Below are positions 1-64,000 of a DNA stretch of 64,000 bases, piece by piece. The stretch is taken from the NCBI RefSeq assembly GCF_016595435.1, contig NZ_JAENIJ010000016.1, positions 1 to 64,000 on the forward strand, in the 5' to 3' direction. The position numbers were made by a program, and so were the translations under genes. The notes beneath the pieces were generated by a model. The model searched no databases. It had not been told where the DNA came from and saw only the letters and a program-made list of their open reading frames with translations. This DNA is from Luteolibacter pohnpeiensis. GTDB lineage: Bacteria > Verrucomicrobiota > Verrucomicrobiia > Verrucomicrobiales > Akkermansiaceae. How positions within the stretch are numbered: the first letter of the stretch is position 1; the number at the start of each line of letters is the position of its first letter.

Positions 1-546
1 CGCGAGCGTATCTGGAAGCGCGTGGCAAACGCTCGAACACATCAAGAGCAGGGTGCCTAGCAATGCAGTGATCGTGTTCATTTTCTTCGGCTAACAGTAT
101 AATTCGTTCTGACTCATATTGGATATCGCGGTTTTATTGTCAATGGTGTGTTTGCCTGTGATTTGTAACGTACTGACCAATAATTTATTGTACATCTCAT
201 TCAGAAATCTTGAATTTTTGGATCGCAAAGATTTCATGGTGGATTTGAGAATTGGATATTCATCTCGGAAACGGCCCTTACGTTCCAAAATATCAGGAGC
301 AGTTGAGAGTTCGAGGTTCTCAGGGGCAACTCTAGCCAGTCGCCTTTGGCGATTGTCCTGCCAGCGTGATGGGAAGTTGACACGAAGTGAAAATCCGGAG
401 TTTGTCACGCCCGGCGGCAGGAAAGGGGATGCGCGTGGGAATAGCTCGGCGGAAAAAGCGCTCTTCCTCATAAATGAGGCTCTTCCGGCTCATCCTCAAA
501 AATGGGTGCGGACCCGCTAGTTGCAGGTGCAACTGATTCAAAATCA
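1..546. other. gene-poor left edge
   Basis: No convincing complete gene is seen. All three forward frames are open at the left edge. The second one ends in TAA at 91-93 and reads like a protein C-terminus with a hydrophobic end (VIVFIF), so a forward gene may finish here; this is weak. The longer open frames on both strands between 91 and 520 have arginine/serine-rich translations with no domain and oppose each other, so they are not called. A small hairpin-capable repeat (GTTGC-AGGT-GCAAC) lies near 520-533, just downstream of the minus-strand tRNA, without a clear T-run. Confidence 0.4.
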
Positions 547-621
547 TGGAGCCGCTGGTCGGATTTGAACCGACGACCTATTCATTACGAATGAATTGCT
601 CTACCCCTGAGCTACAGCGGC
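547..621 (-). tRNA. tRNA-Thr (anticodon CGU)
   Basis: Read on the minus strand this folds as a full cloverleaf. The acceptor stem is GCCGCTG paired with CAGCGGC, the D arm contains TAGCTCAGGGGTAGAGC, and the anticodon stem ATTCA/TGAAT closes the loop TTCGTAA, giving anticodon CGU (threonine, ACG). The T arm has the usual GGTTCAAATCC. The discriminator is T and CCA appears to be encoded (547-549 on the plus strand). The tRNA lies downstream of uvrD on the same strand. Confidence 0.95.
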
Positions 622-696
622 GTCTCGACTTGGCGGAAGGAATCAGAGCTTGCCTGTCACGGCAAGCCGGAAATGCATTCTCCTTCGGTCGGTGAA

Positions 697-2700
697 TCAG
701 ATGTCATCAAGCAGACCCTTGAGGCTGCCGAAGAAATTGCCGAGGTCTTCGGTGCTCGCTTCGGCTCCAAGAATGTCGTCGTAACTGGTGTGATCCATGT
801 ATTCATCGTCCAGCTCACCGATGAACGAGCTCGCTTCGCAGTGGGTTTCCTGGCCCCATTTTTTACGTTTGGAGCAGTAGGTGAGGGTGAGTTGATCCTG
901 GGCGCGGGTGATGCCGACGTAGAGCAATCGCCGCTCCTCATCCTTGGTGCCTTCCACGATGCTGCGTGAGTGGGGGAGGAAACCTTCTTCCAGCCCCACC
1001 AGGAAAACGATGGGAAATTCCAGCCCCTTGGAAGCGTGCAGGGTGATGAGCGTGGCACCTTGTTTCTTTTCCAGATCATCGTCCTCGCGATCGGAGGCGA
1101 GGGCAGAATCATCGAGGAAAGACTGCAGTTTTTTGCCTTTGGCGACGTGTTTGCGCAGGCTGTCGATCACGTTGTGCAGGCCTTCACCGCGTTGCACGCG
1201 CTCGGTTTCGGTTTTGCAACCGCGCTCGATCCATTGGAGATACTCCATTTCCTTGAGCATTCCATCCAGGACCTCGGCCGGGCTCTCGTGATTGAGATCG
1301 ATGCGGTTTTTAGCACCGGCAATGAGCGCGACAAATTCCTGCACGGCGGTGCGAGCTTTCGGGCCGAGGGTATCGGTAAATTCCGGATCACACAGCGCTT
1401 GCCAGACCGATTCGTGATGCTCGCGGCTCCAATCGGTCGCCAGCACGGCAGTGGTTTGTCCAATGCCGCGGTTGGGGGCGTTGATCACCCGCAGCAGGGG
1501 AACATCCGCATCCGGTGATGCCAGCAGTTGGGCGTAGGCGAGTGCGTCCCGCACTTCCCGGCGATCGTAAAAGCTCTGCGCACCAACCATCCGGTAGGGA
1601 ATCTTGCGTTCACGGAGCGCGGATTCGAGTTTCCGGCTTTGGCCATTGGTGCGGAACAAAACGGCGAAGTCTTCCCAGGCGCGGCCCACGGCGCTTTTGC
1701 CAGCCAGAATTTCCTCGGCGATGAACTCCGCTTCTTCCTCATCGCCCGGCATTGCGACGACGCGGACAGGGTCGCCGCCTTTGCGGGTAGAGCGCAGGAT
1801 TTTTTCGCGGCGTCCGAGGTTGTGTTTGATCAGCGAGTTGGCGGTGTGAAGCACCGCGTGGGTGGAACGATAATTTTCTTCCAGGCGGATGATCTTCGGA
1901 TCGGGGAAGAATCGCTCGAACTGCAGAATGTTCGCACTTTCCGCACCGCGCCAGCCGTAGATCGATTGGTCATCGTCGCCCACCACGCAGACGTGGTAAG
2001 GTGGTCCCACCAGCTGCTGCAAAAGTCGCATCTGCAATGCGTTGGTATCCTGGAACTCATCGACCGTCACCCGCGTGTAGCGGTGGCGGAAGTATTCCCG
2101 GACATCGGCATGCTCGCTGAGAATTTTTTCTGCAAGCAGCAGCAGGTCATCAAAATCGACCGCATTCTGCGCGCGCAGTTCGTTTTGGTAAGCCACCGCG
2201 AGGGTTGCGAAGAAATCATCCTCCAGATCCGCGGGATCAAGCCCCTTGTTCTTGGCTCCGGAAATCGCCGAAAGGACGGTGTCCGGTTTTACTTTTTCGT
2301 CGCTCCCGCCTTTGCGAACGAGAAGCTGTTTCATGATGCCGACCTGATCGGAGTGAGAACAGATCGAGAAATTCTTTTTGTAACCGAGCTTGTCGATGCC
2401 GCCGCGCAGGATGCGGACGCAGAGCGAGTGGAAGGTACAAACCGTCATCTCTCCCGCAGCTTTTTTGGAAACCATGCCGCCGATCCGTTCGCGCATTTCC
2501 GAAGCGGCCTTGTTGGTGAAAGTAACCGCCAGAATCTCTTCCGCCGGGATCTTCTTTTCCAGCATGTGGGCGATCCGACAGGTCACGGTGCGCGTTTTCC
2601 CGGTCCCGGCACCTGCAAGGATCAGCACCGGGCCGTCCAAGGTGCCCACGGCTTGTCGTTGTGCGGTGTTGAGGGAGTCGAATGAAAATGCGTGAGCCAT
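697..2700 (-). CDS. uvrD: UvrD/PcrA-type superfamily 1 DNA helicase
   Basis: ATP-dependent 3'-5' DNA helicase for nucleotide excision and mismatch repair and for clearing replication forks. The product is 667 residues from ATG 2700. Visible motifs in order are the Q motif (LNTAQRQAV, about 10-18), Walker A AGAGTGKT (29-36), motif II VDEFQDTN, motif III GDDDQSIYGWRGA, motif V TLHASKGLEFPIVF and motif VI YVGITRAQ. An in-frame ATG at 2712 is an alternative start. The longer upstream open frame to 2877 lacks helicase sequence and would overlap the divergent MATE gene. PcrA, UvrD and Rep cannot be separated on motifs alone, so the symbol is approximate. Confidence 0.93.
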   Translation of the reverse strand: MAHAFSFDSLNTAQRQAVGTLDGPVLILAGAGTGKTRTVTCRIAHMLEKKIPAEEILAVTFTNKAASEMRERIGGMVSKKAAGEMTVCTFHSLCVRILRGGIDKLGYKKNFSICSHSDQVGIMKQLLVRKGGSDEKVKPDTVLSAISGAKNKGLDPADLEDDFFATLAVAYQNELRAQNAVDFDDLLLLAEKILSEHADVREYFRHRYTRVTVDEFQDTNALQMRLLQQLVGPPYHVCVVGDDDQSIYGWRGAESANILQFERFFPDPKIIRLEENYRSTHAVLHTANSLIKHNLGRREKILRSTRKGGDPVRVVAMPGDEEEAEFIAEEILAGKSAVGRAWEDFAVLFRTNGQSRKLESALRERKIPYRMVGAQSFYDRREVRDALAYAQLLASPDADVPLLRVINAPNRGIGQTTAVLATDWSREHHESVWQALCDPEFTDTLGPKARTAVQEFVALIAGAKNRIDLNHESPAEVLDGMLKEMEYLQWIERGCKTETERVQRGEGLHNVIDSLRKHVAKGKKLQSFLDDSALASDREDDDLEKKQGATLITLHASKGLEFPIVFLVGLEEGFLPHSRSIVEGTKDEERRLLYVGITRAQDQLTLTYCSKRKKWGQETHCEASSFIGELDDEYMDHTSYDDILGAEASTEDLGNFFGSLKGLLDDI

Positions 2701-2845
2701 CGGAAGCTGCATCGAAACCGGATGGCGGGGGATTTGCAATAGCGGCGAAGCCCGATGCCGGTCCGGGCTAGAAAAGACCGGCAAAAAAATCGATATCGGC
2801 TCGTGTTGTGTTTTTCCCCAGGAAGGGATACGGCTGGGCCGGACC

Positions 2846-4270
2846 ATGTCGAAACCCGGAATTACTTTAGAAGCCAAACGGCGGGCGGAGCCGGAAGTTC
2901 GGCTGGCCGGGACTTTGGGCGGATTGTCATTGCCGCGCCAGGTAGCGGTGCTCGCGTTTTGGCCGCTGCTAGAGCAGATCCTGGCGTTTTTTGTCGGCTA
3001 CTCCGACCAATTCATTGCGGGGCGAATGGACGAACGGCTTTATGACAAAGTCGCCGTGCTGGCATCGATGGGTTTCAATGTTTACCTCACGTGGTTTTCC
3101 AGCATTCTCCAGGGCGCGATGGCGACCGGCGTGATGGCGCTGGTTTCGCGCGCCACCGGTGCGAGAGATCAGAAATTGGCCAATCAGGGACTGGGGCAAG
3201 GGCTGCTGTTGGGAATTCTAACAGGAATGCTTTCCACGGGCTTGTTGCTGGTCTGCATGCCGATTCTTGGAGGCATGTTGGGCCTCTCGCCGCTGGCTCA
3301 ACATTACGCGCGGGATTTCATCCACGTGTTCGCGATTTCCTGCCCGATCAGCGGAGCCATGTTCTGCATCAATGCGGCCTTGCGTGGGGCGGGTGATACC
3401 CGGACGCCGTTCATCGGCATGTGTGTGGTGAATTTGATGAACATGGCGTTGAGCGCGCTCTTCGTGTTCGGCCCGGCACCGATCGGTGGTCACGGCATGG
3501 CGGGCATCGCTGCTGGAACGTTGTGTGGCTGGGCGACGGGACTGGCCACGGTCAGCGTCATTTTAGCGGTGAAAAGCGGAATTTTGAATTGGACGATCGA
3601 CGGGTTGCGGCCATGCGCCACCGTGATGCGCCGGATCGCCCGGGTCGGCTCACCGCAAGCGATCGAGATCACCTGCATGTGGGCGATCCAGCTTTTCGGC
3701 GTGCATGCGATCTCCAGAATGTTGGGCGATGCGGCACTTGGGGCGCACTTTATCACCATCCGGATGGAATCGATGAGCCTGCTTCCTGGTTTTGCGATCG
3801 CCACCGCCGGCTCGGCCTTGGTCGGCCAATATCTGGGCGCAGGGTCCAAGGAAATGGCGGTGCGGTCCGTGCGGCTGTGCTGGAAAATTGCAGCCATCCT
3901 CATGGGCAGTATCGCAGTTGGCATCTTCGTTTTCAGGCGGCCGATGATCGACCTGCTGGCTCCGGGCAGTGAGATTTTCCAGCAACTGGCGGGCCCGGCG
4001 GTGGTCGTTTGCGCGTTTTCCCAACCATTCGCCGCGACTTGTGTGTTGCTGAAGACTTCCATGCGCACCGCAGGGGCGACGGCTTTGGTGATGCGATGCT
4101 CCTTTGTCAGCATGGCGTTTTACCGGGTTTTGCTGGTGCTGTTGTGCCAGTCACAGCCTTGGTTCAGCCTTCATTTCGTCTGGCTGATTTTTGGGGCGGA
4201 CCTCGCGACCCAATCGATGATTCTTTCCTGGGCTCATTTCCGCGGCAAGTGGCTGGAGGCAAAAGTTTGA
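2846..4270 (+). CDS. MATE family multidrug efflux protein
   Basis: Cation-coupled drug/metabolite exporter of the inner membrane, 474 residues, close to the usual MATE length. The protein consists of about 12 hydrophobic segments, starting after a polar N-terminus of roughly 30 residues. Typical MATE sequence includes LRGAGDTRTPF in the first half and the repeated half-structure (LVGQYLGAGSKEMA) in the second. Transcribed divergently from uvrD with 145 bp between the starts. Substrate cannot be inferred. No partner periplasmic or outer-membrane gene is adjacent. Confidence 0.9.
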   Translation: MSKPGITLEAKRRAEPEVRLAGTLGGLSLPRQVAVLAFWPLLEQILAFFVGYSDQFIAGRMDERLYDKVAVLASMGFNVYLTWFSSILQGAMATGVMALVSRATGARDQKLANQGLGQGLLLGILTGMLSTGLLLVCMPILGGMLGLSPLAQHYARDFIHVFAISCPISGAMFCINAALRGAGDTRTPFIGMCVVNLMNMALSALFVFGPAPIGGHGMAGIAAGTLCGWATGLATVSVILAVKSGILNWTIDGLRPCATVMRRIARVGSPQAIEITCMWAIQLFGVHAISRMLGDAALGAHFITIRMESMSLLPGFAIATAGSALVGQYLGAGSKEMAVRSVRLCWKIAAILMGSIAVGIFVFRRPMIDLLAPGSEIFQQLAGPAVVVCAFSQPFAATCVLLKTSMRTAGATALVMRCSFVSMAFYRVLLVLLCQSQPWFSLHFVWLIFGADLATQSMILSWAHFRGKWLEAKV

Positions 4271-4330
4271 TCTCCAAACCTTGATTGCTGGAAAAATCCT
4301 TCATCAATGTGAAATAACACCATTTTTGCC

Positions 4331-4358
4331 TTGCCAACGCGGGGCGGGACCCTAGTTT
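4331..4358 (+). promoter_or_regulatory. possible sigma70-type promoter for rpmI
   Basis: TTGCCA at 4331-4336 and TAGTTT at 4353-4358 are separated by 16 bp. The -10 box ends 9 nt before the rpmI ATG at 4368, so the transcript would have almost no leader. The same TAGTTT box with a similarly short gap occurs ahead of the gene at 27903. Sequence inference only. Confidence 0.35.
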
Positions 4359-4367
4359 GCCCGTCCC

Positions 4368-4577
4368 ATGCCAAGAGTCGGAGGAAAAGCAAAGACACGG
4401 AAAGCCGTAGCCAAACGCTTCAAAGTGACGGGCACAGGGAAAGTACTTCGTCGTAAACAAGGAAAGCGCCACTTGCTTCAGTGCAAGAACCGCAAACGCA
4501 AACGCGTTCTCGGTCAAGCAGCCCTCGTTTCCGATGCTGACATTAAAAACGTCAAGGAGAACCTTCCCTTCCATTAA
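4368..4577 (+). CDS. rpmI: 50S ribosomal protein L35
   Basis: Small basic protein of the large ribosomal subunit, 69 residues. The N-terminus MPRVGGKAKTRKAVAKRFK and the central KVLRRKQGKRHLL are typical L35 sequence. It precedes rplT as in most bacteria, but infC, the usual third gene of the cluster, is not immediately upstream. The intergenic gap to rplT is long (139 nt) and contains a strong hairpin. Confidence 0.97.
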   Translation: MPRVGGKAKTRKAVAKRFKVTGTGKVLRRKQGKRHLLQCKNRKRKRVLGQAALVSDADIKNVKENLPFH

Positions 4578-4604
4578 CGAGAAACGCTGGCGACGACAAC
4601 GCTA

Positions 4605-4623
4605 CCGTCCGCGAATCGGACGG
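4605..4623 (+). promoter_or_regulatory. hairpin in rpmI-rplT spacer, possible L20 control site
   Basis: CCGTCCG (4605-4611) and CGGACGG (4617-4623) form a perfect 7-bp stem with a 5-nt loop CGAAT. No T-run follows, so it is not a simple terminator. L20 autoregulates through structured mRNA in other bacteria; that this is such a site is inference from position. Confidence 0.3.
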
Positions 4624-4716
4624 CCTTCATGCAGCCTGATCCCGAGAGGGAGACAAGAACGGTCGAGACTGCGGGAGGATAGGAAAACAACGGTCCGTTC
4701 AAACAGAAAATAGAAA

Positions 4717-5097
4717 ATGCCACGTGCCACTAACTCACCGGCCAGCCGCAAGCGTCGTAAGCGCGTCTTGCTCCGGGCCAAGGGCTTCCGCGGATTCCGC
4801 TCGAAGCTCTTCCGTTACGCCAAGGACGCTGTTCGTAAGGCTGAAACTTACGAATACCGCGACCGTAAAAAGCGCAAGGGCCAGTTCCGCCGCTTGTGGA
4901 CTCAGCGTATCAACGCTGCTGTCCGCGCTGAAGATCTGACCTACTCACGCTTCATCGAAGGTCTCAAGGCCGCAGGTATCGAAGCGGATCGCAAGATCCT
5001 CTCCGACATCGCGATCCAGGATCCTGCCGCGTTTTCGGCAATCATTGCTCAGGTGAAAAAAGCTCTCGAAGACAAAGCTTCGAAAGCCGCTGCTTGA
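4717..5097 (+). CDS. rplT: 50S ribosomal protein L20
   Basis: Early assembly protein of the 50S subunit that binds 23S rRNA. The product is 126 residues; most L20 proteins are 115-120. The N-terminus with [22 protein letters not shown] and the segment [22 protein letters not shown] are diagnostic. A short alanine/lysine-rich tail extends beyond the usual end. It follows rpmI and is closed by a clear rho-independent terminator at 5123-5156. Confidence 0.97.
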
Positions 5098-5122
5098 GAT
5101 TGAAGGATTGAGATTCAACCAA

Positions 5123-5156
5123 CCGCCGTCCGATACCTTCGGGCGGCGGTTTTTTT
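5123..5156 (+). terminator. rho-independent terminator after rplT
   Basis: A 10-bp stem pairs CCGCCGTCCG (5123-5132) with CGGGCGGCGG (5140-5149) across a 7-nt loop, followed immediately by seven T residues. Confidence 0.92.
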
Positions 5157-5216
5157 GTGCTCACGATGGTTACTTTTCCCCGGCGCGAAACGATGTATCG
5201 TGTCATCAAGCAGACC

Positions 5217-5933
5217 TCAGCCCTTTCGCCGCTTCTTCAGAGCGCGGACGATGAGAAAAACGATCGCGAGAGCGGCAACGCCAGCTCCGATGGCTATCCC
5301 AATCAGCCAGCCTGGGATTGGAATGATCGCCTTGAATCGGGTGGTGATGGGTGCCCGCAGCGCTTTGGCAAGTGGCACCTCCCAGATCAGGGTTTTACCG
5401 GCATCTTCGGTTCGGGTCGCATTCGATTCCGTCGCAGCCAGGGGTAGATGAACGATGTAGCTCAACTGGTGATTTTTGAGCTGCGATTTCGGATAAAATC
5501 CAGATCCCGGCAGGGCTTTGCCTGGGTCTACGGTCCGGCTGACCGAGATGGTGCGGCCGGATTGGGCGAAATCGATTTTTCCGGCAAAGTATTTGAAGGA
5601 ATCCGGCATCGATCCAGAGTCTTTCAAGGTGGCCAGGCTTTTGAGATCGTCCGCTGATTTGAAGGGCAAGCTCACGGCGATACTGACCCTGCCATTCTCC
5701 GAGACGGCCGAGTGGGTGGCCTCCGGTTGGTTCTTTAGCAAATCGGCCAGCATCGCATCAATTCCGTCGGCTCCGCCTTTGAACGAAGCGGCTGTAGCTG
5801 GGATCTGGTAATGGAATTCCGCTTTGCCACTGCCATCCGCGTTGAGCCAGATCTCCTCCTTGCCATCGATGCACGAGCTGATGCTCAGGCAAATCGCCAG
5901 CGAGCAAAGTAGCAGAATGATACGGCGAATCAT
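5217..5933 (-). CDS. lipoprotein-like protein with C-terminal membrane anchor, unknown function
   Basis: 238 residues from ATG 5933. The N-terminus (MIRRIILLLCSLAICL) is a signal sequence ending in a possible lipobox ISSC, so it may be lipidated at Cys21. The middle has the feel of a secreted beta domain (NADGSGKAEFHYQIP). Near the C-terminus there is a hydrophobic segment (GWLIGIAIGAGVAALAIVFLIV) followed by a basic tail (KKRRKG), so the protein would be held by both ends. It follows the SDR gene by 10 nt and probably belongs to the same transcript. I do not recognise the family. Confidence 0.75.
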   Translation of the reverse strand: MIRRIILLLCSLAICLSISSCIDGKEEIWLNADGSGKAEFHYQIPATAASFKGGADGIDAMLADLLKNQPEATHSAVSENGRVSIAVSLPFKSADDLKSLATLKDSGSMPDSFKYFAGKIDFAQSGRTISVSRTVDPGKALPGSGFYPKSQLKNHQLSYIVHLPLAATESNATRTEDAGKTLIWEVPLAKALRAPITTRFKAIIPIPGWLIGIAIGAGVAALAIVFLIVRALKKRRKG

Positions 5934-5943
5934 GGAGTTGGGC

Positions 5944-6648
5944 TTACATGTGTTGACCACTGCCGCGCAGCAGAATGTCGGCAATCTCGACATGTGCTGG
6001 CGCTTCGAGAATGCTGAGAATGGCCCAGGCAACATCCTCGGAGTCCAGCATGCGGACATTTTCGCGGGTTTGGGAAAGGACATCTTCGCGGCCACGGAAG
6101 TATTGCTCCAGCAACGGGGTATCGACGAATCCCGGCGAAACCGCAGCAACCTGAACCGGCGAGTGGATGGCTTTCAGTTCGCTGCGCAGTGCTTGAGTGA
6201 TGCCTTTTACGGCAAACTTAGTAGGTGCGTAGAAGCCACCCGTCGGGGGAACCCGGTGACCGCTGAGTGACGAAACATTGACGATGCGTCCACCGTTCGA
6301 TGGGAAATGCTTCAGCGAGAGCTGACAGCAAAGGGCGAGGGCCATCACGTTGACCCGCCACATCTCTTCCCAATCGGCTGGGTTTCCATCAGCGATCCGC
6401 GACAGGTAGGCGATACCGGCTGAGTTCACCAAGGCATCGATCTTGCCGAGTCCCTGGAAAATGGCGGAGATCTCCTCGCGTTTGGTTAGATCCGCCTGGA
6501 TGGGAGTGACACCACCAGGCAGTGCGGACGGTCGGCGGGTGACGCCAAGGACATTGGCGCCGCGATCTAACAGAAACTTGCAGAGCGAAAGGCCGATGCC
6601 GCTGGAAGCGCCAGTGACCAGCACCGTTTTTCCTTTGAGGGGGGACAT
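5944..6648 (-). CDS. short-chain dehydrogenase/reductase
   Basis: Classical SDR of 234 residues. The cofactor motif GASSGIG is at 14-20, the NxAG-type region reads VNSAGIAYL, the catalytic serine lies in NVSSLSG, and YAPTK supplies the Tyr-x-x-x-Lys pair. The substrate is unknown. Only 6 nt separate it from the M20 deacetylase upstream, and the lipoprotein-like gene follows after 10 nt, so these three are likely cotranscribed. Confidence 0.9.
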   Translation of the reverse strand: MSPLKGKTVLVTGASSGIGLSLCKFLLDRGANVLGVTRRPSALPGGVTPIQADLTKREEISAIFQGLGKIDALVNSAGIAYLSRIADGNPADWEEMWRVNVMALALCCQLSLKHFPSNGGRIVNVSSLSGHRVPPTGGFYAPTKFAVKGITQALRSELKAIHSPVQVAAVSPGFVDTPLLEQYFRGREDVLSQTRENVRMLDSEDVAWAILSILEAPAHVEIADILLRGSGQHM

Positions 6649-6654
6649 GGAGGA

Positions 6655-7776
6655 TCAAAGACTGCGAATGAACTTTTCGAAAAAGGCGGCACCGGCTTCA
6701 AGATCCGAGACCTTGATGAATTCGTCGATGGTGTGCGCTTGATCAATCGATCCCGGCCCGATGCAGATCCCGGGAATCCCGCCGTGGGCGAGGTGGGCGG
6801 CATCGGAAAACCACGGGGCGCCGGTGAGGCCGGAGCCATTGGCGAGCAAGGATTTGATCACCGGATGATCGGGTGAAGTCTCCATCGGCGGATTCTCGAC
6901 CGGGTCGACGATTTCAATCGGAAGGTCAAAAGCAGTGATCGTTTCCGTGAGCAATTTCAGCGCACCACCAGCTGCTGCCAATGACGGGGTAATGCGGATG
7001 TCGATTTCCGCCGTCGCGAAATCGGGGACAATGTTCGGGCGTGAGCCGCCTTCAATTGTGCCCACATTGAGCGTCGAGTGGCCGAGCACCGGGTGATCGA
7101 ATTCCTTGAGTTTGGGAACCAAGTGACGGTCTAACACATCGAGTGCGCGAGCCAGTTTGAGGATCGCATTTTCCCCGCGCTCGGGTTGCGAGGAATGGGC
7201 AGCCTTGCCGGTGGCTTGCAAACTGGTCCAGAGTGACCCTTTGGTGGTGTGGACGGTTTGTAGATTGGTGGGTTCGCCGACCAGGGCGAACGAATAATGG
7301 TGGCCGTGGTTTTTGACGAAATCCTTGGAGCCGAATTGGCAGGATTCCTCACCCATGAAGGCGACGAAATCGACCGCCACGGGCAGCGTTGCCTGCAGCT
7401 CGCGAGTTTCGCGCAAGGCCCACAACATTGCGGCCATCGGGCCTTTGGTGTCGGATGCGCCACGGCCCCAGATCTTGCCATCGCGGACTCCGCCGTCGAA
7501 TGGATCGATGATCATGCCGCCAACTCCAACCGTGTCGAGGTGTGGACCGAACAGGATTCTCGGCCGCCCATCGAGCGGAGCGAAGCGAGCGATCAGATTG
7601 GGGCGGCCAGGGCGGATTTCTTCGACAATTGCCTCGGCGCCGAGTCCTTCCAGCCAAGCGGCGAGAAAGTTGGCGATTTCCATTTCGCCAGTCAGTTCCG
7701 TTCCCGGATTGTTGTCAGGATTGACGGAAGGAATCCGGACGAGATGTTGGAGCAGGGAAACGACGTCGGCTGGCAT
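6655..7776 (-). CDS. M20 family metallo-deacetylase, acetylornithine deacetylase/DapE type
   Basis: Zinc-dependent amidohydrolase of 373 residues. The metal-binding and catalytic set is visible: GPHLDTVGV (His and Asp), GRGASDTKGPMAAM (bridging Asp) and GEES (catalytic and ligand Glu). A dimerisation-domain insert follows (TTKGSLWTSLQATGKAAHSS). ArgE (acetylornithine to ornithine) and DapE (succinyl-diaminopimelate) are both possible. The nearby dapA and dapF favour looking at DapE, but sequence feel is nearer ArgE, so no symbol is given. Confidence 0.85.
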   Translation of the reverse strand: MPADVVSLLQHLVRIPSVNPDNNPGTELTGEMEIANFLAAWLEGLGAEAIVEEIRPGRPNLIARFAPLDGRPRILFGPHLDTVGVGGMIIDPFDGGVRDGKIWGRGASDTKGPMAAMLWALRETRELQATLPVAVDFVAFMGEESCQFGSKDFVKNHGHHYSFALVGEPTNLQTVHTTKGSLWTSLQATGKAAHSSQPERGENAILKLARALDVLDRHLVPKLKEFDHPVLGHSTLNVGTIEGGSRPNIVPDFATAEIDIRITPSLAAAGGALKLLTETITAFDLPIEIVDPVENPPMETSPDHPVIKSLLANGSGLTGAPWFSDAAHLAHGGIPGICIGPGSIDQAHTIDEFIKVSDLEAGAAFFEKFIRSL

Positions 7777-7820
7777 GACGTCGATAGACTCGGGCTTCCG
7801 CGATCAGGAATCAAGGGAAG

Positions 7821-7853
7821 AGAAAAGGACGCCCGATTTCGTGGGCGTCCTTT
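7821..7853 (-). terminator. rho-independent terminator after class V aminotransferase gene
   Basis: On the minus strand GGACGCCC pairs with GGGCGTCC across an 8-nt loop and is followed by TTTTCTCTT. It separates the aminotransferase gene from the M20 gene. Confidence 0.85.
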
Positions 7854-7880
7854 GAGTCAGATCAGGAATTTACCAATCGA

Positions 7881-8945
7881 TTATCCGAGCACGTCGTCCA
7901 TTGCCGTGATCAGCTCCTGCATGGTCTCGGTGGTTTCGTTGCCCATGTTGGAAATACGGAATGTCAGACCTTTGATTTTTCCGTAGCCGCCGTTGATCAC
8001 GAAGCCGTGTTTGCTCTTCAGCTCTTTCATAAAGTCCGAAAGGTCGAGGCTTTCGGGAGTTTTGAAGCAGGTCAGCGAGACCGATTGGTGGCCTTCCGGC
8101 GCGAAGTTTTCGAAGCCATGGCGGGCACCCCACTCATGAATCAGCTGATTGTTCGAGCGGTGGCGGGCGAAGCGGGCCTCGAGTCCTTCCTTGTGGATTT
8201 CTTCGAGAATGTGCTGGAGCCCGAAGATGTGGGAAATCGACGGGGTCGAGGGCGTGTTGTTCTTTTCCGCGTTCTTGGCGAACTCGATGAAATCGAAGTA
8301 GTAACCGCGGTTCGGCTGAACCTTGGCGCGCTCGATCGCAGCTTCGGAGCAGGCAAAAATGGTCAGTCCAGGCGGCAGCGCGAGTGCTTTTTGGACACCG
8401 GCCAAAAGCACATCGATGCCGAGTGCGTCCATCGGCGTCGGCACGGCGGAAAACGACGAAACGGTATCCACGACCAACAAAACATCCGGGAACGATTTAA
8501 CCACTTTGGCGATGGCCTCGAGATCGACCATCACGCCGGTCGAGGTTTCGTTATGGATGAGGGTGACGAGGTCAAAACCGCCTTCTTCAAGCTTTTGACG
8601 AACGGCTTCAGGATCGATCGTTTCGCCCCATTCGGCTTGGATCTTGTCCGCTTCCAGGCCGAGTTTTTTCGCAACATCGAACCATTTGTCTGAGAAGGCT
8701 CCGTTGCAAAGGTTGAGCACTTTTTTCGCGCAGAGGTTGCGCAGTGAAGCTTCCATCACGCCCCAGGCGGACGAGGTGGAAAGGAAAACCGGGCGGGTGG
8801 TTCCGGCGATTTCCTGCAGACCGGGTTGGGTTGAAGCATACAACGCCTCGAACTCCGCGCCACGGTGACCGATCATCGGCCTGCACATGGCGGCGTAGGT
8901 TTCTTTCGAGACGTCGATGGGGCCTGGAATGAAGAGTTTTGACAT
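7881..8945 (-). CDS. class V PLP-dependent aminotransferase
   Basis: 354 residues of the alanine-glyoxylate / serine-glyoxylate aminotransferase fold. The start MSKLFIPGPIDV, the region MIGHRGAEF, the cofactor aspartate in VDTVSSF and the Schiff-base lysine in VQKALALPPG are typical. The C-terminal domain ends with FRISNMGN. Members use serine, alanine or phosphoserine, and substrate cannot be set from sequence. It lies 43 nt downstream of dapA on the same strand and has its own terminator, so a dapA-aminotransferase operon is plausible. Confidence 0.88.
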   Translation of the reverse strand: MSKLFIPGPIDVSKETYAAMCRPMIGHRGAEFEALYASTQPGLQEIAGTTRPVFLSTSSAWGVMEASLRNLCAKKVLNLCNGAFSDKWFDVAKKLGLEADKIQAEWGETIDPEAVRQKLEEGGFDLVTLIHNETSTGVMVDLEAIAKVVKSFPDVLLVVDTVSSFSAVPTPMDALGIDVLLAGVQKALALPPGLTIFACSEAAIERAKVQPNRGYYFDFIEFAKNAEKNNTPSTPSISHIFGLQHILEEIHKEGLEARFARHRSNNQLIHEWGARHGFENFAPEGHQSVSLTCFKTPESLDLSDFMKELKSKHGFVINGGYGKIKGLTFRISNMGNETTETMQELITAMDDVLG

Positions 8946-8988
8946 GGGTTTTGGGTGGATCGGTAAAATGGGTTAAACCGGCGGCGAA

Positions 8989-9873
8989 TCAGCTGAGGAG
9001 CTTGAACTCCTTCATCAGCGCAATCAGCTTCTCGTTGGCTTCGTCGGAAAGTGGAGCAAGCGGCAGGCGCAATTCGCTCGAGCAGTGACCTTGCAGGGCG
9101 ACGGCGGATTTGATCGGCACCGGATTTGTATCGAGCGACATCAAGCCGCGGAACAATGGATAGTATTGCTTTTGCTGCGCCAGAGCGTCGGCGAAATCGC
9201 CTGCGAGGCAGGTGCGGACGAGCTTCGACATGACATCCGGAATCAGGTTGGACGCGACCGAAACCAGTCCGTTGGCACCGCATGCCATGAAGGGCAGGGT
9301 GAGTGGATCATCGCCGCTGAGAATGCCGAAATCTTCCGGCAATACGGAGACCAGTTGGTTGATGCGGTCAACCGAACCGCCGGCTTCTTTGATCGCGGTA
9401 ATCGTCGGGCAATCGGCCGCGAGGCGTGCAGCCGTTTCCGGAGCAATCTCGATCCCGGAGCGGCCGGGAACGCTATAAAGCATGACCGGTAGATTGGTGG
9501 ACTCAGCGATGGCGCGGTAATGGAGATAGACGCCTTCTTGCGATGGCTTGTTGTAATACGGGCAGACTTGGAGAGTTGCATCGGCGCCGATTTTTTCGGC
9601 GGCTTCGGTCAGCTCGATGGCTTCCGAGGTGGAGTTTGCTCCGGTACCGGCGATGACCAGGCAGCGACCTGCGGCGTATTCGACGGCGAGGCGAACGACC
9701 TCGATGTGTTCTTCCATGTCCAGCGTCGGGGATTCGCCGGTGGTGCCGACTGGCACGATACCGTCAATGCCGCCCGCAATTTGTCGATCGATCAACGACT
9801 TGAAAGCGGGGGCGTCAATTTGGCCGTCGCGGAAAGGGGTGATAAGGGCGGTGTGTGTTCCGGTGAAACGCAT
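8989..9873 (-). CDS. dapA: 4-hydroxy-tetrahydrodipicolinate synthase
   Basis: First committed step of lysine/diaminopimelate synthesis, condensing pyruvate with aspartate semialdehyde. From ATG 9873 the product is 294 residues, the normal DapA length. Visible are GTTGESPTL (substrate site), the catalytic tyrosine in YSVPGRSG, the Schiff-base lysine in AIKEAGG and the GDDPL segment. In-frame ATGs at 9888 and 9912 are possible but add residues not found in the family. Followed by the class V aminotransferase and preceded by marC and dapF, all on the minus strand. Confidence 0.95.
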   Translation of the reverse strand: MRFTGTHTALITPFRDGQIDAPAFKSLIDRQIAGGIDGIVPVGTTGESPTLDMEEHIEVVRLAVEYAAGRCLVIAGTGANSTSEAIELTEAAEKIGADATLQVCPYYNKPSQEGVYLHYRAIAESTNLPVMLYSVPGRSGIEIAPETAARLAADCPTITAIKEAGGSVDRINQLVSVLPEDFGILSGDDPLTLPFMACGANGLVSVASNLIPDVMSKLVRTCLAGDFADALAQQKQYYPLFRGLMSLDTNPVPIKSAVALQGHCSSELRLPLAPLSDEANEKLIALMKEFKLLS

Positions 9874-9945
9874 GATTGTTGGGAGCATGAACGTCATTTT
9901 ACGATCGTCCAATCTGTATCTGGGGAAAATGGCAGATATTGTGAA

Positions 9946-10539
9946 TTAATGGGTCGCAGCTTGGTAAGTCGCCACTCCGTCCAGGAACATTTGGACTGAT
10001 ACCAGAATCAGGAGAAGGCCCATCAGTCGCTCGATTGCCCGGCTGCCTCGCGGACCAAGCGCGCGCAACACCACGGGCGAAAACCAGAGAATCAGCGATG
10101 AGGCAAGCCAGGCTCCTGTAGCGGCGAAGGCGATTTGGGTGAGGTGGTCGGGATGTTTCGAGCTGACCAATAACAGCAGGGCAATGCTTGAAGGCCCGGC
10201 AATCAGGGGAACGGCCATTGGCACAATGTAGGGTTCATCGTCCTCTGACTCCCCACCAAGCATGCCTCTGGCAGGGAAGACCATACCGAGAGCGATCAGA
10301 AACAGCACAATGCCTCCCGAAATGCTGAGTGTCGGCGGTCGCAGTCCGAGGAACCCGAGGACATGCTTCCCGAAAAGCAGAAAGCCCATCAGGATGGCCA
10401 ATGAAAACAGCAACTCGCGGGCAAGCACTGCCTTGCGTCGCGGTTCCGGAACCTTGGCCAGAACCGCGTGGAAAACCGGTGCGTTGCCGAATGGATCGAG
10501 CACCAGGAAAAACGTGACGGTGAACGCGAACAGATCCAT
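9946..10539 (-). CDS. MarC family integral membrane protein
   Basis: 197 residues with six hydrophobic segments, typical of MarC/UPF0056. The conserved LDPFGNAPVF near the N-terminus and VPLIAGPSSIALLLL in the middle support this. The family was once linked to antibiotic resistance, but its real function is unknown. It sits between dapF (21 nt upstream) and dapA, so it is probably cotranscribed with lysine genes. Confidence 0.9.
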   Translation of the reverse strand: MDLFAFTVTFFLVLDPFGNAPVFHAVLAKVPEPRRKAVLARELLFSLAILMGFLLFGKHVLGFLGLRPPTLSISGGIVLFLIALGMVFPARGMLGGESEDDEPYIVPMAVPLIAGPSSIALLLLVSSKHPDHLTQIAFAATGAWLASSLILWFSPVVLRALGPRGSRAIERLMGLLLILVSVQMFLDGVATYQAATH

Positions 10540-10560
10540 TCGGTAAAATCCGGGCGTGGA

Positions 10561-11373
10561 TCAGATTTCGATTTCGCCTTCGAACACAAAGTCCGCCGGG
10601 CCGGTGAGGGTGACGTTGGTGAAGCTGTCGTCGCCGGTTTTTTCGAAGCCGATTTCGAGAGTGTCTCCGCCTTCGACATCCACCTTGATCGGCGATGGTG
10701 CGCCAGTCAGAAGATGATGGACCAATGCGCAGGCGACCATGCCGGTGCCACAGGCGAGCGTTTCATCTTCCACTCCGCGCTCGTAGGTGCGGATGGCGAT
10801 GTGATCGGGCGCGAGCACTTTGGCAAAGTTGGCGTTCGTGCCGGCTGGGGCGAAATGCGAGTGCTGGCGGATATCGCGGCCGTGGTTGAAAACATCCAAT
10901 TCGTCGAGGCTTTCCACGAAACTCACGACGTGGGGGACGCCGGTATTGATGAAATGCATCTTGGCATCCAGATCGTCGATCGAGATCGGCAGGTTGAGTT
11001 GTAGATCCTTTGGCGTGGACATCGCGATGCGCACGTCGTCGCCAATCATGACCGCGTCGAGAGTTCCGGCGATGGTTTCGAAGCTCACCTTTTCCGGCAT
11101 TTCCTCCGTCAAATGAGAGGTGAATCGGCCGAAGCAACGGGCGCCATTGCCGCACATTTCGGCTTCGCCACCGTCGGCATTGTAATAGCGGAATTTGTAG
11201 TCGGCGCCATTTTCCGCTGGCTCGACAGCGAGCAGGCCATCGGCACCGATGCCGCGATGGCGATCGCAAAGCGCGGCGATCGTGTCGGTGTCGAGGTTGT
11301 TGGACAGGTCGCGATTGTCGATGACGATGAAATCGTTACCGGCACCGTTCATTTTGTAGAAGTGAAGAAGCAT
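10561..11373 (-). CDS. dapF: diaminopimelate epimerase
   Basis: Converts LL- to meso-diaminopimelate for lysine and peptidoglycan. 270 residues. The two catalytic cysteines lie in EMCGNGARCF and ACGTGMVAC, and the N-terminal MNGAGNDFIVID is diagnostic. Length is standard. It is followed by marC after 21 nt and preceded by the PIN/antitoxin pair after 16 nt. Confidence 0.97.
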   Translation of the reverse strand: MLLHFYKMNGAGNDFIVIDNRDLSNNLDTDTIAALCDRHRGIGADGLLAVEPAENGADYKFRYYNADGGEAEMCGNGARCFGRFTSHLTEEMPEKVSFETIAGTLDAVMIGDDVRIAMSTPKDLQLNLPISIDDLDAKMHFINTGVPHVVSFVESLDELDVFNHGRDIRQHSHFAPAGTNANFAKVLAPDHIAIRTYERGVEDETLACGTGMVACALVHHLLTGAPSPIKVDVEGGDTLEIGFEKTGDDSFTNVTLTGPADFVFEGEIEI

Positions 11374-11389
11374 GGTGGTGGAGAAAGTT

Positions 11390-11782
11390 TCAGGATTGGA
11401 TGCGGAGCAGCTGCGGCAGATGATCGAAATGCGCGTCAGAAGTGCAAAGCCAAAGTCCGTGTTGCACGGCTAAAGCTGCGATCCAGAGGTCGTTTTGAGG
11501 GATGATGATGCCGCGAGATTTCAGATCCGTGAAAATGATGGAGTAATGGAACGTCGTTTGGAGGTCTGGAGCGAGAACCCGCACCGTCCCTTGTGAAAGG
11601 AAATCCTGTAAATCGTCCTCATTTTTTTGGAAATGGCGGCCATTGCGAAATCCACTCCTGAGTTCGCCAATCACCATCAGTGGAATGAAGATTTGAGCCG
11701 CGTATGGGATTACATCCAACCATTTGAGTCTACGGCCGAAGTCCGAATAGGCATTCGTATCGAGGAGCAGGTCAGATTTCAT
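11390..11782 (-). CDS. PIN-domain ribonuclease toxin, VapC-like
   Basis: 130 residues with the PIN acidic set: Asp in LLDTNAYSDF near the N-terminus, Glu in VIGELRSG, and the C-terminal pair in NDLWIAALA and TSDAHFDHL. VapC-like toxins cleave RNA. It overlaps the upstream antitoxin gene by 4 nt, the standard antitoxin-toxin order, and lies within an otherwise biosynthetic run between trpA and dapF. Confidence 0.88.
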   Translation of the reverse strand: MKSDLLLDTNAYSDFGRRLKWLDVIPYAAQIFIPLMVIGELRSGFRNGRHFQKNEDDLQDFLSQGTVRVLAPDLQTTFHYSIIFTDLKSRGIIIPQNDLWIAALAVQHGLWLCTSDAHFDHLPQLLRIQS

Positions 11783-12033
11783 CGCCAGTCGTCCAGTTCT
11801 GCGTCGACCCGATCAAATTCTTTGATCGCGGCATCAAAATCTGGATCTGGCTCCATGCATCCGGCAAATTTCTCCAGTCCGTTGGTTTTGCGTTCAGGAG
11901 AGAGTTTGCAGGAGTCGGAAAGTTTATCGATCAACAAGGCGTTCAGCGATTTACCATATCGCGCCGCCTCTTCCCGAAGGGCATGATCCAACTGCTCCGA
12001 AATGCCTCGGATGGTGTATTGCTTGCCCTTCAT
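11779..12033 (-). CDS. antitoxin of PIN-domain toxin pair, ribbon-helix-helix/FitA-like
   Basis: 84 residues. The N-terminus (YTIRGISEQLDHALREEAARYGKSLNALLIDKL) has the strand-helix-helix pattern of FitA/VapB ribbon-helix-helix proteins that bind the operon promoter. The acidic C-terminal tail ending DAELDDWR would wrap the toxin. It precedes the toxin with a 4-nt overlap. The palindromic operator expected upstream was not located with confidence. Confidence 0.85.
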   Translation of the reverse strand: MKGKQYTIRGISEQLDHALREEAARYGKSLNALLIDKLSDSCKLSPERKTNGLEKFAGCMEPDPDFDAAIKEFDRVDAELDDWR

Positions 12034-12079
12034 GCCTGCACTCTAAAGGACGAGTGTAGGCATGTCAATTGAGCTGGAT

Positions 12080-12877
12080 TCAAACGCCTTTGGTCGAGGC
12101 GATCAAGGGTGTGACAAAATCCCGCACCGCTTGAGCGGCGTGATCGGGATTCATCTCGACCTGTTTCACGATGGCGGATCCGACGATCACGCCGTCCGCT
12201 GCAGCTGCGACCATGGCCGCCTGCTCTGGATTGCTGATGCCGAAGCCGACGCAAACCGGCGTTTCCGTGTGGGATTTGATCGCGGCGACTTGAGCGGAAA
12301 TATTGGCAGACGGTCCACCGTGGCCGCCGGTTACTCCAGTCCGGGAAAGTGCGTAAATGAATCCTTCTGATTGAGTTGCGAGTTTTTTTACGCGATCCGA
12401 AGGAGTGGTTGGCGCAATCAGGCGGATAACCTTGAGATCCGGATTTGTCGCCAATCCGGTATTCGCGGCGACTTCATCCGGCGGGAGATCAAGTAGCAAA
12501 ATCCCGTCCGCTCCGGCGGCAACCGCGTCGCTTTGGAATTTCTCGAAACCGTAGGTGAAAATCGGATTCAGATAGGTGAAAAGCACGATCGGCGTCTCGT
12601 GAGTCTCGCGGAATTTGCGGATCAGTTCGAGCACCCGTGGCGTCGTCATGCCAGCCTTTAGGGCTCGATCCGCCGCCATTTGGTTGACGATGCCGTCGGC
12701 AAGTGGATCAGAAAATGGCAGTCCCAGCTCGATCAAATCGGCCCCGGCGTCTGCGAGGGCCTTGATGACTTCGAGTGAGGTATCAAAGTCCGGATCCCCA
12801 GCAGCCACGTAGGCGATGAAGGCCTTTTGGTTGGAGGACCGGAGATTGGCGAAAAGGGAATCGATGCGATTTGGCAT
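12080..12877 (-). CDS. trpA: tryptophan synthase alpha chain
   Basis: Cleaves indole-3-glycerol phosphate to indole and G3P and passes indole to TrpB. 265 residues, standard length. The catalytic glutamate and aspartate lie in IELGLPFSDPLADG, and the phosphate-binding region includes GVTGGHGGPS. The start is ATG 12877 (MPNRIDSLFANL). trpB is not beside it, so the trp genes are dispersed. It follows the acyl-activating enzyme by 24 nt. Confidence 0.96.
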   Translation of the reverse strand: MPNRIDSLFANLRSSNQKAFIAYVAAGDPDFDTSLEVIKALADAGADLIELGLPFSDPLADGIVNQMAADRALKAGMTTPRVLELIRKFRETHETPIVLFTYLNPIFTYGFEKFQSDAVAAGADGILLLDLPPDEVAANTGLATNPDLKVIRLIAPTTPSDRVKKLATQSEGFIYALSRTGVTGGHGGPSANISAQVAAIKSHTETPVCVGFGISNPEQAAMVAAAADGVIVGSAIVKQVEMNPDHAAQAVRDFVTPLIASTKGV

Positions 12878-12901
12878 GGGATATGGGGAAACCGGGAAAC
12901 G

Positions 12902-15049
12902 TCACTCCGCCTTTTTGGCGAGCATTTCGCAACCCTTGATATCGAGTTTTCCAGATGCAAGCACCGGAATTTCAGCGACCGGGATGATTTGCTTCGGGCA
13001 CCAGAGCGATGGCAGACCCAAGTCGAGCAGCTTGTAGCGTAGATCGATGCACTCCTGTTCGTGAGCCGGACCGGCAATGGTGGATAGCAACAGAATCGCT
13101 TCGCCTTTCTGCTCGTCCGGCACACCGACGATGGCGATTTTCCGCTCCGACTCGGAATCCAGTTCGAGAACCTTGTTGATCGCAGCCTCGACGGTTTCAT
13201 GCGGGACCATTTCGCCTGCGATTTTGGAAAATCTGGAAATCCGCCCCTCAATGTAGAGGAATCCGTCTTCATCCACGCGGCCCACATCGCCGGTGCGGAA
13301 CCATCCATCGACCAGCACCTCGGCGCTTTTGGTGGGATTGTCGAGATAGCCGTTGAAGACGTTGGGGCCCTTGAACCAGATGATCCCTTGTTTGTCCAAT
13401 GGGACGGATTCGTTGGTCGCCGGATCGGTGAGCTTGATGGCCAAGCCTGGGATCAACTGGCCGACCGACCCGTTCCTGGACGATGGCAAGGGAGTGATTC
13501 CCGGAGCGACTTCCGGCTCTGGCAGGTTCACGTTGGTCACCGGGGAGGTTTCGGTCAGGCCATAGCCTTCTTGAGGACGCATGCCGAATTTCTGTTCGAA
13601 CGCATCGGCCAGGCTTTGCGGAAGTTTTTCAGCACCAGTGATCACGTATTGCAGGGATGCAAGTTGCGCGGGATCGATGCGCTTCATGTAGCCACGCAGG
13701 AATGTCGGGGTAGCCAGCAGGATTTTGATCTGATGCAGGGCGATCAATTCGGCCAAGCGCTTGGTTTCCAGTGGACTTGGGTAGGTGACAAGGTCAATCC
13801 CTTCGATCACCGGGAACCACAGAGTGACGGTGCAGCCAAAGGAGTGAAACAGCGGCAGGGAGCCAAGAATGGCCGAGCCTTTTGGCAATCCAAGTCGGGT
13901 GGCAAATTGACAGACGTTGCCGAGGACGTTGCGATGGTTGAGAACCACTCCCTTCGGTTCGCCCGCAGATCCTGAGGTGAAAAGGAGCGTGGCTTCATCA
14001 TCACCACGTCGCTTGTTGGTGTTCAGTAGCAAGGTCAGCGCCTTGGTTGGCATGATTTTGGTAATCAGTGCCCATTTGACGACCTGCTGTTTCAGTGAGG
14101 GTAGGATGCGCTCAATGAAGATGATGTCCCGATTCGGTGGCCATGGGAATGATGACACTTTTCGCACGAACGGATCCGCCGTGATGTAGCGGTCGACCCC
14201 GGACTGGCGCATCGAGGATTTAATCGAGTCGTGGCCGGCGGTGAAATTCAGGTTGATCGGTGTTTTTCCAGCCAGCAGCACCGCGAGGTTTGCGATCAGT
14301 CCAGCCTTGCCAGGTGGCAAAATGATGGCCACGCGAGGCTTGTTGGTCTCCTCTTTGATCACTTTGGAAAAGGCGATGGCAACGGCCAAGACCTTGTGGT
14401 AAGTGAGTTCTGAATCGTCGGAGCCATCGAGCACACGGCATTTCGCGTTTCGTTTCAGGCCTTGAACGAGGACGGTTGTGAGGGACGATTTGAAAATCGG
14501 CCGCGTCGCATAGGCCTCCTCAAATGCCTCAAACAAATTTTGCTGATAGTTGGCCAGACTGACTTCGGATTCGTTCAGCAACTTGCCGATGCAAAAGATG
14601 GCAGGAGGCAGAGAAGCGGGGCTCTCGGTGATGAGGTGGGATTCGCGAGGGCAATCGATTGCGATCGGCAGAACCGGCAAACCGAACGATGTCAGGGTTT
14701 TGAGGTGCGATGACTGGATGTGGCAGGCACTGCCAAGCCGGGGTTTCGCGCCGCCCGGGACATAAATGAGCACTCCGCCATTGGCGAGGAAGGCTTTTAG
14801 TTGTGTTCCCGCTGCTGCAGGCGCGGAATCGCCCGCGGAAAACATGGCTCCCGAGTTTGATTTCTCGAGAAATGCGCGCAGCGAAGGCTCATGCTGCGAT
14901 GATTCTTCAATCAGCCAGGTAATTTTACGTCCGGCGAAAATACGCTCCAGGTGATGAAGATGGGGAAGATCGAGCCGACCCGGAATGACCAGAGCGCCTG
15001 ATTTCGGGAGCCGCTCAAGGTGAAGGGTTTGTGTGGTGGATGATGACAT
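12902..15049 (-). CDS. AMP-dependent acyl-activating enzyme with degenerate PlsC-like N-terminus
   Basis: 715 residues from ATG 15049, built like the Aas acyltransferase/acyl-ACP synthetase. Residues about 15-180 resemble a PlsC acyltransferase (VLIYVPGGAKPRLG, GLPVLPIAI) but have no HxxxxD catalytic motif. From about 215 it is an adenylate-forming enzyme: P-loop TSGSAGEPKG at 358-367, YGLTETSP, then GWFRTGDVG and the catalytic lysine in SGKLDIKG near the C-terminus. It probably activates fatty acids for CoA or ACP. Acyltransfer by the N-terminal part is unlikely. No membrane segment is obvious. Confidence 0.82.
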   Translation of the reverse strand: MSSSTTQTLHLERLPKSGALVIPGRLDLPHLHHLERIFAGRKITWLIEESSQHEPSLRAFLEKSNSGAMFSAGDSAPAAAGTQLKAFLANGGVLIYVPGGAKPRLGSACHIQSSHLKTLTSFGLPVLPIAIDCPRESHLITESPASLPPAIFCIGKLLNESEVSLANYQQNLFEAFEEAYATRPIFKSSLTTVLVQGLKRNAKCRVLDGSDDSELTYHKVLAVAIAFSKVIKEETNKPRVAIILPPGKAGLIANLAVLLAGKTPINLNFTAGHDSIKSSMRQSGVDRYITADPFVRKVSSFPWPPNRDIIFIERILPSLKQQVVKWALITKIMPTKALTLLLNTNKRRGDDEATLLFTSGSAGEPKGVVLNHRNVLGNVCQFATRLGLPKGSAILGSLPLFHSFGCTVTLWFPVIEGIDLVTYPSPLETKRLAELIALHQIKILLATPTFLRGYMKRIDPAQLASLQYVITGAEKLPQSLADAFEQKFGMRPQEGYGLTETSPVTNVNLPEPEVAPGITPLPSSRNGSVGQLIPGLAIKLTDPATNESVPLDKQGIIWFKGPNVFNGYLDNPTKSAEVLVDGWFRTGDVGRVDEDGFLYIEGRISRFSKIAGEMVPHETVEAAINKVLELDSESERKIAIVGVPDEQKGEAILLLSTIAGPAHEQECIDLRYKLLDLGLPSLWCPKQIIPVAEIPVLASGKLDIKGCEMLAKKAE

Positions 15050-15154
15050 TTTGGGAAAATCGATGCGGAAAATCAGCGCGTAGCAGTTTTTTCTACGCAA
15101 TTCAGTGGGATTTTTCCCAACCTGACACGGTTTTTTCCGATAAAAAACACGAAC

Positions 15155-16228
15155 TTACAAGCCGGCTTCCGCCAAGCGCTCCGCCATTTCGGTTTTTTGC
15201 AGCTCGTTGGTGAATTCCGAGAGGTCACCAGAAAGCACGCCTGTTAGATTATGCGAGGTGAATCCGATCCGGTGATCCGTGATCCGACTCTGTGGGAAAT
15301 TGTAGGTGCGGATTTTCTCCGAACGATCGCCAGAGCCGATCAATGAACGTCGATGCTCCGAGTAAGCGAGCTGCTGTTCGCGCAGTTTTTGCTCGTAGAG
15401 CCGGGTTCGGAGAATTTGCAGCGCCTTTTCCTTATTTTGAGTTTGTGAGCGGCCATCTTCGCAACGGACGTAAAGCCCCGTGGGCAGGTGGAAAACCTGC
15501 ACGGCGGATTCGGTCCGGTTCACGTGCTGTCCGCCAGCGCCACCCGCGCGGCAGACTTCAATTCGGAGATCATCCTGCTTCAGCTCAACATCGACTTCTT
15601 CAGCCTCCGGCAACACCGCGACGGTGACGGTCGACGTGTGAACCCGGCCCTGGGTCTCGGTCGAAGGAACGCGTTGGACTCGATGGACACCGGATTCGTA
15701 TTTCAAATATCGGAATACCTCATCGCCGGTGATTTTCAGAATCACTTCCTTGAAGCCACCAACTTCCGAGGGAGAGCTTTCCAAATGCTCTGCCTTCCAC
15801 CCGCGGGTTTCCGCGTGACGCTGGTACATCCGCATCAACTCGGCAGCGAACAGCGACGCCTCATCGCCGCCGGCACCTGCGCGGATTTCGACCAAGGCAT
15901 CGCGGTCCTCGTTCGGATCTGCAGGGAGCAGCGCATATTGGAGCTGGGTCGAGAGTTCTTCGATCTGTTCTTCCTGACCAGGAATTTCCTCAGCCGCCAT
16001 GGCTGCAAAGTCCGGATCGTCCGATTTGGCCAGTTCCTGATTATCTGCGAGCTGGCGTTTCAGGGTTTCAAGACTTTCCCACAAATCCAGAGAATGCTTG
16101 AGATTCCGGTGCTCGCGCAGGATTTCCGTGGCTCGTTTAGGATTCGAGAAAAGATCAGGATCACCGACAGCCTCTTCGAGCTCGGCGAAGCGGAGGCGGC
16201 GTTTGGAGATGAGCGACGAATAGTCCAT
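15155..16228 (-). CDS. prfA: peptide chain release factor 1
   Basis: Recognises UAA and UAG and triggers peptide release. 357 residues from ATG 16228 (MDYSSLISKRR). The catalytic GGQ lies in RAGGAGGQHVNRTES. The codon-reading tripeptide is P-S-T in VQRVPSTETQG, which fits the PxT of RF1 and not the SPF of RF2. The longer upstream open frame to 16324 lacks family sequence. The HemK/PrmC methyltransferase often found beside prfA is not adjacent. Confidence 0.96.
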   Translation of the reverse strand: MDYSSLISKRRLRFAELEEAVGDPDLFSNPKRATEILREHRNLKHSLDLWESLETLKRQLADNQELAKSDDPDFAAMAAEEIPGQEEQIEELSTQLQYALLPADPNEDRDALVEIRAGAGGDEASLFAAELMRMYQRHAETRGWKAEHLESSPSEVGGFKEVILKITGDEVFRYLKYESGVHRVQRVPSTETQGRVHTSTVTVAVLPEAEEVDVELKQDDLRIEVCRAGGAGGQHVNRTESAVQVFHLPTGLYVRCEDGRSQTQNKEKALQILRTRLYEQKLREQQLAYSEHRRSLIGSGDRSEKIRTYNFPQSRITDHRIGFTSHNLTGVLSGDLSEFTNELQKTEMAERLAEAGL

Positions 16229-16553
16229 GGAAATAAGCGGGCCCCAACCTGAGTCGCGGATGGAAGAAATGCAAGGGAAGGGTAGCGGGCGAGCCAGGTG
16301 TCGACCATTTTTCGTAAAAACCATCTAACGGGGCGATCCGTGAAATGCGGAATCGACGTTCTCGCGGCTCCAGGCAGGGGGATCAAACCAATGAATTCTA
16401 TGGATCCTTGTTTTTTGAATTCAAATGATTGCGAAATTTTTATAATTGATCGATGCTGCTTATCCTATCATTTTAATATAAATTCGGATGACTAGAGCGA
16501 TGGGTTGATCAAACTCATACCGAGTTGATTGAGTGAGATTTTTGCCTGTGGGA
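16229..16553. other. AT-rich intergenic stretch
   Basis: About 325 bp between the divergent prfA and module genes, with no credible coding frame. Roughly 16390-16490 is strongly AT-rich and holds two GAATTC palindromes about 25 bp apart. Around 16508-16529 ATCAAACTC and GAGTTGAT can pair with one bulge. The right edge leads into the promoter of the module at 16598. Confidence 0.4.
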
Positions 16554-16591
16554 TGCAAATTCTTGCATTTCAACAAATACTTGGATAATCG
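16554..16591 (+). promoter_or_regulatory. leaderless-type promoter with overlapping inverted repeat, ahead of module gene 1
   Basis: TTGCAT (16563-16568) and TAATCG (16586-16591) are spaced by 17 bp. Six nucleotides follow before ATG 16598, so transcription is predicted to begin at the start codon. The inverted repeat TGCAA-ATTC-TTGCA (16554-16567) overlaps the -35 box and could be an operator. Nearly the same block precedes the paralogue at 55820. Confidence 0.55.
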
Positions 16592-16597
16592 GCTGTC

Positions 16598-17824
16598 ATG
16601 CGAATTCCGCTTGGGATTTTCTTAGGTGCTTTTCTCATCGGATTTTTAAGTTCGAGGATGTCAAAACCATCCGCCGCCGAAGTGAAATCAAAGCCAGTTC
16701 GGCAGCGGGAAAGGAGCGTGACGGTGACTTCCAGCTCATTGGATGATGCAGTGAATCGTTGGAAGAATTCGGACGGTGAGTATTCTATTTTGGATCCATT
16801 TGCGTCGGAGTGGTCTAATTGGACGGATGATCAATTACGCGCTGCATTGGATGAAGGTGTCAAAGATCCCCGCATCGCGTTGAGTTTGAGCAATGAAAAC
16901 AAACTCTTGAATCTACTATTTGGTGAATGGTGTCGTCGGGACCTTGATGCATGCATCCGCTGGTTGGAAGAATTGCCATCCGAGACGATCCAGCGACAGT
17001 TGAGCAGTATATTGAGTTCCAACTGGCCGGATGATCGGGCGATGGAAGGTTTGGATTATGTCATGGCTCATCGAGAAATGTTTATCTCAACCCGATCGGT
17101 CGGCTACGGAGAAATCCTTGGCAAGGCGATCAAACTGGCTGCGAAAAATGGGGTCACGGAAGTTCTCTCAACACTCGAATCGATAAAGGCGGGTGGACTA
17201 GACTCATTTTATGCCAAGAACGTCGAATTTCCTGAAGGTTTTGATTTCTCAGCTTTATACGATCATGCCAAGGATGCCGAATTGTTAAAGAAGGGTGCCT
17301 GCTTCTTCGGTGGTTCGTGGATGGAGCAAGATTCGGAAGGGGCATTTGATGCTCTAATCTCGGATGAAGCAGTGAGCAATTTTGATCAATTATTTACCGA
17401 TATTCCAAGCTCCTCCCGCGATTCAGAGCAGTTACAGCAAGGAATCAATCGGACAAAGTGGCTGGCTGAAAAGTTCAATGACATGCAGTATGAAGATGCC
17501 GCCGAATACGCAACGTCTCTCGCCGATTCACTGAAGCAGCAACCGGAGGCATGGCAGGAATTGGTCAATGATTTGCAAGAAAAAGAAATCAGAATCGATC
17601 TTATCAAAAAATCATTCGAAACAACTTGGAATCTGGTGCGACTTCGCAATCAACTGTTTACCTTGAAGGAACCCGAAGACGGTGTGGAAGTTTTGGAAAG
17701 AATCAATCAAGGTCCGGCTAGATACCTATTTCAGACCAGACAGAAACTTCAAGAAACATTGGATAAAATGAAAGTTGCTCCAGATCGGTCAGATGCAATT
17801 CTAAATCGAATTTTTCATCCCTAA
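16598..17824 (+). CDS. anchored helical protein, first gene of paralogous two-gene module (family A)
   Basis: 408 residues. An N-terminal hydrophobic segment (LGIFLGAFLIGFL, about 5-18) should anchor it, leaving a mostly helical, acidic domain outside the cytoplasm. Features shared with the paralogues at 55820 and 27903 include the EW-x-x-WT-(D/E) segment near residue 71 (shared with 55820 only), WCRRDLDACIRWLEELPSE at about 111-129 and FPEGFDF at 211-217. No catalytic motif is seen. The stop overlaps the ATG of the next gene (TAATG), so translation is coupled. Base composition is more AT-rich than in flanking housekeeping genes. Function unknown; an alpha solenoid is a guess from the helix pattern. 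Confidence 0.85.
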   Translation: MRIPLGIFLGAFLIGFLSSRMSKPSAAEVKSKPVRQRERSVTVTSSSLDDAVNRWKNSDGEYSILDPFASEWSNWTDDQLRAALDEGVKDPRIALSLSNENKLLNLLFGEWCRRDLDACIRWLEELPSETIQRQLSSILSSNWPDDRAMEGLDYVMAHREMFISTRSVGYGEILGKAIKLAAKNGVTEVLSTLESIKAGGLDSFYAKNVEFPEGFDFSALYDHAKDAELLKKGACFFGGSWMEQDSEGAFDALISDEAVSNFDQLFTDIPSSSRDSEQLQQGINRTKWLAEKFNDMQYEDAAEYATSLADSLKQQPEAWQELVNDLQEKEIRIDLIKKSFETTWNLVRLRNQLFTLKEPEDGVEVLERINQGPARYLFQTRQKLQETLDKMKVAPDRSDAILNRIFHP

Positions 17825-19008
17825 TGATGCAAGGATTCCGACATAAGATCGCTCTGGGTTTTCTGGCTCTCTTTGGCACAAGCATGGGTTGGTTTGTGGG
17901 TAAGCCAGCTCACGAATCAACGAATCGATCCAGTGGGGTTGCACTCAATGCCCTGAATAGTAAGTCGATTCTTCGTTCGAATACGGGTAAAGCTCAATTG
18001 CAATCCCATTCATTTAGGAACTTGGCCCAACGAATGGAATTGAATGAGGGTTTGCCACAGGAATTGATGAATTGGATTTCGCGGAGTCATACGGACCAGC
18101 TATACCGGGAGTTGCTTTCATCCGATTCACCGGTCCGAATTTCGACATCGGAACTCCTGCTCCGACGGGCCATCGCGAGGGAGATCTATCGCCGCGAGGG
18201 GATCAAATGTCTCGATCGAGTTGCTTTTGAAGGCAATGAACAGGCAATGGGTTTCCTTTTCTGCACAATTGCTAGTGCTGAACCGGAGTTGGCCAAATCT
18301 GAGTTGCAAGCGAGAGGACTCTCGATGGAGTTGAATCTGGTGCTGCAGATGACCATCGACGCCTTGAAAGCATCTGCCGTGCGGGGAGCATCGGAATTAC
18401 TCAAATCAGAGAATCTCTGGGGCGAAGGGGTTGGTATGGGTTATACTGAATTTGCCGAAGATTTTAATTTCAGAGAGTATCTTTCACAGACGAGCTCCTC
18501 CGCCGGTAAAGTCGAGGCGTTCAAGTATTTGGCGGCAAAAGATCCCGATGAAGCTGCCGCTTGCATGCTGGAAGGGTTCCAATGGGAAATCGCCGGAAGC
18601 ATGCTCGACGGACGATCGGCTGTGGCAGGAAGACAGGAAGCGATCAAATGGATGGCGGACGAGATTGGGAAGGTTCCGGATCGTTATCGAAAAATGGAAC
18701 TCAATGATCTAGCGCGGCATTGTGATGCAAGAGATTCAGAAATGATGATGAATCAATTGGGTGCGAGGCAGGATCGCTTGGATTTTGCGGTTAGCTCAAT
18801 CAGCCAATTTCGCGATGAGAAAATCGAATATTTTGCGACTCTGCCTGAAGAGTTCCGTATTAGTGTAATGAATCAATGGCTTGAAAGCATTCGTCTGACA
18901 AACTGGGGTAAGGATCCCGAAATGGCTTTGAAGATGATGGATCAAATGAAGATTCCTGCCGAGCAGTACGAGGCATTGCTGAAAGTTCAGTCAGGTGTGG
19001 CGAACTAA
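17824..19008 (+). CDS. anchored helical protein, second gene of module (family B)
   Basis: 394 residues with an N-terminal hydrophobic anchor (KIALGFLALFGTSMGWFVG, about 8-26) and a long helical region. The paralogue is at 57043: both share REIYRREGIKCLD-like sequence near 120, the motif F-A-x-D-F-N-F (210-216 here) and a KYLAAKDPD segment near 236-244. The same-position motif in family A suggests A and B descend from one ancestor. Start ATG 17824 overlaps the preceding stop; a second in-frame ATG follows directly. No known domain. Confidence 0.83.
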   Translation: MMQGFRHKIALGFLALFGTSMGWFVGKPAHESTNRSSGVALNALNSKSILRSNTGKAQLQSHSFRNLAQRMELNEGLPQELMNWISRSHTDQLYRELLSSDSPVRISTSELLLRRAIAREIYRREGIKCLDRVAFEGNEQAMGFLFCTIASAEPELAKSELQARGLSMELNLVLQMTIDALKASAVRGASELLKSENLWGEGVGMGYTEFAEDFNFREYLSQTSSSAGKVEAFKYLAAKDPDEAAACMLEGFQWEIAGSMLDGRSAVAGRQEAIKWMADEIGKVPDRYRKMELNDLARHCDARDSEMMMNQLGARQDRLDFAVSSISQFRDEKIEYFATLPEEFRISVMNQWLESIRLTNWGKDPEMALKMMDQMKIPAEQYEALLKVQSGVAN

Positions 19009-19055
19009 TTGATGAGGTGATATTGATTTTTGAAACCACGATGCTTTGAATGCTC

Positions 19056-19439
19056 TCAAAGAGATTCCGAGCTTATATGAATGCCATTTAGGGAAGTTGC
19101 ACCGAAATAATCCACCATCAACAAATCGAAAAAGGAGTTAAGCTCTTGTGTGGTGAAATCCGTGATAGGAAATGTTACATAATTACCAGGATCAAGATCT
19201 ATGGTGTCGGGTACGGGAAACCGATCTAATATTTCACCAAGAATTTCGTCTTTGAGGGTCGTGTCGAAATGTTGGAAATTAATCATTTCCTGATAGATTT
19301 GAATCCAGGACCGATCGCCCGATTTTGAATCGATGTGAATCGTGGTGCAGATGTCCGAAGTCGATGGTGAAGTCGGATCACTTTCAAGAGTTGAAAGATG
19401 ATTGCGTAATTCGATTGAAGGCGTAATTCTGAATTCCAT
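19056..19439 (-). CDS. hypothetical protein
   Basis: 127 residues, acidic, with no signal or membrane segment and no domain I recognise. The codon pattern looks coding, and the frame is closed by normal start and stop. It converges on the module gene ending at 19008 and is followed upstream by the AraC regulator (36 nt away, same strand), so it may be cotranscribed with it. No Shine-Dalgarno sequence is obvious. Confidence 0.55.
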   Translation of the reverse strand: MEFRITPSIELRNHLSTLESDPTSPSTSDICTTIHIDSKSGDRSWIQIYQEMINFQHFDTTLKDEILGEILDRFPVPDTIDLDPGNYVTFPITDFTTQELNSFFDLLMVDYFGATSLNGIHISSESL

Positions 19440-19474
19440 TTTGAATGATGATTTCGGGTTGGTATCTGACTGTG

Positions 19475-20398
19475 TCAGTGCGCTGTTGTTTTTCTATCTC
19501 GACTATAACTTCGTGGAGAGCAGCCCATGATGCGTTTGAATGCATTTCCGAAGGCGCTTTCGGATTCGTATCCGAACATGGGAGCAATGACGGAGATTGG
19601 ATCGTCGGTGTGGATTAATCGATGTCCAGCGCGGAGCATTCGCCAGCGCGTGAGATAATCCATGGGTGAACTCCCCACCGTTTCTTTGAAGCGGGCTGCG
19701 AACGATGATCTGGACATGGATGCGAGCTTGGCCAGGTCTTGCAAGGTCCATTGGCGAGCTGGCTCGGAATGCATGGCATCAATCGTTATCCGAATTTGTC
19801 GATCTGATAATGCCGCCAGCCACCCTGAACCCGATTGGATTCCATCGGATAAATGAAGTCTCAATGCCTGGACCAGCATCAGAGTCGCCAAATGTTGGAT
19901 CACGAGAAAACCTCCAGGTTGCGGTTCCCGCAATTCCTGCATCATCCGATGGAGCGACCAACGCATGGCAGATTTATCGGATTCTGATCTGAGGTGAACG
20001 ACAGTTGGCAGTTCTCCGAGTAAGATTTGGGCATACCGGTCATCGAGGTGAAAATAGCCGCCGACGATAAAAGAATGACCACCCCCATGCACCTTTACAA
20101 CACCACCGTTCACTCTGCCAGCAGGCATAAGTTGATGAAAATCGACAGGTGCCAGCTCCAGTGATGAGGCTAGGTGAAAGGGGAGACCCCTAGGAAGAAT
20201 AAAACAATCTCCGGCATTCATTAACAAGGGATCAGAGCCATCCTCGACGGTTAACCAGCATTGGCCGGACACCAGGGCGTAGCACTTGATACCTTGATGC
20301 TTTGGGAACCGTACGGAGACGTCACTCCCGACATCAATGCCGCCCGCCATGTAACTACGCGGCTCTAACAAAGATAGCACATCTGATAGGGTATCCAT
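19475..20398 (-). CDS. AraC-family transcriptional regulator with cupin domain
   Basis: 307 residues from ATG 20398 (MDTLSDVLSLL). Residues about 1-180 form a cupin ligand-binding domain of the AraC_binding_2 type (CYALVSGQCWLTVEDG, LPRGLPFHLA). The C-terminal 100 residues hold the two helix-turn-helix units (LQDLAKLASMSRSSFAARFK and VIAPMFGYESESAFGNAFKR, then SPRSY). The related family often controls a divergent oxidoreductase, and here the gene is divergent from the epimerase at 20522. An upstream ATG at 20437 is a possible alternative start. Confidence 0.9.
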   Translation of the reverse strand: MDTLSDVLSLLEPRSYMAGGIDVGSDVSVRFPKHQGIKCYALVSGQCWLTVEDGSDPLLMNAGDCFILPRGLPFHLASSLELAPVDFHQLMPAGRVNGGVVKVHGGGHSFIVGGYFHLDDRYAQILLGELPTVVHLRSESDKSAMRWSLHRMMQELREPQPGGFLVIQHLATLMLVQALRLHLSDGIQSGSGWLAALSDRQIRITIDAMHSEPARQWTLQDLAKLASMSRSSFAARFKETVGSSPMDYLTRWRMLRAGHRLIHTDDPISVIAPMFGYESESAFGNAFKRIMGCSPRSYSRDRKTTAH

Positions 20399-20521
20399 GA
20401 TCTTGTTGGACGATCGCGACGAAAATCCGGATTTCATCGCATAGACCGTCTCGTGTCAGAGGACTAACATGCTCCCAGCGAACCGCAATAGCGGCCTGCG
20501 TTTTTAATCCCAAAGAATGAT

Positions 20522-21415
20522 ATGAAACTATTTGTAACTGGAGCCACCGGATTCATTGGCACCGCCGTTGTGGCGGAACTTATGGCTGCGGGTCATGAAG
20601 TGCTGGGCTTGGCTCGTTCCGAAGATGCAGTCCAAAAACTATCAGCAGCAGGGGCGATCCCGCATCGTGGTGATCTGGAGAATTTGGAAAGTTTGCAATC
20701 CGGAGCTGCGGAATCCGACGGAGTGATCCACACCGGATTCATCCACGATTTTTCTCGTTTCCAGGAAGTATGTGCGATCGATGCTCGTGCCATTGAGGTG
20801 CTTGGTTCAGCATTGGCTGGTTCGGATCGACCGCTGGTCATCTCCTCAGGCACTGGTATGGGAAATGCGGTGCCGGGTGAACCCGCAAAGGAAACCTATT
20901 TTGATTCGCATCATCCCAATCCCAGAGCCGCATCAGAAATTGCTGGGAATGCATTGTTAGAGCGTGGAGTGAATGTTTCGGTGGTGAGGCTTCCGCAAGT
21001 TCACGATCCGCTGAAACAGGGATTGATATCTTACCTCATCGAAGTCGCACGGGAAAAAGGAAAGGCCGGTTATCTCGGTGATGGTGAAATCCGTTGGCCT
21101 GCGGTTCATCGCTTGGATGCTGCACGTTTGTATCGACTGGTAGCGGAGAAAGCCGTTCCGGGTGCGCGTTATCATGCCGTTGCTGAAGAAGGGGTAGCTC
21201 ATCGTGAGATCGCAGAGGTGATCGGTCGGGGTTTGGAAGTTCCCGTGGTTTCGATCCCTGCAGATGGAGCAAGTGATTACTTCGGCTGGTTGGCAATGTT
21301 TGCCAGAATGGATATGACAGCATCCAGCCAATTGACGCGTGAACTGCTCGATTGGGAGCCAGTTGGTCCGGGATTGATCTCAGATCTAGAACAAATGCGT
21401 TGTTTCGGATCTTAA
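20522..21415 (+). CDS. NAD(P)-dependent epimerase/dehydratase (extended SDR)
   Basis: 297 residues. The Rossmann motif GATGFIGTAVVAEL lies at the N-terminus, followed by the LARSEDAVQKL segment seen in NAD(P)H-binding reductases. An extended substrate domain includes HHPNPRAASEIAGNALLE and VVRLPQVHDP. Members act on nucleotide sugars or reduce small carbonyls, and the substrate is not set here. It is divergent from the AraC regulator, which is the likely controller. Confidence 0.85.
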   Translation: MKLFVTGATGFIGTAVVAELMAAGHEVLGLARSEDAVQKLSAAGAIPHRGDLENLESLQSGAAESDGVIHTGFIHDFSRFQEVCAIDARAIEVLGSALAGSDRPLVISSGTGMGNAVPGEPAKETYFDSHHPNPRAASEIAGNALLERGVNVSVVRLPQVHDPLKQGLISYLIEVAREKGKAGYLGDGEIRWPAVHRLDAARLYRLVAEKAVPGARYHAVAEEGVAHREIAEVIGRGLEVPVVSIPADGASDYFGWLAMFARMDMTASSQLTRELLDWEPVGPGLISDLEQMRCFGS

Positions 21416-21535
21416 TCCGTCATCCTGTTAGAGTTGTAACTTGTCCTGAATGGTCATGTCGGTCGATGAGCGCATTCGGTGTTGCGGATATGCTTCTCGA
21501 TTGTTAGATCTCGATCCCATCGATCATTCAGGACT

Positions 21536-21563
21536 TTGATGGTCGCTATTGAATTGGGATAAC
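21536..21563 (+). promoter_or_regulatory. possible promoter close to the start codon of the 21568 gene
   Basis: TTGATG (21536-21541) and GATAAC (21558-21563) are spaced by 16 bp and end 4 nt before ATG 21568. It fits the short-leader pattern seen elsewhere in the window, but the match is weaker. Confidence 0.3.
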
Positions 21564-21567
21564 CTGA

Positions 21568-22215
21568 ATGCATATGCCATCCATGAAAAATCCATTAGTC
21601 GGATGTGGGATTTTGATGGTTATCGGTCTTTTCCTAGCTGGTGGAATTTGTTATTTCGGCTATCATCAATTCCGTAGTTTGAAATCAGCACACCATCAAT
21701 CTACCCTTCGACGAGAAAAGTCCAAAGTAATGGCGATTGCGCAGCGAAGAGAGTTTTTGGAGAGCAAATTGGACATTGCTAAAAAATCACAGATACCCGA
21801 AGAATTCTATACTTATCCCGGATTTCGTGATTGGTGGCGAATGCCTTTGGTTTTCCCCTACCAATTGTCTTGGGTCGACACGTTGGATTCTGGACAGTTG
21901 GGAAGATATGATCCGGGCGGATCGATCGAGGATCCAAATGGTTCCATATCGCAGGTGATATCTGATATCACTCGTTTTGCAATCGATTCATCTTTGATGG
22001 TGGCTGAGATCAGAGCGGAAAGCACTCTGAAATACATCTTGTTCGATTTCAAAACAGGATCCTTGCAGGCTTTTGATTCGGAACGTGAAGTCTGGACCGT
22101 TGCCAAATGGGCAGGATTCACGGGTCGGCAAACGTTACTGCCGAATCAATTTCTTTATGATCGCTATTACGACCTTGAGAATCGTTTTGATATGATCAGC
22201 GAGGATTGCGACTGA
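21568..22215 (+). CDS. membrane-anchored hypothetical protein
   Basis: 215 residues with a hydrophobic segment at about 8-29 (LVGCGILMVIGLFLAGGICYFGY) and a soluble C-terminal domain rich in aromatic and acidic residues. A region of about 40 residues after the anchor is charged and probably helical. No domain is recognised. It stands alone between the epimerase and a convergent operon. Confidence 0.7.
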   Translation: MHMPSMKNPLVGCGILMVIGLFLAGGICYFGYHQFRSLKSAHHQSTLRREKSKVMAIAQRREFLESKLDIAKKSQIPEEFYTYPGFRDWWRMPLVFPYQLSWVDTLDSGQLGRYDPGGSIEDPNGSISQVISDITRFAIDSSLMVAEIRAESTLKYILFDFKTGSLQAFDSEREVWTVAKWAGFTGRQTLLPNQFLYDRYYDLENRFDMISEDCD

Positions 22216-22239
22216 TTACGAAGGCAGTGGCTTCAATCG

Positions 22240-23283
22240 TCAAAGATTACTGGTCGGCGCCTGGATGAGAAGGCAGTCTTCCAAAAATGGCTGCAGGGCC
22301 TGAAGCAACGGGGAGCCTTCAGTTTTGAACCGATCCTTGAACCGCTCTTCGATCCGCTCCAGCGAATATTCCATATCGGATGTGAGAAATTCATTCGGTT
22401 TTCCCCGGACCAAAGCCATCAGGATAATCCAGCGTCCGCGGAACGAGACCAGCGTCCTGCGGTCAGGGAGTTCGAGCATGGGGCGAAATCGCCCGTCCTG
22501 GTCGCGCAATTGACTGGCGAGTCGATGGACTGTCGGTGTGATGCGGGTGATGGTCGAATGCCGGGCTGGATCGCAGCTGGCGTAGGAAATGAGCGAAAGT
22601 GAAGCTGCATCTAGCGCAAATACCTCATCGACCTGGAAGCGGTGGGTTTTCTTGAAAAGGATTTCCTCGTAAGTCCGGCTCGTAAACAGAGCCTCCAATC
22701 TCCACTTGGTTCGATCCATCCAGCGAGGGGCGCGAAATGGACGCTGGGTCGATGAAAACTCAGCCAGTGACCGCCTCACGGTGGCGCGCAGCATCGGCTC
22801 CAATTCCAGATGCAATCTCGATTCACGGGATCGAATCGCTCCGTGAATGAGTGGCGCAAGTGCCTGCCGCAGATCGTCATCGGTGAAGTCTGGCTCTTGG
22901 GTCGTCTGCTTTTCGGGAGGGTGAGGATTGGAATGAAGGTTCGGGCTAACCGGAACCGGCTGAAAAATGGGTACTGTTTTCGCGATTTCAGCTTTAACCG
23001 GTAGCAACTCTTTCGGGAAAATGGATCGGGGAAGTGGTGCAGGGGGGATTTCGAGCGCTTGAGAATGGTCAGCCACTGGGTTTTCGCTGGTGGGAATGGA
23101 AGATTGAGGGAAAGTCGGGTAACTTCGGGGTTTTGCTTCCAGCCGCAGGTTTGATTGAGTTTTCATCAAGCTCGCAACCAGATCTGCAAGTGATGGGAAC
23201 GCATCGAATGACGACGCTCCGCTGGATTCCGGCGCCAGATGCAACGGCGGAATGGGCAGTGGACGGAGCGAGGAAAGCGTCAT
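22240..23283 (-). CDS. protein like the cytosolic region preceding OmpA domains, without an OmpA domain
   Basis: 347 residues from ATG 23283, which overlaps the upstream stop as ATGA. The first half is proline-rich and likely disordered. From about 155 it follows a pattern I recall from the N-terminal cytosolic part of OmpA-like proteins in cyanobacteria and proteobacteria: ALAPLIHGAIR, then TKWRLEALFTSRTYEEIL, FQVDEVFALD, LVSFRGRWIILMALVRG and a final PFLEDCL. The membrane and OmpA segments that normally follow are absent. Function of the region is unknown. Assignment is from recalled family pattern, so moderate. Confidence 0.7.
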   Translation of the reverse strand: MTLSSLRPLPIPPLHLAPESSGASSFDAFPSLADLVASLMKTQSNLRLEAKPRSYPTFPQSSIPTSENPVADHSQALEIPPAPLPRSIFPKELLPVKAEIAKTVPIFQPVPVSPNLHSNPHPPEKQTTQEPDFTDDDLRQALAPLIHGAIRSRESRLHLELEPMLRATVRRSLAEFSSTQRPFRAPRWMDRTKWRLEALFTSRTYEEILFKKTHRFQVDEVFALDAASLSLISYASCDPARHSTITRITPTVHRLASQLRDQDGRFRPMLELPDRRTLVSFRGRWIILMALVRGKPNEFLTSDMEYSLERIEERFKDRFKTEGSPLLQALQPFLEDCLLIQAPTSNL

Positions 23284-23897
23284 TGGAGCGGGGTTTCGGT
23301 GGATTTTGTAAAAATCGGCGCCGATGCACATTCCGCCAATGCTTTTGCTGCAGCGGCGATCCGACCGAAGTGGGCTTCGATCTGGGCACGATCTGGGATG
23401 CTCTCCTGAAGTGCGTCGATTTTTTGCTGAGTGAGGTGCCTGGACTCCTCAAGATGGGTTTCGATCCGCTGCTGGATTTGCTGATCTCGCTGATCCATGT
23501 GCCTTTGGAAGGCATGCTGCCAGCCTGTCAGCCACTGCGTGATCTGATGCTCAAGTTTCTGAGTGTATTCCGGGGAGATTTCCGCAGAGCGAGTCTGATG
23601 GATTTCCTGAATTTGTGCGGCAATCCGCTGGATTTCAGTTTGTTGAATTAAATGACTCTGGCGAACCTCTTGCCGCGTTTCATCGATCAACTGACGCAAA
23701 CTCTGCTCAACTAGGGAAGTTCGGCCATCAAGCCCGCTCAGGTGTCCAGCCATGGGCGTAGAAAACATGGGCGTTGCAGCCGACGATTCCAGCCGGGCGA
23801 CGCGCTCTTCAAGTCGCTCCAGATGGCGGCCCACGATGATTTCGCGGATCCGCTCGACCGCTTGCGACGGGTTGAGGGGTGTTGGTTCGGGTGACAT
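23280..23897 (-). CDS. coiled-coil protein, upstream partner of the 22240 gene
   Basis: 205 residues, soluble. The N-terminus (PSQAVERIREIIVGRHLERLEERVARLE) resembles the start of the OmpA-associated protein that the next gene continues. The remainder is glutamine-rich with heptad character and is probably a long coiled coil. The stop overlaps the next ATG by 4 nt, so the two products are likely made together. A GGAGAG Shine-Dalgarno lies shortly ahead of ATG 23897. Confidence 0.75.
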   Translation of the reverse strand: MSPEPTPLNPSQAVERIREIIVGRHLERLEERVARLESSAATPMFSTPMAGHLSGLDGRTSLVEQSLRQLIDETRQEVRQSHLIQQTEIQRIAAQIQEIHQTRSAEISPEYTQKLEHQITQWLTGWQHAFQRHMDQRDQQIQQRIETHLEESRHLTQQKIDALQESIPDRAQIEAHFGRIAAAAKALAECASAPIFTKSTETPLQ

Positions 23898-24128
23898 TTC
23901 AGCTCTCCGCGGGGGGAGTTCCGCGGGGGTGCGACGCGAAACACGGTTGAGATGAGGCAGTTCCTAACTACAACGTTGGTGGATGAGTGTAAACAAGTTC
24001 CATGATTTTTCGTGTTGATTGATTATTAAGGTTTTCTAAATATTGGGAGCGCGGCTTATTATCAATGAATTAGGAATTTTTCGATTCGGTGAAAGACAGC
24101 CGCGAAAGTATTCTGTAAAGAGAGGCGG

Positions 24129-24794
24129 ATGCCCGAGGAAGACGACGAGAAAGGAGACAATCGCGATGAAATACTCGCTCAAGCCTACGCGAAAACCCGT
24201 AAGAGCCTGATAGCCAGGTTGGATAACTGGGAGGATCAGCGAACTTGGGACGAGTTTTACCAGACTTACTGGCGCCTCATTTACGCGGTAGCGGTGAAGG
24301 CGGGCCTCAGATCGGAGGAAGCGTTCGACTGTGTGCAGGAGACCATTCTCTCGATTGCGAAACAGAGCAAAAAGAAGCTGTATGATCCTGAACAGGGTTC
24401 GTTCAAGACATGGTTGATGAACATGACCCGCTGGCGGATTAATGATCAATTCCGCAAACGGAAAAAGGACACCGCCATGACAGGTGGAGAGTGGGAGGAT
24501 GACCGGAAAACGGCGGTGATCGATCGTGTCGAAGATCCCAACGGCGACATGCTTTCCCGGCTTTGGGACGTGGAGTGGAAAAAAAATATCGCTGACGCGG
24601 CGCTATCCAGGGTGAAGGCCCAGGTTTCGCCGAAGCAGTATCAGATTTTCCACTACTATGTGATCAAGCAATGGGATGCGAAAAAAGTGCAGGATCATTT
24701 GAATGTCAGCATGGCGCAGGTGTATTTGGCGAAACACCGCGTAGGAAGTGTGTTGAAACGAGAACTCGCCAAACTTGAAGATGATGCCGAATAA
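24129..24794 (+). CDS. ECF-type RNA polymerase sigma factor
   Basis: 221 residues with sigma region 2 (YQTYWRLIYAVAVKAGLRSEEAFDCVQETIL, then GSFKTWLMNMTRWRINDQFRKR) and region 4 near the C-terminus (VSPKQYQIFHYYVIKQWDAKKVQDHLNVSMAQVYLAKHRV). A GAGAGG Shine-Dalgarno lies just ahead of ATG 24129. The gene overlaps the Ser/Thr kinase downstream by 14 nt. Such pairs are common in Verrucomicrobiota and Planctomycetota. No anti-sigma factor is visible, so the kinase may take that regulatory role. Confidence 0.9.
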   Translation: MPEEDDEKGDNRDEILAQAYAKTRKSLIARLDNWEDQRTWDEFYQTYWRLIYAVAVKAGLRSEEAFDCVQETILSIAKQSKKKLYDPEQGSFKTWLMNMTRWRINDQFRKRKKDTAMTGGEWEDDRKTAVIDRVEDPNGDMLSRLWDVEWKKNIADAALSRVKAQVSPKQYQIFHYYVIKQWDAKKVQDHLNVSMAQVYLAKHRVGSVLKRELAKLEDDAE

Positions 24795-27366
24795 GCACCG
24801 GCCCGATCCCAGTATTCCTGATCACGAGATCCTGCGCAAAATTGGCGGAGGAGCTTACGGTGAAGTTTGGCTTGGACGTGGGGTCACCGGTGCCCTGCGG
24901 GCCATCAAAGTCGTCTGGCGGGAGGATTTCGAAGACGAAAGAGGGTTTGAGCGGGAGTTCGAAGGAATTCTGAAATTCGAGCCGATTTCGCGAGATCATC
25001 CGGGGTTGGTGAACATTTTACACGTCGGCCGCAGTCCGGACGGGGTTTCGTTCTATTACTATGTGATGGAACTGGGCGATGATGTCCGCACCGGCCAGGA
25101 CATCAACCCGATCGAATACGAGCCGCGCACCCTGCGTGCGGATGCCAAGCAGGCGGTTAGTCCGCAGTTGGAGACTAGCGTCTGCATCGATGTCGGACTG
25201 CGTTTGGCCCAGGCGCTGAATCACTTGCACGAGTTGGGACTGGCCCATCGTGATGTGAAGCCGTCGAACGTGATTTTCGTAAACGGCAAAGCAAAATTGG
25301 CGGATATCGGCCTGGTTGCGGCCAGAGATCAGCGCACTTTTGTGGGCACGGAAGGCTTTGTCCCACCGGAGGGGCCGGGTTCTGCACAGGCGGACATCTA
25401 CAGCCTTGGCAAAGTCCTGTATGAAATCGCGACGGGAAAGGATCGACTCGATTTCCCGGAATTGCCGGAAAATTTGCCCTCCGGCCCGGAGCAAAAGCGC
25501 TGGCTCGAACTCAACCGCATCATTTGCGAAATTTGCGAACCGCGGCTTTCCAGACGGACGATTTCAACTGCCTCAGAAACCGTGGACGCCCTGCGCCGTC
25601 TGCAAAAAGGCAAGAAACGTAGACGACGTGGTGTCGGTCGTGCCGCCTGGGTGGTTTCCTTGATTTTGCTCTGTTTTTCGGTGTGGGCGGGCAGCAAGCT
25701 TTTCGTGACGGAGCATCCCTGGAAGGAGGAGGTGGTGCCGGTGGTCATGCGTAAAATCAAGGTGAATAGCTTTCCCCAGGGAGCCGAGGTTTTTGAAAAT
25801 GGCGAGTTGCTGGGGACGACGCAGCTTGAATTGCGCGAGAAACCCGTAGGTGAAACCATTACACTGACCTTTAAGCTGAAAGGCTACCGGGATGCGGTAT
25901 TAACCCAACGGGTGGAAAAATCGGATGTCGATGATGTCCCTCAGGTTTTCTTCAAGGAACTCGAGCGTTATGCACCTCCGGAAACCGGGGAAATGTGGAC
26001 CGATCACCTGGGTTTGAATTATCCGCCTGTAGGAGATCGGCATGAAGGCGCTGGCTACGTCCAAGATGGGCCATGGCAGCAATATGTGGGTGTCACCGGA
26101 ATTCCCGGAGATCCGCCACTTTCGATGGATTTTTCCGAAAACGGCAAGTCGGTCAGGATTGTATTGGTGAAGGAAAAGGAAGCATTCGCATTTTGCGATT
26201 GGTGGCGCAATGGCGCGATGGAGCAGGGGTATTTGACCAAGGATTTTGAGGTGATTCCGGTGTTTCCGGCGGCGGCTGAAGTGCCGGGACTGCCTGAGAA
26301 TGCAGTCAAAGAAAAACTGACACCGTTCAAAATTGTGGTGCAGCCGATTCGATATGGCACCTTGAAGTTAGTCAGTGAGCCACCTGGGGCAGAGGTGTAT
26401 GTGAATAAAATTCCGGTAGGAACCGCGACTTCTCCAGTCTTTGTGCCTCGGGTGAAACCCGGGCCAGTGGAGGTTTGGTTCATTCTGGAAGGCTACACTC
26501 CGGATGTGAAAAATATCGAGCTCAAGCGTAACGAGACTCTGGAGGTGACTGGTAAGCTGAAGCCGAATCAAGGAGTGGTGTTTGGCCGCGATTGGGAAAA
26601 CGGCATTGGCATGAAGTTTGTGCCAGTGGGGCCGGATCTGATGGTATCTGCCTGGGAAACCCGAGTCCGGGATTTCCAACTTTACCTCAAAGAAACCGGG
26701 ACCATGCCTCCGAAATCTCCGGATTTCCCGCAAGGCCCTGATCATCCTGTTGTGAACGTTTCACGCCCTGATGCCGTGAAATTTTGCGATTGGCTGACCC
26801 ATCGTGAACAGCAGCACGAGCGGATTGCCACGTTTCATCAATATCGCTTACCGACCGACTTCGAATGGAGCAAGATGGCCGGCATCGAAGAAGAGCCCGG
26901 CGTTGAACCCGGTGCGCGCGATAACGTGAAAACTCGGACCTATCCATGGGGAGGTGGATGGCCGCTTACCAGCAAGGTTGGGAACTTTGCGGACATTTCA
27001 GCAGCCATGGCACCCGGCATGTCCAGTGATCGCACCATTCCCGGATATGATGACGGCTTCCCTTACACAGCGCCGGTCGGTTCTTTTCCGCCCAATCCCT
27101 ACGGACTGTATGACATCAGCGGAAACGCGGAAGAGTGGGTCTCCGACGACTACTCCAAGGTGAAGGGCCCGATCACCCTGGGAGTTCTTCGCGGTGGTGG
27201 CTGGAACACCTATCAACGTGAAAACCTTCTCAGTGGCGCACGCAATGTGGTGCCTTATGATTTCCACGATAACATCTATGGATTCCGGGTCGTGCTTGCA
27301 AAGATACCTCAGAATCGCGACAACCCGCTTGGCTACCCGGATTATAGCGAGAAGGGCAGCCACTAA
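24781..27366 (+). CDS. Ser/Thr protein kinase with PEGA repeats and SUMF1-like domain
   Basis: 861 residues from ATG 24781. Order: kinase domain about 13-270 with GGGAYGEV, Lys43, HRDVKPSN (156-163) and DIG (175-177) in place of DFG; one membrane helix about 288-308; two PEGA domains (near 325-385 and 527-590); and a C-terminal sulfatase-modifying-factor fold from about 610 (YRLPTDFEWSKMA, YGLYDISGNAEEWVSDD, GFRVVLA). The kinase should face the cytoplasm and the rest the envelope. The catalytic residues are intact, so an active kinase is likely. The SUMF1 part lacks an evident active-site cysteine pair and may serve binding. It overlaps the sigma gene and is 13 nt from osmC. Confidence 0.92.
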   Translation: MMPNKHRPDPSIPDHEILRKIGGGAYGEVWLGRGVTGALRAIKVVWREDFEDERGFEREFEGILKFEPISRDHPGLVNILHVGRSPDGVSFYYYVMELGDDVRTGQDINPIEYEPRTLRADAKQAVSPQLETSVCIDVGLRLAQALNHLHELGLAHRDVKPSNVIFVNGKAKLADIGLVAARDQRTFVGTEGFVPPEGPGSAQADIYSLGKVLYEIATGKDRLDFPELPENLPSGPEQKRWLELNRIICEICEPRLSRRTISTASETVDALRRLQKGKKRRRRGVGRAAWVVSLILLCFSVWAGSKLFVTEHPWKEEVVPVVMRKIKVNSFPQGAEVFENGELLGTTQLELREKPVGETITLTFKLKGYRDAVLTQRVEKSDVDDVPQVFFKELERYAPPETGEMWTDHLGLNYPPVGDRHEGAGYVQDGPWQQYVGVTGIPGDPPLSMDFSENGKSVRIVLVKEKEAFAFCDWWRNGAMEQGYLTKDFEVIPVFPAAAEVPGLPENAVKEKLTPFKIVVQPIRYGTLKLVSEPPGAEVYVNKIPVGTATSPVFVPRVKPGPVEVWFILEGYTPDVKNIELKRNETLEVTGKLKPNQGVVFGRDWENGIGMKFVPVGPDLMVSAWETRVRDFQLYLKETGTMPPKSPDFPQGPDHPVVNVSRPDAVKFCDWLTHREQQHERIATFHQYRLPTDFEWSKMAGIEEEPGVEPGARDNVKTRTYPWGGGWPLTSKVGNFADISAAMAPGMSSDRTIPGYDDGFPYTAPVGSFPPNPYGLYDISGNAEEWVSDDYSKVKGPITLGVLRGGGWNTYQRENLLSGARNVVPYDFHDNIYGFRVVLAKIPQNRDNPLGYPDYSEKGSH

Positions 27367-27379
27367 CCAAATCGCGTAG

Positions 27380-27793
27380 ATGGTAGAAATTAAATTGGAA
27401 TATCAAGGGGACTTGCATTCGGAAGCAGTCCATGGCCCGTCTGGGAAACGTTTGGAAACGGACGCACCAGTCGATAACAATGGCCGCGGCGAATCGTTCT
27501 CTCCCACGGATCTTGTGGCTACCGGGCTTGGCGCTTGCATGTCCACCGTCATGGGAATCGTGGCGAAACGAAAGGAAATCGATCTAACAGGTCTGCAGGT
27601 GACCGTCCGCAAATTCATGTCGGCAGATCTTCCACGGCGCATCAGCCGCTTGGAACTGGATCTGGACATGCCATTGCCAGCCTCGCACCCGGAGCGCCGT
27701 TTGTTGGAAAGCACGGCAAATGGTTGCCCGGTTCATCACAGCCTTCACCCGGACATCGAGGTGGTGATGAAGTGGACTTGGCAGGAAGACTGA
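27380..27793 (+). CDS. OsmC family protein
   Basis: 137 residues. The two redox cysteines of the family are present, in GLGACMSTVMG and NGCPVHHSL. OsmC/Ohr proteins reduce organic hydroperoxides. This one is nearer the YhfA/OsmC branch by the SFSPTDLVATGLGAC pattern. It follows the kinase by 13 nt and precedes a terminator, so it is probably the last gene of that transcript. Confidence 0.9.
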   Translation: MVEIKLEYQGDLHSEAVHGPSGKRLETDAPVDNNGRGESFSPTDLVATGLGACMSTVMGIVAKRKEIDLTGLQVTVRKFMSADLPRRISRLELDLDMPLPASHPERRLLESTANGCPVHHSLHPDIEVVMKWTWQED

Positions 27794-27807
27794 TTCCTCG
27801 TTTTCCC

Positions 27808-27839
27808 AAGGCTGCATCTGAGTGGATGCGGCCTTTTTT
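27808..27839 (+). terminator. rho-independent terminator after the OsmC gene
   Basis: AAGGCTGCATC (27808-27818) pairs over 11 bp, with one G-T pair, to GATGCGGCCTT (27825-27835), across a 6-nt loop. A run of T follows to 27839. Confidence 0.88.
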
Positions 27840-27866
27840 AGGTCGGCAGCGGCTAACGATTTTGTG

Positions 27867-27896
27867 TTGCTAATCGTCGATTGGAATCACTAGTTT
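27867..27896 (+). promoter_or_regulatory. leaderless-type promoter ahead of the solo family-A gene
   Basis: TTGCTA (27867-27872) and TAGTTT (27891-27896) are spaced by 18 bp. As in the two modules, exactly 6 nt separate the -10 box from the ATG (27903). Confidence 0.4.
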
Positions 27897-27902
27897 AACT
27901 GG

Positions 27903-29159
27903 ATGATTTCACACTCGTGGAAAGTCGGATTGATTTCCGGGATCGGCGGCCTTTGCATCGGCTGGCTTGCTCATCTGGCAAGTTCGTCATCAACGGATTC
28001 TACGGATTCCGCGGCTGAAATGCGTTCTTCAGAACCGATTCGTCGGCAACGCGAGCGCGAGAATCAGGATGCGAAAACCGCAGCTCGTTGGATCGATCGG
28101 TTGGAGCATGACGAACTCGCAAATGTCACCGGGGAGATTCCGACGGAGGATTTTCATGCGGTCCTCGCCGGTATCATGAATAACGTCTGGGGCAAACTCT
28201 CGAATGAAGATTATTATCGCTTGCAGGCTTTGATTGATGAATGGGCTCAGCGCGATTCCGACGGCGCCCTCGCTTGGGTAAGGAGCTTGCGGCAGCCTCA
28301 GCAGCGGAGTGCCGGCTTATCCTGCATCGCTGCTGCACTTGCCGAAACCGATCCGCAAAGAGCCTTCGATATCTACACGGAACAGGATACGGTTTATTTC
28401 AGCCTTGGCCGGGAAAAACTTTTGAAGCTAATCACCGATCTTAGCCAAGAGGCAACTGCAGCGGGACCGAAGGCGTTGATTGAACTCTGGAAACGAATTC
28501 CAAAAAATGGGACCAATGGCACCATGGGATTTTCCCTAAACTATCCCGATGGTTTCGATTATGCTGAGATGATGGATCTGATGGCAAACGAAGGCATCGG
28601 GTTGTACCAGCAAAGTGGTGATTCCAATGACAAACCGATCGAACCTACGAGCCCGCTTGCCGAGTGGGCAGTCAAAGATCCGAATGCAGCATTCGACTAT
28701 CTGGTCGAAAAGTTGGGCAGTGGCATGCGACTCGATGCTTATTGGTCTCTTACCGGTAAGATGAAAGAAAAATGGGGCAACGAGGCGACACAGGTATGGT
28801 TGGGTCAACAGTTTGCCAGTTTGGACACCACGCAGCGTAGCGACTTCTTGAAAGGAACCATGATGCTCAACTATCCCGGTCAGCTGAAAAGCATGATCGA
28901 TCATATACCGGATCCGTCGACCGCACAGGAGGCGCGCTATGAAGCGATGCAAGCAGGTATCGAGAAGGGACTGACAAATTTCGATATTCTGACGGACTTG
29001 CCAACCGATCAAAAATTGGAAGTGATCGAGCGTCTGCGTGGTTATGAAGACACCAACTATTTGGAAAAAACGCTGATCAACTGGGACATTCCTCGCGATC
29101 GCATCGATGCCATTCTCCAGCACGCCACTGAGCCAAACCAAACCTCGGGCACCAATTAG
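27903..29159 (+). CDS. anchored helical protein, solo family-A paralogue
   Basis: 418 residues with an N-terminal hydrophobic anchor (VGLISGIGGLCIGWLAHLA, about 8-26), then a polar linker and a helical domain. WAQRDSDGALAWVRSL at about 114-129 matches the WCRRDLDACIRWLEEL region of 16598, and YPDGFDY at 214-220 matches its FPEGFDF. The C-terminus (IPRDRIDAILQHA) resembles the end of 16598 (DAILNRIF). Unlike the other two loci there is no family-B partner behind it. The gene ends with a 4-nt overlap against the convergent sialate esterase gene. Confidence 0.83.
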   Translation: MISHSWKVGLISGIGGLCIGWLAHLASSSSTDSTDSAAEMRSSEPIRRQRERENQDAKTAARWIDRLEHDELANVTGEIPTEDFHAVLAGIMNNVWGKLSNEDYYRLQALIDEWAQRDSDGALAWVRSLRQPQQRSAGLSCIAAALAETDPQRAFDIYTEQDTVYFSLGREKLLKLITDLSQEATAAGPKALIELWKRIPKNGTNGTMGFSLNYPDGFDYAEMMDLMANEGIGLYQQSGDSNDKPIEPTSPLAEWAVKDPNAAFDYLVEKLGSGMRLDAYWSLTGKMKEKWGNEATQVWLGQQFASLDTTQRSDFLKGTMMLNYPGQLKSMIDHIPDPSTAQEARYEAMQAGIEKGLTNFDILTDLPTDQKLEVIERLRGYEDTNYLEKTLINWDIPRDRIDAILQHATEPNQTSGTN

Positions 29160-31156
29160 TGCTTCGCTGGAGGCCCATAGGCTTCAATTTCCGAGAGGAA
29201 ACCGAAGTGGATGTCATAGTTATCCTGTTGTTGCGATTGCTGGGCGATGAAGCTGGCGCGGATGAACTGGATGTCTTTGGGTTCAAAACGAATTTCGGCC
29301 CGCTCCGCTTTGTGGGGTGAAAAATCGTGCTGACCCACCTCGGTGAATTCCTTTCCGTCCTTGCTTACGGAAATCGCGACGGTTTTGGTCGAACCCACAG
29401 CGGGAGTGCCGAAAACCACCGTCTGAACAGCTTCAACGGAACCCATATCCAGAGTTACGGATTTCGGGAAATCCTTCGAGTTATCTGTCGCGTAAGCGGA
29501 TGGCGAATGATCGCCCCAAACTCCGTCGGTTAATCCGCCGTCCCATCCCCACTGGTTGCGATTGCTGGATTGATGGGGTTTTCCCTTCAGAAGATTGGTT
29601 CCCAGGGTGGGGTCCACAGGCCAATGGGTGTTGAACGCACCGGCTGGCAGGCCTTCTTTATTCATCAAATTGGGTTCGGCTATTTGGGACCAGGCGAAGC
29701 GAACCCGATCCGGATGAGGGACGTCCGGGCTGCTGACGATGATTTTAGTGCCATCATCGGAAATGGTAGCTGTCGCCGGTTTGTAATCTGCCGTCACTCC
29801 GGCAATTTCGAACAGGGTGGGGGCTTTACCATCGCGCGTCGCAAGACCACCGCCGGTGTGTTCAAAGTGAATCTCAACGGTATTTCCCTTCACTTCATAA
29901 CCGGAATAAAGCGGGCCGGAAACGACGGTGTCTTGGTCGCCGTAAGAATCTTTCATGGCCCACAGCAGAAGTCGGCGCGCGACTTCCATTTTGCGCTTCG
30001 GGTGGATGTCCTTCGGGTTGCCAATATCGTTGATGACCGCCATGCCCGTATGCGGGACTTCAAGGCAGGCTTGTTGTGCCGTCCAAAATTGCGGGATATC
30101 CTGATCCCGGTTGTCGCCATAGAAATACGGCGCGATCTGGACGTAGAGGAAAGGCGCATCCGGGGCCTGGAATTGTTTCCGCCAACCAGCAATCAAGGCT
30201 TTTTGCTTCAGCGTGTAGGCCATGCCTTCGCTCGAATTCGACTCGCCCTGATACCAAAGAAATCCGCGCAACGCATAGGGCACCAGCGGATGGATCATCG
30301 CCTGGTAAGTTCCGGTCTCCTCGCCCGAGCCTGCTTTTAAAAGTGCGGGCCCGGTTGGCATTTCCGGCACGGGGAAATGATGGGCAAGTGCCTTGTCCGC
30401 ATCATCGGTCCAGCTGCGTAGATCACTGACGTATTTTTTGAAAGCGGCATCATAGGCCGGAAAGCCCGGCGTTTTGGCAAGGCGTTCCTGATGCTGTTCG
30501 GCAAGCTCAGGAACCTCGGCGAGACCTTCTTCCGCCCACCATGGCTCGATGCGGGAGCCACCCCACGAACTGTGGATCATGCCAACCGGGACATGGAGTT
30601 TTTCGGACAGCATCTTGCCGAAGAAATATCCGACAGCGGAGAAATTCATCGCTGCTTCCGGGCTGGCGTGGGTCCACTTCGCGTCCACGGTTTCCTGCCT
30701 GACGTTGCTCACTTTGCGTGGAACCTGAAACAGTCGCAGCAGCTCGACGGTGCCTTCCTTGGCAATCGCTTGCTCATTTGGCGGTGTGTTATTGACGCCA
30801 AATTCCATGTTCGATTGTCCGCTGCAGAGCCAGACTTCGCCCACCAGAATGTCGCCGATCTCGGTAGCCGGAGAACCAGCCTCGGTGACGCTCAGCGTTT
30901 GGCCGTGGGCATCCGCGTGAAGGGGATCGAGCGATACCTGCCAGCGTCCGGCGGCATCGGCAGTGGTGGTTTTGGTTTGGCCGGAAAATTCAACCGTCAC
31001 CTCTTTTCCAGCTGTGGCGCGTCCCCAGACGGGCACCTTTTTTTCACGCTGAAGAACGGCGCCATCCTGAAAAAGCGGGGCAAGAACGATTTCTGCCGAA
31101 ACAGGTTCGGCGAGCAACAACAAGCAAAGCAGGCGACCACAGGTTTTTCGCATCAT
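29156..31156 (-). CDS. sialate O-acetylesterase, secreted
   Basis: 666 residues from ATG 31156; ATG 31153 is equally possible. An N-terminal signal peptide (LLCLLLLAEPVSA) directs export. The SGNH/SASA esterase motifs are the nucleophile block CSGQSNMEFG near residue 110 and GFLWYQGESNSS later on. The C-terminal part (LTDGVWGDHSPSAYA, TLDMGSVEAVQTVVFG) looks like an F5/8 type C carbohydrate-binding domain. It would remove acetyl groups from sialic acids or other polysaccharides outside the cytoplasm. Divergent from cysJ with 134 bp between the starts. Confidence 0.9.
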   Translation of the reverse strand: MMRKTCGRLLCLLLLAEPVSAEIVLAPLFQDGAVLQREKKVPVWGRATAGKEVTVEFSGQTKTTTADAAGRWQVSLDPLHADAHGQTLSVTEAGSPATEIGDILVGEVWLCSGQSNMEFGVNNTPPNEQAIAKEGTVELLRLFQVPRKVSNVRQETVDAKWTHASPEAAMNFSAVGYFFGKMLSEKLHVPVGMIHSSWGGSRIEPWWAEEGLAEVPELAEQHQERLAKTPGFPAYDAAFKKYVSDLRSWTDDADKALAHHFPVPEMPTGPALLKAGSGEETGTYQAMIHPLVPYALRGFLWYQGESNSSEGMAYTLKQKALIAGWRKQFQAPDAPFLYVQIAPYFYGDNRDQDIPQFWTAQQACLEVPHTGMAVINDIGNPKDIHPKRKMEVARRLLLWAMKDSYGDQDTVVSGPLYSGYEVKGNTVEIHFEHTGGGLATRDGKAPTLFEIAGVTADYKPATATISDDGTKIIVSSPDVPHPDRVRFAWSQIAEPNLMNKEGLPAGAFNTHWPVDPTLGTNLLKGKPHQSSNRNQWGWDGGLTDGVWGDHSPSAYATDNSKDFPKSVTLDMGSVEAVQTVVFGTPAVGSTKTVAISVSKDGKEFTEVGQHDFSPHKAERAEIRFEPKDIQFIRASFIAQQSQQQDNYDIHFGFLSEIEAYGPPAKH

Positions 31157-31290
31157 CCGAATACGGGATGATAGACATTGATCTAGCAATCTTTTCAGAT
31201 GGCTTTGTTGGAGATAAAGGTTGCGCATCGCAACATTTCCCGCCAGATTCATCTCGAAACCTCACCAACTTAGGTAACAAACTAAGGATT

Positions 31291-33069
31291 ATGCTTCCCG
31301 AGCACGCCCCGCTTACTCCCGATCAACGCAAGTCGTTGGACGCAATACTTTCCGCCCTTGATCCGATTCAAAAATCCTGGCTGAGCGGCTACCTCGCTGC
31401 GTCTGGATCCCAGGCAGCTGCCAAACCTTCAGCCGGACCTGTGAAAGCGGGCAAGCTGATCGTTTTGTATGGCACGGAGTCAGGAAATTCCGAGGAATTG
31501 GCAGCCCGGGCGGTCAAGGAGGCGAAGAAACGTGGTTTCCAGGCGGTGATGAAAAACATGTCGGAGATTTCCCCGGCGGACCTTGTCAAAACCTCCCAGT
31601 TGCTGGTCGTCGTTTCGACCTGGGGCGATGGGGATCCACCCGAATCGGCCGCCGGATTTTATCAGGAATTCATGCAGGGCGAGTATTCGCTATCGAGCGT
31701 GCGCTTCTCGGTCTGTGCCCTTGGCGACACCTCCTACGAAAAGTTCTGCCAGATTGGTAAGGACGTCGATGCCCGGTTGGAGAAATGCGGTGCTGCCCGC
31801 GTAGCGCCTCGCCAGGATTGCGATGTCGATTACGAAGCGGATTTCTCGACATGGCTGGATGCCTCGCTGAAGGCATTGGCTCCTACTGAAGTTTCCATTG
31901 CGGCACCTGCTGATTTTTCTGAACCGGTTCCTGCGTCCACTGTCGAATATGGCAAAAAGAATCCGTTCCCGGCAGAGGTTTTGGACAATTTGTTGCTCAA
32001 CGGGGAGGGGACTTCCAAGGAAACGATCCACATTGAGTTTTCACTCGAAGGTTCCGGCCTGCACTATGAACCGGGTGATGCACTCGGCGTCATACCAATT
32101 AATGCTCCGGATGTCGTTCAAGCCGTTCTGGATGCGGCCAAGTTGACCGGTGAAGAGGAAGTGGATGTTAAAAATGTCGGTAAGAAGCGCCTGGCGGATG
32201 CGTTGCGCGAAGATTACGACATCACCGGATTGTCCCGTGCGGTGCTGACCAAGCTGGCAGCGGCGAGTGAATCCGCCACTCTAACAGCTCTCTTGGCAGA
32301 TGATGCGAAGGAGCAGTTGAAGGAATACAACTATGGTCGTGAAATTGTTGATGCCATCACGGATTTCGCACCAAACGGTCTTTCGGCTGAGAGTCTAACA
32401 GGCATCTTCCGCAAGCTGCCTGCGCGCCTTTATTCCATCGCATCCAGTCCGCTCGCTCACCCGGATGAGGTTCACCTTACGGTTGCAGCCGTCCGATATG
32501 ATACGCATGGCCGGAGCCGGAAAGGCGTTTGCTCGACCTATCTTGCTGACCTTGCGAAAACCGGGGAATCCGTTTCGCTGTTCGTCCAACCGAACAAAAA
32601 TTTCCGTCTGCCAGCTGATACTACCACTCCGGTCATCATGGTGGGACCGGGGACAGGCGTGGCGCCGTTCCGATCCTTCGTCGAGCATCGCGCCGCCATG
32701 GGAGCCGAAGGAAAAACCTGGCTGTTCTTCGGCGATCAACATTATTTGTATGATTTCCTCTATCAGTTAGAGTGGCAGGATTATTTGAAATCCGGTGCGC
32801 TGAGCCGACTCGATCTCGCGTTCTCACGCGATCAGCCGGAGAAAATCTACGTGCAGGATCGCATGATCGAGCAAGCTGCCGAGATTTACCAATGGCTCGA
32901 ACAAGGTGCCCATTTCTATGTCTGCGGTGATGCCCAGCGCATGGCCCACGATGTTCACGAGGCCCTGATCTCCGTCGTGGAATTCCAAGGTGGAGTCAGC
33001 CGCGAAGAGGCGGAGGCCTATGTTGAAAATTTGAAAAAGACCAAGCGCTACCAGCGCGATGTTTATTAA
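31291..33069 (+). CDS. cysJ: sulfite reductase (NADPH) flavoprotein alpha subunit
   Basis: Passes electrons from NADPH through FAD and FMN to CysI. 592 residues from ATG 31291, which has an AAGGA Shine-Dalgarno 5 nt upstream. Order: flavodoxin domain about 56-195 (YGTESGNSEELAARA), FAD domain (RLYSIASSP), NADP domain (MVGPGTGVAPFRSF), and the family's C-terminal ending RYQRDVY. The upstream open frame to 31168 is unlike CysJ. It is the first gene of a cysJIHK operon; the spacer to cysI is 21 nt. No known riboswitch pattern was seen in the 134-bp leader, only a GTTGCG-CAT-CGCAAC hairpin near 31222-31236. Confidence 0.95.
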   Translation: MLPEHAPLTPDQRKSLDAILSALDPIQKSWLSGYLAASGSQAAAKPSAGPVKAGKLIVLYGTESGNSEELAARAVKEAKKRGFQAVMKNMSEISPADLVKTSQLLVVVSTWGDGDPPESAAGFYQEFMQGEYSLSSVRFSVCALGDTSYEKFCQIGKDVDARLEKCGAARVAPRQDCDVDYEADFSTWLDASLKALAPTEVSIAAPADFSEPVPASTVEYGKKNPFPAEVLDNLLLNGEGTSKETIHIEFSLEGSGLHYEPGDALGVIPINAPDVVQAVLDAAKLTGEEEVDVKNVGKKRLADALREDYDITGLSRAVLTKLAAASESATLTALLADDAKEQLKEYNYGREIVDAITDFAPNGLSAESLTGIFRKLPARLYSIASSPLAHPDEVHLTVAAVRYDTHGRSRKGVCSTYLADLAKTGESVSLFVQPNKNFRLPADTTTPVIMVGPGTGVAPFRSFVEHRAAMGAEGKTWLFFGDQHYLYDFLYQLEWQDYLKSGALSRLDLAFSRDQPEKIYVQDRMIEQAAEIYQWLEQGAHFYVCGDAQRMAHDVHEALISVVEFQGGVSREEAEAYVENLKKTKRYQRDVY

Positions 33070-33090
33070 CTTTTGCCAGAATCCAAAGAT

Positions 33091-34812
33091 ATGTCTGAAA
33101 AGAAACTTGCCGCCAACGAAGGGATTAAAATCCGCAGTAATTACCTGCGCGGCACCATCACGGAAGGATTGGCTGATCTTTCGACCGGCTCCATGTCCGA
33201 GGACGATCAACAACTGCTGAAGTTCCACGGAACCTATCAGCAGGATGATCGTGACTTGCGGGCAGGTCGCCGCAAGCATCGCTTGGACAAGGCGTACTCC
33301 TTCATGATTCGGATCCGCGTTCCGGGCGGTGTCGCGACACCTCAGCAATGGCTGGAAACCGACCGGATTGCGACCCAATTTGCCAATGGCACCATCAAGC
33401 TAACCACTCGCCAGGCATTCCAATTCCACGGGATTATTAAATCCAATCTCAAGCGATCCATCGCCGAGATCAATCAGGCGGCGATGGATACCATCGCGGC
33501 CTGCGGCGACGTGAACCGGAACGTGATGTGCAATCCGAATCCCTATCTTTCGTCCGTGCATGCGCAGGCGCTCAAGATTGCACAGGATATTTCCACCCAT
33601 CTTACGCCGCAAACCAAAGCCTATCACGAGATTTGGCTGGATGGAGAGAAGATCGAAAGCAGCGAGGAAGATCACGAGCCGATTTATGGCAAAACTTATC
33701 TTCCACGGAAGTTCAAGATCACCGTCGCGGTCCCTCCGAGCAATGATGTGGATATCTTTGCGAACTGCCTTTCATTCATCGCCATTGCGGAAGAAGGACA
33801 GGTCGTTGGATACAACGTCGCCGTTGGCGGCGGCATGGGATCAACTCACGGCGATGAAGCAACCTATCCGCGGCTGGCTGATGTGATCGGCTTCTGCACG
33901 CCGGAGCAGGTGGTGGATGTCGCTGAGAAAGTGGTGATGATTCAACGCGATTTCGGTGACCGCACCAATCGCAAGCATGCTCGATTCAAGTACACGGTCG
34001 ATGATCATGGTGCGGATTGGATCCTTGCAAAACTGAATGAATACCTCGGTTACGAGTTGCAGCCGGTTCGTGAGTATGTATTCACCGATAATGGTGACCG
34101 ATTCGGTTGGGTTGAGGATGAGCGCGGACAATTCCATTACACCATGTTCGTCGAAGGCGGCCGGGTTTTGGATACGGATGATTATCCGATGCGAACCGGT
34201 TTGCGTGAAATCGCGAAACATCATCAGGGTGATTTCCGACTAACAGCGAATCAGAATTTGATCATTGCCAATGTATCTCCGGAATCGCGCCCGGAGATTG
34301 AGAAATTGCTCGAGCAATATGGCATCAAGGGAAGTCACCTGCGCAGTGGACTTCGCTTGAGCTCCATTGCCTGTGTTGCTTTGCCAACGTGCGGATTGGC
34401 TTTGGCGGAATCTGAACGTTATTTGCCGAAGCTGATCACCAATCTCGAAGAGACAATTGAAGATGCCGGTCTGCGTCACGATTCCATTACCATTCGCATG
34501 ACCGGTTGCCCGAATGGTTGTGGTCGACCTTTCATCTCTGAAATCGGTTTCGTTGGTAGAGGACCCGAACGATACAATGTTTATCTCGGTGGTGGCCACG
34601 CGGGTCAACGTCTCAACAAGCTCTATCGTCAAGATGTGGCAGCTGGTGAAATTCAGCAGTTGCTTTCTCCCATTTTGCATCGATATGCAAAAGAACGGAA
34701 CGAAGGCGAGCATTTCGGAGATTTCGTCATCCGTTCCGGCTATGTTGCTGCCACCAAACAAGGCGGCGACTTCCACTCGAATATCAAATCCGATGCCTAT
34801 GCGTCGGCATGA
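33091..34812 (+). CDS. cysI: sulfite reductase (NADPH) hemoprotein beta subunit
   Basis: Reduces sulfite to sulfide with a coupled siroheme and 4Fe-4S cluster. 573 residues, the normal CysI length. The cluster ligands appear as C-x5-C in CVALPTC and C-x3-C in CPNGC, the latter followed by [15 protein letters not shown]. The start is ATG 33091 ([11 protein letters not shown]). It lies between cysJ and cysH, with 25 nt to cysH. Confidence 0.96.
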
Positions 34813-34837
34813 TGAAATCCTTATCTAATCCATCCTT

Positions 34838-35581
34838 ATGGAAGCTTTGAAATTTGAAATTCCTGCGTCTGAGTCAACGCTCGACGCGGAGGCTCTGTCT
34901 GCAGAGCTTGCACCATTGCGTGCCGGTGACCGCCTTCGTTTGCTCCACGAACGACTTGGCGATCGATTGGTGGCATCGACCAGTTTTGGCATTCAGGCTG
35001 CGGTCATGTTGCATTTGATCCATGAGAACGCGCCGGAGATTCCCGTGGTGTTTATCGATACCGGATTTTTGTTTCCTGAAACCTATCAATACATCGAGGA
35101 ATTGATGTCGAAGTTGAAGATTGATCTCCGGGTCTATCAACCGACTTATTCTGCCGCGCGGATTCAGGCACTGTGGGGAAACCTGTGGGAAAAAAAACAA
35201 GACGGTGCAGATCGTTACGGACTCATCACGAAGGTGGAACCCATGAACCGCGCACTTCGTGAAATTGGTGCGGATGTATGGATTAGCGGACTGCGCCGAT
35301 CGCAATCCAAGACCCGTGCGGATCGTCCATTTGCAGAGCAGCAGAAGCGAACTCTCAAGACCTATCCAATTCTTGATTGGGCGGATGCGCAGGTCGATTT
35401 ATATTATCATCAGCATGAGCTGCCCCGTCATCCTTTAGCCTCGAAAGGCTATGTGACCATGGGCGATTGGCATAGCACACGTCCGGAAGGTACGGATGGA
35501 GCTGAGGCCACTCGCTTCGATGGAAATCGATATGAGTGCGGTTTGCACCTCGACTCAGGTTCATCCGATTTCCAAATCTAA
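34838..35581 (+). CDS. cysH: phosphoadenylyl-sulfate (PAPS) reductase
   Basis: Reduces PAPS to sulfite using thioredoxin. 247 residues. The catalytic cysteine lies in the C-terminal ECGLH motif, the PP-loop region reads STSFGIQAAVMLHL, and FIDTGFLFPETY is typical. The paired cysteines of Fe-S-dependent APS reductases are missing, so PAPS is the expected substrate. That implies an APS kinase outside the window. Confidence 0.95.
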   Translation: MEALKFEIPASESTLDAEALSAELAPLRAGDRLRLLHERLGDRLVASTSFGIQAAVMLHLIHENAPEIPVVFIDTGFLFPETYQYIEELMSKLKIDLRVYQPTYSAARIQALWGNLWEKKQDGADRYGLITKVEPMNRALREIGADVWISGLRRSQSKTRADRPFAEQQKRTLKTYPILDWADAQVDLYYHQHELPRHPLASKGYVTMGDWHSTRPEGTDGAEATRFDGNRYECGLHLDSGSSDFQI

Positions 35582-35606
35582 CTTTTCAATCTAACCCAGA
35601 AATACC

Positions 35607-36566
35607 ATGCCTATATCCGACAATCTGGTTGCCACCGTTGGTAACACTCCACTCATCCGCATCAATCATCTAACCAAGGGCTTGGAAGCGGAAGTTCTTT
35701 TGAAGGCTGAGTTTTTCAATCCTCTCTTCAGCGTGAAGGACCGGATTGGCAAGGCGATGATCGAAGCTGCCGAACGCGATGGTTCGTTGAAGCCAGGCGG
35801 CCTGATCATTGAGCCGACATCGGGCAACACCGGTATTGCGCTTGCGTTCGTCGCCCGTGCGAAAGGCTACCCGATCATTCTGACCATGCCAGAAAGCATG
35901 TCGGTGGAGCGTCGCGTCTTGCTGCGCTTGTTAGGTGCGGAGATCGTGCTCACCCCACGGGCCAAAGGCATGGGTGGAGCGATTGCCAAGGCCAAGCAAA
36001 TGCTTGAGGAAATCGAAGGATCATTCGGTCCTGGCCAATTTGATAATCCGGCCAACCCGCAGGCGCACCGTGAAACCACTGCCGAAGAAATCTGGAAAGA
36101 TGTGGATGGCAGGATCGACGCGTTCGTCGCCGGCGTGGGCACTGGTGGAACCATCACCGGTGTTTCCGAGGTGCTGAAGTCGCGTTGTGACATGAAAACC
36201 TTCGCCGTCGAGCCAGCTGGTAGTCCGGTCATTTCCGGTGGATCTCCGGGTCCCCACATGATCCAGGGCATTGGCGCGGGATTCATTCCGAAAAACCTCA
36301 ACGTGGATATCATCGATGAAGTGATTCAAGTGACTAACGAAGACGCTTTGGACACAGCGCAGGCATTGGCTCAACTGGATGGCATCCCTGCGGGTATTTC
36401 CACCGGCGCGAACGTCTGGGCGGCGTTGCAATTGGCAAAACGCCCGGAATTCAAAGGAAAACGCATCGTCACCGTAGGCTGCTCATCCACCGAGCGCTAC
36501 CTCTCGACACCGCTCGCGGAAAAAGTCCGTGAAGAGGTGATCAACTTGCCTGTCGCGGAGATTTAA
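35607..36566 (+). CDS. cysK: cysteine synthase A
   Basis: PLP enzyme that makes cysteine from O-acetylserine and sulfide. 319 residues. The Schiff-base lysine lies in NPLFSVKDRIG, the phosphate/substrate loop is PTSGNTGIA, and the glycine-rich cofactor loop is GTGGTITGV. It is the last gene of cysJIHK and lies 25 nt behind cysH. No cysE or sulfate transporter is in the window. Confidence 0.96.
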   Translation: MPISDNLVATVGNTPLIRINHLTKGLEAEVLLKAEFFNPLFSVKDRIGKAMIEAAERDGSLKPGGLIIEPTSGNTGIALAFVARAKGYPIILTMPESMSVERRVLLRLLGAEIVLTPRAKGMGGAIAKAKQMLEEIEGSFGPGQFDNPANPQAHRETTAEEIWKDVDGRIDAFVAGVGTGGTITGVSEVLKSRCDMKTFAVEPAGSPVISGGSPGPHMIQGIGAGFIPKNLNVDIIDEVIQVTNEDALDTAQALAQLDGIPAGISTGANVWAALQLAKRPEFKGKRIVTVGCSSTERYLSTPLAEKVREEVINLPVAEI

Positions 36567-36620
36567 TCCGCTGAAAGAAAAGCTCCGCCAATCGGGAGAG
36601 CGTGCTTGCAGCGCGCCCCG

Positions 36621-37796
36621 ATGGCGGCTCATGCTTCCGACGTGGCTAACACGATGGAAAAATCCCGCCGGTGGAATGGTTATGTTTGTCCGGACTGCCG
36701 TTTTGTCTTTCGGGTCCCCAGGGATCACGATGGGGAAGGGATTGTTTGCCCGTCATGTCGCCGGATGCTGAAAATTCCCACGGATGGGGATGTTTTGCCG
36801 CCGTTGACACTCGCCGCCATCACCGAAAAAGCTACGGAGACTTCCGCTGCTCATCTGGAACGCCGCCGCAAGCGGGGAAGGGGCAAGAAAGACGTCGATG
36901 AAACCCCGGATTGGGAAAAGCAGCCGATGATGCGGTCTTCGAAGACCAGTGCGGATTCGCTGAAAAAGTATGCTTTGGCCGTTGGAGGCGTGTTCGCTGC
37001 GGCCGTTGTGATTATTTTTGGCATGGTGCTTTTCCGCGATAAACGACCGGTGGTTGTCGCTTCTCCGGTGGTTGCCGAGATTTCGAAACAGGCCGATTCA
37101 CCGGAAGAGGGTGGCTTGGAAAAAGTGGTTTTGCCGAAGGTCATGCAACAAAGCCAGGTTTCGTTTCTCGAAGAGGCCGAACCGATCATTCGCAAGTTTC
37201 TATCGGCGAAGACCGTGGATGAAATGCTCCCATTTGTTAGAAATCCCGAGGTGACGGAACCTCGAATGCGGAAATTCTATCAAGGTGGGAAGATTGATGC
37301 TCCAGGAATGGCATTGATCAAGCCGATCGGTGACGTGAGCTACCGCGGGAAATTCGCATCCGTGATGGTGCGGACAAGAGACCAGGAATTGCGCCAACTT
37401 GCCTTCACCAGAACGGATCAAGGTGGATTGGAAATCGACTGGGAAAGTTATGTGGGTTGGTCGGCCATGACCTGGGATGAGTTTCTGAAAACGAAACCGA
37501 CCGAGCCACAGATATTCCGGGTTCTGGTGAAGCAAGTCGAGTATTACAATTTCGATTTCAGTGATGACCTTAAGTGGCAGTCCTATTCCATTTCATCCTC
37601 GGATCGCGAGCATTTCGTCTATGGATACACCCGCAAGCAGACGCCTTTGAATAGCATGATGATGCCCGACAATAAAAAGTCCACGGTGGCAATGATGCTC
37701 GCATTGAGGTTTGATCCGACCAATTCCTCCGACAATCAGGTGATTGTTGATCGTTACATCACGGATGGATGGGTGGAAGGTATCGACGACGAGTGA
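36621..37796 (+). CDS. zinc-ribbon membrane protein, unknown function
   Basis: 391 residues from ATG 36621; ATG 36654 (MEKSRRWNG) is a likely alternative. The N-terminus carries a CPDC...CPSC zinc ribbon, followed by a basic linker, a membrane helix (ALAVGGVFAAAVVIIFGMVLF) and an extracytoplasmic domain of about 250 residues without recognised motifs. The stop overlaps the ATG of the next gene (TGATG), so the two are coupled. Confidence 0.75.
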   Translation: MAAHASDVANTMEKSRRWNGYVCPDCRFVFRVPRDHDGEGIVCPSCRRMLKIPTDGDVLPPLTLAAITEKATETSAAHLERRRKRGRGKKDVDETPDWEKQPMMRSSKTSADSLKKYALAVGGVFAAAVVIIFGMVLFRDKRPVVVASPVVAEISKQADSPEEGGLEKVVLPKVMQQSQVSFLEEAEPIIRKFLSAKTVDEMLPFVRNPEVTEPRMRKFYQGGKIDAPGMALIKPIGDVSYRGKFASVMVRTRDQELRQLAFTRTDQGGLEIDWESYVGWSAMTWDEFLKTKPTEPQIFRVLVKQVEYYNFDFSDDLKWQSYSISSSDREHFVYGYTRKQTPLNSMMMPDNKKSTVAMMLALRFDPTNSSDNQVIVDRYITDGWVEGIDDE

Positions 37797-39187
37797 TGAA
37801 TCCGACCACTTACGACAAGGCGCTGGAGCTGAATTTGGACCCAGCTGTTTACGGGACATTCGCTGAAATCGGCGCCGGACAGGAAACCGCCAACTGGTTT
37901 TTCAGGGCCTCGGGGACTGCAGGATTGGTTGCGAAAACGATTTCTGCCTATGACATGACGATGAGTGACGCGATCTACGGTCGTGCGGATCGCTATGTTT
38001 CGGCGGCGCGATTGGAGTCGATGCTCGATCACGAATTTTCCATCTTGCTGGAAAGGCTCGGTCCAAAACGCGGTGCCGATACCGCGTTTTTCTCGTTCTG
38101 TAATACGGTAAGGGCCCGAGGCTGGAACGACGAAGGTGAGTGCCATGGCTGGCTCGGGGTGCGGTTCCAGATGAAACCGGGAGATCCTCCCTCAGACATC
38201 ATCCTGCACGTTCGCCTTTTGGATGCCCGGACGATCGATCAGATGGAGGCTCTTGGAGTGATCGGCGTGAACTTGATTCATGCTGCGATCCGAATGCGTG
38301 GTCACTTGCGTCAGTTTGTCGAATCGCTGGTGGATAATTTGTTAGAGGGACGGGTCGAAATCGATCTCCTGAAGTTTTCCGGCCATGGTTACAGCTTTTT
38401 CGACAATCGTCTGTGTGCCCTGCAGCTGGTGGAAAGTGGTTTGACCGATGCCACCATGTTTCTGCCAAACGGCGAGGTGATGCAGCCAACGGAAGTGCTT
38501 TACCGGCGGCCAGTGCTGCTCCTGCGTGGCAGTTTTGATCCGGTGATGAAAATTCACCTGGAGATGCTGAATCAAGCCCGTGCGGGTTTTTCCCAGCTGC
38601 TGGAGGATGAGGACAAAGGTCGCGAAGTCGAAATTTGCGAGATTTCCATGGCGAACCTGCTGCGCGGCAAAGCCGTGGATCAAATCGACTTTTTGGATCG
38701 GGCAGATGCGCTGCAATCCTTGGGAAAGACCGTCCTGCTCTCTCGTTGCGCGGAGTTTCACCGGATTGCGGCATTTCTCAATCGATGCACTGCCAAGCCC
38801 GTTGGCATTTTGTTGAGCATCGGGTTGCTGAACGAATTGTTCAAACCCAAGTGGTCAGCCAATCTTGAAGGAGGCGTGCTGGAATCATTTGGCAGATTGT
38901 TCAAGAACGGGGTGACGCTTCATGTTTTCCCGTGGCAAAATCGCCGGAATGGCGAATTGGTCACCGCTGAATCATTCCGCCCTCCACAGGACAGTGTGCA
39001 CCTCTATCGTCACTTTTTGGACAATGGATTGATCGTCGGAATTCCATCCGAAAATCCCGATTTGCTGGCTTACACGGGACGTGATATTTGCCGGATGATC
39101 ATTGCCGACGATGAAACCTGGAAACAGCAGGTGCCGGAAGTCGCTTGGGTCATGGCAGAGCGCCACGCTCGCTTGCGCATGGATTAA
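37796..39187 (+). CDS. conserved protein of unknown function
   Basis: 463 residues, soluble, no signal peptide. I recognise the pattern of a widely conserved family with no assigned role: YGTFAEIGAGQE near the N-terminus, then ISAYDMTMSDAIYG, HGWLGVRFQ, FFDNRLCALQLVE, PVLLLRGSFDP and ESFGRLFKNGVTLHVFPWQ. In databases it is often given arbitrary names, which should not be trusted. Coupled by TGATG overlap to the zinc-ribbon gene. Convergent with the next gene by a 4-nt overlap. Confidence 0.8.
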   Translation: MNPTTYDKALELNLDPAVYGTFAEIGAGQETANWFFRASGTAGLVAKTISAYDMTMSDAIYGRADRYVSAARLESMLDHEFSILLERLGPKRGADTAFFSFCNTVRARGWNDEGECHGWLGVRFQMKPGDPPSDIILHVRLLDARTIDQMEALGVIGVNLIHAAIRMRGHLRQFVESLVDNLLEGRVEIDLLKFSGHGYSFFDNRLCALQLVESGLTDATMFLPNGEVMQPTEVLYRRPVLLLRGSFDPVMKIHLEMLNQARAGFSQLLEDEDKGREVEICEISMANLLRGKAVDQIDFLDRADALQSLGKTVLLSRCAEFHRIAAFLNRCTAKPVGILLSIGLLNELFKPKWSANLEGGVLESFGRLFKNGVTLHVFPWQNRRNGELVTAESFRPPQDSVHLYRHFLDNGLIVGIPSENPDLLAYTGRDICRMIIADDETWKQQVPEVAWVMAERHARLRMD

Positions 39188-39657
39188 AGGTTGTCCATCT
39201 CGGACATCTCTTTGCGGGCCGGACGTGATTTCAACAAGTCATAGGAGGTGCCACAATACATGCAGCAGAACTTTTGATTCGCCAGAATGGAAAGTCCGGC
39301 TGTCACCCCCTGATTGAACGGCCAAATCCGCACGGCACGATCATGGACCAGTGCGCCGGTGTTGATGAGTGGCGTGCCTCTGCAAAGTGGGCAAAATGCG
39401 GCGCGGCGCTTGAAAAATGCGATCGCCCAGGTCACCGCGGTAAATCCAAGACAAACGGCCAATGTTTTCGCTACCAGCATCCCTGGTTCGATCAGATAAA
39501 TGATGAGACAGGTGATGGATGCGATGATGCCTGCGTAGTGGATCGAGACCCAAAGCATCGCCCAAACGTAAGAACCCCGGTATGGCAGTGATCGGCAGTT
39601 AGGTGCCGATGAACTGGGGGATGACTTGAGTGACGAGTCGGATCGGAGATCTTCCAT
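39184..39657 (-). CDS. small membrane protein with two CxxC pairs
   Basis: 157 residues. Two hydrophobic segments (WVSIHYAGIIASITCLIIYLI and VAKTLAVCLGFTAVTWAIAFF) lie in the first two thirds. After them come FCPLC and FCCMYC, which together could bind one zinc ion on the cytoplasmic side. No family is recognised. It ends inside the 3' end of the convergent gene. Confidence 0.65.
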   Translation of the reverse strand: MEDLRSDSSLKSSPSSSAPNCRSLPYRGSYVWAMLWVSIHYAGIIASITCLIIYLIEPGMLVAKTLAVCLGFTAVTWAIAFFKRRAAFCPLCRGTPLINTGALVHDRAVRIWPFNQGVTAGLSILANQKFCCMYCGTSYDLLKSRPARKEMSEMDNL

Positions 39658-39912
39658 GGATTGATAGGATGGGAAAGTACGCCGACTTACGACGAGGGGC
39701 GATAAAGTGGGAATGTCGGTATTTACCGGCGATCCCGCAACCTAAATCGAAGGAAACAGCTGTTCAAAATATCCTGTTGAAATGCTACGCAATCGTTCAA
39801 GACTGGGTCTTTCAGGAATTGTGAAATTCGATGAAAATATTTCGTAACACATGGCTTAGGAGTCGCGAATTCCATTGCCAATCGGGTAATCCGGGGTTGA
39901 ACTCGCCCGCAC

Positions 39913-40641
39913 GTGATAACCCATTCTTCACCACTGGCCCTGCGACGCATTGCCTCGATTTTGTTGGCAGTTTTCCTGTTTCCGAACACTTTGCTCAACG
40001 CTGCAGAGCCTGAAAAGGCTCCGGCAACCGCAGAAAAATCGGAGACCCAACCCGAGAAAAAAGAGACTGCGAAGAAACCCGAAACTCCGGTTGCTCCAGA
40101 AGATGAGTCCGCGAAAAAGCCCGACGCGGCAGTGGATCAGGACGACGAGATGGCGGTGGAGGATGCCGAAGCAAAAACAACAGCTGTGGCTCGTCCGGTA
40201 AGCCCGGATTTGGTTCAGGTCTACGGTTGGAGAGAACACATCCAAATCGACGGAATCAGCGATACCTTGCAGGCAAAACTCGATACCGGTGCGCACACCA
40301 GTTCGATCCACGCAGAACAGAAGGAGTTGTTTGAACGCGATGGCAAGAAATGGGTTCGTTTCGTTGTCACCGACCCACGGGTGAAAGATTCACCACGCAC
40401 CCAGGTCGAAGCTCCTCTGGTCCGAATTGCACGCATCAAGGAACCAGGCGGTGAATCCGTGCCGCGCGAAGTGGTGCGGCTCACCTTCAAAATCGGGGAT
40501 CGAAAGCTGAGAGCTGATTTTACCCTCAACAATCGGAAGAACATGCTCAGCCCAGTTTTGATCGGTCGCATCACAATCAAGGAATTGGGATGGATTGATC
40601 CGAGCCGGACTTATCTGGCCGATAAAAAAGTGATGCGCTGA
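39913..40641 (+). CDS. retropepsin-like aspartic protease of the RimK-associated 'Zn_protease' family
   Basis: 242 residues with GTG start at 39913. A signal segment (ILLAVFLFPNTLLNA) and a Lys/Glu/Pro-rich linker of about 70 residues precede a retropepsin-like domain. Its catalytic motif is LDTGAHTSSIH, and the flap-like part includes FTLNNRKNMLSPVLIGR. It is the first of three genes known to travel together, followed by an inactive-transglutaminase membrane protein and an ATP-grasp ligase. The name 'ATP-dependent zinc protease' used in databases is historical; the fold is that of an aspartic protease. Confidence 0.85.
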   Translation: MITHSSPLALRRIASILLAVFLFPNTLLNAAEPEKAPATAEKSETQPEKKETAKKPETPVAPEDESAKKPDAAVDQDDEMAVEDAEAKTTAVARPVSPDLVQVYGWREHIQIDGISDTLQAKLDTGAHTSSIHAEQKELFERDGKKWVRFVVTDPRVKDSPRTQVEAPLVRIARIKEPGGESVPREVVRLTFKIGDRKLRADFTLNNRKNMLSPVLIGRITIKELGWIDPSRTYLADKKVMR

Positions 40642-40664
40642 GAGCTCACGGAGAACCCGAATTT

Positions 40665-42203
40665 ATGAGTTCCAGATGGAAATTGGTGACTGCGGTGCTG
40701 ATGCTTGTCCTTCTCGGAGGAGGGCTGGCCTTTTACAAATCGACTAAACTCGGCGTTCCCTTTTGGGAGGGTCAGCGGGTTGATGAATGGTTGGTGGAAG
40801 CCAGAGTTTCATTTCTGGCGGTAGGCAAGCCCGTCAAAGCCCGGCTTTCGTTGCCAGCAAACGGATTGGATGAAAGTGCCGGTCAGGAAGCGGGATCGCT
40901 GGGTTATCATTATCATGTCGATCACGATCGCGGTGAATCCACGGCCATCTGGTCCTCTGAAATGCGTGAAAACGGCCAGGCGCTCTATTTCCGGGTAAGA
41001 TTTCCCCTTGGTTCAGAGAGTGGCGGTGGGCCGATTCCGCCAACGGGTAGTATCCCGGTGGCAGAAGCTCCTGGTCTATCAGGCTCGGTTGGAGAGGCAG
41101 CTCGCAACATCGTTGCGCGATCGAAAGCGATTTCATCAGACGCGGATTCTCTCTTCGTCACGTTTTTCCGGCAAATCGAGAACGCCGCGCCTTCCCAGGA
41201 AATGGTGCTGATCAATCGGGCATACGAAAAAGAGTATCACGATGATGCTCCTATCAAAATCGGCATCGATTTGCTGGCGCTTGCCGGAGTTCCTGCACGC
41301 GTTGCCTACGGCGTAAAGCTGGACGATCGGGAACGTGAAACCGCCCAGGGTCCGCTGCCACTGGTCGAGTATTTCGACGGGGCAAACTGGAAAGTCCGCG
41401 ATCCGTTGGCACCGACGGATGTATTGGACGGCAGTAAGGTCTTTGTATGGCACCGGGGTGGAGGTCCACTTCTGGACGTAACCGGTGGAGAAAACTCGCG
41501 AGTTTCCTTCACCGTGGTGAAGGATCGGATTCCCTTGGCACGCCTGACTGATCTGCAAAATTCGCCCATTCTGGTTTCAACGATTTTAGGCCTTCCGGCT
41601 TCTGAAAGAGCGGTGTTTCGCTATATCGTCCTGATTCCCTTGGGCGCTTTTGTGGTTGTCCTGATGCGAAATATCGTCGGCATCCCGACTCTGGGCACCT
41701 TCATGCCGGTTTTGCTGGCATTGGCATTGCTCGAAATGCCCGTCGGTCCTGGATTGGTGATGTTCGCCATTCTGGTGGCAGCTGGCCTCTGGTGCCGATT
41801 CCTGCTTTCAAGGCTCAATCTGTTAGTGGTGCCGCGGGTGGCAGCCTGCGTGGTCATTGTCACCCTGCTGATGATGTACATGACCGTGTTGAGCCATCGA
41901 ATCGGTGTCGGGATCGCCGTGGAAATCATGTTGTTCCCGATGATCATCATCGCTTGGACCATTGAGCGCATGTCGTTGATTTGGGAAGAGGAAGGCAAGC
42001 GCAGCGCCATCACTCAGGTTGGCGGCTCCGTGCTGGTTGCCGTCCTCGCATACTCCTTCATGTGCGTGTCCCAAATCCGCTATTGGGCATTTTACTTTCC
42101 GGAAACATTGCTGATTTTGTTGGCCGGGATTCTCATCATCGGTCGCTATACCGGTTACCGGATTTCTGAGTTGTTTCGGTTTCGTAGTTTTACTGAGGAC
42201 TGA
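40665..42203 (+). CDS. inactive transglutaminase fused to seven-helix membrane domain
   Basis: 512 residues: an N-terminal helix (LVTAVLMLVLLGGGLAFY), an extracytoplasmic transglutaminase-like domain (DAPIKIGIDLLALAGVPARVAYGV, DGANWKVRDPLAP) lacking the catalytic cysteine, and about seven C-terminal helices from residue 310. This fits the Transglut_i_TM plus 7TM_transglut architecture. It lies 23 nt after the retropepsin gene and 5 nt before the ATP-grasp gene. The system probably senses or tailors peptides or peptidoglycan, but no substrate is known. Confidence 0.88.
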   Translation: MSSRWKLVTAVLMLVLLGGGLAFYKSTKLGVPFWEGQRVDEWLVEARVSFLAVGKPVKARLSLPANGLDESAGQEAGSLGYHYHVDHDRGESTAIWSSEMRENGQALYFRVRFPLGSESGGGPIPPTGSIPVAEAPGLSGSVGEAARNIVARSKAISSDADSLFVTFFRQIENAAPSQEMVLINRAYEKEYHDDAPIKIGIDLLALAGVPARVAYGVKLDDRERETAQGPLPLVEYFDGANWKVRDPLAPTDVLDGSKVFVWHRGGGPLLDVTGGENSRVSFTVVKDRIPLARLTDLQNSPILVSTILGLPASERAVFRYIVLIPLGAFVVVLMRNIVGIPTLGTFMPVLLALALLEMPVGPGLVMFAILVAAGLWCRFLLSRLNLLVVPRVAACVVIVTLLMMYMTVLSHRIGVGIAVEIMLFPMIIIAWTIERMSLIWEEEGKRSAITQVGGSVLVAVLAYSFMCVSQIRYWAFYFPETLLILLAGILIIGRYTGYRISELFRFRSFTED

Positions 42204-42208
42204 TTTCC

Positions 42209-43219
42209 ATGAGTGATTCGGTGGATAGCGCAAAAGCCAAACCGGTTTACCAAAAATGGTGGCACCGCTGGATCCGCACTCCCAAGGAGTTGCGGGCGAT
42301 GGGAGTGGTGGGCATCAACATGCGCAATGCGAGATTCCTCCTGCCCAACAATCCAAGGAGGCTCTACACCTTGGTGGACAACAAGCTGCGCACTAAAAAA
42401 CTGGCGGAAGAGCAGGGGCTTTCCGTGCCGGAAACCTATGGGGTCATCCGCTCACCCTATGACACCAGAAACCTCGAGTCATTGCTCAGCAAACGATCGG
42501 CTTTCGTCATCAAGCCCGCGCGCGGATCCGGTGGCAAAGGGGTGCTGGTGATCGATGGCAAGGAAGACGGCTACTACATCAAGCCCAGCGGTAGTCGTTT
42601 CAGCGGAGACGAGGTGCGGCATCACGTTTCGAATATCCTGGCTGGCTTGTTCAGCCTTGGTGGCCAGCGTGACGTGGCCTTGATCGAATATCGGGTCCGG
42701 CCGGCGAGGATTCTCACGGATATCAGCTACCAGGGCGCACCGGACATCCGCTTGGTCATGCTGCATGGATATCCGGTCATGGCCATGTTGCGCGCCGCGA
42801 CACGTGAGTCTGATGGCAGGGCAAACCTTCACCAAGGTGCCCTTGGCATCGGTATCGATATTCGCAGTGGTAGAACAGTTCGCGCGGTTCATCACGGAAA
42901 ACCCGTCACCCACCATCCAGACACGGGGTTGGAACTCATCGGCATCCAGATGCCGGACTGGGACCGCATTTTGGAAATCGCCGTCACTTGTCAGGAGATG
43001 ACAGGTCTCGGCTATCTCGGGGTCGATCTCATGGTGGATCAGGAAATCGGTCCGTTGATGATCGAGGTCAATGCCCGGCCAGGGCTGGCCATTCAAATGG
43101 CGAACGGCGTCGGTCTGTTGAGAAGACTGGAGCCGGTGGAGAAACGCCACACGCTTCATCCGGGTGAAGATCTGGAGCAAAAAATCGAATTCTCAAAGCG
43201 CACCTTTGGTCGCGATTGA
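42209..43219 (+). CDS. alpha-L-glutamate ligase-like ATP-grasp protein (RimK type)
   Basis: 336 residues, soluble. ATP-grasp features are visible: FVIKPARGSGGKGVLVI (nucleotide-binding lysine and glycine loop), the central VALIEYRVRPARI and the C-terminal metal-binding GPLMIEVNARPGLAIQMAN. Members add glutamate or similar amino acids to a protein or peptide. As third gene of the retropepsin/transglutaminase/ATP-grasp set it presumably makes the bond that the protease cuts, which is inference from published domain associations. Confidence 0.9.
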   Translation: MSDSVDSAKAKPVYQKWWHRWIRTPKELRAMGVVGINMRNARFLLPNNPRRLYTLVDNKLRTKKLAEEQGLSVPETYGVIRSPYDTRNLESLLSKRSAFVIKPARGSGGKGVLVIDGKEDGYYIKPSGSRFSGDEVRHHVSNILAGLFSLGGQRDVALIEYRVRPARILTDISYQGAPDIRLVMLHGYPVMAMLRAATRESDGRANLHQGALGIGIDIRSGRTVRAVHHGKPVTHHPDTGLELIGIQMPDWDRILEIAVTCQEMTGLGYLGVDLMVDQEIGPLMIEVNARPGLAIQMANGVGLLRRLEPVEKRHTLHPGEDLEQKIEFSKRTFGRD

Positions 43220-43256
43220 TTTTGCCACTGGTCCACTGGTGGATCAGACATTTTGA

Positions 43257-43294
43257 AATAAAAAACGCCTGCTGCGGAATCCCACAGCAGGCGC
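43257..43294 (-). terminator. rho-independent terminator after the first PilT gene
   Basis: On the minus strand GCGCCTGCTG pairs with CAGCAGGCGT over about 9 bp across a 10-nt loop, followed by TTTTTTATT. It lies between the convergent ATP-grasp and pilT genes. Confidence 0.85.
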
Positions 43295-43320
43295 TTCTTT
43301 GAAATACACGAGTCGATCCT

Positions 43321-44433
43321 TTAGCGACCGCCGCTCGGGCTGTCTCCGGATGCATCACCCAGGTGAGACATTTCAGGGGGAAGGAACTTTTTGAAGCGGC
43401 TCTTATCGATCGCCTTCATGTAAGCTTCTTCAGCGGAAATCATGCCTTCACGGAGCTTCGACCAGATGGATTCGTCCATGAACTGCATGCCATCGGCTTT
43501 ACCACCGGTGATCACGTCATACAGCTTCTGGGTTGCACCCTCACGAATGATCGCAGCCACCGCAGGGGTCGCGAACATGATTTCGTGAACCGCAGTCCGG
43601 CCTGGCTTGTCGACTCGCTTGCAAAGCAACTGGGCGACCACGCCGCGAAGTGATGCCGCAAGCATGGTGCGGACCTGCGATTGTTGGTCGGCAGGGAACA
43701 CGTCGATAATCCGGTCAACGGTTTTGCGGGCGTTGTTGGTGTGAAGCGTGCCGAACACGAGAAGACCGGTTTCAGCGGCCGTCAGCGCGAGCGAAATGGT
43801 TTCAAGGTCCCGCATCTCACCGACCAGTACGATGTCCGAATCCTCACGAAGTGCGGCCCGCAGACCATCGGCGAACGATGGGGTCTGAATCGGCACCTCG
43901 CGCTGGGTGATGATCGAGTTTTTGTTGCGGTGAACGAACTCGATCGGTTCTTCGACCGTGATGATGTGGCGGTTGAAATTGGTGTTGATGTAGTCCAACA
44001 GCGCCGCAAGAGTTGTGGACTTGCCGGAACCGGTCGGTCCGGTGACCAGCACGAGTCCGGAGCGCATGTGACCGAATTCCTTGACCACTTCGGGCACGCC
44101 GAGGCTTTCGAGCGAGGCGATTTCGGTAGGAATCAAACGGAAAACGGCACCAAGTCCGAACTGCTGCTTCAGGTAGTTGCAGCGGAAACGGGATGTCTCG
44201 TCCATTTCATAAGCGAAGTCGAGGTCGCCCGTTTTCAGATAGCGTTCGAATGCGGCCGGGTCACAGATTTCGGCAAGCAGTTCCTGAAAGGATGGACCGC
44301 CAAGGACTTCCTCACCAGGAATTGCGGTGACCGAGCCGTGCACACGGATCTTGGGTGGCTGTCCTTCGGACAAGTGAAGATCCGAACCCTTGTTTTCAAT
44401 CAGATAGCGGAACAGTGAATCGATTTTGGCCAT
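43321..44433 (-). CDS. pilT: type IV pilus retraction ATPase, PilT family
   Basis: 370 residues. The hexameric ATPase that drives pilus disassembly. Visible are the N-terminal LRYLI-type PAS region (GSDLHLSEGQPPKIRVHG), Walker A GPTGSGKSTT, Asp box, Walker B DIVLVGEMRDLETI and the His box TLHTNNA. The C-terminus ends in a glycine/serine-rich tail (GDASGDSPSGGR). A second PilT-like gene lies 51 nt upstream on the same strand, so both are probably coexpressed. Confidence 0.92.
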   Translation of the reverse strand: MAKIDSLFRYLIENKGSDLHLSEGQPPKIRVHGSVTAIPGEEVLGGPSFQELLAEICDPAAFERYLKTGDLDFAYEMDETSRFRCNYLKQQFGLGAVFRLIPTEIASLESLGVPEVVKEFGHMRSGLVLVTGPTGSGKSTTLAALLDYINTNFNRHIITVEEPIEFVHRNKNSIITQREVPIQTPSFADGLRAALREDSDIVLVGEMRDLETISLALTAAETGLLVFGTLHTNNARKTVDRIIDVFPADQQSQVRTMLAASLRGVVAQLLCKRVDKPGRTAVHEIMFATPAVAAIIREGATQKLYDVITGGKADGMQFMDESIWSKLREGMISAEEAYMKAIDKSRFKKFLPPEMSHLGDASGDSPSGGR

Positions 44434-44484
44434 GTTAAGGGAATTAAAATGATGTGAGTGGGTTTCAGTTGATTGCTACCTGGA

Positions 44485-45567
44485 TCAGGACTGGAGGTAG
44501 GAGCGCATTTGATTCTTATCCTCAGCCCGATAGAGTGCGTCCTCTCGGGAAATGATGCCTTGGGAGCAGAGCCGGCGAAGCGATTCGTCCATGGTGATCA
44601 TGCCGACGTTCTTACCGGTCTGCATGACGCCGGGGATCATGAAGGTTTTGCCTTCGCGAATACAGTTAGCGACCGCCGCGGTGTTGACCAAAAGCTCAAG
44701 CGCGAGAACCCGTCCGCTGCCGTCCATGCGGGGAACCAGTTGCTGGGAAAGAATGCCGCGGAGAGATTCCGAAACCATGATGCGGATTTGGTCCCGCTGG
44801 TCGGTTGGGAAAACGTCGAGCACCCGGTCGAGCGTCCGTGGGGCATTTCCGGTGTGCAGGGTGCCGAGCACCAAGTGGCCCGTTTCTGCAGCGGTAAGAG
44901 CGAGCTGGATGGTTTCCAAGTCACGCATTTCACCGACCATGATCACGTCCGGATCTTCCCGAAGGGCACCGCGCAGCGCTTTGGAGAACGACTCGGTGTG
45001 TGTGCGAACTTCCCGTTGGTTCACTTGGCAGCCTTTGGACTCGAACACATACTCGATCGGATCCTCCAGAGTGAGGATGTGATCCTCGCGGTCGCGGTTG
45101 ATGAAATCGACCAGCGCGGCAAGGGTCGTGGATTTACCCGAACCGACGGCACCGGTCACCAGGATCAAACCGTTTTGATAGCGAGTCAGCGGCAGAATGC
45201 TGTCAAGTGGGAGACCGATGTCCTCGATCGAACGGATCGTGGTATCAATGATCCGGAACACCATGTCGTAGCCGAGGCGTTGCTTCACGACCGAAGCACG
45301 GAATCTGCCTTCCGAGTTCGCATAGGCGAAGTCGATATCTCCCTTGGTTTCGACGATGTTCCATTCTTCGTCGTTCAGGAAGGAGCGGGCAAGGCGTTCG
45401 GTTTGCTCTGGGGTAAGCGGAGGATGATCCGGCCAAATCGGGGCAAGCTGCCCAAACCTGCGCCATGCCGGAGGATAGGCAGTGGGAAGGTGCAGATCGG
45501 AGCAGTTGTACTCGCGGCCTAGCTGAAGATATTGGTCAACGTGATCAAGAACCTGGTGTTCGGACAT
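44485..45567 (-). CDS. PilT/PilU-like pilus retraction ATPase
   Basis: 360 residues, about the same architecture as its neighbour: N-terminal NCSDLHLPTAYPPAWR, Walker A GAVGSGKSTT, Walker B DVIMVGEMRD and His box TLHTGNA. Sequence differs throughout, so it is an old duplication. A PilU-like accessory role is plausible, but order and divergence alone cannot decide which is the main PilT. Confidence 0.88.
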   Translation of the reverse strand: MSEHQVLDHVDQYLQLGREYNCSDLHLPTAYPPAWRRFGQLAPIWPDHPPLTPEQTERLARSFLNDEEWNIVETKGDIDFAYANSEGRFRASVVKQRLGYDMVFRIIDTTIRSIEDIGLPLDSILPLTRYQNGLILVTGAVGSGKSTTLAALVDFINRDREDHILTLEDPIEYVFESKGCQVNQREVRTHTESFSKALRGALREDPDVIMVGEMRDLETIQLALTAAETGHLVLGTLHTGNAPRTLDRVLDVFPTDQRDQIRIMVSESLRGILSQQLVPRMDGSGRVLALELLVNTAAVANCIREGKTFMIPGVMQTGKNVGMITMDESLRRLCSQGIISREDALYRAEDKNQMRSYLQS

Positions 45568-45579
45568 GGATTGGAGGTT

Positions 45580-45999
45580 TTATTGGGTCGGGGTATTGGT
45601 ACGAAGATTCTTCGAACGGGGATAGGGAGCGCTGTAAGTTTCGATCTTGGTGGCTAGAAATTGCTTAAAGTGGCCTGTCAGCCACATTTTGAGAAGGGGA
45701 CGCCCAGCTGTGAATAGCAGGGTGATCAGAATGCCGAGAAGCCCCTTTTTGGCGGGTTCTTCGATCAGAGGCTCCTTGTGGTGTTTGCTGCGTTTCGCTT
45801 TACGGCGGAAAATCGCCGTGGTCAGGAATCCTGTGACCAATGAACCACCCAGCCAGGCGGTGGGATTTTTGGCGACTGCATTTCGCATCCGCGATGGCAC
45901 ATCCAGTCGCTCGCGCAGCGACTGCACCTCATCCCCAATCAACGAGCGAGCTTGCGCGCTGATTCGAATCAGTTGCTCGATGTCTTGTTGTTCTGACAT
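45580..45999 (-). CDS. hypothetical membrane protein of a Yqj-like trio
   Basis: 139 residues from ATG 45999. After a polar N-terminus there are two hydrophobic stretches (TAWLGGSLVTGFLTTAIF and GLLGILITLLFTAGRPLL) split by a basic segment. Third gene of a minus-strand trio whose order recalls enterobacterial yqjD-yqjE-yqjK; similarity to YqjK itself is weak. It overlaps the upstream gene by 31 nt. Confidence 0.65.
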   Translation of the reverse strand: MSEQQDIEQLIRISAQARSLIGDEVQSLRERLDVPSRMRNAVAKNPTAWLGGSLVTGFLTTAIFRRKAKRSKHHKEPLIEEPAKKGLLGILITLLFTAGRPLLKMWLTGHFKQFLATKIETYSAPYPRSKNLRTNTPTQ

Positions 46000-46406
46000 T
46001 TTGCGATCCATTCACGGTCTTTTTTGAGCTCTGCCCGAGTGATCGGGAAGGCTTCTCCTCCAGCTTTTTTTGCACATGCCAGAAAGATGAATGCGATGAT
46101 GAGATGAATTCCTCCCGCTGCAAGTGCAATCCAACACCAGTCAACATGGGTTTTGATGGCAATTGCCGAAACGGCGCCCGCCACAAACAAGATCCATGCC
46201 AAAAGAATCAGGATGGCTGCGGATGCTGCGAATATAACTCGTTTAATTCCAGATTCTGCCGCCTTTTTTCCCTCAATCTTCATAATGGTCAGCCTGGCGG
46301 CGACCAATGACAGGATGGCGGTTTTCCAATCCGTAGGAAAAGGGATGCCATCCGGAGAATTTTCCGGGGCATCAGGGCGGGGATCGGTTCCAGAGAGGTG
46401 TTTCAT
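45969..46406 (-). CDS. phage-holin-superfamily III/YqjE-like membrane protein
   Basis: 145 residues. An amphipathic region (AILSLVAARLTIMKIEGKKAAES) precedes two membrane helices (VIFAASAAILILLAWILFVAGAVSAIAI and WCWIALAAGGIHLIIAFIFLACA). This is the DUF1469/YqjE layout. Middle gene of the trio. In enterobacteria such proteins sit at the inner membrane, with YqjD binding ribosomes; any such role here is only analogy. Confidence 0.7.
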   Translation of the reverse strand: MKHLSGTDPRPDAPENSPDGIPFPTDWKTAILSLVAARLTIMKIEGKKAAESGIKRVIFAASAAILILLAWILFVAGAVSAIAIKTHVDWCWIALAAGGIHLIIAFIFLACAKKAGGEAFPITRAELKKDREWIAKCQNNKTSSN

Positions 46407-46470
46407 ATCGATACGGAAAGCCCGCCACTTGCCCGAGAAAGTCAGATCAAGTGACGGGCCGAATGAACTA

Positions 46471-46911
46471 TCAGCGGCGTGCTACCAAGCCGATCAAAAA
46501 TCCAATCCCAATCGCACCAAGGACGCTTTTGGTCGGATTTTGCCGGATGTAGTCTTCAGCAGTAACGTGAAACTCTTTGGCTTTTTCGCGAGTTTCGTGC
46601 CACTGCTCGTTTGCAGAGTCCTTAAAGTGAGTTGCTTTGGTGGTGGCCGCCTGTTTGATCGTTTCGGCTTTCTCGGAGGCGGTGACTTTGAGACGATTAG
46701 CCTTCTCCACGGCGACGTCTTTCAGCTGGTGAGCGGATTCGACCGCGCGCTCTTTCAAAATGGCAGCTTGGGCGCTGGCGGTGTGGGCAATGTCGCGAAC
46801 CGATTCAGTGGCAGCGGATCGTAAATCTTTAGCTGCTTGGGTGGCAGAAGGTTCAGCACCGAATCCAGATTCGGGATCGAGGCCGTTTGCATTGGAAATT
46901 GAATCAATCAT
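46471..46911 (-). CDS. YqjD/ElaB-like (DUF883) anchored helical protein
   Basis: 146 residues. Most of it is a charged alanine-rich helix with 11-residue-like periodicity (ESAHQLKDVAVEKANRLKVTASEKAETIKQAA), recalling LEA proteins. The C-terminus (IRQNPTKSVLGAIGIGFLIGLVARR) is the glycine-zipper membrane anchor seen in YqjD/ElaB/YgaM. First gene of the trio, 64 nt from the YqjE-like gene. Likely a stress or stationary-phase protein by analogy. Confidence 0.75.
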   Translation of the reverse strand: MIDSISNANGLDPESGFGAEPSATQAAKDLRSAATESVRDIAHTASAQAAILKERAVESAHQLKDVAVEKANRLKVTASEKAETIKQAATTKATHFKDSANEQWHETREKAKEFHVTAEDYIRQNPTKSVLGAIGIGFLIGLVARR

Positions 46912-47024
46912 CGGGGTATTTCGTTAAGTTTTCGGACGCTTACGAGAAGGCGGCGTCACTCGGCTGATAGGATGGCATCAGATATGCCTCCGCGCAAGGA
47001 GTGATGCGGTGGAGGCTGGTAAAG

Positions 47025-49499
47025 TTACTCCGCCACCGGGATAGCTCTCGGTGGGGCCATCAGCACTTTTTCCTGGTTTTCTGAAGGGGCGGTAAACAAT
47101 ACGCTTTTCCACTCCGGCTTGCTCATCGGTCCGGTCCCATGAAACTGGAACAGACCGTAAAACGGCCGCAAGGGAAGGGTGATGAGCCCCAAGAAACCAC
47201 GGGCATTCATGCGCATCATCACGTCCAGGTTCCGATCGCTGAGATCCAGTTGACCTTCACCGGTGATGGTGAGTGATGAATTGGCCGTTTGGAAATCCTT
47301 CGTCTTCAGGACTCCGTCTTCGATTTGGTAGGTGAGAAACGCATCCCGTTCGCCATCGTAACCCTTTTTCTTGTCACCCAGCACACCGTCGATGGTTGAA
47401 GCCAATGGCCCGAATAGAGGAACCGAAAATAGCTCAGTATGCTCCAACGCCAGCAATCCGTTACCGTTCAGCGTATGGATATTCTGGTTATCCATGGAAA
47501 ACTCAACTCGACCCGTGAGCGATCCATCGCCCTTTAATTTGAAGTCGTAGGTTTTTGCAATTTCTGCGAGCGAAAGATTCTTCCAGTGGAACTCGGCATC
47601 CAGGCGACCATTTTGCTGGCGCCTGATGCTGCCATCCCCAGTTCCGTTCATGGCGCCAAAATTCAGGTTGGAAACGGTGACTACATCATCCCCGATTTTC
47701 ACCCGGCCACTGGCTGGTGATAAGGTGACATCCTTGCCCAATAGGCTGTATTGCGCCGGGTTCGATGTGCGAAAGTTCACGGTCAGTGTGTTCATGCTTT
47801 TATCCGCCAAGCCGATCACGCCTTTCGCTGACAATTCCGGTGGCCGGTGGAAGCGATAAACCTCCAACGTATCGGCGATTTTTGGGGCAAAAAGTCGAAC
47901 CAACGGGGCGGCCCAAATCGTCCCAGAGATATTTTCAACGCCGATGCTTTTATCGGCGCCCACGTATCGAATTCTACCGATATCGACAGATCCACGGGTT
48001 GGGCCATCGAATGCTTTTCTCATCGGGTAGTCGGTGTAATCGAACACCGCGTGCCCATCGGTAAAGTCGAGTTCATGGTGGCTCAGCGCAAATTTGCAAT
48101 TGGCTGATTCCATCGGCACGCCGTTGTAGAGAACTTTTGTGACGTTGCCGCGACCGCTAAATGCCCAGGCGGTTTTTTCCTTGAGATCAAATCCACCATC
48201 CAACTCAACGTTCACCGTGGATTCGTTGCGGGTGGTGAAATTATTTAAGACAATCTCCAGCGGTTTACCTTCGAAAAGTGGGAGATAGGTCTTGGGCAAA
48301 AGGCTGCTTTTTAAAGCCATTCGAACCTGTGGATACTGGACCAGGACCTTGCCGATCGCTTCCCCGTCCGGACGCACAAAATGCAAGTCGCGGAGGTATA
48401 GCTCATCCTTGCGCCAGGAGAATTCGCTTTCCACCAGGTCGAATGGAATGTCCTTCAGATTGATGTGGTCGCACCTCGCGTGACCCGTAAGTTGAACCTC
48501 CAACTTATTTTCATCATCCATGCTGAACTCTCCCTCGGCTTCGAGGATTTGATCTCCATCTACCCTGACGTTTGGAATGGAAGGCAGGCTGAACCAGGCT
48601 TTCAGAAGTGCGGGAACCTCAATGGCTGAACTCATATCGAAGCGGCCAGTTTTGTTCTCCAGATCATAATCCGCATGCCCCTTGGCTTCACCACGAGGGT
48701 CTTTGATGCGGAGTGAAGACAGGGTCAGGATATTTTGCGAAAGGGTGATCTCAGCATCGACTTGATCGAGTGTGTGGAAGTTTTTTTCGACATCTTCCGC
48801 ATGCAATTGAGCGCGCGCCTTTAGTGATGACTGCTCGGAAAGATCGCCCTCAGCATAAATGGTTACCTCAGGCGGATCCGTTTCGCTGAATTTCCATTGT
48901 TCCAGGAATTCGATGATTTTGACCACCATTTCACGGCGCGCACCTTCTTCCGCTTCATAGTCGGGATCCATGGGGACGGGTTTACGGCCAAGCAGTCGAC
49001 CTGAGAAACGGAGCCGAATGCCGTCGACTTCGCCCCTTGCTTCACGGATTTCCATGATCCTGCCACCGGGCATGGATATTTCGCCGCTGACATTGTTGAT
49101 GTGCAGGGTTGCCGAAGTGGGGTCCTTGGGGTCGACCGGAAGATTGATATCCGCGTCCCTCATCTGGACTTTCGTCAGTTGGAATTTCCCCCTGGCGAGT
49201 TTGGTGCGATCCAAAGCCAAGGTGACCCGCTCAAAGCTGCTGAGTTCGTGCTTGTGGCTTTCTTCCGCAAAAATATGCACCTCGCTGGCCGTAATGCCGC
49301 GGAACGGGGTGTAGGTCAGTGAGCCGATTTGCACATAGATGCCTTTTTTGGCCAACTCCGCCTCCATGGTTGCCCGCCAGGAATCCGGCAGTCCGGTGTG
49401 ATTTGCCCACCATAGAACGACCGCTCCGGAGACGACCAAACAAACCACCAGCAGGAACACAGCTGAACGGAGGTTGTGGACGAAGTGGCGGTGTTTCAT
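47025..49499 (-). CDS. AsmA-like envelope protein
   Basis: 824 residues with one N-terminal membrane helix (AVFLLVVCLVVSGAVVLWWA) and a very long beta-rich region. The early segment (VQIGSLTYTPFRGITASEVHIF) and the late one (GDGSLTGRVEFSMD, GEGQLDLSDRNLDVMMRMN) are the repeating patterns of AsmA/TamB-like bridge proteins. Members are thought to carry phospholipid across the periplasm. No partner is adjacent. It ends in a short Pro/Ala tail. Confidence 0.8.
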   Translation of the reverse strand: MKHRHFVHNLRSAVFLLVVCLVVSGAVVLWWANHTGLPDSWRATMEAELAKKGIYVQIGSLTYTPFRGITASEVHIFAEESHKHELSSFERVTLALDRTKLARGKFQLTKVQMRDADINLPVDPKDPTSATLHINNVSGEISMPGGRIMEIREARGEVDGIRLRFSGRLLGRKPVPMDPDYEAEEGARREMVVKIIEFLEQWKFSETDPPEVTIYAEGDLSEQSSLKARAQLHAEDVEKNFHTLDQVDAEITLSQNILTLSSLRIKDPRGEAKGHADYDLENKTGRFDMSSAIEVPALLKAWFSLPSIPNVRVDGDQILEAEGEFSMDDENKLEVQLTGHARCDHINLKDIPFDLVESEFSWRKDELYLRDLHFVRPDGEAIGKVLVQYPQVRMALKSSLLPKTYLPLFEGKPLEIVLNNFTTRNESTVNVELDGGFDLKEKTAWAFSGRGNVTKVLYNGVPMESANCKFALSHHELDFTDGHAVFDYTDYPMRKAFDGPTRGSVDIGRIRYVGADKSIGVENISGTIWAAPLVRLFAPKIADTLEVYRFHRPPELSAKGVIGLADKSMNTLTVNFRTSNPAQYSLLGKDVTLSPASGRVKIGDDVVTVSNLNFGAMNGTGDGSIRRQQNGRLDAEFHWKNLSLAEIAKTYDFKLKGDGSLTGRVEFSMDNQNIHTLNGNGLLALEHTELFSVPLFGPLASTIDGVLGDKKKGYDGERDAFLTYQIEDGVLKTKDFQTANSSLTITGEGQLDLSDRNLDVMMRMNARGFLGLITLPLRPFYGLFQFHGTGPMSKPEWKSVLFTAPSENQEKVLMAPPRAIPVAE

Positions 49500-49585
49500 T
49501 TCTGACGGGCGATTCGCAAGCTAGCGGTTGATTCAGATCAGGGCAACCGGCGTTTAGCGTTTATCGGCACAGACAGTAAAATCCG

Positions 49586-50296
49586 TCAGGAGGATACAGG
49601 ACAATCCATCAAACCCGCTTCACGAAATGAAAAATACGGCAATCGCCCCGGAGTGGGTTTGCCGATGATGATGTGGTCGAAAAACCTCACTTGCATCAAA
49701 TCCGCAGCCTTTACCAATCGCTCGGTAACCACCTGATCGGAATGGCTCGGGCTTGGATCTCCCGAAGGATGATTGTGGATGAGAATGAAGCCGTAGGCCT
49801 CGCGCGTGATCACGGGGCGGAGAATTTCCCGAGGATGGGCATTGGTTTGATTCACCGTGCCAACGGAAACGGTCGTGGTCCCGATGTGGCGCAATCGGGT
49901 ATCCACAACGGCAACCATCACTTGCTCATGCGGAAGGTGAGCGAGCTGCGGGCCGAAAAAGCGATGAATCAGCGCGGGCTCATCCAGCACCACTTGATTG
50001 ATCTGTTCCCGCGCAACCCGCGCACCCAACTCAAACGCCGCGGCGAGCTTGGAGGCTTTGGCCAAACCAAGACCCTTCTCCCGCGCCAACTCAGTGACTG
50101 GAAGTCCGCCAAGCGCGGCCATGGAGCCGTATTTCTGAATCAGATCCCGCCCGATCGCGATGGCGCTGCGTCCCTTGGTCCCGGTTGAAATGAACAACGC
50201 CATCAATTCGGCATTATCCAAAGCAGTCGGTCCGAGCTGAGCCAGCTTTTCACGCGGTCGCTCGGACGAGGGGAGATCCTGAATTCGATTGTTCAT
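49586..50296 (-). CDS. radC: RadC/YeeS-family JAB-domain protein
   Basis: 236 residues. An N-terminal helix-hairpin-helix part (SERPREKLAQLGPTALDNAELMALFI) is followed by a JAB metallo-domain with HNHPSGDPSPSHSD, which holds the zinc ligands. Although long called a DNA-repair protein, direct evidence for that role is poor. The length and motifs are those of ordinary chromosomal RadC. It stands alone between the AsmA-like and aldo/keto reductase genes. Confidence 0.93.
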   Translation of the reverse strand: MNNRIQDLPSSERPREKLAQLGPTALDNAELMALFISTGTKGRSAIAIGRDLIQKYGSMAALGGLPVTELAREKGLGLAKASKLAAAFELGARVAREQINQVVLDEPALIHRFFGPQLAHLPHEQVMVAVVDTRLRHIGTTTVSVGTVNQTNAHPREILRPVITREAYGFILIHNHPSGDPSPSHSDQVVTERLVKAADLMQVRFFDHIIIGKPTPGRLPYFSFREAGLMDCPVSS

Positions 50297-50341
50297 CTGA
50301 ACGGTTTATGGAAAACCGCTCAGACGATTGACAGCAAAAAA

Positions 50342-51376
50342 TCAAACGGGGAATGGATTTCTCTCCGAAAAGCCGAGTTGATGCCAATACGGATAGATCG
50401 GCGGCAATTTGCTGGCTTCATCCAGTTTCGCGACCTGCTCCGGAGTCAGGTTCCAGCCCACCGCTCCGAGGTTGGCCCGCAATTGTTCTTCGTTTCGTGC
50501 ACCGATGACCAAAGTCGAAACCGACGGCCGTTGAAGCAGCCAATTCAGCGCGATCTGCGGCACGGTTTTGCCGGTTTCGGCGGCGATTTCATCGATCGCG
50601 TCGACGACTTTGTAGAGATACTCGTCGTCGACCTGCGGGCCGACATCCAGGTTGGTTTTATCACTGGAGCGGGTTCCTTCAGGTGCTGGCTGGCCACGGC
50701 GGATTTTGCCGGTGAGCTTTGCCCAACCAAGTGGACTCCAGACGACCGCGCCAACTTTCTGATCGAGGCCGAGCGGCATCAGTTCCCATTCGTAATCGCG
50801 TCCAACCAACGAGTAATAAGCCTGGTGGGCGACGAAGCGGGCAAGGTTGTGTTTTTCGGCAAACGAAAGCGCTTTTTGCAGGTGCCAGCCGGAAAAGTTG
50901 GATGCGCCGATGTAGCGGATTTTTCCGGCGCGGATCAGATCATCCAGGGTGTTCATCACTTCCTCAACCGGTGTCTGGGCATCGTAACCGTGAAGTTGAT
51001 AGAGATCGATATAGTCGGTTCCCAAGCGCTTCAGGCTGGCATCCACCGCGCGAATCAGCGCATGGCGGGAGGAGCCGACGTCATTTGGACCATCGCCGTT
51101 GCGGAAGGTGCCTTTGGTGGAAATGAGGACCTTGTCACGCCGACCGGCAATGGCTTTGCCTAGGATTTCCTCGGATCGACCTTCGGAGTAAATGTCCGCG
51201 CTGTCGAACATGGTGAGTCCGGCTTCCAAAGCGATGTCCACGAGCCGGGTTGCTTCTGGAACGCCGGTATTGCCCCAGGCTTTGAAAAGCTGATGATCGC
51301 CGCCGCCGAACGTGCCGGTGCCGAGTGTAAGAATGGGGACTTTGAGGCCGGAGCCTCCGAGTTGTCTGTATTCCAT
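50342..51376 (-). CDS. aldo/keto reductase
   Basis: 344 residues of the NADP-dependent TIM-barrel family. The catalytic tyrosine lies in FDSADIYSEGRSEEILG, the lysine in DKVLISTKGTF, and the histidine region in LYQLHGYDAQTPVEE. The C-terminal cofactor loop reads LVIGARNEEQLRANLGA. Near YajO/Tas-type reductases, with unknown substrate. Confidence 0.92.
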   Translation of the reverse strand: MEYRQLGGSGLKVPILTLGTGTFGGGDHQLFKAWGNTGVPEATRLVDIALEAGLTMFDSADIYSEGRSEEILGKAIAGRRDKVLISTKGTFRNGDGPNDVGSSRHALIRAVDASLKRLGTDYIDLYQLHGYDAQTPVEEVMNTLDDLIRAGKIRYIGASNFSGWHLQKALSFAEKHNLARFVAHQAYYSLVGRDYEWELMPLGLDQKVGAVVWSPLGWAKLTGKIRRGQPAPEGTRSSDKTNLDVGPQVDDEYLYKVVDAIDEIAAETGKTVPQIALNWLLQRPSVSTLVIGARNEEQLRANLGAVGWNLTPEQVAKLDEASKLPPIYPYWHQLGFSERNPFPV

Positions 51377-51471
51377 GATGTGAATCTTGTTCGAATTTCA
51401 CCGAACTGTCGAATCGAAACCTCTCCGGTCAAATGAATTTGTTTCCACCGCATCGCGAGTTAACTTCAGAC

Positions 51472-51870
51472 ATGAGCTGGGTGGTGTTTTTCGATGGCGA
51501 CTGTGCCTTTTGCTCTGCCTCAGTCCGGCGACTGGCAGCGATTGATTCCGCAGGCAAATTCGCCTTTGCTCCGCTGCAAGGAGAACTGGCCAAGCGTCAG
51601 GGCTTTCGCAAATTTTCCGATCTCGAAGCGGGGTCCATGGTGCTGTTGCGCGAATCCGATGGCCGGGTCTTCATGCGCAGTGACAGTCTGATCGAAATTG
51701 CTCGCGTGCTCGGTGGTTTTTGGCGATACCTGACCCTTTTGCGCCTGATTCCGCGTCGTTGGCGGGATAGGATTTATCGCCTGATCGCGCGCAATCGGCA
51801 CCGTTTGGCATCGGGCCGGACCTTTTGTTCGATGCCTGATCCGGCAATTCTTCAGCGGTTGCGTGAGTAA
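51472..51870 (+). CDS. DCC family thiol-disulfide oxidoreductase-like protein (DUF393)
   Basis: 132 residues from ATG 51472 (MSWVVFFDGDCAFC); an upstream ATG at 51433 would add 13. The family name comes from the DxxCxxC motif, here DGDCAFCSAS. The rest shows FAPLQGELA and a hydrophobic RYLTLLRLIPRRWRDRIY. Substrate unknown. It is followed after about 68 nt by hisS. Confidence 0.85.
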   Translation: MSWVVFFDGDCAFCSASVRRLAAIDSAGKFAFAPLQGELAKRQGFRKFSDLEAGSMVLLRESDGRVFMRSDSLIEIARVLGGFWRYLTLLRLIPRRWRDRIYRLIARNRHRLASGRTFCSMPDPAILQRLRE

Positions 51871-51938
51871 TCGGATGGATATCAGGAAGAATCACGTCTT
51901 GAAATGCCGGAAATGGCGTGCATTCTCGCCGCCCGCCC

Positions 51939-53234
51939 ATGGCCGCACTCGCATTTCAAGCTCTCCCAGGATTCCGTGATTTCACCCCTCGTGAATGCGC
52001 GGTGCGAAATTATTTGTTCGAGACTTGGCGTTCGGTCGCACGCCGCTGCGGCTACGTGGAATACGAAACACCGATCGTAGAGGACACCGGACTTTATCTG
52101 AAAAAATCAGGCGGTGAACTTTCGTCCCAGTTGTTCCGATTCGAAGATCAAGGCGGACGCGATGTCACCCTGCGCCCGGAAGTGACGGCTTCGCTCGCTC
52201 GCTTGGTTGCCGAGCATCAGCGGAATTTCCCCAAACCTCTCAAGTGGTTCGAGATCGGCCAATGCTTCCGCTATGAAAAGCCGCAAAAGGGCCGTGGACG
52301 CGAATTCCACCAGTTCAACGTCGATATTTTCGGCGAAGCGGGCCCTGCGGCCGACGCGGAATTGATCTCGCTGGCGATCGAAACGATGCTCGCTTTCGGC
52401 TTCGTCGCCGGTGATTTCGTGGTCCGTGTATCGGATCGAAATGCCTGGATCAGCTTCGCGGAAAAGCACGGCATCGCCGAAGATCGCATCCCGGAATTTC
52501 TCGGCATCATCGACAAGATCGAACGCGAAAAGCCAGAGGTTCTGGAGGCCAAATTGGCAGCTCTTTCTCTGACCGTCGCCGAGGTGAAAGGTTTCATCGC
52601 CGATCCGGCCAACGCGTCGCCAGCCTACACTGCAATCAAGGAGGACCTCACCGCCCGCGGGTTAGGGGAGTTCGTCGAACTCGACCTGTCCATCGTGCGC
52701 GGCCTCGCTTACTACACGGGGGTTGTGTTCGAGGTTTTCGACTCAAGCAAGTCGATGCGCGCCGTCGCCGGCGGAGGTCGTTACGACACTCTCATCTCGA
52801 CCATTTCCGAAGGCACGGTCGATCTTCCTGCCACCGGTTTCGCGATGGGTGATTACGTCATTCGCAACCTAATCGAGGAAACCACTCACGCGGCCATGCA
52901 AATGGAAGTCTGGCTGCAACGGAACTTTGCCGGCTGCGATGTCTACGTGGTCGTCGCCGACGAAGAAAAGCGTGCAGAATCATTGAAACTCGTTACAGAT
53001 CTGCGCCGTGCAGGAATTTCTACGGATTTTCCATTAACGGCTGCGAAAGTCGGCAAACAGTTCCAAAACGCCGAAAAAGCAGGTGCCCGATTCGCCCTCG
53101 TCGTCGGCGCCGAATACCCCGAGCTCAAAGTCAAAATCCTCACCAGCCGCACTGAAGCCAGCGGCACTGCCGAAAACGCCGTCGAGTGGATCACCGACCT
53201 CCTCCACCAACCCGACGGCCCGCTTTTGGCCTGA
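51939..53234 (+). CDS. hisS: histidyl-tRNA synthetase
   Basis: 431 residues from ATG 51939 (MAALAFQALPGFRDF). Class II motif 2 (FEIGQCFRYEKPQKGRGRE) and TLRPEVTASLARL are clear. The histidine-binding motif reads VRGLAYYTG, with alanine in place of the more usual aspartate of RGLDYY; this version is normal in a subgroup that includes plant organelle enzymes, so it is not damage. The C-terminal anticodon domain contains GKQFQNAEKAGARFALVVG. The GxxExxY insertion lies directly behind its stop. Confidence 0.95.
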   Translation: MAALAFQALPGFRDFTPRECAVRNYLFETWRSVARRCGYVEYETPIVEDTGLYLKKSGGELSSQLFRFEDQGGRDVTLRPEVTASLARLVAEHQRNFPKPLKWFEIGQCFRYEKPQKGRGREFHQFNVDIFGEAGPAADAELISLAIETMLAFGFVAGDFVVRVSDRNAWISFAEKHGIAEDRIPEFLGIIDKIEREKPEVLEAKLAALSLTVAEVKGFIADPANASPAYTAIKEDLTARGLGEFVELDLSIVRGLAYYTGVVFEVFDSSKSMRAVAGGGRYDTLISTISEGTVDLPATGFAMGDYVIRNLIEETTHAAMQMEVWLQRNFAGCDVYVVVADEEKRAESLKLVTDLRRAGISTDFPLTAAKVGKQFQNAEKAGARFALVVGAEYPELKVKILTSRTEASGTAENAVEWITDLLHQPDGPLLA

Positions 53235-53241
53235 TCGTATC

Positions 53242-53262
53242 GAACCGCAGATCCACGCAGAT
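53242..53262 (+). repeat. left inverted repeat of the GxxExxY unit
   Basis: GAACCGCAGATCCACGCAGAT matches, at 18 of 21 positions, the reverse complement of 53674-53694. It begins 8 nt after the hisS stop and contains the first bases of the GxxExxY ATG. A further CGCAGAT follows at 53266-53272. Confidence 0.8.
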
Positions 53263-53668
53263 GAGCGCAGATTTTTTATTTAAAGAAGAAACCGATGGAA
53301 TTATCGGTGCTGCGTTTCAGGTATTGAATGAGATTGGGTGCGGATTTCACGAAAAGCCCTATGAAAACGCTCTTGTCGTCGAGTTCCGCCATCGCGCTTT
53401 CCCTTTCGAACAACAGACACGATTTCCAATTGTTTATCGGAATGTAAGAGTGGCGGAGTATGTGCCGGACCTGATTGTATTCGGTAAAATCATCGTCGAT
53501 ACCAAAGTGATCGACCGAATTACTGACCGAGAGATCGGCCAGATGTTGAATTATCTAAAGATTACGAACCTGTCAGTCGGACTGCTCCTTAATTTCAAAA
53601 ATCCGAGACTCGAATTTCGCCGGGTGGTGAAATCCACTCAATCCTTCATCAAGAAACCTCTTCAGTAA
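53261..53668 (+). CDS. GxxExxY family protein
   Basis: 135 residues from ATG 53261. The family motif appears as GCGFHEKPYENAL, and the rest (FPIVYRNVRVAEYVPDLIVFGKIIVDTKVI, then IGQMLNYLKITNLSVGLLLNFKNP) matches this family, which is related to the PD-(D/E)xK-like proteins and to intervening-sequence proteins. Function is unknown. The gene is framed by inverted repeats and separates hisS from aspS, as if inserted. Confidence 0.9.
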   Translation: MSADFLFKEETDGIIGAAFQVLNEIGCGFHEKPYENALVVEFRHRAFPFEQQTRFPIVYRNVRVAEYVPDLIVFGKIIVDTKVIDRITDREIGQMLNYLKITNLSVGLLLNFKNPRLEFRRVVKSTQSFIKKPLQ

Positions 53669-53673
53669 CGTTT

Positions 53674-53694
53674 ATCTGCGAACATCTGCGGTTC
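53674..53694 (-). repeat. right inverted repeat of the GxxExxY unit
   Basis: Reverse complement reads GAACCGCAGATGTTCGCAGAT, differing from the left copy only in the central three bases. It lies 15 nt before the aspS ATG. Confidence 0.8.
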
Positions 53695-53709
53695 AAAAAA
53701 TTTTTCAAA

Positions 53710-55512
53710 ATGCGCACACATCATTGCAACGAACTCCGCGACTCCGACATTGGCCAAACCGTGACTTTGATCGGATGGGTGAATTCCGCCCGCGACCACG
53801 GTGGGGTGATCTTTATCGACTTGCGCGACCGCGAAGGCCTGACGCAATGTGTTTTTCGGCCTGAAGAAAGCCCGACGATTGCCCAGCTCTCTCACACGCT
53901 TCGCGAAGAAGACGTGGTGCAGGTGGTCGGTTTGGTTTCCAAGCGTCTGGCCGGCAGCGAAAATCCGAAAATGGCGACCGGAGCGATCGAGATTGTCGCG
54001 AAGGAGTTGAAAATCGTCAACAAGGCGGAGGTGCTGCCGTTCCAGCTCGATAAGGAGCTTTCGAACGAGGACCTGCGGATGAAATACCGCTACCTCGACC
54101 TGCGTCGCGCGCGCATGAGCAAGAATATCCGCCAGCGTGCGATTATCACCTCGGCCGCGCGTCGCTATTTGGATGAGTCCGGATTTTTTGAAGTCGAAAC
54201 GCCGATTTTGTCGAACCCGACACCGGAAGGCGCACGCGATTTCCTGGTGCCTTCGCGCCTGAATCCGGGTCGTTTCTACGCATTGCCGCAAGCTCCGCAG
54301 CAATACAAGCAGCTGATGATGGTGGCCGGTTTGGAAAAATATTACCAGATCGCCCGATGCTTCCGGGACGAGGATTTGCGTGCCGACCGCCAGCCGGAAT
54401 TCACTCAGATCGACATCGAAGCGAGCTTCGTCGGTCAGGAAGACATCATCAAGTTGGTCGAAGGTTTGCTGGCCTCGATGTTCAAGGCGGGCCTTGGCAT
54501 TGATGTGCCAACGCCATTCCCGCGCATGACCTATCGCGAAGCGGAAGACATCTACGGTTCCGACAAGCCGGACACCCGCTATGACATGAAGATCACGGAC
54601 TTGGCGGAGGTTTTCTCCAGCACCGAGTTCAAGATTTTCCGCAGCACCCTCGACAACGGCGGAGTTGTCCGGGCGATCAATGCCAAGGGCTATGCCGGGG
54701 TGACCACCGGTCAGATGAATCGCCTCAACGAAATCGCGATCCAAGCCGGCCTGCCGGTGAAGACGCTGGCGTTCGTGAAATATGAAAATGGCGAGTTCAA
54801 GAGTCCGCTGTGGAAATTCTTCACCGATGCCGAGAAGGACGCGCTTGTTTCGACCCTCACCATCGAAGAGGGAGACATCGTGTTCTTTGTCGCTGGCAAA
54901 CGCGAAAGCGTCAGCACCATTCTGGGGCGCGTGCGGGTCGAAATCGCGGAAATGATGGATCTGGTCAAAGATTCAACCGCCTACAATTTCCTTTGGGTGG
55001 TTGATTTCCCACTGCTCGCGCAGGACGAAGAAACCGGCGACTGGGTCGCGGTGCACCATCCGTTCACTCGGCCAAATCCGGACGACTTGGAGAAGCTGAA
55101 ATCCGGCGATTACGCTAACGTTCGCGCCGTAGCATACGACGTGGTGCTGAACGGTTACGAGCTGGGTGGTGGATCGATCCGGATTCACGAAAAAGACCTC
55201 CAGTCGACCATGTTCTCCGCGCTAGGCATCGACGCAGAAGAGCAGCAGATCAAATTCGGCCACTTGCTCGACGCGTTCCGCTTCGGTGCACCGCCACACG
55301 GTGGTTTGGCGCTTGGTCTCGATCGGATCGCCATGCTGATCGCCGGTGAGGACAGCATCCGCGAAGTAATCGCGTTCCCGAAAAACAACAAGGGAGCGGA
55401 CCTGATGGCGCAAAGCCCGTGTCAGATCGATTTCAAATTGCTGCGCGAAGTCTACGTGCAGTCGACTTGGAAAGATCCGAAGCTGGCTGCGGAGAAATCC
55501 ACTCAAGCTTGA
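53710..55512 (+). CDS. aspS: aspartyl-tRNA synthetase
   Basis: 600 residues, the long bacterial form with an OB-fold anticodon domain (GWVNSARDHGGVIFIDLRDREG), catalytic core motif 1 (YRYLDLRRARM), motif 2 (YQIARCFRDEDLRADRQPEFTQID) and motif 3 (GGLALGLDRIAML) with the GAD insertion in between. Terminates in a strong hairpin at 55533. Whether it charges only tRNA-Asp or also tRNA-Asn was not decided. Confidence 0.96.
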   Translation: MRTHHCNELRDSDIGQTVTLIGWVNSARDHGGVIFIDLRDREGLTQCVFRPEESPTIAQLSHTLREEDVVQVVGLVSKRLAGSENPKMATGAIEIVAKELKIVNKAEVLPFQLDKELSNEDLRMKYRYLDLRRARMSKNIRQRAIITSAARRYLDESGFFEVETPILSNPTPEGARDFLVPSRLNPGRFYALPQAPQQYKQLMMVAGLEKYYQIARCFRDEDLRADRQPEFTQIDIEASFVGQEDIIKLVEGLLASMFKAGLGIDVPTPFPRMTYREAEDIYGSDKPDTRYDMKITDLAEVFSSTEFKIFRSTLDNGGVVRAINAKGYAGVTTGQMNRLNEIAIQAGLPVKTLAFVKYENGEFKSPLWKFFTDAEKDALVSTLTIEEGDIVFFVAGKRESVSTILGRVRVEIAEMMDLVKDSTAYNFLWVVDFPLLAQDEETGDWVAVHHPFTRPNPDDLEKLKSGDYANVRAVAYDVVLNGYELGGGSIRIHEKDLQSTMFSALGIDAEEQQIKFGHLLDAFRFGAPPHGGLALGLDRIAMLIAGEDSIREVIAFPKNNKGADLMAQSPCQIDFKLLREVYVQSTWKDPKLAAEKSTQA

Positions 55513-55532
55513 TAGGAAGATCCGGCACTTTC

Positions 55533-55565
55533 ATGGCCCCTTGGCAACACGAGGGCCATTTTTTT
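55533..55565 (+). terminator. rho-independent terminator after aspS
   Basis: ATGGCCC (55533-55539) pairs with GGGCCAT (55553-55559), followed by a seven-T run. Confidence 0.9.
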
Positions 55566-55784
55566 GCTCCATGGATCGTAACGTCCAAGTAGCGATCAAG
55601 CATTCATCACAAGATTAACGAATTTTAAAATTTGTTGATAATAGGCACGAGGCCTGCGAGTAGACGGATTGGCCATACAAAACCGGCCCGTCTGCTCCTT
55701 CTCGGAAAAAATAGCTCCTTGCCGAGGTGACAGACGGGCTGTGATTTTGAAATGAGCCCCAATTTGCTCATGGGCTGCATTTTC
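55566..55784. other. intergenic region with long hairpin
   Basis: No credible gene; the only open frame is a short minus-strand one with no domain. GCCCGTCTG (55686-55694) pairs perfectly with CAGACGGGC (55731-55739), and inside it CTCGG (55701-55705) pairs with CCGAG (55722-55726) around an A-rich loop. No T-run follows, so it is not a standard terminator. It stands about 45 bp ahead of the promoter of the second module. Confidence 0.5.
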
Positions 55785-55813
55785 TTGCATTCCAACATGC
55801 ACTTGGTTAATAG
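55785..55813 (+). promoter_or_regulatory. leaderless-type promoter ahead of the second module
   Basis: TTGCAT (55785-55790) and TAATAG (55808-55813) are spaced by 17 bp; 6 nt follow before ATG 55820. Most positions from the -35 box to the ATG match the promoter at 16563-16591. Confidence 0.55.
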
Positions 55814-55819
55814 GTTTTC

Positions 55820-57046
55820 ATGCGGATTCCGCTTGGCTGTTTCCTGGCTGCAATCTTGATCGGTTTCCTCGGATCCCGGTTTTTCAAAGATACTTCTCCA
55901 GTCGACGATTCTGTTTCTCCTGAACGTCGCGAACGGAAGGCAAATCGTGACCGACGAACCTTGCAGCAGCAGATGGAAGATTCGGTCGCTCAGGCGCGCC
56001 TGGCGGGGAAATTTGATCCGTTCTCCGGTGAGTGGGCGGATTGGACCGAAGAGGAACTCAAGTCGGCATTGGAAGAGGGGCTGAAAGATCCTGCCGTGGT
56101 GTTAGACGGAAAGGAGCAAAGATTGGTTCGTATGCTATTCCGTGCCTGGTGCGATAAAAATTTGGAGAACGCGATTGCGTGGTGGGAGACAACGCCATCC
56201 GAGTTCATGCAAGTGAGACTATCTGGAGTAATTGGCGCTGCTTGGCCGGAAGATCGGGGAATGGAAGGGCTTGAATTTGCCTGTGCTCATTCGGAACAAT
56301 TTTTTGGCTATGGAAGTGTGGCAAGTGGACAGATCATGCAGAAGGGGCTTCAACAAGCGGTTGCAGGTGGAGTCAACGAGGTGGCCTCAGCCTTAAAAAT
56401 GCTGCGCGAAAGTGGGCTTGATTCCCGATATACGATGCCCGTGAAATTTCCCGATGGGTTTGATTTCGTAGCACTGGCCGATACCGATGAAGGAAGACGG
56501 GTGATTGAAAGTGAAAGTTGTTTCTTCGGTGGAGAATGGATGAAGCAGGATCGTGAAGCCGCATTTCAAAGTCTGGTATTGGATCGATCATCGTTTATGA
56601 AAGTCTTCCAGCTATTCAACGACCGACCACTGCAGAATTATGGAGATACCACGACGGAAGAAGTAGAGCGCGCTGGATGGGTTGCGCAAAAGTTGAGCAA
56701 AAACTCGATCCTTTCGACGCCAGGAGTGGCCTCGAATGGGGCCCTATCTATGAAAGGGCGACCATCGATGCTCGCTGCCTATACCGAAGGATTCGAAGAC
56801 ACAGTTGTTCGCACAATCGTTGCTGAGGACATTCTCAGAAATTCGTCATCCAGTGGAGAAATGGTGATCAGTTATTTGAACCAGCTGAAGGACCCTGAGT
56901 GGCGGATCAGCCTATTGGAAAACACCGACTCTATTGTTTTAACGATGTCGGAAAAGCAGCTGCGCGAAAATTTGTCAAACTGGGGAGCTTCGACTGAGAA
57001 AATCGAGACCATCATCAAGCGATACGCACTCACATTGAGACCATGA
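55820..57046 (+). CDS. anchored helical protein, first gene of second module (family A)
   Basis: 408 residues, exactly the length of 16598, and starting with the same MRIPLG. Hydrophobic anchor at about 5-18, then the segments EWADWTEEEL (71-80), WCDKNLENAIAWWE (110-123), WPEDRGMEGLEF and FPDGFDF (210-216), followed by CFFGGEWMKQDREAAF as in the first copy. The central third is better conserved than the C-terminal third. The stop overlaps the next ATG as ATGA. Function unknown. Confidence 0.85.
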   Translation: MRIPLGCFLAAILIGFLGSRFFKDTSPVDDSVSPERRERKANRDRRTLQQQMEDSVAQARLAGKFDPFSGEWADWTEEELKSALEEGLKDPAVVLDGKEQRLVRMLFRAWCDKNLENAIAWWETTPSEFMQVRLSGVIGAAWPEDRGMEGLEFACAHSEQFFGYGSVASGQIMQKGLQQAVAGGVNEVASALKMLRESGLDSRYTMPVKFPDGFDFVALADTDEGRRVIESESCFFGGEWMKQDREAAFQSLVLDRSSFMKVFQLFNDRPLQNYGDTTTEEVERAGWVAQKLSKNSILSTPGVASNGALSMKGRPSMLAAYTEGFEDTVVRTIVAEDILRNSSSSGEMVISYLNQLKDPEWRISLLENTDSIVLTMSEKQLRENLSNWGASTEKIETIIKRYALTLRP

Positions 57047-58242
57047 CACCTTGGCGGAAATTTTGGATGCTGTCTGTGATCAGCTTGCTAGGTCTTGGCT
57101 TGGGATGGGCTCTCGGCTCAAACTCGGACCATGATGAACGAGGTGAGGGAAAAATCGTTACCTCCGCACGATCTCCAACGAGAACATCGACTCGAATACA
57201 TTCGAATTCTGCATCTTCGCCGCATCGTTATGCGGAGCTGCTTCGCCGATACCGAGATCGTGGAAATGTCTCGCCTGAGTTGGCACGATATATCGCGAAG
57301 TGCAGCGGAGACCAGCTGGAAGCCTTGATCATTAACCCTGGTGTGGATGAAGGCTTATCGTTTGCAGGCTATCCCTTGGCTGCTCAGGTTCGCGAAACAG
57401 TCGCTGCTGAAATGTTTCGTCGCCGTGGACTGGCATGTCTCGACTGGATTACCGACAGCATTTCTGACGCTGTGGCAATCACTCTTGCACGAGAAGTCGC
57501 TAAAACGAATCCAGACTTTGCAATTCAGAAATTAAAAGGGATGGGACGCTATGTTGGTATTGTCCCTAACATGATTCAATCTGCAGTCATCAATCGCGCG
57601 GCGATGCGGAGCGCTCCCGAATTGATTGAGTTACTGAAAGATAATAAATTTTCTGTTCAGGCAGTTACAAATTTCGCACCCGACTTCAATTTTACTGAAT
57701 ACATCAACGATATGAACGGGGCGGGAAAGGTCACCAATTCAGCTTGGAAATTTTTGGCTGCGAAAGATCCGGATCAGACGCGATCCCTGTTGATCGAGGG
57801 ATTAGGTGGCTCGTCTGGCAATGGCTTTTCGGCTGCGGTGGAAGGGATGGCTATTATCAATGGCGAAACCGAAGCGGCGAAATGGTATGTCTCAATGCTA
57901 GATGAAATCCCCGAGACGACGCGCAAGGAAAGCTTGCGAATGCTGGCACTAAGCGACGCGAGCCCTCGACTTGAAGCGGTATTTAACGGTTTGCAAAGCG
58001 AGCAAGATCGCGCCGAATTCGGAGCCAATCTGTTGAATAACTATAGAACGAAAACCGAATGGTTGTTAGATGAATCTGTGGAGGTTCGTGGCAAAATCAT
58101 CGAGCACTGGATGAAGAACACCATGGCTCGCACCAAGGGACCACTCAATGCGAAGGAACTCATCAACACGATGGACAAGTTGAATTTTCCCGAGGAGTCG
58201 CGGGAAAAACTGCTTAGCCTTCTGCCACCGACGAGCAACTAA
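57043..58242 (+). CDS. anchored helical protein, second gene of second module (family B)
   Basis: 399 residues. N-terminal anchor (MLSVISLLGLGLGWALG, about 9-25), then a helical domain with MFRRRGLACLDW near 124, FAPDFNF at 211-217 and KFLAAKDPD near 237, each aligned to 17824. It overlaps family-A gene 55820 by 4 nt, showing the same gene order and coupling as the first module. It converges on ligA, 6 nt away. Confidence 0.83.
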   Translation: MTPWRKFWMLSVISLLGLGLGWALGSNSDHDERGEGKIVTSARSPTRTSTRIHSNSASSPHRYAELLRRYRDRGNVSPELARYIAKCSGDQLEALIINPGVDEGLSFAGYPLAAQVRETVAAEMFRRRGLACLDWITDSISDAVAITLAREVAKTNPDFAIQKLKGMGRYVGIVPNMIQSAVINRAAMRSAPELIELLKDNKFSVQAVTNFAPDFNFTEYINDMNGAGKVTNSAWKFLAAKDPDQTRSLLIEGLGGSSGNGFSAAVEGMAIINGETEAAKWYVSMLDEIPETTRKESLRMLALSDASPRLEAVFNGLQSEQDRAEFGANLLNNYRTKTEWLLDESVEVRGKIIEHWMKNTMARTKGPLNAKELINTMDKLNFPEESREKLLSLLPPTSN

Positions 58243-58248
58243 CGGAAA

Positions 58249-62160
<3,912 letters not shown>

Positions 62161-62199
62161 GGAAATTTCAAAGGAATGAAGATTCATTGAATTTCCCGG

Positions 62200-62228
62200 T
62201 TGCCAAAACGGAAAGGTGCTGTCTATTT
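62200..62228 (+). promoter_or_regulatory. possible promoter of tRNA-Gln
   Basis: TTGCCA (62200-62205) and CTATTT (62223-62228) are spaced by 17 bp, about 30 nt ahead of the mature tRNA. A short TTCGCC...GGCGAA hairpin lies between them and the tRNA. Confidence 0.35.
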
Positions 62229-62258
62229 TTCGCCCGCCGCAGGCGAAAGCCTCCCAAA

Positions 62259-62329
62259 AGCCTCATGGTGTAATGGTAACACTCCGGATTTTGATTCCGT
62301 CATTCTAGGTTCGAGTCCTAGTGAGGCTA
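62259..62329 (+). tRNA. tRNA-Gln (anticodon UUG)
   Basis: The acceptor stem AGCCTCA pairs with TGAGGCT, and the discriminator is A. The anticodon stem/loop reads CCGGA-TTTTGAT-TCCGT, giving UUG, with one C-T mismatch at the top of the stem. The T arm is CTAGG-TTCGAGT-CCTAG. CCA is not encoded. The same loop sequence is usual in bacterial tRNA-Gln. Confidence 0.93.
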
Positions 62330-62541
62330 CTTTACCAAACGAGTTCAGGAACAACCCCGATCTCCATTGGAAGTAGCAAGTCACTGTTTAAGCAAACACA
62401 CGGTGGCAATCATGAACGAAGCAGACTGTTTCGTTTCAGCTGTCAGCAGTTCTCCAATTGATCTGCATGATTTTTGATCCGTTCGCATTTGCGTGCATGA
62501 ATGTTGAGGATTATTTAGGCTGACCGCACTCTCGTTAAGTA

Positions 62542-63453
62542 ATGACTCTGAAAACATCCGATTGGCTTTCCTCACGACATCCGGTGCTTGAATGTCTTGG
62601 CACCTGCGTGGCTGGCCTTCTTTACGCGGTGGCGCTCAAATACTTTGTATTTCCATCGAAGATCATTCTAACAGGATTCGAGGGACTGGCTGCAGCTACA
62701 GCTTATTACTTTGAGAAAAATTCTCTGTTCCTGTGGCTTTACGGAATTTCACAGCTGATCCTGATTGTTTTCGCCTTCTTCAAAATCAGTCGCGGATTTG
62801 CGCTACGCACCATGCTGACCGTCTCGACGGTATTGTTAGGTTTGGCCTTTCTGCCATTTTTGGAATTCGCGGATCCGGGATCCAGCAATGAACGCATCCT
62901 TCTCGTATTGTTCGGGGGCATTCTCGCAGGGTTGGCAAAAGCCGTTTCTCTGCGCCTCCGGGGATCCACAGGAGATGAGGATATCTTGGCAGCGTGGTTC
63001 GCCATGAGATACTTGAAGCCGGTTGGCACGATTGCTGTCGGCGCGGCTGCCGTATCCACCATTTATGGCCTAATCCTGGAATTTTTGAAAAGCGGTAGCA
63101 TTGAACCTGTGGTCAACACTCTGATGTATACCAGCATCTATATCTTCGCTTCAGCAGAGACACTGAATAACTTTTTCCGAAAATTCAAATTGGTGTTGCT
63201 GACGGTTTTCGGCAATGACCCAAAACGTTTGGGCAATGCCATTACAGCTGCCGCTCCGCATCGCACTTATACCATTCATCAAGCAACAGGAGGATTCAGT
63301 TCGGATTCGGTGCATTTGATCCGAACCGTGATCACTCACGAAGAGTTACCTGAAATTCTGGATGGCATCCAAAAAGCCTGCCCGGATGCATTTTGGTTCC
63401 ATCATGACATTGAAGGGATTTCCAGGAGATATTATATCAAGCCGATTGGTTGA
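62542..63453 (+). CDS. YitT family membrane protein (DUF161/DUF2179)
   Basis: 303 residues: about five to six membrane helices (YAVALKYFVFPSKIILTGFEGLAAATAYYF, LWLYGISQLILIVFAFF and following), then a soluble domain of about 90 residues (HRTYTIHQATGGFSSDSVHLIRTVITHEELPEIL) of the DUF2179 type. The family is widespread and its function is unclear. Start ATG 62542 has no evident Shine-Dalgarno. Lies 212 bp after tRNA-Gln; nothing else was found in that gap. Confidence 0.85.
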   Translation: MTLKTSDWLSSRHPVLECLGTCVAGLLYAVALKYFVFPSKIILTGFEGLAAATAYYFEKNSLFLWLYGISQLILIVFAFFKISRGFALRTMLTVSTVLLGLAFLPFLEFADPGSSNERILLVLFGGILAGLAKAVSLRLRGSTGDEDILAAWFAMRYLKPVGTIAVGAAAVSTIYGLILEFLKSGSIEPVVNTLMYTSIYIFASAETLNNFFRKFKLVLLTVFGNDPKRLGNAITAAAPHRTYTIHQATGGFSSDSVHLIRTVITHEELPEILDGIQKACPDAFWFHHDIEGISRRYYIKPIG

Positions 63454-63469
63454 ATCCGGGGGCAGGGGG

Positions 63470-64000
63470 TTACGGAGCCGTAAAATTATCTGCCCTTTGA
63501 TTGTTGTCTGGAGTGATGTCTGCGGTCCGGGCGTTTACGGAGAGTGAGGAAACAACCTGGAACGAAGTGCCGGATGGAATGGAGGAAAGATTGATGGGAA
63601 TGGAGGAGGTGTGGCTGTCTCCAACAACAAGTGTGGTGATGGTGGACTGACGATTTCCGCCAGGAAGACTCACATCTAACAAAGTGTTGATCAGTGCCTG
63701 GGTACCACGATTTTGAATCGTAACCTGAAGAACCTGGCCTTGCTGAGTGGTGACGATCCGTTGATCCGTGATCGCAACGTCCACAATGCCCGGAGTTGAT
63801 CGATTGATGATGCGCCGGATATCCACAATGCCGTATCCATATTCGGAATCCGGTCCAGGAATCCCGGCATCATCGGCATAATTGGTAAGCAGTGACAACG
63901 CCTCAGTTGCTGAGACTTTTTTTCCGGATCCATCTGACATGATGGCGGCCAAAATACCGGTTACCACCGGGGCACTTGCGGAGGTTCCACTGAACTGCAC
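63470..64000 (-). CDS. subtilisin-like serine protease, C-terminal part (cut by window edge)
   Basis: The reading frame runs out of the window, so only the last 176 or so residues are present. The catalytic serine lies in GTSASAPVVTG, preceding the end of an S8 peptidase domain (YGYGIVDIRRII). The tail (VDVAITDQRIVTTQQGQVLQVTIQNRGTQA) looks like a CARDB-type beta domain. It is probably secreted. Convergent with the YitT-family gene, 16 nt apart. Confidence 0.88.
   Translation of the reverse strand: MQFSGTSASAPVVTGILAAIMSDGSGKKVSATEALSLLTNYADDAGIPGPDSEYGYGIVDIRRIINRSTPGIVDVAITDQRIVTTQQGQVLQVTIQNRGTQALINTLLDVSLPGGNRQSTITTLVVGDSHTSSIPINLSSIPSGTSFQVVSSLSVNARTADITPDNNQRADNFTAP

Follow-up and report, generated by a model that had tools for sequence, protein, structure and literature searches.

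Paired membrane-anchored helical repeat proteins of Luteolibacter pohnpeiensis and their kinship with the outer domains of membrane-tethered ECF sigma factors

Two gene pairs and one solo gene, found in a window of 64,000 nucleotides of Luteolibacter pohnpeiensis DNA (the whole stretch analysed here), encode homologous proteins for which a functional clue lies in another kind of gene: the part that follows their membrane anchor is related to a domain that elsewhere in the same genome is fused to ECF sigma factors. The two genes of a pair are kept strictly together, have been duplicated as a unit and are under purifying selection. Based on this we suggest, tentatively and at somewhat less than an even chance, that the two proteins form a cognate heteromeric complex of anchored solenoids at the outer face of the inner membrane, a sigma-less kin of an ECF module that would serve in envelope recognition. 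The original prediction for this region, a five-member family built as repeated two-gene modules, is confirmed and was in fact understated; it missed a wider superfamily of anchored proteins with W-x-x-x-D-P repeats, which has membrane-tethered ECF sigma factors among its members.

We refer to the first gene of a pair as A, to the second as B and to the solo gene as C; all five lie on the forward strand. Pair 1 consists of an A gene at 16598..17824 (an anchored helical repeat protein of 408 aa) and a B gene at 17824..19008 (394 aa), C is located at 27903..29159 (418 aa), and pair 2 comprises A at 55820..57046 (408 aa) and B at 57043..58242 (399 aa). All five reading frames, with lengths of 394-418 residues, are thus present as first described. 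The genes of both pairs do overlap, as had been claimed; the extent needs correction, being 1 nt in pair 1 (TAATG, with the start of B within the stop of A) and 4 nt in pair 2 (ATGA). The G+C content of pair 1 (16598-19008) is 0.472, below the 0.538 of the window. A hydropathy scan found one hydrophobic segment and no second in 5/5 proteins, which bears out the single N-terminal membrane helix proposed for them; the anchor is encoded at 16598..16651 (A) and 17848..17901 (B) in pair 1, at 27924..27977 in C, and at 55820..55873 (A) and 57061..57114 (B) in pair 2. A GxxxG motif is present in the anchors of both pair 1 proteins and of B in pair 2, and absent from that of A in pair 2.

The five proteins carry the motif [FY]-[PA]-x-[GD]-F-[DN]-[FY], called the FDF box here, at exactly the residues that had been reported: FPEGFDF at 211-217 (17228..17248) and FAEDFNF at 210-216 (18451..18471) in A and B of pair 1, YPDGFDY at 214-220 (28542..28562) in C, and FPDGFDF at 210-216 (56447..56467) and FAPDFNF at 211-217 (57673..57693) in A and B of pair 2. 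Among 20,000 shuffles per window protein the motif arises in 0 to 0.035%. In trimmed sequences of the family at large, the strict box is found in 24/31 A, 27/31 B and 7/10 C proteins, and in 0/60 proteins of the sigma-factor modules described below; it is present too in three further genes (L058, L059 and L301). This distribution makes it a mark of the A/B/C branch and its nearest kin. A profile of the W-x-x-x-D-P repeat matches A of pair 1 at 16886-17035 and C at 28197-28364.

That both genes of a pair come from one ancestor had been argued from the shared position of the motif, and profile comparison gives the same answer. With five sequences on each side, hhalign aligned A and B at a probability of 96.4% (E 1.2e-9, 360 columns), and with 31 on each side at 99.8% (E 2.7e-29, 394 columns); A against C reached 100% over 326 columns and B against C 99.9% over 376, while reversed or column-shuffled controls reached at most 1.1%. 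By these profile alignments, A, B and C are homologous. The C gene scored 85 bits with the A profile vs 46 bits with the B profile. When 31 A, 31 B and 10 C sequences are placed in a tree, A forms one clade (SH-aLRT 99) and B another (SH-aLRT 100), so that the A/B split is older than all copies seen and whole pairs must have been duplicated. The C rows fall near the root of this 72-row tree as two sets of five, and form one clade (83) in a wider tree of 94 rows.

Searches of profiles and databases matched no characterised family, in line with the earlier remark that no described family with this motif was known. No match of A, B or C exceeded any cut-off in Pfam or NCBIfam. The TPR, PPR and HEAT models of Pfam stayed below their cut-offs, the sole TPR match of A, B or C being TPR_14 with 11.0 bits vs a cut-off of 23.5, and the N-terminal domain of MgtE (PF03448, cut-off 25.9) scored 16.9 and 14.3 bits at different places in two proteins. 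With 7 proteins as queries and E up to 1, no family of the PADLOC anti-phage models was matched; a PHROGs search gave nothing below E 0.039, and the sequences of the PDB nothing below E 0.008. Across the domain, PADLOC and PHROGs searches, no enzyme, ligand-binding or output domain was found in A, B or C.

The pairing of A and B is strict. In 11 genomes, counting A matches over 100 bits and B matches over 80 bits, a B gene directly follows all 31 A genes on the same strand. The junction is a 4-nt overlap in 26/31 cases (B was taken to begin at whichever in-frame start codon came closest to a 4-nt overlap, a choice that favours this value), a 1-nt overlap in 1/31 and a gap of 4 to 185 nt in 4/31. 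Since these loci had been chosen by their A matches, B was searched independently in 260 genomes; the 32 listed matches with E below 1e-25 all adjoin an A gene, one of them at a contig edge. Remoter pairs, of genes of ~340-380 aa with a 4-nt overlap, occur at L300 and L301 and, in the L. pohnpeiensis genome itself, at L059. The distance matrices of A and B correlate with r = 0.809, and 0/5000 reshuffles of partners within genomes gave a value as high (mean 0.411, max 0.701). In terms of sequence distances, this shows that A-B pairs have been copied as units without swapping of partners; it is no proof of contact, as joint duplication alone makes the trees of partners agree, and such a mirror-tree comparison cannot separate contact from linkage. 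The same point speaks for another account, in which A and B are mere tandem duplicates, adjacent paralogues that do not act together and whose coupling is a by-product of joint duplication. We consider this account improbable, because 31/31 pairs in two genera have the same order and mostly the same overlap, because every strong B match listed has an A, and because A and B remain two separate clades although 15/57 superfamily genes of the L. pohnpeiensis genome do stand alone.

Further copies had been expected in the genome, and they exist: the L. pohnpeiensis assembly (254 contigs, 4.67 Mb) has three more A-B pairs, arranged in tandem on a single contig (C88), and ~57 genes of the wider superfamily. 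When 260 genomes belonging to the same GTDB family were searched, the A profile matched at least 36 genomes at E <= 0.001, in 7/16 genera, and gave strong matches (E below 1e-25) in at least 11, in two genera; these are lower bounds, as 7 candidates were scored per genome (6 or 7 in all family searches, that is with the A profile, the B profile and the profile of the sigma outer domain). A twelfth genome (G153) has a pair broken by a contig edge. In a draw of 288 genomes from the phylum, 11 were matched, and the strong matches all fell within the same family. With strong A matches in 11/260 genomes the A-B family is patchy, and any role it has is therefore dispensable. Decaying copies exist as well: in genome G170, an A gene (L131, 1499-2254) is truncated to ~250 aa and has a TGA inside the match.

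For the analysis of selection, close copies were compared in 10 pairs, eight of them A or B and two of them sigma-less array genes from the superfamily at large, alongside 4 hand-picked control genes; some of the start positions were unrefined. In the eight comparisons of A or B, dN/dS is 0.17-0.32, indicating purifying selection, and the two array genes are 89-90% identical between close copies. A comparison of genome G170 with G176 gives 71-74% identity for the orthologues of A and B vs 92-99% for four genes near one pair, and a dS of 0.53-0.76 for A and B vs 0.29-0.37 for these neighbours; as dS is raised in A and B too, part of the identity gap is not protein-level selection. The low identity, together with the many divergent copies, the tandem arrays and the variation in presence and absence, would fit a recognition or conflict repertoire, that is, fast-evolving variable receptors or immunity-like proteins of the cell surface that deal with self and non-self or with phage. 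In our estimate this is quite unlikely: the dN/dS values are purifying, not diversifying, the raised dS takes part of the identity gap out of selection on the protein, no PADLOC model and no PHROGs family matched significantly, and neighbouring genes recur in at most 4 loci.

This last figure comes from an all-against-all BLAST of the flanking open reading frames, which found no widely common neighbour and a widest cluster of 4 loci. Other superfamily genes lie 0.3 to 1.3 kb from the pairs at L122, L126 and L131. In the window, pair 2 is preceded (53186-55820) by a gene of 125-160 aa and then a gene of 600 aa, and the same order recurs in another genus (L128, 685-5400), with an A-B pair ~2.5 kb further on; we assume, from its resemblance, that the 600-aa gene in both is an aspartyl-tRNA synthetase. 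The two pairs are not mutual closest relatives in the tree, and the shared gene order possibly reflects a preferred site.

The A profile also reaches proteins with clear W-x-x-x-D-P-x-x-A repeats, and thereby a much larger superfamily. A repeat profile gave 96 matches at E <= 1 in the L. pohnpeiensis genome, and ~57 genes were counted as members (three open reading frames, at L222 2610, L224 2293 and L224 3381, were excluded as non-members); they are arranged as 13 two-gene groups, arrays of 3, 6 and 7 genes, and 15 single genes. The array of seven (L206, 2905-11664) consists of consecutive anchored repeat genes without a sigma domain. At E <= 1e-6 the repeat was found in 46/288 genomes of the phylum, in 31/151 genera. 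The superfamily members tested gave no Pfam or NCBIfam match besides the sigma domain. A gene adjoining one pair of long-repeat genes (L061, 7084-8163) may encode a REP-type transposase, which it resembles.

Four genes of the L. pohnpeiensis genome encode ECF sigma-70 regions 2 and 4, followed by a membrane helix and then the repeat domain; they are among six with open frames over 400 aa out of the 30 matches to sigma-70 region 2 above cut-off in this genome. Pfam finds both sigma-70 regions in the fusions scanned, and neither Pfam nor NCBIfam finds regions 2 and 4 in any of the five window proteins. At least 85/260 genomes of the family are matched by a profile built from the outer domain of the fusions, and 20 stretches taken from these matches, mostly picked for long open frames, hold 17 sigma fusions. 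Like the A genes, the fusions tend to come with a partner: an anchored member of the superfamily lies directly downstream in 18 of the 22 fusions with downstream sequence (16 of the 17, the four from the L. pohnpeiensis genome, and one each at L123 and L119), namely in 15/16 of those from the stretches (8 with a 4-nt overlap), in 3/4 from the L. pohnpeiensis genome and in neither L123 nor L119. In genome G009 (L279), sigma-less pairs share one array with a sigma-bearing pair.

The kinship between the two kinds of pair is supported by profile alignment at several points. A matches the sigma outer domain at 94.8% (E 5e-8, 123 columns) and the partner genes at 97.6% (E 2.8e-12, 379 columns), with controls at most at 1.1% in both cases; B matches the outer domain at 93.5% over 218 columns, and the match of C is weaker, 69% over 216 columns. 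With this kinship and their hydrophobic helix, the window proteins have the same order, a membrane helix and then this outer domain, which makes them kin of the tethered sigma factors, not members of that group. The 94-row tree mentioned above included 12/31 A, 12/31 B, 10 C and 20/23 sigma fusions (without L119, L297 and L298); it is a quick tree, with warnings of long branches and uneven composition, and its N1 and N2 labels were given by gene position. In it, 18/20 sigma-bearing and 6/6 labelled sigma-less first genes fall in one clade (SH-aLRT 99), and the partners, as second genes, in another (97). The presence of the sigma domain changes 7 times on this tree, at least 3 of the changes being forced by well-supported branches; judging from this tree, several losses or gains of the sigma domain are probable. 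The division between A/B/C and the sigma modules has weak support (73), and a single split into first and second genes across both lineages, with A on the side of the sigma-bearing first genes, was neither borne out nor rejected by the AU test (p = 0.164).

A closer link by gene neighbourhood was considered and rejected. Among the 26 loci that hold the 31 pairs, a sigma fusion is close by in one (L123) and an ordinary ECF gene in another (L132), and two further sigma genes lie 1.4 and 5.1 kb from pairs. As a sigma gene is close to a pair in so few of the loci, it is homology and not neighbourhood that carries the signalling link. In L123 (3468-10842), 171 bp separate two tandem A-B pairs from a divergently oriented sigma factor gene that includes such a repeat domain; in L132, an A-B pair is followed after 135 nt by the ECF sigma gene (218 aa, 8185-8841). 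Within the window, two overlapping genes occupy 24129-27366, one for an ordinary ECF sigma factor (221 aa) and one for a Ser/Thr kinase that has PEGA and FGE-sulfatase domains. An OsmC-like gene separates these two from the C gene downstream.

How the proteins sit in the membrane is suggested mainly by the fusions, whose sigma domain must lie in the cytoplasm; this places the part past the membrane helix outside, and by homology A, B and C would have the same topology; the charges around the anchor helix are compatible with either orientation. A hydrophobic segment near the N terminus (mean hydropathy of at least 1.4) is present in 27/31 A and 29/31 B proteins. In the window proteins it is preceded by at most 8 residues, leaving no place for an output domain, and an anti-sigma domain ahead of the helix is absent, the hydrophobic window starting at residue 1 to 9 and Pfam giving no match. 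GxxxG is found in the anchor helix of 30/31 B proteins (10.4 +/- 2.4 when shuffled, max 20) and 22/31 A proteins (8.6 +/- 2.2, max 17), and in 2/60 proteins of the sigma-module lineage. A coiled coil after the anchor of sigma-module proteins seemed likely on visual inspection and was rejected: compared with shuffles, heptad counts were in excess in 3/10 unlabelled array genes alone.

Structure models of pair 1, built from shallow five-row alignments, are all-helical with a mean pLDDT of 64.9 (A) and 64.7 (B), and neither contains a strand of 3 residues or more; no beta-propeller domain was found. In both, the FDF box is modelled at the start of a helix that follows a mid-protein loop, with modest or low confidence at that place. 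Foldseek gave no match to the PDB at E <= 0.001 for either model. Among the neighbours listed by VIA-align, the best was in both cases a chain from a spliceosome SF3B entry, with Z 8.3 and rmsd 8.1 over 166 residues for A and Z 8.9 and rmsd 8.5 over 277 for B, values below the level trusted for helical repeats; we take the matched chains to be the HEAT protein SF3B1. A shared solenoid fold had been anticipated for the two genes of a pair, and these low-confidence models are at least compatible with it, both being all-helical with HEAT-like solenoids as their best weak matches. Neither unrelated folds within a pair nor an already characterised family, the two outcomes that would have spoken against the original prediction, was thus encountered.

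An all-helical fold with large HEAT-type solenoids as nearest, if weak, neighbours, in proteins with no recognisable enzyme, ligand-binding or output domain, would also suit a structural scaffold: pairs of anchored solenoids would build a layer or a platform for assembly on the inner membrane, without any sensing, and the sigma fusions would have recruited the same domain. We regard such a scaffold as unlikely; a structural component would not usually be so patchy in its presence or occur in so many diverged copies per genome, and the same pair architecture recurs joined to sigma factors.

We thus return to the cognate A-B complex as the preferred reading. A and B would be paralogous single-pass proteins, each with an N-terminal anchor helix and a putative alpha-solenoid in which the W-x-x-x-D-P helical repeats have degenerated. 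Both come from a single two-gene unit, in most cases with a 4-nt overlap between the frames; the presumed A:B complex may be held together in part by GxxxG packing between the anchor helices. Another two-gene module would be the sigma-bearing relative of this unit; its gene 1 is predicted to combine a cytoplasmic ECF sigma factor with the same kind of anchor and solenoid, and its gene 2 to encode an anchored solenoid. As there is no room for a cytoplasmic output domain, A and B are taken to be coupled anchored solenoids with a recognition role at the envelope, either by themselves or together with the sigma modules; their most likely job would be the recognition of a ligand or partner there, feeding or tuning the tethered sigma modules. 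A bolder version, which we hold to be rather improbable, is that of one ancient two-gene receptor unit in two forms: one with a sigma-bearing gene 1 that would signal directly from receptor to promoter and need no anti-sigma factor, and the sigma-less A-B form, which would tune or compete with it by swapping or trapping partners and ligands, so that some bacteria would possess dozens of paired receptors. The kinship with sigma factors in any case gives a functional handle on a superfamily of ~57 genes in one 4.67-Mb genome, and a testable idea, paired anchored solenoids in signal transduction, with sigma-bearing and sigma-less versions within one array.

Both alpha-solenoids and tethered sigma factors are already known; a paired anchored module that occurs in two forms was not found described. 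In the literature covered (titles and abstract openings, with few subscription papers), neither the family nor such a sigma fusion came up. The likeness to the HEAT, ARM, TPR and PPR alpha-solenoids lies in the low-confidence all-helical models, whose neighbours are SF3B-type, importin and PPR chains; A, B and C differ in matching no Pfam cut-off of these groups and in having a repeat signature of their own, W-x-x-x-D-P, as well as the FDF box. Membrane-coat-like proteins of the Planctomycetes-Verrucomicrobia-Chlamydiae group, as presented in PMC2799638, are alpha-solenoids too, one of which was seen near membranes. They resemble A and B in the bacterial group and in the alpha-solenoid, predicted in our case, and differ from them as described there: A and B have no beta-propeller, and combine one anchor with a predicted solenoid in a two-gene unit. 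A further comparison is with tethered ECF sigma factors that have outer domains, such as IutY (ECF243), which according to PMC8999054 was shown to be freed by proteolysis; for the actinobacterial groups ECF48, ECF52 and ECF53 the same paper states that proteolytic release is expected, and further ECFs with C-terminal extensions appear in PMC8103513. The likeness is in the order of sigma domain, membrane helix and outer domain in the related modules; A, B and C, which have no sigma domain, resemble the part from the helix outward. The fusions found here differ from those in PMC8999054 in that their outer domain consists of unnamed helical repeats instead of zinc-finger anti-sigma or carbohydrate-binding parts, and in that a homologous anchored partner usually comes after gene 1.
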